Part shown: positions 1 to 22,199 of the stretch, one piece after another
Position numbering within the stretch: the first letter of the stretch is position 1
Layout of the letters: every line of letters starts with the position of its first letter
NCBI GenBank assembly: GCA_030043455.1
Contig: JASHXQ010000083.1
Location: 1-22,199, forward strand
Direction of reading: 5' to 3'
Length of the DNA stretch: 22,199 bases
DNA from: Nitrososphaerales archaeon
GTDB lineage: Archaea; Thermoproteota; Nitrososphaeria; Nitrososphaerales; CADDZS01
Translations under genes and position numbers: made by a program
The notes under the pieces: model-generated
What the model was told of the DNA's origin: nothing
The model's input: the letters and a program-made list of their open reading frames with translations, nothing else
The model's database searches: none

Positions 1-609
1 GGGAGGTTCGTACGGACTCATCTCGGCGTCTATCTGAAGGGCAAGACGATTGGAGTGCTGGGTACCGGTGGTATCGGTCAGGATGTCGCAAAACTCGCCA
101 AAGCCTTCGGGATGAGATCCATAGGGGTGAACACCACCGGTGGTGCCGCACCGGATTTTGACGAGGTCACTACGACCGCACGCCTGGACTCAGTACTCAA
201 GAGATCAGACGTGATCGTGGTTGCGGTACCGCTCACTTTGAAAACGAGGAATCTCTTAGGGCAAAGGGAATTCAGTTATGTGAAACCCGATTGTATCATA
301 GTGAACGTAGCCCGGGGTGCCATAATTAATGAACAGGCGTTGTACGAATTCCTTCGGGATCACCCTAAAGCGAGGGCTGCGCTGGATGTCTGGTGGAACT
401 ATCCCAAAGCTGGTGAAGAAAAAGCACTACAAAATTATCCTATATCCACACTGCCTAATGTGCTCTCTTCACCCCACTATTCCGATGGTGTAGACGATGG
501 GCAGAGATTGGGATCAGAAGGTGCTGTTGCAAACATACTGCGGTACCTCAGGGGAGGCGAACCTTTGAAGGGCGTTGTCCGCCGGGAAGATTATCTCGCT
601 CAAGGATGA
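1..609 (+). CDS. D-isomer-specific 2-hydroxyacid dehydrogenase, NAD-binding part (5' truncated)
   Basis: This is the C-terminal part of an NAD(P)-dependent dehydrogenase of the D-2-hydroxyacid family, which interconverts 2-hydroxyacids and 2-oxoacids in the cytosol. The frame is open from the first base (GRFVRTHLGVYLKGKTIGVL), so the gene starts outside the window. The Rossmann motif GTGGIG is at residues 21-26 of the visible part, the substrate-binding Arg is in NVARGAII (R105), and the catalytic His is in SSPHYSDG (H159). The usual acidic partner, found in the family as DVFxxEP, is here DVWWNYP (129-135), with Tyr where Glu is expected. Activity or substrate may therefore differ from glycerate or phosphoglycerate dehydrogenases. 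The substrate cannot be named. A GTG at position 55 is only an internal Val codon. The next gene starts 72 bp downstream with its own TATA box. Confidence 0.9.
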   Translation, partial: GRFVRTHLGVYLKGKTIGVLGTGGIGQDVAKLAKAFGMRSIGVNTTGGAAPDFDEVTTTARLDSVLKRSDVIVVAVPLTLKTRNLLGQREFSYVKPDCIIVNVARGAIINEQALYEFLRDHPKARAALDVWWNYPKAGEEKALQNYPISTLPNVLSSPHYSDGVDDGQRLGSEGAVANILRYLRGGEPLKGVVRREDYLAQG

Positions 610-644
610 GCCTTGATCGAAAGCTTCCTGGTGTTATGAGGACA

Positions 645-653
645 GAAATATTA
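645..653 (+). promoter_or_regulatory. TATA/BRE-like promoter of the cyclase gene
   Basis: GAAATATTAA lies about 32 nt upstream of the TTG at 682, the spacing expected for an archaeal BRE plus TATA box driving a leaderless transcript. No Shine-Dalgarno is visible in front of 682, which supports this reading. Confidence 0.5.
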
Positions 654-681
654 ACTTCCGGTAGAGACGGGTTTCCGGGCT

Positions 682-3264
682 TTGTCAGATAGGGAGCCGG
701 ATGAAGCCGGAAGAAAACTCGCAGCGGTGATGTTCACCGATATCGTAGGATACACCGCTCTCTCCCAGAAAAATGAAAGCTTGGCTATGGAATTGCTGGA
801 AGAGCACCGCAAAAAAGTCCGGCCACTCTTGGCAAAACACGGTGGAGTGGAAATCAAAACAATCGGTGATGCTTTCCTCGTCGAGTTTCCCAGCGCTCTC
901 GGGGCGGTCCGGAGTGCTATTGATGTCCAGCAGGCCATACACGAAATGAATTCCGGAAGATCACTGGGAAAGAGGATCCAGCTGCGCATTGGTATCCACT
1001 TGGGGGATGTAATTCACAGCTCCGGCGACATCTATGGGGATGCTGTCAATGTAGCTTCACGAATTCAACCCCTCGCAGAACCCGGAGGAATTTGTATCAC
1101 TGAGCAGGTCTACGCACACATCCGACACCAGCTTAGTAATCTCCAGATGTTGAGTCTTGGGAAGCGCGAGCTGAAAAATGTGGATCAATCGGTGGAGATT
1201 TACAAACTTGAAATTCCCCGGGTGAAGAAAGGTCGCGAGACAAAGGACGTCAGAGGACCGGTTTTGGATCGAACCCGAGTAGTGGTCCTCCCATTAATCA
1301 ATATGATCACCGAGAGTGGAAGCGAATATTTTGCAGATGGGTTGACAGAGGAGCTCACCTCTACACTATCCCGAATCAGTGGTCTCCATGTTATTTCCCG
1401 GACTTCTGCCGCCCAGTACAAGAACGCGACGAAGAAAATCCTCGAGATCGGTAAGGAGCTCGGAGTGGGGACAGTGATCGAGGGGAGCGTACGCAAGTCG
1501 GGCAATCGCGTGAGGATCGCTGTCCAGCTAATAGATGTGCTGACAGACGAGCATCTCTGGGCCGAGAATTACGACCGGCAATTCGAGGATGTATTCGCGA
1601 TCCAAAGTGACATCGCACGGAGGGTCGCTGGTTCTCTGAAGGTGCAGCTCATTCCAGGAGAAATGAAGCAGGTGGAGCGTGTTGCGACCACCAACAGCGA
1701 AGCCCACAATCTGTACTTTAAAGGGAGATATCTGTGGAGGCAGCGCACGCACGAGGGACTTTCTAGGGCGATCGAGTTCTTCAAAGAAGCCATTGAAAAA
1801 GATCCAAGATACGCACTGGCTTACTCTGGCATCTCGGACTGTTACACTGCCTTGACAGTGTACGGCCATTCTCCAGTGGAAGAGACTCTGACGAAAGAAA
1901 GACTCGCAGCTTTGCGCGCTGTCGAATTGGATGAAAGTCTGTCTGAGGCTTACAACTCTCTCGGAGCGGCCCACATGTTGAAGGATGAATATCCCGAAGC
2001 CGAGATAGCCTACAGTCGTTCTATCGAGCTCAATTTGAATTATTCTGCGGCGCATCACTGGTATGCTCAGCTCTTGGCGATTCTTGGCAGAGGCGAAGAG
2101 GCGGTAAGAGAGGCTGAGCGGGCCAGAGAGTTGGATCCCCTATCGCCGACGACTTTTATGACGCTGGGGTTCGTGCATTTTCACTCAGGAAATCTGCCGG
2201 CCGCGATAGCAGTGCTAGAGAACTACCGCGAAATCGATCCAAACTATCTTCCGGCAAGTCTTTGGCTGGGAATCGCTTACACAGAAAGCTTGAGATTTGA
2301 CGAAGGGATTAATCTGCTGAAAATTGCGGCTCAGAAGCTCCCTGTAGCAAAAGCTGGGCTAGCCTATGCCCTTGCTAAGGCAACTAGGCAGAACGAGGCG
2401 CTTCAAACCCTGGCAGAGATTGAAAAAACAGCTGACGACCGGTTCGTCAAGGCAGAGATCGCCGGTGTCTACTTGACTCTTGGGATGAAGGAAAAGTTTG
2501 CCTTCTGGAGTGATCGAGCTTTCGCTGAAGCGGGTCCGGGATCGTATTTTCTGCTGCAATTTTACCCTTGGACTCGCCAAGTTCGGAGGGAAGAAGGTTT
2601 GAAGGGAAATCGCCAAGTCGAACGCGTCACCCAGAGATCCTCATTTGATGAATTTCTTTCCGATGGTCTACCTCTAAAGTCGACTTTGCTAATTGTCGGT
2701 GGAGCTGAAGTGGGTAAGGAGGCAGTAGGCTATCGTATTGTTAGTGCGGGTCTCTCCAAAGGAGAGTTGATCGTGTACCTGACCGGACTCTCCACGCGAG
2801 AAGTTCTACGAGGAATGAACGCCTTTGGGATAGCAGTAACCGGAGCCGATCAAAGTAGCCTCTTTTGGATTTCGGGGGAAGGAGGACATCTAACATACAA
2901 CCCCAACGATCTCAGTGGACTGTCGTTCAAGCTGAAGGAGACTTTGAAGAAAAATCGTGACCGGAGAATCCGGATAGTCACTGATACTCTGTCGCCCCTG
3001 CTGATGCTCAATTCTAAAGAAACTGTCTATCGATTCCTCTCGCAATTGTTCTCCGAAGTGAAGCAATACGATGCGGTTCTGGTCGCAACTTTGGAGGAAG
3101 CCATGCACGAACCGGGAGTAGTCGCAGCTATGAAGCAGCTCTTCGACGGTTTCATGGAAGTCAATTCTACTGAGGGGAAGGAAGGTATGCCGGTCAGGAC
3201 GGTCCAAGTCAAGAAGCTGCGAGGGGTCTCTGTGCCGGAGGAATCGAGAAGTTTTACTCTCTGA
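682..3264 (+). CDS. Class III adenylate cyclase - FlgO/TolB-like - TPR - KaiC-like fusion protein
   Basis: This 860-residue signalling protein probably makes cAMP from ATP. The class III cyclase domain spans about residues 10-180 and has all expected catalytic positions: metal Asp D20 (FTDIVGYT) and D63 (TIGDAF), adenine-specifying K59 and D116, and transition-state N123 and R127 (NVASRI). Residues about 197-325 form a FlgO/TolB-N-like domain (ADGLTEELTSTLSRI, GTVIEGSVRKSGNRVRIAVQL), and TPR-like helical repeats follow at about 340-625. This much is a common bacterial cyclase architecture. Residues about 650-850 add a RecA/KaiC-like domain with a degenerate Walker A (GGAEVGKE, 672-679) and a Walker B-like strand (IRIVTDTLS, D767). 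No membrane segment is seen. The TTG start at 682 directly precedes SDREPDEAG, with a TATA box at the leaderless distance and no upstream in-frame alternative. The gene converges on the MBL gene with 14 bp between stops. Confidence 0.92.
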   Translation: MSDREPDEAGRKLAAVMFTDIVGYTALSQKNESLAMELLEEHRKKVRPLLAKHGGVEIKTIGDAFLVEFPSALGAVRSAIDVQQAIHEMNSGRSLGKRIQLRIGIHLGDVIHSSGDIYGDAVNVASRIQPLAEPGGICITEQVYAHIRHQLSNLQMLSLGKRELKNVDQSVEIYKLEIPRVKKGRETKDVRGPVLDRTRVVVLPLINMITESGSEYFADGLTEELTSTLSRISGLHVISRTSAAQYKNATKKILEIGKELGVGTVIEGSVRKSGNRVRIAVQLIDVLTDEHLWAENYDRQFEDVFAIQSDIARRVAGSLKVQLIPGEMKQVERVATTNSEAHNLYFKGRYLWRQRTHEGLSRAIEFFKEAIEKDPRYALAYSGISDCYTALTVYGHSPVEETLTKERLAALRAVELDESLSEAYNSLGAAHMLKDEYPEAEIAYSRSIELNLNYSAAHHWYAQLLAILGRGEEAVREAERARELDPLSPTTFMTLGFVHFHSGNLPAAIAVLENYREIDPNYLPASLWLGIAYTESLRFDEGINLLKIAAQKLPVAKAGLAYALAKATRQNEALQTLAEIEKTADDRFVKAEIAGVYLTLGMKEKFAFWSDRAFAEAGPGSYFLLQFYPWTRQVRREEGLKGNRQVERVTQRSSFDEFLSDGLPLKSTLLIVGGAEVGKEAVGYRIVSAGLSKGELIVYLTGLSTREVLRGMNAFGIAVTGADQSSLFWISGEGGHLTYNPNDLSGLSFKLKETLKKNRDRRIRIVTDTLSPLLMLNSKETVYRFLSQLFSEVKQYDAVLVATLEEAMHEPGVVAAMKQLFDGFMEVNSTEGKEGMPVRTVQVKKLRGVSVPEESRSFTL

Positions 3265-3278
3265 TCCGGTATCAATTA

Positions 3279-4049
3279 TTATTTCGCAGCTGCTTCGTCC
3301 AACAAGGAGACTGTGAATGCACGTGCTGCGGCTTCTGGCGCCCCACGATCGATGAGAGGCGTCCTCTGATGGGAGAGCAGCAATTTATCAAATTTGATTT
3401 TGGAAATCCGCCTGGCGGACATCGAGCAAATTATCGGATCTATAGCGACATCCTGAAGTACAAACAGCCCCTCCTTTCCCAAGACTCCATCGAACAGAAC
3501 ATCTCCGCCAATTAGAGCTCCGTCTTCCTCCGAGTAAAGGGAGATGTGGCCGGGAGTATGACCTGGGGTGTGGACCACTTTCAACATTCCGACGCGATCT
3601 CCCTCGTTGAGCTCGTAATCCACTTGGATGGTGTCTCGAGCCAGACTGCCAAATTTTTTCAGCACTTGGTCTTCGCGAATTCCCATTATGTCAAGCAGTT
3701 TTCCGATCATTTGATGACTGGGAGGGCCATGGTATGGAGGATCGTGCTTCAGAAATCCGGCATCCAGCCAGTGCGCGTAGATTTTTGCACCGGTGATCCG
3801 CCTCACCTCGTTTGCGGCCTGCACATGATCCGGATGAGTGTGGGTGAGAATTAGGCGTTTTACATTCTTAATGTCGTAACCCTCGTCTTCCACATGTTTG
3901 ATCAATTTGGGCAGCTCCGCCGAGAAGCATGTATCGACAAGAGTAAGATCGCGAGGGCTCTCTTCCTCGACAATAAATGGCGTGATGTAGATTCCGAAAG
4001 GATGATCCAGTTTGTCGATGGAATGAATCTTCTTGGTGAGAGTGGTCAC
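3279..4049 (-). CDS. MBL-fold metallo-hydrolase
   Basis: A 256-residue metallo-beta-lactamase-fold protein, probably a soluble di-metal hydrolase. The metal-binding signature is intact: HTHPDH at residues 70-75, the His in TPGHTPGH (H164), the Asp in GGDVLFDG (D183) and a late His in LLSHQRTP (H227). The family covers glyoxalase II-like enzymes, lactonases, thioesterases and others, so the substrate cannot be read from these motifs. The GTG start at 4049 overlaps the TGA stop of the upstream PNPOx-like gene (GTGA), so the two are surely co-transcribed and translationally coupled. An MBL protein paired with a flavin-binding oxidase-like protein suggests detoxification or redox chemistry, which is inference only. 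Confidence 0.88.
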   Translation of the reverse strand: MTTLTKKIHSIDKLDHPFGIYITPFIVEEESPRDLTLVDTCFSAELPKLIKHVEDEGYDIKNVKRLILTHTHPDHVQAANEVRRITGAKIYAHWLDAGFLKHDPPYHGPPSHQMIGKLLDIMGIREDQVLKKFGSLARDTIQVDYELNEGDRVGMLKVVHTPGHTPGHISLYSEEDGALIGGDVLFDGVLGKEGLFVLQDVAIDPIICSMSARRISKIKFDKLLLSHQRTPLIDRGAPEAAARAFTVSLLDEAAAK

Positions 4050-4495
4050 GAGAACAAACCGGTTGAATCCTTGGCATAGTCGTAAGAGATTATTTTGGTG
4101 GGCTTAACGCGGACGACTACGGGCTTGCGAAGAGCGGCAAGTCCATTCGCTAGCTTCTCCGCATTGGCCTTTGGCATGTATTTCTCGAAAATCGCGACCC
4201 GTTTGGGAATCACGTTGTCGTAATCCAAGCGGGCCTTGCCATAGATCACAGCCCCTTGGTAGGGAAGCGCTTCCATATCGACTAGAACCGTAACGTCGGA
4301 ATTTTTCTTGATGTTAGCTATTCTCTGCGTGTCATCCTGCGTACCAAAAACGATCTCTCCATTATCGTACTTGAACCACGCCGGGACAGAATGTATTGAC
4401 CCATTTGAGTTGTGCGTACAAAGCCTAGCGATCGGTGCTTTTTCAAGAAAAGAATTCAGTTCACTATCTGTCAACGGCGGCATCTGAAAGACCAA
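4046..4495 (-). CDS. Pyridoxamine 5'-phosphate oxidase-like (PNPOx/FMN-binding split-barrel) protein
   Basis: A 145-149 residue protein resembling the split-barrel FMN (or F420) binding family annotated as pyridoxamine 5'-phosphate oxidase-related. The N-terminal pattern is typical: an opening helix (LTDSELNSFLEK), then IARLCTHNSNGSIHSVPAWF, IVFGTQDDTQRIANIKKN, VTVLVDM and GAVIYGKARL. These stretches form the barrel and the flavin phosphate-binding surface. True vitamin B6 oxidase activity is not implied. Two starts are possible: TTG at 4495, with a GAGGATGGAG Shine-Dalgarno-like stretch at 4506-4515, or ATG at 4483, four codons in. It is the first gene of a two-gene operon with the MBL hydrolase, whose GTG start overlaps its stop. 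Confidence 0.85.
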   Translation of the reverse strand: MVFQMPPLTDSELNSFLEKAPIARLCTHNSNGSIHSVPAWFKYDNGEIVFGTQDDTQRIANIKKNSDVTVLVDMEALPYQGAVIYGKARLDYDNVIPKRVAIFEKYMPKANAEKLANGLAALRKPVVVRVKPTKIISYDYAKDSTGLFS

Positions 4496-4505
4496 TTTCC
4501 AGAAA

Positions 4506-4515
4506 CTCCATCCTC
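4506..4515 (-). promoter_or_regulatory. Shine-Dalgarno-like site for the PNPOx gene
   Basis: Read on the minus strand this is GAGGATGGAG, ending 10 nt before the TTG at 4495. It favours TTG 4495 over ATG 4483. A TTTAAG TATA-like element at 4542-4547 would give a short leader containing it. Confidence 0.35.
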
Positions 4516-4576
4516 AAAGCGGAGGGGAAAGAATCTTTCTTCTTAAACATTGCCTAAATTTTTTGGCTGTAAAATT

Positions 4577-4608
4577 GAACCTTTTAAAAAAAATTTTGGA
4601 AAAGGTTC
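4577..4608. repeat. Perfect 9-bp inverted repeat, operator or terminator
   Basis: GAACCTTTT (4577-4585) and AAAAGGTTC (4600-4608) are perfect inverted copies separated by an A/T-rich 14-nt spacer. The element lies between the SRPBCC stop (4705) and the PNPOx start on the same strand. It could be a binding site upstream of the PNPOx-MBL operon. Alternatively it could end the ArsR-SRPBCC transcript, since the minus strand carries a T8 run inside it. Confidence 0.5.
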
Positions 4609-4704
4609 TCTCTCAAAGTTGATCTTGCAAACGTCTGCCTAACCCCTCCGGTTGCTTATAGGAATATCCGGGAAAGGAACCGAGGAGCTAGAAGATCCCC
4701 GGTG

Positions 4705-5178
4705 TCACTTTTTGCAATAGTTCGACAGCCCGCCCAGAAAATAATTCCATCCGGAATCGGCGTCCTTCGAAAACTGCTTTGCAATATTGGACTGGATTAC
4801 CGTGACACGTGTTTTTCCATCCGGAAGGCTATCCAAGAGCCAGGTCACCACGGAGCTGGAAATCCGGGGGTTACTGTCCACCGTTTGGGAATCCCAAGTA
4901 TAGGACAGCTTCTTGTCGGGCTCTAGTTCAAGTATCTTCCCACGGAGGATCGTATCCAAGTTTCTGTCACCCCAATGATACTTGAACTCGTACTCGCCAC
5001 CCACCCTCGCATCCATCTTCGCCGCTTGGGGCATCCAGTGGACAAGCTCCTCTTCATCGGTCAGTGCTTTGAATACCCTTTCCGGAGGCGCGTCGACAAC
5101 AATACTTTTCCTGATCTCTTCAGTTGCTTCCAAATCTTTTCTACTTCTTGCTTTTTCTTTGCTTCTTGGACTCGACAT
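4705..5178 (-). CDS. SRPBCC-domain protein, AHSA1-like
   Basis: A 157-residue START/Bet v1-fold protein of the AHSA1 (activator of Hsp90 ATPase homologue 1-like) family. The diagnostic opening RKSIVVDAPPERVFKALTD is present, followed by GGEYEFKYHWGD, ILELEPDKKLSYTWDSQ and RVTVIQSNIAKQFS, ending in a hydrophobic helix (WNYFLGGLSNYCKK). Such proteins bind small hydrophobic ligands in a cavity, and the ligand here is unknown. The first 38 nt of the ORF (ATG 5178) overlap the ArsR gene, and the N-terminal 20 residues are rich in K, R and E, so a start slightly downstream cannot be excluded. Pairing of an ArsR-type regulator with an overlapping AHSA1-like gene is a widespread operon, usually read as a regulator and the protein it controls. 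Confidence 0.88.
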   Translation of the reverse strand: MSSPRSKEKARSRKDLEATEEIRKSIVVDAPPERVFKALTDEEELVHWMPQAAKMDARVGGEYEFKYHWGDRNLDTILRGKILELEPDKKLSYTWDSQTVDSNPRISSSVVTWLLDSLPDGKTRVTVIQSNIAKQFSKDADSGWNYFLGGLSNYCKK

Positions 5179-5455
5179 ATTGTTTCAAGGCATGCAGTCT
5201 CTCGTCCCAGAAGAGATCAAGAAATCTGACCATTTCGGACATTCCATCTCGATCTACCGAGTAGAGCTTCCTTTGTCCCTCTCTTCGTTCCTTCACCAGA
5301 CCGGCGTCTCTTAGCACCTTGAGGTGCGTGGAGAGAGCTGGGAGGGTGAACTCAAAGTGTGTAGCTATTTCACTTGGAGTCTTTTCTCCATCTTTGAGGA
5401 GTAAAAGTACCTGGCGACGATTGTCGTCTGCTACCGCCTTCCATGCCGAGCCCAT
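5141..5455 (-). CDS. ArsR-family winged-helix transcriptional regulator
   Basis: A 104-residue ArsR/SmtB-type repressor. The wHTH core is clear: WKAVADDNRRQVLLLLKDGE, then TPSEIATHFEFTLPALSTHL as the helix-turn-helix, then KVLRDAGLVKERREGQRKLY as recognition helix and wing. The metal-binding CxC motif of classic ArsR proteins is absent, so sensing is not by arsenic-type thiol coordination. It belongs to the SdpR-like group found beside SRPBCC genes. The ATG start at 5455 is six bases from a perfect 12-bp inverted repeat, which is very likely its own operator. The 3' end overlaps the SRPBCC gene by 38 nt, so the two are co-transcribed. Confidence 0.92.
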   Translation of the reverse strand: MGSAWKAVADDNRRQVLLLLKDGEKTPSEIATHFEFTLPALSTHLKVLRDAGLVKERREGQRKLYSVDRDGMSEMVRFLDLFWDERLHALKQYVESKKQRKSKK

Positions 5456-5460
5456 GGTGT

Positions 5461-5488
5461 AATTAAATAATTAAAGAATTATTTAATT
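5461..5488. promoter_or_regulatory. 12-bp perfect inverted repeat, probable ArsR operator/promoter
   Basis: AATTAAATAATT (5461-5472) and AATTATTTAATT (5477-5488) are exact inverted copies around AAAG, starting 6 nt upstream of the ArsR ATG (5455). The A/T-rich arms can also supply the TATA box for a leaderless start. Binding of the dimeric repressor here would block TBP or RNA polymerase. The symmetry is seen directly; the repressor's identity is inference. Confidence 0.7.
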
Positions 5489-5501
5489 ATTTATCTTACT
5501 C

Positions 5502-5516
5502 ATGCATTGAATGCAT
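5502..5516. repeat. Paired ATGCAT palindromes
   Basis: ATGCAT occurs twice (5502-5507 and 5511-5516) with a 3-nt spacer, about 14 bp upstream of the ArsR operator and 30 bp downstream of the kinase stop. It may be a second binding site or chance. Confidence 0.35.
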
Positions 5517-5546
5517 TTGCTTCTTGAATCGTGTCTAGTTATCCCG

Positions 5547-7442
5547 TCAGAGAAGAGCTTTTTCGGGGGCAATCGGCAAAGTGAAAGTGAAAGTGGATCC
5601 CTGACCGTCCGGATTATTTTCTGCCGTCATTGCTCCTCCTTGAGCTGTTACATACGACTTTGAAATGAATAGGCCGAGCCCTGTACCAGATTTTGTGACG
5701 AATTTATTGAATAACCTAGGATACACTTCCGGATCTATTCCCTCGCCTTCGTCTTCCACCTTGACTGTAACAACCCCCTTTTCCTCTTTCGTGGACACTG
5801 TTATCCGTCCTCCGTTGTTGGTGTGTCGCATGGCGTTGGTTAGAAGATTTGAAAGCACCTGGCCAATTTTTGTCTTGTCAGCAGAGATTACGAGCTGCGG
5901 TCTGTCTGTTTCTAGTGAAATGTCTGCCTTCGAAGGACTCGGGAGATATCCGACAGTTCGGGGCAGATCATCGATTAGCTGCTTGATGAAATCGTTTAGA
6001 TCGAAACTTTCGTAGTTCAGCCGGAGTGTCTTGTTATCTATTTTCGCGACCTCGAGCAACGTCTGGGTGAGTTTGTTCAGCCTGTTGGCATTTCGAATGG
6101 TGGATTCGATCAATCCTATGACATCCTCCTGTGGAATGTCGGGAAAAGATAGGAACTCTTGATTTGCACCGGATTTCGACAAACTGACAGGCTCCACTGC
6201 CGGCACAATCGCCCCCCTTAGCAGCTCCGCATTTGCGAGGATGCTCTGGGTGGGTGTCCTCAGCTCGTGGGCCGCAATATTGATCAGATCTGCTTGAGCT
6301 TTCGATTGCGATGCAAGCTGCTCATTCGCGGAAGACAGTTGTAGATTTGTGGAGACCAGATCAGCGGTTTTTTCCTTTACTGCATCTCCAAGGCGCTTGT
6401 TCCATCGTAGGATCATGAAAGCGGTTCCAAAAAAGGCTACCCCAATTCCTACAATGAATCCAGTACTGAGGAGACGCTGTTGATTGACCAAGGCAACTGC
6501 ATTGGCGGCAAGCGCGTCACTTGCCACCACGTAAAGCACCCCGAACTGCACGGACTCGCGAGAGGATTCGTTCAGGAAGATTGGTTGATAGGCCAGTGTC
6601 GCACTTACCCCTCTGTAGGATATATCATCCACCCCAGAGTTGCCCAGAAGCGACTCGCGCAGGAAGGAATTGAATGTGGGTTTGATAGCCGCTGGAAGAG
6701 AAGCCTGGAAGGAAGCCCCAAACACATTGCTGCCTATAAGCGAACTGTTTCCAACATAAAGTATCGTTCCGTTGTAATCGAGGATCCCAATTGTGCTCGG
6801 GAAGCTGGCAGAAATCTCACTCTGAAGATACTGACCAAGGGTGCTGAGCTCGATCGCAGCAGCGACTACCCCATCGAAAACGCGAGAGGGCTGCTCGGAA
6901 GAGGCGTTCTCCAGATAGAGAGGTAGGGAAATGAAGATGTAGTCATTCGAAGAGTTGCTCAGAGAGGGAGTAGCGCCGCTGTAATAGAGAGTCCCGGATA
7001 ATTTAGGATAAAGAAAATACGGTCTGGAACTCACATCCTTGCCCGAGTTATCGGGATAGGTCGTTACCGAGCCGTTGCTCGTTAGGAGTAGCTTTCCCGA
7101 CGCACTTACCCAGAAATAAATAGAAGCGAGAGCACTGGTGGAATTTTGTGCCGAGAAAAAAAGAGGCACTGCACCAGTGAGGTTCCCGTCTTCTACCGAT
7201 TGTGTGGAAGAAATCACCTGAAGGTTGGCAGAGACTTCCTCAAAGCTTTTGACCAAGAAATGGCTCAGATCGCTCGCTTGAATTTGCGAGTTAGAGTTGG
7301 CCTGCGCTGTCGAAAGATTGGAGACCTCATTGGATACTGAAGAAGAATATTGAAATGATGCCAAGGAGAGCAGAGCCGCAACAACCGCGAGAGATACCAA
7401 GAGGATGATGCTCGCTCTTGAGAGCGAACCGAACGGACGCAA
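5547..7442 (-). CDS. Membrane sensor histidine kinase with extracellular Cache-like domain
   Basis: A 631-residue transmembrane histidine kinase. TM1 is at about residues 11-31. A roughly 290-residue extracellular segment rich in S, T and N has Cache features (SIYFWVSASGKLLLTSNG, GVVAAAIELSTLGQYLQSEI, TIGILDYNGTILYVGNSS). TM2 is at about 324-346, followed by a short coiled coil. The HisKA domain carries the phosphoacceptor H392 (AAHELRTPTQS) and the HATPase has N536 (SNLLTNAMRH), the G1 box DEGEGID and the G2 box GTGLGLFIS, so it should be active. The ligand is unknown; Cache domains usually bind small metabolites. Start is TTG at 7442, with a TATA-like CATTATTAG at 7468-7476 at leaderless distance. 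It lies 83 bp downstream of a same-strand receiver gene, its likely partner. Confidence 0.93.
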   Translation of the reverse strand: MRPFGSLSRASIILLVSLAVVAALLSLASFQYSSSVSNEVSNLSTAQANSNSQIQASDLSHFLVKSFEEVSANLQVISSTQSVEDGNLTGAVPLFFSAQNSTSALASIYFWVSASGKLLLTSNGSVTTYPDNSGKDVSSRPYFLYPKLSGTLYYSGATPSLSNSSNDYIFISLPLYLENASSEQPSRVFDGVVAAAIELSTLGQYLQSEISASFPSTIGILDYNGTILYVGNSSLIGSNVFGASFQASLPAAIKPTFNSFLRESLLGNSGVDDISYRGVSATLAYQPIFLNESSRESVQFGVLYVVASDALAANAVALVNQQRLLSTGFIVGIGVAFFGTAFMILRWNKRLGDAVKEKTADLVSTNLQLSSANEQLASQSKAQADLINIAAHELRTPTQSILANAELLRGAIVPAVEPVSLSKSGANQEFLSFPDIPQEDVIGLIESTIRNANRLNKLTQTLLEVAKIDNKTLRLNYESFDLNDFIKQLIDDLPRTVGYLPSPSKADISLETDRPQLVISADKTKIGQVLSNLLTNAMRHTNNGGRITVSTKEEKGVVTVKVEDEGEGIDPEVYPRLFNKFVTKSGTGLGLFISKSYVTAQGGAMTAENNPDGQGSTFTFTLPIAPEKALL

Positions 7443-7467
7443 ATAGAATAAGAAAAAAAGAAAATTC

Positions 7468-7476
7468 CTAATAATG
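7468..7476 (-). promoter_or_regulatory. TATA-like box of the membrane histidine kinase
   Basis: CATTATTAG on the minus strand is centred about 30 nt upstream of the TTG at 7442. This would allow the kinase to be transcribed separately from the response regulator. Confidence 0.4.
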
Positions 7477-7525
7477 ATTACGTAAATTTGTTCTAGAAAA
7501 AAGCGTGATTGTGGTTCGTTTTTTC

Positions 7526-8047
7526 CTAGTTAAGGAGAACCCGATCTACTGTTCTGAGGAGAGAGGCCATCGAAACTGGTTTTTTCACGAAAGAAGCTAT
7601 GCAATTGCGTTGCTCTAGATCTCTCAAAAATGTGGGATCGATTTCGTACGCGCTGATCAGTATAACTTTGGTACCGTCCATATCTCTGATTTTGCAGGCT
7701 ATCTCATCCCCGGACATATCTCCGAGCCTAAAGTCCAGAATTAGAGCGTCAACCTTTCTTCCCGAGAGTCGCTCGCTACCGTACCTAGTTAGGCACTCTC
7801 GACCGGACCTGGCAGTTACAACGGTGTATTTAGAGGAGAGAGCAATCTTGTAAGCCTGAAGTACATCGGCTTCGTCGTCGCAAATCATCACAGTTTTCCG
7901 CAAGCCAGTTATTTGCTGTTCCGTCGAGATATTTTCGTTGCTGCGATCAGAAAGAGAGAGCCAAGAACCATCCGACTTTTCCGGAGATGAGACATTTCCT
8001 TCGAATGGACGCGAAATGCTCAGCAGAACGGACTCTGATCGGTTCAA
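7526..8047 (-). CDS. Single-domain response regulator (receiver) with N-terminal extension
   Basis: A 173-residue protein with a CheY-like receiver at residues about 50-173. It has the acidic pocket D57/D58 (VMICDDEAD), phosphoacceptor D105 (LILDFRLGDMSG), the switch S132 (ILISAYE) and K156 (VKKPVS). There is no output domain. The first 48 residues are polar and Ser-rich with no recognised fold. Start is TTG at 8047; the codon before the next upstream one is a stop, and a TATA-like stretch at 8074-8086 is at leaderless distance. It probably receives phosphate from the membrane kinase encoded next on the same strand, and it must act through a partner protein. Confidence 0.9.
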   Translation of the reverse strand: MNRSESVLLSISRPFEGNVSSPEKSDGSWLSLSDRSNENISTEQQITGLRKTVMICDDEADVLQAYKIALSSKYTVVTARSGRECLTRYGSERLSGRKVDALILDFRLGDMSGDEIACKIRDMDGTKVILISAYEIDPTFLRDLEQRNCIASFVKKPVSMASLLRTVDRVLLN

Positions 8048-8073
8048 AAGCTAACTGAAAAGTTGCTCCTTAG

Positions 8074-8086
8074 TTATTTATTAATT
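8074..8086 (-). promoter_or_regulatory. TATA box of the response regulator gene
   Basis: AATTAATAAATAA on the minus strand is centred about 32 nt upstream of the TTG at 8047. It supports that start and a leaderless message. Confidence 0.5.
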
Positions 8087-8250
8087 GCATACCCGAAAAC
8101 GAGCTGTGTAGTATTTTCTCAGACTTCTCAGCGAGACTAGAGGATTTCGGGAAACGCTTGAAGAAAAGTTGGGAGCTTCAATTAGAGAATGCTATTTGAG
8201 ATTCCTCTATCTCGTGAGGAGACACCTCCGCCTCCCAGCTGAACCTTCCC

Positions 8251-8574
8251 TTATTTTTTCCAGATGCCCGGAGCATGTCTGATCAGGAGATCGAGTCGGG
8301 CTTGAAACTGTTCTAGTCCTTTGGAAGTCAACGACCAATATCGTGGGCCAGACATTCTGTCTATGTCCCTAGGGTCCAAAATGTATAAACCCGATTTCTC
8401 GAATCGGTGCAACATAGGAACCAGGGTGCCGAAGCTAAGTGCCTTGTTGGTGACTTCGATGAAATTTTTCCGGATCTGCTAACCAGTAATTGGCTGATTA
8501 CTACCAATAACATACATGACTATAGTCTCGGCCAGACTGGGAGAGTCTCCAAGCGAACTTGTGCTGGCATTATT
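8251..8574 (-). pseudogene. PadR-like winged-helix regulator interrupted by an in-frame TAG
   Basis: Minus-strand translation between the in-frame stops TAA (8577-8575) and TAA (8253-8251) reads as a PadR-like regulator. It has SPSLAETIVMYVIGSNQPIT, G, then TAG at 8481-8479, then QIRKNFIEVTNKALSFG, TLVPMLHRFEKSGLYI, RYWSLTSKGLEQF and a final GIWKK. The family has an aromatic residue, usually Tyr, at the TAG position (the GYEIRK-type motif), so a TAT or TAC to TAG change explains it. The frame is continuous across the stop. No ATG, GTG or TTG lies in frame before the first helix; the only in-frame ATG (8517) begins inside it, so a second lesion near the 5' end is possible. Function is probably lost. 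A sequencing error or nonsense suppression are alternatives. Confidence 0.75.
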
Positions 8575-8836
8575 TTACTAGAAACGCGAGATCATGAGTT
8601 TCTGGTTAAACTTGATGAAAATATCTTATGGAAGATTCTGTCTGAATGCCGATTAGAAAGACCGAATAAGCTAAAGAATAGTGGGAGCTCACCTTCTTTG
8701 GTTCTCGGCCAAAATACAATTGTTCCATATCTTTCTTTAGCTGCACGTAAGGGGAGAGTGATACCTCAAAAGCTTCAGTACGTAGAATGGATGTAAAAGG
8801 ACTTCCGCCCTAACAAAACTCCGAAGGGTAAATTAG
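8575..8836. other. Intergenic stretch without a convincing gene
   Basis: This lies between the broken PadR-like gene and the small membrane protein gene. A plus-strand open frame reaches 8796, but its 5' half runs antisense to the PadR-like reading. Its 3' half has no start codon of its own and no recognisable motif. I see no strong hairpin or RNA gene. Confidence 0.4.
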
Positions 8837-9184
8837 ATGGCCCCAGAGAATCGTAGAAAAAAATCGGATGAATGGGACTCCCGGGAAAAGGAATGGACTG
8901 ACGAGATGCGTTGGTCTTTGTCCCACGGGCCGATGAAGACAAGGCATACAGGGATCAAGAAATTCAACCCAAAGAGACGATTCAGGTTCATGCTCGTATG
9001 GCTAACGATCTTACTCGGATCTCTAGCGGCAGCGGCATTCACAGTCTATGATCCAAACACCACGTACCAGGCAATTTTCTCGATCTTTAGTGCCATAATC
9101 TCCGGGGTTGTATTTCTAATCAATTATGGCAGAGATATCATAGTGACTGTGGTCAATGCTTTATCGAAGAACACTCTCCGATGA
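8837..9184 (+). CDS. Small membrane protein with two TM helices and a charged N-terminus
   Basis: A 115-residue protein of no recognised family. The first 50 residues are strongly charged (RRKKSDEWDSREKEWTDE) and should be cytosolic, ending in a basic stop (KKFNPKRRFR). Two hydrophobic helices follow: about 51-71 (FMLVWLTILLGSLAAAAFTV) and 76-96 (TYQAIFSIFSAIISGVVFLI). A short polar tail ends the protein. The ATG at 8837 has a weak GAAGGG purine stretch 8 nt upstream. A T7 tract at 9213-9219 is a likely terminator. The next gene on this strand is also a small membrane protein, but 142 bp away. Confidence 0.75.
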   Translation: MAPENRRKKSDEWDSREKEWTDEMRWSLSHGPMKTRHTGIKKFNPKRRFRFMLVWLTILLGSLAAAAFTVYDPNTTYQAIFSIFSAIISGVVFLINYGRDIIVTVVNALSKNTLR

Positions 9185-9212
9185 ATAAAATTCTGGGTGA
9201 CTGAAAATGAGA

Positions 9213-9219
9213 TTTTTTT
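9213..9219 (+). terminator. Poly-T terminator
   Basis: A T7 run 29 nt after the stop at 9184. Archaeal polymerases terminate on such T-tracts. Confidence 0.5.
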
Positions 9220-9326
9220 GCCCGAGTATCGTCGTTCATGGAAGAATTCTCTGTAATCCTTAATCAAAATAAGTTTCATCTGGCTATTTAGTTAGATCAC
9301 CCTTAGAGATTTGCAAGTGATCGTAA

Positions 9327-9620
9327 ATGGATTTCGGATCTCTCACCTTTCTTATAATCGCGGTTCTCTTACTTTTCGACGGGATCATTTTTGGCCTCGC
9401 AGCGGCCAAGGGCCTCACCTCGATCATCTTGATTGTCCTCGGTCTCATATTGGCGTCTTTCATCGGCATCAGTATACCGTTTCTAAATTCCGGAGCAGGC
9501 AGTTTTCTAAACGGTATGGAGAGTCTTTTCATAAACTTCGTAAACAAGTACGGTCCCAGGTTCGTTGCCATGCCAGTCCTATGGACGGTGGGATTTCTGA
9601 TCGGGATCTTTGCCGTCTAG
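9327..9620 (+). CDS. Small hydrophobic membrane protein, three predicted TM segments
   Basis: A 97-residue, almost wholly hydrophobic protein of unknown function. TM segments are at about 5-25 (SLTFLIIAVLLLFDGIIFG), 29-50 (GLTSIILIVLGLILASFIG) and 78-96 (RFVAMPVLWTVGFLIGIFAV). The loop at 52-77 holds the few charges (NGMESLFINFVNKYG). The ATG start at 9327 is preceded by AAGTGATC (9315-9322), a partial match to the archaeal anti-Shine-Dalgarno complement, which also forms one arm of a 6-bp inverted repeat (GATCAC 9295-9300, GTGATC 9317-9322). It converges on the TFB gene. Confidence 0.75.
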   Translation: MDFGSLTFLIIAVLLLFDGIIFGLAAAKGLTSIILIVLGLILASFIGISIPFLNSGAGSFLNGMESLFINFVNKYGPRFVAMPVLWTVGFLIGIFAV

Positions 9621-9717
9621 GGGAGACATTACGCTGGATAAACTTCCGAAGGGATCCTCCTATACTGTCGCGATCTGGTCAGAGGATGATTCTTTATGTT
9701 GCCGATGAACTCGGATT

Positions 9718-9746
9718 CGGTTGGTCTATACCTGACCGATCTTTTT
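9718..9746 (+). terminator. Hairpin plus T-tract between convergent genes
   Basis: CGGT-T-GGT (9718-9725) can pair with ACC-TG-ACCG (9730-9738), followed by T5 at 9742-9746. It lies downstream of the small membrane protein gene and touches the TFB stop codon on the other strand. Confidence 0.4.
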
Positions 9747-10656
9747 ATTGCTCCAGACTCTTGCGTTCCGCCAGCACTTGCTCGATGTCCATCGCGGTCT
9801 TGCGAACCGTCGTGGGTGTGAGATTGGTGGCGCCAGCGATTCTGAGCTGACTGGAATTCTCTCCAGTCTTTTTCGACGCCAAATACAGGGCGGCAGCGGC
9901 GATCGATACGGGCCTCTTCCCGGAGAGTTTAGGATCTTTTTCTATTATGGAAAGTAAAGCAAGCGCCGATCGCTGAGTTCTCGAACTTATTCTAGCGTTC
10001 CTCGCTACATAATCTACGTAATCTGCAGCGCAGAGTTGTTCCACATGGATCCCTAACTGCCGGAACAGCAATTTGCTGTAGGGCGCGATATGTTTTCTGT
10101 CTTCATGGGAAGTCACCTCGATGATGTCTTGCAAGAGCCTCGGGATTGAAAGCTTCCGACAAGCAACGTAGATGGCTGCTGTACAAATTCCATCGGTGGA
10201 TCTCCCCCGGATCAAGTTCATTTCTGACGCTTCTCTGTAAATCGAGAGTGCCTCTCTTTGTACTGTGCTCCCAATCCCCAGTCGTTCAGCCATTCTGATT
10301 ATCTTCTGCATAGCTCGATTGAAACTACGATCTGAATTTTCCACCGATGCTTGGAAATCGAGCCTACGGATCATGTACATATTGTCTGCAGCTTGAATTT
10401 TGTTTCCTCTTGAGTCCACATTTCTCCAATCGATGAAAGTCTGCCCTACGTGATTCGTCGAAGCAATGGTTCCGTTGTCGAATTTGGACAGAAGCTTGTC
10501 CTTTCCGGAAGTACTCAAAGAATAATCCTTACTGACAACGACCCCGCAGGCTTTGCAAATATTTTCTCCGCTTTCTATATCGAAAATAATTTTCCCTTTG
10601 CAGGAGGGGCAATCCCGCCAATTAGTCTGTTCCAATATTTCTTGGTTCATTTGCAT
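9745..10656 (-). CDS. tfb: Transcription initiation factor B (TFB)
   Basis: A 303-residue archaeal TFIIB homologue, which recruits RNA polymerase to TBP-bound promoters. The N-terminal zinc ribbon has C16, C19, C34 and C37 (CPSCKGKIIF, ICKACGVVV). A linker follows, then two cyclin-like repeats at about 105-200 (ALSIYREASEMNLIRGRS, ICTAAIYVACRKLSIPRLLQ) and 205-300 (SIAAAALYLASKKTGENSSQ, TTVRKTAMDIEQVLAERKS). The reader/linker region (SKDYSLSTSGKDKL, NHVGQTFIDWRNVDSRGNKI) departs from the usual DRDWRAF-type sequence. This suggests an accessory TFB rather than the main housekeeping copy, and members of this phylum often carry several. ATG 10656 has a TATA box (10681-10690) at leaderless distance. 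Confidence 0.95.
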   Translation of the reverse strand: MQMNQEILEQTNWRDCPSCKGKIIFDIESGENICKACGVVVSKDYSLSTSGKDKLLSKFDNGTIASTNHVGQTFIDWRNVDSRGNKIQAADNMYMIRRLDFQASVENSDRSFNRAMQKIIRMAERLGIGSTVQREALSIYREASEMNLIRGRSTDGICTAAIYVACRKLSIPRLLQDIIEVTSHEDRKHIAPYSKLLFRQLGIHVEQLCAADYVDYVARNARISSRTQRSALALLSIIEKDPKLSGKRPVSIAAAALYLASKKTGENSSQLRIAGATNLTPTTVRKTAMDIEQVLAERKSLEQ

Positions 10657-11055
10657 GATTGCAAGAAAAACGCGAGTCTACTAAATAATCGAATAAGGAA
10701 AAGTTGTCTAGTAAACTACATTGTTTATGAGGTTAAGTGTTCGATTTACAAAAGATCAAGTTTTTTGACTATTTCAAAAATTTTCTACCTTTTCATCAGC
10801 GCAACGCTCTAAATATTTCCCAACGCAAAAGCTTTCAGGATGTTAAATAATATCTTAGATAGATACCTGTCTATTTTATTTCGGATAGGTAATTCATCCA
10901 TCTTACAACTTGGAACGAGCATAGTTTTCCCCCGCCAGCAATTACGCTGCCACTTTATTTCTCCGCACGTACTCAATAAGTCCAGCAGGGAAATTTATGT
11001 TGAAGAGTACGAACTAGTTTCTCCGACACTCCGTTTCCAGGAGCTCAAAGAAAGG
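10657..11055. other. A/T-rich intergenic region, no gene supported
   Basis: About 400 bp between the TFB start and the stop of a winged-helix gene. It holds the TFB promoter, a small AGCG-CAA-CGCT palindrome near 10798-10808 and several homopolymer A/T runs. A plus-strand open frame from 10840 to 11121 has no family motif, has a composition like translated non-coding DNA, and runs antisense into the winged-helix gene, so I do not call it. Confidence 0.45.
10681..10690 (-). promoter_or_regulatory. TATA box of the TFB gene
   Basis: GATTATTTAG on the minus strand is centred about 29 nt upstream of ATG 10656. A GTCTACTAAA / GTCTAGTAAA direct repeat (10676-10685 and 10706-10715) overlaps this area and may be regulatory. 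Confidence 0.5.
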
Positions 11056-11379
11056 CTACCAATTCGAGAGTTCTGTCTTTTTGTCGCCAGTCGATCTATC
11101 GACGGAAGCATCCTTCTGTAAAGATTCCTCGTTGCTCCCCGAGACTAATTCCCGGATATCATCGTAAGCGTTCATGAAGCGCAGCCCTTTTTCTGTAATG
11201 GTGTAAATCTGAGAACCTTCTTCATACTTCAAAAGCTGGCGGTCCTGAAGAAGCGAGAGGTACTCTTTCAGCTGGGAGTACGACAGATACGCCTTGTACA
11301 TAATACGTGTCCTCGTAGCTCCCGAGTCCAGGGATCTCAAAATCGTATCGATAATCTCTGTACTACTTCGGTACTTCAT
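11056..11379 (-). CDS. Winged-helix DNA-binding protein (HTH_45-like), paralogue 1
   Basis: A small regulator (107 residues from ATG 11379; 110 if the GTG at 11388 is used) of the archaeal winged-helix type often labelled HTH_45. The core is KYRSSTEIIDTILRSLDSGA, RTRIMYKAYLSYSQLKEYLS as helix-turn-helix, then LLQDRQLLKYEEGSQIYTIT as wing, ending TEKGLRFMNAYDDI. The C-terminal 30 residues are polar and variable. ATG 11379 is preferred because the close paralogue at 18270-18593 starts at exactly this residue and because the TATA box at 11402-11410 then sits at leaderless distance. The target genes are unknown. No sensor domain is present, so it may respond to protein partners. Confidence 0.88.
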   Translation of the reverse strand: MKYRSSTEIIDTILRSLDSGATRTRIMYKAYLSYSQLKEYLSLLQDRQLLKYEEGSQIYTITEKGLRFMNAYDDIRELVSGSNEESLQKDASVDRSTGDKKTELSNW

Positions 11380-11401
11380 AAGAATCACGTGTGACTAACA
11401 C

Positions 11402-11410
11402 CGATAAAAG
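11402..11410 (-). promoter_or_regulatory. TATA box of winged-helix paralogue 1
   Basis: CTTTTATCG on the minus strand is centred about 27 nt upstream of ATG 11379. The paralogue at 18593 has the same CTTTTAT box at the same distance. Confidence 0.5.
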
Positions 11411-11777
11411 CGTAGTGTAAGAAAGTTCTATGCTTGCTTGCTTGCTTCCTTTCAAGAATGATTTTTTGAAATAAATTCTGGGTGATTCAAGCTCCATCTG
11501 TAATGAGGAGTCTCGAAAGTTAGGTTTTGAGTTTATCAGGGCAAGCGGGAGAAGGGAGAGGATCGCCTCAACCTGCTGAGAACGAACAGGTTGTTCGATA
11601 ATCGATTTAGTTCCGCAACCATTTTCAGGAAATTTTCTCTTGAAGATTTTTCGCTTATCTATATCATAACTTCACTTCGTCTAGTCTATCGTGAACGTCT
11701 ACACAAAAGGGACAATGCGAAGGATCGATCTCGGATTAGCTCAGGAAGCATCAAGAATCTAAATTCGATCCGAGCAA
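11411..11777. other. Intergenic region with possible RNA structure
   Basis: This lies between two divergent winged-helix genes. It contains the TGCT repeat, and CAACCTG (11569-11575) that can pair with CAGGTTG (11587-11593). The second arm can instead form CGAAC-N5-GTTCG (11583-11597), so the two hairpins are mutually exclusive. The 13-mer AAATTCTGGGTGA (11473-11485) also occurs at 9188-9200, again in non-coding DNA. I see no protein gene here. Confidence 0.35.
11431..11446 (+). repeat. TGCT tetranucleotide tandem repeat (4 copies)
   Basis: Four perfect TGCT units in a non-coding stretch upstream of the winged-helix gene. It is a short microsatellite that could vary in copy number. Confidence 0.7.
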
Positions 11778-12167
11778 ATGCCCCCACCGGAGTTCAACAA
11801 ACAAAGATCCGCATCTATGATGTCAATGGAATCCCTGCAATCAGGCAAGCGGAAGCGTGGATGGATTGAGATTGTTTGGCTCGTCCTTTCACAATGCACC
11901 GAGGGTTCGGTCAAGACAAGGATCATGTACAGATGCAATTTGAACTCGAAACAGACGCAACAGTATCTCTCGTTCTTGCTGGAATGCAAGTTTCTTGAAG
12001 CTCGTAAGGATCCTAGTCATGTAACCATGAGTTACTACACCACTGAGCAGGGGGTAAGCTTCGTCGAGAAATATGAGCAGCTTCAAGAGGTTTTGGAAAC
12101 AGCGATCTTGCAAACGAAGAATGCTGATCATAGATTCGAAGAAAGGTTTGAAAAAATCACACCATAG
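11778..12167 (+). CDS. Winged-helix DNA-binding protein (HTH_45-like), divergent member
   Basis: A 129-residue protein with the same fold as the two closely related regulators in this window. It has IEIVWLVLSQCTEGSVKTRI as first helix, MYRCNLNSKQTQQYLSFLLE as helix-turn-helix, then KFLEARKDP with the wing YYTTEQGVSFVEKYEQL. About 28 polar residues (PPPEFNKQRSAS) precede the domain and a charged helical tail follows. The IMY and GxxFxxxY positions match the paralogues, but the overall identity is much lower, so it is an older relative. ATG 11778 is the first start; an internal ATG pair lies near 11817. The 3' end overlaps the end of the convergent ATPase gene by 11 nt. Confidence 0.82.
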   Translation: MPPPEFNKQRSASMMSMESLQSGKRKRGWIEIVWLVLSQCTEGSVKTRIMYRCNLNSKQTQQYLSFLLECKFLEARKDPSHVTMSYYTTEQGVSFVEKYEQLQEVLETAILQTKNADHRFEERFEKITP

Positions 12168-13545
12168 GCCTCACTGAGATAACTTCACCGTTCTTCTCGT
12201 TTTGAATGGCATAGAAGTTGCCCCAAGGGTTTTCAGGCTGCACGAATAGGTTTCCTTCGAGTTCAACAATTTTCAATCTCACATCCGCCAGCTCAGTGAC
12301 TTTCTGGGACTTTTCAGAAGATCGGGTGACTATGATGGAGCTACTAAAGCCAGCGATCATCGTTTCGAGCAATTTACTCAAATCTGCTGCATAATTGCTA
12401 TTGAGCAGAGGATCAAGAGTCAAAACTCCCAAGAGTTCGGAATTTTTCACTTTCTTCCTGGCCTTTTCAATGGACCGCTCTAAACTTTGAACCAAGTTTC
12501 CATCCTCGTTTTCTTTCGGCGCGACGATTTGATACAGCACTTCGATCCGCCTTCTCTGTCTCAAGTTGGGAAGAAAAGCCTTCAATAGGACATCGATATC
12601 CTCGGAAGTTACCCCAACCGGAGGCACCAGTGTAGTCGCAGCTTCGTTCTTGCTGGAGTATCCAGCTATTATTCGAGTGATGAAAGGCAGGATGGACCTT
12701 GAGCTTATTGTGGGATCCAGATCTACATTGACAATGGTACGTTTCGGAATTCTTCCCTCCAAGATATCTTGGACCGCGTTGGGAGCGGATGCTCCATTGG
12801 CGACAACCAAGCGATTATTGGCAGGATTATCAATACCCGTGAAAGAGGGAGTCGCCCAAATCAGCTGATCGTACTGATCAAAACTATGGAACACGCCTTC
12901 ATTCAGCGTAAAGAAACTGTGTGGTCTATCAATCTTGACACCACGCAGTTTAGCGAGATGAATCTGTCTGGTCCTCCGATGATTAACATATCCTTCATGT
13001 AATTCAATGACACCATCTACGAGATTATCAAAGATGACTTCTTCAACACTTTCCAGGACGAAGATCAGCTTTGCATGGGCTCGCTGCCTCCAGATCTGCA
13101 AGATCTTGGCATTGGTCATCAAAGCCTCCTTGTCCATGAAGTCACCCACCGCGTCCCAAGTGTCAATCACAATAAGCGGCGAGCTAGCATCCATGAGCTG
13201 ATTCGTTATTCTCTCAAACAACGATTGCGGTTCATCCAGTCTTGCGTCGACAAATGGAGCAATCTCGGTTTTCTCATCCGATTTACTATCCTGATAGTCA
13301 CCAACGTAATTTCGCACCCAAGGGTAGTACTCAAAAAGTTCAGAGATCGCAAGCCTACTCGAGATATACAAACAATTTTGCTTGGAAAGCCACATCGAAA
13401 GAATAGTCAGGGCAAGCGACGTCTTGCCGGTGCCAGCTTCTCCTTTGATAACAAGAGAGTAAGCCTCCTTCGCAAGAAATTGCTCTAATTCGTCGGGGAG
13501 TCTCCGAAGGTCCAGTTCTGGAAGAGCGGCCCGATCTCTCGGCAT
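12157..13545 (-). CDS. KaiC/GvpD-like P-loop ATPase
   Basis: A RecA/KaiC-superfamily ATPase resembling archaeal GvpD-type proteins. From ATG 13545 it is 462 residues. LRRLPDELEQFLAKEAYSLV precedes a perfect Walker A (GEAGTGKTS, 35-43), and Walker B is LIVIDTWDA (D128). A second RecA-like lobe at about 255-435 (ITRIIAGYSSKN, LGVLTLDPLLNSNY) has no P-loop and is probably structural or regulatory. The same frame is open upstream to a possible start at 13761. However, ATG 13545 fits the family N-terminus and has a strong TATA box (13571-13580) at leaderless distance. The longer form would also cover the start of the divergent response regulator. No gas vesicle genes are nearby, so the role is more likely regulatory, like other KaiC-like proteins. 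Confidence 0.85.
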   Translation of the reverse strand: MPRDRAALPELDLRRLPDELEQFLAKEAYSLVIKGEAGTGKTSLALTILSMWLSKQNCLYISSRLAISELFEYYPWVRNYVGDYQDSKSDEKTEIAPFVDARLDEPQSLFERITNQLMDASSPLIVIDTWDAVGDFMDKEALMTNAKILQIWRQRAHAKLIFVLESVEEVIFDNLVDGVIELHEGYVNHRRTRQIHLAKLRGVKIDRPHSFFTLNEGVFHSFDQYDQLIWATPSFTGIDNPANNRLVVANGASAPNAVQDILEGRIPKRTIVNVDLDPTISSRSILPFITRIIAGYSSKNEAATTLVPPVGVTSEDIDVLLKAFLPNLRQRRRIEVLYQIVAPKENEDGNLVQSLERSIEKARKKVKNSELLGVLTLDPLLNSNYAADLSKLLETMIAGFSSSIIVTRSSEKSQKVTELADVRLKIVELEGNLFVQPENPWGNFYAIQNEKNGEVISVRPMV

Positions 13546-13570
13546 CCAAAAAGCTAACAGTGCTTCAGAG

Positions 13571-13580
13571 TATATAATAA
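13571..13580 (-). promoter_or_regulatory. TATA box of the KaiC/GvpD-like gene
   Basis: TTATTATATA on the minus strand, centred about 30 nt upstream of ATG 13545. It is the best TATA match in the window and supports the shorter start. Confidence 0.65.
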
Positions 13581-13676
13581 TTGGAGAGGAATTTTTGCTA
13601 AGAAGAAGGTACAAGAAAAAATTCTCCGGTTTCGGAACTGGCCCTGCCCATTTCCAATTAATCCAAAAATAGGATA

Positions 13677-14102
13677 ATGCATTTATGCCCGAATCAAGGT
13701 TCGCATCTTTCGCCTGCATTGACAAAAATCTTCCTCGTCGATGACGAACCTGATATTGCAAACTCGCTCAGGCTCGGACTCGAGAGGAAGGGCTTCACTA
13801 TAGATGTCTTCACCGATCCGACGGAAGCTCTTGGTAAATACAAACCACGCTTCTACGATCTTTTACTGATTGACATCCGGATGCCAAAACTGAATGGTTT
13901 CGAACTTGTGAGGGAAATCAGAAAGGTTGATGCAGATTCCGAAGTCTGGTTCTTGACTGCCTTTGAAGTATACTATGAGGAATTCAAGAAAATGTTTCCG
14001 GATCTCGACGTGAAGAACTTTATTCGAAAACCAGTATCGTTGAATGAACTAGCTGTGCGAATCGACCAGAGAGTTGCAATGGCTCAAGAAAAGGAACAAT
14101 AG
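13677..14102 (+). CDS. Single-domain response regulator (receiver)
   Basis: A 141-residue CheY-like receiver without output domain. The acidic pair D22/D23 (IFLVDDEPD), phosphoacceptor D66 (LLLIDIRMPKLNG), switch T94 (WFLTAFE) and K118 (IRKPVS) are intact. The start is uncertain: ATG 13677 gives a 16-residue lead before the first strand, while TTG 13719 gives MTKIFLVDDE directly. A TTAAT element near 13658 would place the transcript start around 13687, favouring the TTG. It is divergent from the KaiC/GvpD-like gene, with 131 bp between the preferred starts, which suggests the two are functionally linked. Confidence 0.9.
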   Translation: MHLCPNQGSHLSPALTKIFLVDDEPDIANSLRLGLERKGFTIDVFTDPTEALGKYKPRFYDLLLIDIRMPKLNGFELVREIRKVDADSEVWFLTAFEVYYEEFKKMFPDLDVKNFIRKPVSLNELAVRIDQRVAMAQEKEQ

Positions 14103-14155
14103 AAAAAAGCCATCAATAAATTCTCCAGGAAGTTTCATTGCTCTGTTACTTTAAA

Positions 14156-14174
14156 CATTGAATTTTATTCAATG
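14156..14174. repeat. Perfect hairpin CATTGAA-N5-TTCAATG
   Basis: CATTGAA (14156-14162) and TTCAATG (14168-14174) with a TTTTA loop, in the 164-bp region between convergent genes (stops at 14102 and 14267). It may be a shared terminator or processing structure. No T-tract follows on either strand. Confidence 0.5.
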
Positions 14175-14266
14175 CAGCAAATCCTGAAGCAGTTTCCGGA
14201 GGAGGAGACTGTCCTGCGCATGGCCATTTTAGCCTGTCGAACCCCGCAGCAGGCCTGTTTACCCCT

Positions 14267-14527
14267 TCATGGGCAAACTACCGAATCTGAATGGAGTGAT
14301 GCAGGGTTTGCCGTACGTCTTTCCCAATTGTCGGCACGGATTTCATGGAGCAGGTCAGAGCATCGGAAGACGCGTTCCGTGAGGGTGCCCACTTCCTTTG
14401 CAAGACCAGTCGAAGCGATCTCTGGTTGCTGCTTCAGCACTTCCAGATCAAATACGATTACCTGAAGCTGATCTATGGCATGGTGCAGGTTGTCATCCAG
14501 AACAGAATCTCCAAGAATTTCTGTCAT
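14267..14527 (-). CDS. Small DHp-like (HisKA-like) helical protein, possible phosphotransfer protein
   Basis: An 86-residue protein with no ATPase domain. Residues 13-32 (NLHHAIDQLQVIVFDLEVLK) align position by position with the H-box of the soluble kinase in this window (AHDIVNYNQIIKLHVELLED). The two share the His, the Q at +7 and the II/VI pair. A second helix at about 42-65 (LAKEVGTLTERVFRCSDLLH) would complete a two-helix hairpin like a kinase dimerisation and phosphotransfer domain. H15 is the candidate phosphoacceptor. The gene follows a receiver gene on the same strand, 67 bp downstream, so the pair could exchange phosphate. ATG 14527 is just downstream of a perfect 7-bp inverted repeat. 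No known family name is claimed. Confidence 0.6.
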   Translation of the reverse strand: MTEILGDSVLDDNLHHAIDQLQVIVFDLEVLKQQPEIASTGLAKEVGTLTERVFRCSDLLHEIRADNWERRTANPASLHSDSVVCP

Positions 14528-14533
14528 GAGGTG

Positions 14534-14555
14534 ACTAATAGTGTTGGTTATTAGT
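14534..14555. promoter_or_regulatory. 7-bp inverted repeat upstream of the DHp-like gene
   Basis: ACTAATA (14534-14540) and TATTAGT (14549-14555) are exact inverted copies with an 8-nt spacer, beginning 6 nt upstream of ATG 14527. The distal arm overlaps a possible TATA (CTAATAA), as expected for a repressor site. Confidence 0.45.
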
Positions 14556-14594
14556 ATGCCTTTGGACAGAATCTTCGGGATATAGAATCTAGGA

Positions 14595-14972
14595 CTAGGA
14601 TGCAGGTAAACTTTCCAAGACCGTGGTGAGAGCTTCGATCGAGAAGGGTTTTTGCAGGTAAATCAGGCCGGCCTGAATCGCTTCTTCCTTCACATCATAA
14701 CTCGTCGCCAGAATGATTTTTGTCCGAGCTGTTTGGCTTTTTACGAGCTTAGCGGCATCCAAACCGTTCATCTGCGGCAATCGATAATCCATAATGATCA
14801 CGTCGAAAGCCTCTTCCCCTTCGTTTAGCGCACGCACCAGAGAAACACCATCATCAAAAAGGGAAGGTGGCGGGAGACTCATTCTTTGAATAAGCGTGGT
14901 AGAGAGGACGGAGCGAATCTCTGGATCATCTTCCACTATAGCTATTCGCCTTTTTTGCGAGCGCCTCACCAC
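14595..14972 (-). CDS. Single-domain response regulator (receiver)
   Basis: A 125-residue receiver with the acidic pair D15/D16 (IAIVEDDPE), phosphoacceptor D62 (VIIMDYRLPQMNG), switch T90 (ILATSYD) and K108 (LQKPFS). There is no output domain. Start is GTG at 14972 or the next codon, also GTG (14969). The basic opening (RRSQKRR) leads directly into the first strand. A TTAATTC element near 14993-14999 is a possible TATA. It is followed on the same strand by the DHp-like small protein, with which it probably forms a module. Confidence 0.9.
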   Translation of the reverse strand: MVRRSQKRRIAIVEDDPEIRSVLSTTLIQRMSLPPPSLFDDGVSLVRALNEGEEAFDVIIMDYRLPQMNGLDAAKLVKSQTARTKIILATSYDVKEEAIQAGLIYLQKPFSIEALTTVLESLPAS

Positions 14973-15123
14973 GGGTTGAAAAATGATACAGAATTAACTA
15001 CTGGGAGATTATTTATGTTGAATGTTCTAACGACTAACTGTCAATAATCATTCTATGAATTTTCCCATTCGAAAATCCAAGGCGAAGATTTCCAAGCCAA
15101 TACGATTCGCGGATCGATCCATA

Positions 15124-15152
15124 GGGGGGAATTTACCCCCTCAGACTTTTTT
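15124..15152 (+). terminator. G5/C5 hairpin followed by a T6 run
   Basis: GGGGG (15125-15129), loop AATTTA, CCCCC (15136-15140), then T6 at 15147-15152, so it reads as a terminator on the plus strand. The protein genes on both sides are on the minus strand, so the transcript it would end is unidentified. Confidence 0.45.
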
Positions 15153-15182
15153 ACGAAAGAAGAAATAGCATGTCTTTCCTGC

Positions 15183-15458
15183 CTAGGAGAATTGCTGGGT
15201 AGCCAACAGACGTTTGGTCCCCTTCACAATTGCGGCAAGATCTGAATTTGTCTCTGTAGCTAAGACAATGGATTCCCCACCGAAAGATATCGGGAGGAGC
15301 GTGATCGTGAGACTCTCGTAATTCACGATCGACTTCTTAATCGCCTCACCGGCAACAGAACCCGAAACGTCGAGATAACTCGAATACATAATTTTTGCAT
15401 CTAGGTTGAGAAGGTTTTCACAGATCGATTGCGGATCAAGTTTTTGTAATACTTGCAT
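15183..15458 (-). CDS. Small alpha/beta protein, roadblock-like or DUF6659-like
   Basis: A 91-residue protein. Its opening (DPQSICENLLNLDAKIMYSS), followed by a strand and turn (YLDVSGSVAGEA), resembles small thaumarchaeal proteins in which a Cys-containing helix precedes a strand of the type IRFAGIIN. Two further strands (SLTITLLPISFGG, ESIVLATETNSD) and a last helix (LAAIVKGTKRLLATQQ) complete a profilin or roadblock-like alpha/beta order. That fold assignment is tentative. No catalytic motif is seen. ATG 15458 has a TATA-like TTTTATAGT (15477-15485) upstream at nearly leaderless spacing. It stands alone between response regulator genes, and a role in signalling is only suggested by context. 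Confidence 0.72.
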   Translation of the reverse strand: MQVLQKLDPQSICENLLNLDAKIMYSSYLDVSGSVAGEAIKKSIVNYESLTITLLPISFGGESIVLATETNSDLAAIVKGTKRLLATQQFS

Positions 15459-15476
15459 GTTCCGGCGCTGGAGGCT

Positions 15477-15485
15477 ACTATAAAA
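15477..15485 (-). promoter_or_regulatory. TATA-like box of the small alpha/beta protein gene
   Basis: TTTTATAGT on the minus strand, about 19-27 nt upstream of ATG 15458. Confidence 0.4.
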
Positions 15486-15564
15486 CTAGTAATAAATGCT
15501 GACGAAACTTATCCTAGAAGATTCATATGTAGGTTTACTCCAGTTCGCGCCGAATATTCGAATT

Positions 15565-15795
15565 TCAGACTACAATGGAAACTTTTGCCCTTAGCTCGAT
15601 CTCATTTAGTGGCTTCTCACCGAGCTCAATTTGGAAACTGAACCGTTCTGGCGATTTTGATCTCAACATGAGACGCGACTCGAGATCGTCTATGGCGCCG
15701 TCTAACGATCTACCCTGACCCCATACGAGAGGATGTCCAGGAGTCAACACTGAGAAAAGTCCGGTCTCAATGTCGTACACTATATGGTAGACCAA
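15565..15795 (-). CDS. Small HicB-like protein (antitoxin-like fold), no toxin partner seen
   Basis: A 76-residue protein whose layout recalls the HicB/UPF0150 fold. It has strand 1 (YHIVYDIETGLFSVLTP), then a GQGRSLDGAIDDLESRLMLR segment like the TQGrTLDEAxxNLxEA motif of HicB, then a strand (RFSFQIELGEKP). Many such proteins are antitoxins, but no HicA-like gene (about 60 residues, with a GSH motif) lies next to it, so it may be an orphan. The TTG start at 15795 is the first start after an upstream stop in the same frame. The coding call is moderate because the gene is short and uses a rare start. Confidence 0.6.
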   Translation of the reverse strand: MVYHIVYDIETGLFSVLTPGHPLVWGQGRSLDGAIDDLESRLMLRSKSPERFSFQIELGEKPLNEIELRAKVSIVV

Positions 15796-16025
15796 TTGTG
15801 AATCGATCCCGTCCGGGGACAGCTCTCAATCAGTTTAATTTGTGATGGTATTTTTTGCTAGTAGATTATCACTAGGTGAAGCTAAGTGGAGTATATCCTC
15901 TGGCGGCATTACATGTTTTCTGGAGTTACATTCCCATCTGGTAAGTCCCGGCGGCAATTACAATCTTTTGCTTCTGGTACACGTGGCTCGGAATTCAAGA
16001 GACTCCGAGAAGGATCGCTAGGAAC

Positions 16026-16592
16026 CTATGGGGGAGAGGGTGGCTCGATCCGCACCACAGGGTGACCTAGGGCCCGTCGGATCAAGTCTTGAACCATGAC
16101 TGGATCTCGCAATAACAGAAGTCTGAAGTGCCTGTTATCGTTAGCGTCGACGACGATGCTGCCTAGTTTCAATATCCTGAGCGAAATGGGCAGCTCCAAT
16201 CTTGCGTCTGAGAAAGCCATGGGCGCGATGAATGTGTTTTGTAAATTCAGTATACCTGAATCCACGTAAAGACCGTCCTCGCGAAGCTCATATTTGTGCC
16301 GTGCGCGCAACAGCGCCAAGTGAATGACCTCGGCAATATACATCAGGAAAATTATTGCACCAGTAGCCACCTCGGCTGGATACAGAATTCCCATCCCTCC
16401 GAATACGAGGTTTCGTGGAAAGATTAGTCTCCCAATGCTGGTACTGCTCGCGAACCACGACTCAAAACTGACGAGCACGGCAGCAATCACCAAAGCTAGC
16501 ACACCATAAAGGGCATAGAAAACGGACACTGAAGGCCGACCGATCCATACGGCCTTGCTCTTTCCTCCAATTTGCGGATCTCTTTTGCTCAA
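16026..16592 (-). CDS. Membrane protein with bacterial PH-like (YdbS/bPH2-type) domain
   Basis: A 188-residue protein. Two TM helices are at about 21-43 (VSVFYALYGVLALVIAAVLV) and 72-96 (PAEVATGAIIFLMYIAEVIH), with an extracytoplasmic loop between them. Residues about 97-175 form a bPH-like domain (HKYELREDGLYVDSGILN, FIAPMAFSDARLEL, LGSIVVDANDNRHFRLLLLR) ending in a helix (MVQDLIRRAL). bPH2 proteins are membrane-associated and poorly characterised, sometimes linked to bacteriocin immunity or envelope stress. The TTG start at 16592 is followed by a polar basic stretch (SKRDPQIGGKSK), in keeping with a cytosolic N-terminus. Confidence 0.8.
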   Translation of the reverse strand: MSKRDPQIGGKSKAVWIGRPSVSVFYALYGVLALVIAAVLVSFESWFASSTSIGRLIFPRNLVFGGMGILYPAEVATGAIIFLMYIAEVIHLALLRARHKYELREDGLYVDSGILNLQNTFIAPMAFSDARLELPISLRILKLGSIVVDANDNRHFRLLLLRDPVMVQDLIRRALGHPVVRIEPPSPP

Positions 16593-16880
16593 TCTCTACT
16601 TCCCTCCAAAAACTTCCAAGGTCTGATCTTTCGGTATGAGCTGGAATTTAGCGTTAGCAAACAATTTTCCGTAATTATCCTCTATATCAAAATCTTTGAG
16701 GAAAATCGAAAGTCCCAAAAAGATCGAGAAGGCTCGGCAATTAAAATGGAAGGATGGACAGCGTCTATGCACCGTCCATCGATAGAAAGATCTTCCATCA
16801 GGAATTAATATCATTAGGAAATTCAAGCTTTCAAGGTACAAACAAATGCGGGCCGCAGAAATAGTATTGGTACACACAGA
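16593..16880. other. Intergenic region with a long nested hairpin
   Basis: This 288-bp region separates divergent genes (16592 minus, 16881 plus). It carries the nested inverted repeat at 16746-16798. A minus-strand open frame ends three bases before the PH gene. Its last 30 residues look faintly protein-like, but its N-terminal half does not, so I do not call it. Confidence 0.4.
16746..16798. repeat. Nested inverted repeats forming a 14-bp bulged stem
   Basis: ATGGAAG (16746-16752) pairs with CTTCCAT (16792-16798). GATGGAC (16753-16759) pairs with GTCCATC (16774-16780). Both pairs are perfect, the left arms are contiguous, and the right arms are separated by an 11-nt bulge; the loop is 14 nt. 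It lies 83 bp upstream of the soluble kinase gene and could be an RNA structure in its leader or a regulator site. Confidence 0.55.
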
Positions 16881-18233
16881 ATGAGTAACGACGATATCAA
16901 AATAGAAAGAGGAGTCCTTGGCTCGGCTCCTAACGCATCGTTGGATCTCCCCGAAGTTTCATTACAATCGCCGCGGATTGAAATAATTTCAAATCAAGCT
17001 GAGATCAAGCGGAGATTTCTCGAGTTGGTAAACTCCGCTATAAAGGAAATTTTGATCGTGTTTCCTACTCCAGTCGCTTTTCAACGTGAGGAGATTATTG
17101 GTGTTAATGAAGCTCTCGACCGGGCAAGTAAAGAAAGAAAGGTGACCGTTCGGCTGCTCGTGCCTCTCAATTACTATGTGAAGAACAAAATCGCAGAGCG
17201 AGACTGGGTTCTCAGTTCCGAAGTTACAGATGCAGGGAGAGTGCATCTTGATCAACCTCCCGTGACCGCTCGAGAGATTGACGTTACAACGAGTGAAACC
17301 AAGATTACCTTCTGTATCTTCGATGGAGACAAAGCCTTGGCTGTTGAGCTAAGAGACAATTCTAAATTACAATTCGAGAAAGCAATCGGATTAGCTACGT
17401 ACTCGAACAGCAAACCCACTGTAGCTTCCTACGTTGCTTTTTTTGAAAAACTCTGGCATGAGAGCGAACTGAGAGAATCGGAAATGCTCGCCCGAAGAGA
17501 GCTTGTCAGTTCGCTGGCTCGAGAGGAGAAGGCAACTCGACAATCTAAGCTGCTTCAAGATATCATCGCTCACGATATCGTCAACTACAACCAAATCATC
17601 AAGCTGCACGTCGAGCTACTCGAGGATCTGCCAGATTTCAGGACAAGTACAGAACTGCGGGAAGCTTTGAGTACGATAAATTCGGCAATTGACGGTTCCA
17701 CAAATCTGTTGGAAAAAGCAAGAAAATTGGGGCGTGTGCTATCTGATCACGGGGTTAAGCTAATTCCGAAGAACGTGGTGGAATCTATCAATGGATCGTT
17801 TTCCCTCGTTGCAAAGGCAAACTCTTCAAAGAAAGTCAGAAACCAGATCTCGTTTCCCGGAGACCGAATCGAAGTTCTCGCCGACGACTTTATTGACGAG
17901 ATCTTTACGAACCTGTACTCTAATTCGGTGAAATACACGGATTCCCTACAGGTCGCCATTGAAACTGAAGTCCATGATGCAGATGGTTCTTGGCGGATTC
18001 AGATAGTCGACCACGGCAGGGGGATCCCCGATCTAGCGAAAAGTAGGGTGTTTGAAAGATACTCGGGAAGCACCAGGGGGAGCGGTCTTGGAATGTACAT
18101 CGTCCAAGCGCTCGTCATCGAGCGCTATGGAGGGTCGATCAAAATTAAGGATACGGTGGAAGGGGACTACACTAAAGGAACCACGGTGGAGATCATTTTG
18201 CCCAAGCCTGGTGTTGACAAGAACATCAGGTAA
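16881..18233 (+). CDS. Soluble histidine kinase with an N-terminal alpha/beta sensor-like domain
   Basis: A 450-residue cytosolic kinase without TM helices. Residues about 30-190 form an alpha/beta domain (EIISNQAEIKRRFLELV, IKEILIVFPTPVAF, KVTVRLLVPLNYYV, KITFCIFDGDKALAVEL). It recalls phospholipase D-like or TrmB C-terminal sensor folds but has no HKD motif. A helical linker leads to the H-box with H231 (IIAHDIVNYNQII), of the archaeal HDIxN type. The HATPase has N348 (NLYSNSVKYT), the G1 box VDHGRGIPD and the G2 box GSGLGMYIV, so it should be active. ATG 16881 follows an A/T-rich stretch. The gene converges on winged-helix paralogue 2. Orphan receivers upstream are candidate partners. Confidence 0.92.
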   Translation: MSNDDIKIERGVLGSAPNASLDLPEVSLQSPRIEIISNQAEIKRRFLELVNSAIKEILIVFPTPVAFQREEIIGVNEALDRASKERKVTVRLLVPLNYYVKNKIAERDWVLSSEVTDAGRVHLDQPPVTAREIDVTTSETKITFCIFDGDKALAVELRDNSKLQFEKAIGLATYSNSKPTVASYVAFFEKLWHESELRESEMLARRELVSSLAREEKATRQSKLLQDIIAHDIVNYNQIIKLHVELLEDLPDFRTSTELREALSTINSAIDGSTNLLEKARKLGRVLSDHGVKLIPKNVVESINGSFSLVAKANSSKKVRNQISFPGDRIEVLADDFIDEIFTNLYSNSVKYTDSLQVAIETEVHDADGSWRIQIVDHGRGIPDLAKSRVFERYSGSTRGSGLGMYIVQALVIERYGGSIKIKDTVEGDYTKGTTVEIILPKPGVDKNIR

Positions 18234-18269
18234 GGGATTTCCTCAGAACCCCCAGAGATCTTTGGAGCT

Positions 18270-18593
18270 TTAGTACTCGAAGGCTTCCTGCTTTTTTACG
18301 ATCGGGATCTCATTCACCCGGCTATCAAGGAGAGCCTTGGCCTCGTTAACGCTGGGCACAAGTTCGTTAATTTTATCGTACGCATTCATGAATCTCAGCC
18401 CCTTCTCCGTAAGAGTGTACAGTTGAGAGCCAGGGTTAAAGCTGATCAGCTCTCTCTCTTCTAGCAACTTGAGATACTCCTTCAACTGAGAGTAAGACAT
18501 GTACGCCCGGTACATGATGTGAGTTTTCGTTGACCCAGATCTAATAGATCGAAGCATCGAATCGATTATTTCTGTGCTGCTTCTGTACTTCAT
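18270..18593 (-). CDS. Winged-helix DNA-binding protein (HTH_45-like), paralogue 2
   Basis: A 107-residue regulator very close to the protein at 11056-11379. Both begin MKYRSSTEIID and share SYSQLKEYL in the helix-turn-helix, and GSQ(I/L)YT(I/L)TEKGLRFMNAYD in and after the wing. Most differences in the first 75 residues are conservative, while the last 30 (KALLDSRVNEIPIVKKQEAF) have diverged. The pair therefore probably binds similar DNA but makes different C-terminal contacts. ATG 18593 has a CTTTTATG TATA box (18617-18624), the same box and spacing as paralogue 1, so the promoter was probably duplicated too or kept by selection. Confidence 0.9.
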   Translation of the reverse strand: MKYRSSTEIIDSMLRSIRSGSTKTHIMYRAYMSYSQLKEYLKLLEERELISFNPGSQLYTLTEKGLRFMNAYDKINELVPSVNEAKALLDSRVNEIPIVKKQEAFEY

Positions 18594-18616
18594 GGGTTTG
18601 TGATTTTCACAAGTAC

Positions 18617-18624
18617 CATAAAAG
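18617..18624 (-). promoter_or_regulatory. TATA box of winged-helix paralogue 2
   Basis: CTTTTATG on the minus strand, centred about 27 nt upstream of ATG 18593, indicating a leaderless transcript. Confidence 0.5.
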
Positions 18625-18782
18625 ATTAATGAAACAATGTTCTAACTAGAACCCCAAAATTTTCATTTTCTTGCAATCATTTCAATTCTTTAGGGCATTC
18701 GAAAATTAATTCGATTTTTTTATAGAAAAATTCTTCCTTTCACTTTTTAGCATCTTACTTCCATATGCCAATCAGATGAATA

Positions 18783-18980
18783 ATGTCCAAAACTAGTATG
18801 AACGTCGGCCAATCGATCGACAGCATCAGGAACCAGCTCTCTGACTATGGAAACCAGATCCAAGAGTACTTGAAGAACGTCAACGCCACGGTCGAGGATT
18901 ACAAGTTCTCCATTGAGAAAAAGGACAACGGCCTGTCGATAGATGTCGAGTTCAAAGCAAGCATCCAGGGAACTAAGTAA
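18783..18980 (+). CDS. Small hypothetical protein (65 aa)
   Basis: An unrecognised 65-residue protein. The N-terminal half is an amphipathic helix (SIDSIRNQLSDYGNQIQEYL) and the C-terminal third is probably a beta hairpin (DYKFSIEKKDNGLSIDVEFK). The alternating pattern, balanced charges and clean start and stop support a real gene. A T7-containing TTTTTTTATAG element at 18715-18725 could be a TATA box giving a leader of some 35 nt. A second T-tract follows the stop (19032-19038). It stands alone upstream of the GtrA-like gene, and function cannot be inferred. Confidence 0.72.
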   Translation: MSKTSMNVGQSIDSIRNQLSDYGNQIQEYLKNVNATVEDYKFSIEKKDNGLSIDVEFKASIQGTK

Positions 18981-19038
18981 TAGAACTCATCTGCCATGTA
19001 TTTTAGGGCATGTAGCTCTATTCATCCCTTCTTTTTTT

Positions 19039-19046
19039 AAGGTGGT
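19039..19046 (+). promoter_or_regulatory. Shine-Dalgarno-like site supporting TTG 19054
   Basis: AAGGTGGT ends 7 nt before the TTG at 19054. The ATG at 19047 is in a different frame, so the TTG is the likely start of the GtrA-like gene. Confidence 0.45.
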
Positions 19047-19053
19047 ATGAAAT

Positions 19054-19791
19054 TTGGCGCTTACAATTCAAGAAGGACAACCGCGCAAGTCCAGCCACCC
19101 TCGGTTAGGAGACAAAATAAGAAGGCTACAGGACAGGTACGGCTGGGCTTTTCGTGCAGCCAAATTGGCAGCTGGCAGTGCTATCGGCTTCCTAGATACG
19201 GAAATCATCCTCACGCTAGGAACCTACTTGCTGTATGGCAAGCTCAGCGCTCCGGTGTACGCTTTCTCCTCTCTGAACTTTCTTTTCCTAAATGTTGCGG
19301 CCTTTGTGATCGGCGTTTCAGTCGCCTTTTTTGTTAGTGATTCCCTTATAGAAAGGGGTCAAGTCCGTTGCCCAACCGGGATTAGTCAGGTTCTCGAGAA
19401 ACTGGGTAAGTTTCAATTAATTTTTCTGGCTGGAAATCTTGTAATGATAGGGATCGAAATGCTACTGTTGAAGGAGCTCGCCTTCCCGCCCTCTTTAGGG
19501 ATCGTTGTTGGGTCCATAGTCGCGTTTCCCATTAGTTACTATTTCTCCATGCACTTTGTCTGGCAGTCTCGCGATTACGGATCAAGAACATTCGAGGAAT
19601 TTACGGTTCAACGAAAAATGCCCCAATTTTTCCTACATGACGTTGGTACAAAACTCCCCCGTCATATTGAGACTCCTTACGGGAACTATAATTTAGATGT
19701 ACACGAATATCGCTTGGACATTTATCCCAGAAGAGATGGCGGGGGGAGGGTCGAGTTTGCCCTCAAAGTAGATCTCGCCCCCGAAGAATGA
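19054..19791 (+). CDS. GtrA-like membrane protein with cytosolic C-terminal extension
   Basis: A 245-residue membrane protein with four TM helices in the GtrA pattern: about 33-60 (AFRAAKLAAGSAIGFLDTEI), 67-97 (LFLNVAAFVIGVSVAFFVSD), 117-139 (GKFQLIFLAGNLVMIGIEML) and 147-170 (SLGIVVGSIVAFPISYYFSM), closing with SMHFVWQSRDYG. GtrA proteins are small membrane partners in glycolipid or polysaccharide synthesis, thought to move lipid-linked sugars. The last 70 residues (FEEFTVQRKMPQFFLHDVGT, LDVHEYRLDIYPRRDGGG) are an added soluble region not typical of GtrA and may bind a partner. No glycosyltransferase is nearby. Start is TTG 19054 with an AAGGTGGT site. Confidence 0.8.
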   Translation: MALTIQEGQPRKSSHPRLGDKIRRLQDRYGWAFRAAKLAAGSAIGFLDTEIILTLGTYLLYGKLSAPVYAFSSLNFLFLNVAAFVIGVSVAFFVSDSLIERGQVRCPTGISQVLEKLGKFQLIFLAGNLVMIGIEMLLLKELAFPPSLGIVVGSIVAFPISYYFSMHFVWQSRDYGSRTFEEFTVQRKMPQFFLHDVGTKLPRHIETPYGNYNLDVHEYRLDIYPRRDGGGRVEFALKVDLAPEE

Positions 19792-19925
19792 TTTCGGCCG
19801 GACTCTTTTCTTTATCGTCCAGTTTATCGCATAGTGGAAAATAATTCTCATACTTCCAAACTGATGACCTTTCTGCGCTCGGGTTACTCTCGCCTCAAAT
19901 AACGAGAACAGCTTTTGTTAGATGT

Positions 19926-20189
19926 ATGGTGTACCGGGGAATGCGAATATCGAAGAGGAAAGTCAGATTAGAAGAATTGGGAGACGTCGAGAACGACTTC
20001 GAAGCAAGACCGACCCAATCAGTGAGGATAATTGGTCACTCGATTTGTTGCAGAAACTGCCTCAAAGAACTCGCCTCTTTCTACTGCCCCTGCGGATCTT
20101 TTCTTTGTGCTTTTGACATGGTCTCGCACAAGTGTCTGATCACTCTCAGAGAGAGCTACTCGGACGATCTGAAGAGAGCCCTGCGATAG
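19926..20189 (+). CDS. Small cysteine-rich (zinc-finger-like) protein
   Basis: An 87-residue protein with six Cys and two His in its C-terminal half: HSICCRNCLKELASFYCPCG, then SFLCAFDMVSHKC. This spacing suggests one or two zinc sites resembling small zinc ribbon or treble-clef domains. The N-terminal half is basic and polar (RGMRISKRKVRLEELGDVEN). ATG 19926 has an A/T-rich CAAATAAC element about 26 nt upstream, so leaderless expression is possible. Such mini zinc proteins are common in this phylum and usually have no known function. A longer overlapping frame starting at 19922 lacks the Cys pattern and was rejected. Confidence 0.72.
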   Translation: MVYRGMRISKRKVRLEELGDVENDFEARPTQSVRIIGHSICCRNCLKELASFYCPCGSFLCAFDMVSHKCLITLRESYSDDLKRALR

Positions 20190-20288
20190 TTTTGAGGCGA
20201 GTTGATTTGACATGAAAATTCTCGACCATTTTTCCCTGATCATGGAAAGGATCTAGAACTTTCTTCGTGTTGAATTCCTCCATTCATT

Positions 20289-20297
20289 GAAATATCA
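20289..20297 (+). promoter_or_regulatory. TATA/BRE-like box of the zinc-ribbon mini-protein
   Basis: GAAATATCA, centred about 25 nt upstream of ATG 20318. It favours that ATG over the TTG at 20306. Confidence 0.45.
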
Positions 20298-20317
20298 TCA
20301 GTATTTTGGGAAAAATC

Positions 20318-20503
20318 ATGGCCCGTCAGAAGCTGTTCGAAGCCAAATCGCCAGAAGAGACAACCATTGAGCCATTCCAGAATTTGCAGAAAAAAGCAGA
20401 CTACGCCCCATGTTTTACCTGCAAGAGACACCTGAAATACCCCAATGTTAGCCCTGTCACGCGGCATGTCGAGGGTATCTGCGCGATCTGCGGCAAGTTT
20501 TGA
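20318..20503 (+). CDS. Small zinc-ribbon protein (61 aa)
   Basis: A 61-residue protein with two CxxC knuckles, CFTCKRHLKYPN and ICAICGKF, separated by about 20 residues. This is the layout of a minimal zinc ribbon. The N-terminal half is polar (ARQKLFEAKSPEETTIEPFQ). ATG 20318 is chosen over TTG 20306 because of the GAAATATCA box at leaderless distance. It lies on the same strand as the preceding Cys-rich protein, but the sequences are not clearly related. It could bind nucleic acid or a protein; nothing more specific can be said. Confidence 0.75.
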   Translation: MARQKLFEAKSPEETTIEPFQNLQKKADYAPCFTCKRHLKYPNVSPVTRHVEGICAICGKF

Positions 20504-20638
20504 GCGGATTTTAAGAAAGAGAGGCGGTACTTTTTCGTGAACGAAGACAATGCGCCGGAAAATCATGAAATGAACCGGCGAGAAGAACCCAGCACTGACA
20601 CCCCCATCTCTTGTACCACTACAATTAATTCGAATTTT

Positions 20639-20670
20639 GTAATACATTTATAGACATCGCATTGTATTAC
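20639..20670. promoter_or_regulatory. Inverted repeat around the TATA box: probable VapBC operator
   Basis: GTAATACA (20639-20646) and TGTATTAC (20663-20670) are exact 8-bp inverted copies with a 16-nt spacer. The ATTTATAG TATA box (20647-20654) lies between them, about 27 nt upstream of ATG 20677. Toxin-antitoxin operons are typically autorepressed through such palindromes, so this is the likely VapB site. Confidence 0.65.
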
Positions 20671-20676
20671 TGTAGC

Positions 20677-20928
20677 ATGCCTGTGATAACGCTTCGAGTG
20701 GACGAGCGTCTAAAAAGAAAAATGGAGGAACTTCGGGAGATAAATTGGAGCGAGGTCGCAAGAAAGGCGATTGAGGAAAAGGTTGCTGAAGCGGAACTCT
20801 GGCGACCTGTTGATGTGCTCTTGCTGAAAAAGGCTTCAGAGGATACCGATTCACTTCGACGCACTGCAAAGGGATGGGATAGTACCAACGAAATCAGGAG
20901 ATGGCGTGAACGAGACCAGCAGCGGTAG
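20677..20928 (+). CDS. vapB: VapB-family antitoxin (ribbon-helix-helix)
   Basis: An 83-residue antitoxin. Residues 1-30 form a ribbon-helix-helix: PVITLRVDERLKRKMEELRE followed by INWSEVARKAIEEKVAEAE. The C-terminal half is charged and extended (DVLLLKKASEDTDSLRRTAK, NEIRRWRERDQQR), as expected for the toxin-wrapping tail. It would bind and neutralise the PIN-domain toxin encoded next and repress the operon. ATG 20677 is chosen because it begins the RHH strand and has a TATA box at leaderless distance; an upstream TTG at 20662 lies inside the operator. The stop at 20926-20928 overlaps the toxin reading region. Confidence 0.88.
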   Translation: MPVITLRVDERLKRKMEELREINWSEVARKAIEEKVAEAELWRPVDVLLLKKASEDTDSLRRTAKGWDSTNEIRRWRERDQQR

Positions 20929-21335
20929 TTGCTGACGCATCGGTCATCGTCAAGTGGTTTGTGAATGAAGCTTTCACCGATCAGTCATTACGGTTGAAAA
21001 AGGCACACGTGGAACTGAGAACGAGAATTGTAGTGCCATCTATTGCAAAGTATGAGATACTGAATGCACTAAAATATTCTGGGGAATTCGGAAATGATGA
21101 GCTCGTTCGAATCTCAAATGACCTTGATAACTATCAGCTTCTAGAAGTTCCCCTCGAACGAAAAAATTCAGAAGCTACGATAGACATCGCTGCAAAATAT
21201 GGAACCACAATTTATGGCGCCTCATATGTCGCTTTGGGCCGGGAAAAGGAACTTCGTGTCTACACTGCTGATGAAAAATTACTGGACAAAACTCGGAACC
21301 TTAGTTTTGTCCGTCACATTCGCGATTACTCGTGA
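20906..21335 (+). pseudogene. vapC: VapC-like PIN-domain toxin, apparently frameshifted and active-site damaged
   Basis: A PIN-domain ribonuclease toxin paired with VapB. The frame containing VVADASVIVKWF (first catalytic Asp) is open from 20910 but has no ATG, GTG or TTG before GTG 20961, which lies after that Asp. In a neighbouring frame GTG 20906 gives M-N-E-T-S-S. Removing one G of the GG at 20924-20925 joins this to VVADASVIVKWF, a normal VapC start, so a one-base insertion is the simplest explanation. The conserved Glu (SIAKYEILNAL) and last Asp (YTADEKLL) remain. The Asp usual in the YDAxYVALA motif is Gly here (IYGASYVALG; codon GGC at 21216-21218). An RNase made from GTG 20961 would lack two acidic residues. 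Taken at face value the toxin is inactive. Confidence 0.72.
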
Positions 21336-21440
21336 TTCTAATCAGAACTCATCAGAAGGATGGCATCCTAAAATTTCGTACAATGTTATGTAGAAAAGCT
21401 TCAACGGAGTATTAAGAGCGAAAGAAGCTGTTTAAACCAA

Positions 21441-21446
21441 AGGAGG
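21441..21446 (+). promoter_or_regulatory. Strong Shine-Dalgarno AGGAGG
   Basis: AGGAGG ends 10 nt before ATG 21457. A GTATTAAG TATA-like element at 21410-21417 would give a leader of about 20 nt that contains it. Most other genes here look leaderless, so this gene is translated differently. Confidence 0.7.
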
Positions 21447-21456
21447 TTCAATCGAG

Positions 21457-21984
21457 ATGTCTAGTTACATTGGGACTGTGCCCGGTGAATCGCCGGTCGG
21501 CCGATCGGAAGCGGATCTTGAACAGGAGAGACTAGCAAGAGAAAAGGAAGCGAGGATCCTCGAAAAGACCAACGAGCGGTTGAGAGATCTCGTTCCCAAC
21601 GATGAAATTTACGAGGCAATGGAGAATTTCCTTTTGGGCGATCCAGAGAACCAGATTCAGCTCCTCGGAAACCCCTCCGAGATCCTAGAAAAGGGCGACG
21701 AAGCTGAAGATAAAGGAGAAGATCTAATCGCTCGAGCCCAGTTCGAAACGTTGGCTAAGATCGCAATCTACCAGCAGGACAAAACACTCGCCAAAAAGAG
21801 TCTCGAGCTCGCGAGCAAGGTAACCAACCCCGCCGATCGACACGCCAGAATGCAAAAGGCCATCCTCGATAATTTGGATCAGATACTCGCAATTGCGAAG
21901 GATTATTACAAGACCAAAGCGATTGTCACGACAGAAACTGAAGCAGAGATTACCGCTAAAGCCGAACAGGAATTCAAAAAGTAG
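21457..21984 (+). CDS. Hypothetical helical, acidic protein
   Basis: A 175-residue soluble protein of no recognised family. A Gly/Pro-rich opening (SSYIGTVPGESPVGR) is followed by a long charged helix (ADLEQERLAREKEARILEKT), then a globular-looking helical core (NDEIYEAMENFLLG, FETLAKIAIYQQDKTLAKKS). The C-terminus is a charged helix (EAEITAKAEQEFKK). The composition (E, K, A-rich, no Cys) suits an abundant cytosolic protein, and the perfect AGGAGG site supports high expression. There are no TM segments or catalytic motifs. A hairpin (21994-22014) follows the stop. Confidence 0.82.
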   Translation: MSSYIGTVPGESPVGRSEADLEQERLAREKEARILEKTNERLRDLVPNDEIYEAMENFLLGDPENQIQLLGNPSEILEKGDEAEDKGEDLIARAQFETLAKIAIYQQDKTLAKKSLELASKVTNPADRHARMQKAILDNLDQILAIAKDYYKTKAIVTTETEAEITAKAEQEFKK

Positions 21985-21993
21985 TTCCCATCT

Positions 21994-22014
21994 TTTCTCG
22001 AAACGTACGAGAAA
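21994..22014 (+). terminator. Hairpin after the hypothetical protein gene
   Basis: TTTCTCG (21994-22000) and CGAGAAA (22008-22014) pair perfectly around a 7-nt loop, 10 nt after the stop at 21984. There is no long T-tract directly after it; a T5 run occurs at about 22097-22101. Confidence 0.4.
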
Positions 22015-22177
22015 TTCTCAACGATCAGTAGCTGGGATGATCTTGAGTACCCTTTTAGGGCGTCTATGTGAGTAGGCATTACAACTGAGAGCCCTCTTTT
22101 TAGTGGAATTTTGGCCGACAAAATTTCCCTAAAATTGAAATAACCAATCGGCGCCAAGACCATTAAGAGATCTTACC

Positions 22178-22199
22178 ATGGTTGCCGAAAAAGTAATGC
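22178..22199 (+). CDS. Possible start of a truncated gene
   Basis: ATG at 22178 opens a frame (MVAEKVM) that runs off the window end. Only seven codons are visible. An A/T-rich TTGAAATAACC stretch at about 22134-22144 could be its promoter. Nothing can be said of the product. Confidence 0.3.

Follow-up and report, generated by a model that had tools for sequence, protein, structure and literature searches.

A single gene of the Nitrososphaerales DNA analysed here (the window, a stretch of 22,199 nt) joins a class III cyclase domain, a CadC/HilA-type module and a TPR region to a C-terminal KaiC-type domain with an altered ATP site, which we designate GKE-KaiC. The gene, its domains, its catalytic residues, the predicted KaiC fold, the pattern of substitutions and the conservation of the architecture are established by computation. 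Our preferred reading, with a probability of about 50%, is that the product is a soluble cyclase under CadC/HilA-type control, in which a non-hydrolysing GKE-KaiC domain would set cAMP output by docking into shared rings. The KaiC-type domain is probably a plug-in signalling adaptor and not a clock ATPase. The features of the gene are as follows.

682..3264, + strand: whole gene, cyclase - CadC/TolB-like - TPR - GKE-KaiC, 860 aa, TTG start
682..1221, + strand: class III cyclase domain, residues 1-180 (Pfam core 15-166)
739..741, + strand: D20, taken to be a metal-binding Asp
856..870, + strand: K59 (presumed substrate residue) to D63 (presumed metal residue)
1027..1062, + strand: D116 (presumed substrate residue), N123 and R127 (presumed transition-state residues)
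1255..1716, + strand: TolB-like alpha/beta part of the CadC/HilA-type module, residues 192-345
1717..2556, + strand: TPR part, residues 346-625
2605..3261, + strand: GKE-KaiC domain, residues 642-860
2698..2721, + strand: modified Walker A, GGAEVGKE, residues 673-680, with Glu680 in place of Thr/Ser
2983..2985, + strand: Walker B Asp768, retained in 161/162 domains
3091..3108, + strand: LEEAMH, residues 804-809, with E805 and Met808-His809 retained
3214..3222, + strand: K845-x-R847, presumed trans-acting finger motif of KaiC, retained

The C-terminal domain matches Pfam KaiC (PF06745) over its cut-off at residues 654-858 (2.2e-15), in agreement with the initial annotation, which had proposed a KaiC-like domain with an altered P-loop in this part of the protein. 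Structure prediction, suggested at the same time as a check, gave a KaiC fold for the domain; the model of the full-length protein is poor over the KaiC part, where the alignment is shallow. In KaiC/RecA-like ATPases the P-loop Thr/Ser is the Mg-coordinating residue. This position is occupied by Glu in 157/162 GKE-KaiC domains, compared with Thr or Ser in 26/26 canonical KaiC domains, while the catalytic Glu position after strand 2 (Leu703 in the window protein) is Leu in 155/162, compared with Glu in 24/26 canonical domains. Simple decay of the P-loop was ruled out, since the replacement is so uniformly Glu and the surrounding site is preserved. The earlier description of the P-loop as degenerate is accordingly misleading; the substitution is a fixed family signature, one that argues against ATP hydrolysis, and the GKE-KaiC domain is likely to act without it. 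The same two positions speak against the idea that ATP turnover by the KaiC domain governs cyclase output.

With one domain, residues 642-860, the window protein is not a KaiC clock protein proper, which has the tandem CI-CII arrangement. By sequence it agrees with the definition of iKaiC, a KaiC-superfamily domain that has lost its catalytic residues and is part of a signalling protein. DUF835 (PF05763) stayed below its cut-off of 33.1 bits (23.6 for the whole protein, 26.5 for the domain alone), and MEDS (PF14417) was absent from the matches of the window protein at E ≤ 1. DUF7504 (PF24336) reached 44.2 bits against a cut-off of 27, over profile positions 85-179 of 179 only. PAXNEB, the Elp4 profile, matched 24/26 domains, and Elp4 chains in the PDB were matched at E-values of 8e-4 to 2e-3.

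KaiC-family domains form rings with nucleotide at the subunit interface. The P-loop Lys and the Walker B Asp are each retained in 161/162 GKE-KaiC domains, and the trans Lys and Arg of K845-x-R847, which we take to be the trans-acting finger motif known from KaiC, in 159/162 and 158/162, respectively (26/26 canonical domains for both), a pattern which argues that the interface is preserved without the chemistry of hydrolysis. E805 is found in 159/162 domains, and M808 and H809 in all 162, whereas a Met-His pair occurs in only 1/26 canonical domains (the third domain of P0052).

Through the Lys, Asp and Glu that it retains, the site could still bind a nucleotide. The best surviving alternative, although an unlikely one, is that GKE-KaiC has kept its affinity for ATP, ADP or some other nucleotide, possibly with no Mg involved, and would set the cyclase as a sensor of energy charge or nucleotide, a reading near to the initial suggestion that cyclase output depends on nucleotide state. 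The Glu at the Mg-coordinating position and the Leu at the catalytic Glu position argue against it, as do the last P-loop Gly, kept in only 18/42 fusion domains, and the fusion P0038, in which the P-loop Lys is missing altogether. Somewhat less probable again is a new ligand-binding or enzymatic site unrelated to ATP hydrolysis, formed by Glu680, Asp768, Glu805/806 and His809. Such a site would explain the invariance of Met808-His809 and the strong conservation of the K, E, D, E and H residues, which goes beyond what simple decay yields; however, this conservation fits a protein-protein interface as well, and among the matches listed from the PDB and Pfam, which belong to KaiC/RecA-like or unnamed families, none suggests another catalytic site.

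The distribution of the domain was surveyed with proteins as the unit. The window's own domain as query returned 9 proteins, one of them the window's copy, and a relative's domain returned 56, of which 17 (P0046-P0062) are canonical KaiC-like proteins. The 42 fusion domains fall into six fusion architectures, in which K denotes GKE-KaiC.

cyclase-TolB-TPR-K: 8 proteins (the window protein, 5 other complete proteins, and two partial ones without a cyclase part, P0007 and P0039, assigned to this group by kinship)
K-cyclase-TolB-TPR: 1 protein (P0040)
K-TolB-TPR: 7 proteins
cyclase-K: 5 proteins (P0027 partial)
alpha/beta hydrolase-K: 16 proteins (several partial)
K + uncharacterised C-terminal region: 5 proteins

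The 16 alpha/beta hydrolase fusions (P0011-P0026) are the largest fusion group found. Among P0035, P0037 and P0042-P0044, the C-terminal region of P0044, the one scanned, gave nothing in Pfam; wHTH was a label given by eye to these five regions, and no DNA-binding role is claimed. A profile search limited to short proteins gave 717 matches at E ≤ 1e-10 and revealed a stand-alone GKE-KaiC family. The best 120 of these 717 are 217-269 aa long with mutual identities of 72-99.6%, a uniformity that is biased by their being the top-scoring matches, and in the same 120 no second Pfam domain type was found beyond KaiC-like families. The four organism names among family members (P0039, P0118, P0124 and P0174) are Nitrososphaerales or Thaumarchaeota/Nitrososphaerota. 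Viral contigs contained no relative. Among plasmids, 89 records matched, all at below 60% identity; in the two records examined, an 'ATPase domain-containing protein' is encoded next to a histidine kinase.

In a tree of the domains, three architectures each form one clade: that of the window protein (support 100/100), the hydrolase fusions (96/92) and K + uncharacterised C-terminal region (100/99). A further tree included 16 stand-alone proteins, picked for diversity from the 120, with eight hydrolase-K rows omitted and the canonical domains reduced to six. Here the domains of the short cyclase-K proteins fall among the stand-alone ones, with 5 label changes, at least 4 of them forced by starred branches. 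A single origin of the pairing between domain and cyclase was rejected by an AU test constraining the 14 cyclase-group domains, including those of P0007 and P0039, together (p = 2.9e-8); a separate AU test, chosen after a tree had been seen, rejected the 5 short cyclase-K domains as one clade (p = 1.5e-4). GKE-KaiC and cyclases have thus been joined, or parted, more than once, the tree fitting a gain of the cyclase by the domain as well as its subsequent loss. In 14 K proteins, the TolB-TPR parts group as one clade (99/94) against 58 bacterial ones (2 of 60 bacterial ORFs were left out for low score), yet K precedes this module in some proteins and follows it in others, indicating repeated pairing in either order. 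These patterns suggest that the KaiC-type domain was joined to cyclases and to other proteins more than once.

The N-terminal domain of the window protein matches PF00211 with 80.3 bits against a curated cut-off of 21.9 (1.8e-22, residues 15-166), and its predicted fold is that of a class III cyclase. D20, K59, D63, D116, N123 and R127, the six residues named in the initial annotation, were all found, so that the full class III catalytic set lies within one chain. Following what we take to be their roles in class III cyclases, D20 and D63 are the metal Asp residues, K59 and D116 contact the substrate, and N123 and R127 stabilize the transition state. The K59/D116 pair is presumably of the adenylate type, and the product of the window cyclase would then be cAMP. 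In P0031 (434 aa, cyclase-GKE-KaiC), both metal Asp residues are kept and the substrate residues are changed to D59/N116, and the protein possibly has a changed substrate or a dead cyclase; owing to this loss, cyclase activity would not be universal in the set of relatives. The cyclase tree is compatible with the archaeal cyclases forming one clade or not. The one PADLOC match, between the cyclase and PycC, was weak (E = 1.1e-4) and was not accepted as evidence for a role in defence.

Between the cyclase and the GKE-KaiC domain, residues about 191-517 jointly match the periplasmic domain of CadC, the fold of which was also predicted for this module. The fold is shared with the CadC/HilA regulators, but the identity is 13%, and the scores are far under the equivalog cut-offs for the full proteins (75.7 against 589 and 39.4 against 400 bits); unlike these regulators, the window protein has no DNA-binding family among its Pfam matches. 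The CadC-like part may sense a ligand. It had been labelled FlgO/TolB-like in a layout familiar from bacteria. The layout is indeed found there, but the Pfam cut-offs were not reached: TolB_N scored 15.3 bits against 22.4, and FlgO was absent from the matches at E ≤ 10. We replace the FlgO label by a CadC/HilA-type module.

The bacterial proteins, from Opitutales, Flavobacteriaceae and Gemmatimonadota, have a cyclase followed by the same middle module, as does the window protein, and 14/36 of the loci match it from the cyclase onward, with 30-40% identity in the best segment. They differ in lacking GKE-KaiC, which was found in none of 438 ORFs of at least 250 aa from the 36 loci, all bacterial by title. 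Where the window protein has K/D at the substrate positions, 6 Opitutales ORFs have E/K and 9 flavobacterial ORFs have Q/D; of the Gemmatimonadota ORFs, that of locus L004 has K/D like the window protein and that of L002 has A/D. The charge-swapped E59/K116 is present in all 6 ORFs of the Opitutales loci L001, L003 and L005, and two of these loci contain cyclase-TolB-TPR genes in tandem, three in a row in L001 (5185-12334) and two in L005 (9932-14808).

Since these bacterial cyclases presumably function with the same module and no KaiC-type domain, the domain might be a passive appendage for dimerisation or stability, with the sensor module alone controlling the cyclase. We consider this improbable, and slightly more so than a new site, in view of the strict conservation of the KaiC site and of the repeated, order-independent joining of the domain to several types of partner.

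An assembly chimera or a mis-called ORF, for which nothing speaks except the TTG start codon, is ruled out for practical purposes: the same domain order recurs at 66-80% identity in seven relatives, 5 of them complete and 2 partial. This recurrence also confirms that the fusion of cyclase, middle module, TPR and KaiC-like domain noted initially is real. The TTG start is itself plausible, because P0004, P0006 and P0009 open with much the same N-terminal residues; the database entry of the window protein (P0003, 844 aa) lacks the first 16 residues but retains all the catalytic ones. About 30 bases before the TTG, a TATA-like box (AAATATTAA, 646-654) was noted by eye and would fit a leaderless transcript. 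Rfam gave nothing at gathering scores.

In the docking model that we favour, the protein would be a soluble adenylate cyclase with an intact catalytic domain, working as a homodimer and controlled by the CadC/HilA-type sensor module. Its C-terminus would be a KaiC-derived docking domain of the iKaiC kind, packing edge to edge into rings with its own copies and with stand-alone GKE-KaiC proteins. The P-loop Lys-Glu pair and the trans Lys-x-Arg fingers would steady the subunit interface without ATP turnover, and the Glu beside the P-loop Lys may replace the phosphate-Mg contact and so lock the interface. The resulting hub would gather cyclases, hydrolases and sensors, and dimerisation or positioning of the cyclase at the hub would determine cAMP output. 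Both ring formation and control of the cyclase through docking are what we infer from the retained interface and from the fusions. In K-TolB-TPR proteins, GKE-KaiC is the sole other module, so the sensor must signal through it; in cyclase-K proteins it is likewise the sole other module and must signal to, or place, the cyclase; and the window protein combines sensor, output and GKE-KaiC. Because it can take the role of receiver or of sender, stands in either order and also exists alone, GKE-KaiC would best be explained as an assembly adaptor, as far as a fusion pattern can indicate protein interaction.

Use of cAMP by archaea is poorly understood. At least three arrangements combine GKE-KaiC with an intact cyclase, with pairing that lacks a single origin, and the domain forms a stand-alone family besides; from this, a direct partnership of stand-alone GKE-KaiC proteins with cyclases is predicted. 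As a more tentative extension, which we hold to be rather doubtful, Nitrososphaerota may possess a KaiC-derived signalling bus, in which a large family of single-domain GKE-KaiC proteins forms nucleotide-independent rings, cyclases, hydrolases and CadC-type sensors dock there by means of the GKE-KaiC domain that each of them carries, and cAMP synthesis is wired through this repurposed clock-ATPase scaffold. The substitutions also suggest that family members named 'circadian clock protein KaiC' or 'RAD55 family ATPase' are not ATPases.

The second KaiC-like ATPase reported for the window is present as a KaiC/GvpD-like protein of 534 aa (12157-13761, - strand), but it does not belong to the family of the cyclase's domain: its P-loop is intact (GEAGTGKT) and it is not among the domain-profile matches at 1e-5, and a link to GKE-KaiC was rejected. 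The window also encodes TFIIB and an Sso10a-type chromatin protein, which mark it as archaeal DNA. The Sso10a match is that of the small protein at 11056-11388 (- strand), which is near-identical near its N-terminus (MKYRSSTEIID...) to another at 18270-18593 (- strand), forming a local family. At 4705-5455 (- strand), an AHSA1/SRPBCC gene overlaps an ArsR-like gene (5141-5455, by eye), an arrangement known from bacteria. Two small adjacent genes at 20662-21335 (+ strand) appear toxin-antitoxin-like by eye, the second giving no Pfam match at 1e-5.

Among known systems, Rv1900c/LipJ and 3mr7, which are cyclases of the alpha/beta-hydrolase-linked kind, rank with the structures nearest to the window cyclase in both sequence and fold. 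An alpha/beta hydrolase is also a partner of GKE-KaiC, but in the archaeal set it is joined to the KaiC domain and not to a cyclase; to our knowledge, Rv1900c/LipJ and 3mr7 have no KaiC domain. Elp456 forms a ring. Elp4 and the N-terminal domain of BcsE have divergent RecA/KaiC-like folds that serve assembly and, unlike GKE-KaiC, are not cyclase-linked. The divergent KaiC-like domain of BcsE is described as self-associating and binding partners although it can probably not bind ATP (PMC7439463), and the similarity of GKE-KaiC to PAXNEB/Elp4 points in the same direction, to a KaiC-like domain of the assembly type. The haloarchaeal CirA is reported as a KaiC-like protein that regulates motility and shape and is biochemically uncharacterised (PMC13286277), and genome papers mention cyclases of Thaumarchaeota without a KaiC fusion (PMC9289680; PMC4836417). 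The full-text literature searched, which did not include the 2017 KaiC-hub paper, the likeliest place, contained no description of a cyclase-KaiC fusion, consistent with the earlier impression that this architecture had not been described. The name iKaiC is established for KaiC-like domains of archaeal signalling that have become inactivated, and is used with reference to Makarova 2017 (Galperin 2018, PMC5847659). The archaeal hubs described there resemble the present proteins in that a KaiC-superfamily domain carrying inactivating changes is fused to signalling modules; their partners are REC, PAS and HalOD1, and the named types are DUF835 and MEDS (PMC5847659). The main text of that paper does not contain the word 'cyclase', and the GKE signature, the cyclase, CadC-like and hydrolase partners and a stand-alone family were likewise not found there for iKaiC. 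The iKaiC class itself is thus already known, and GKE-KaiC is a distinct, fixed-type iKaiC adaptor on class III cyclases and other modules.
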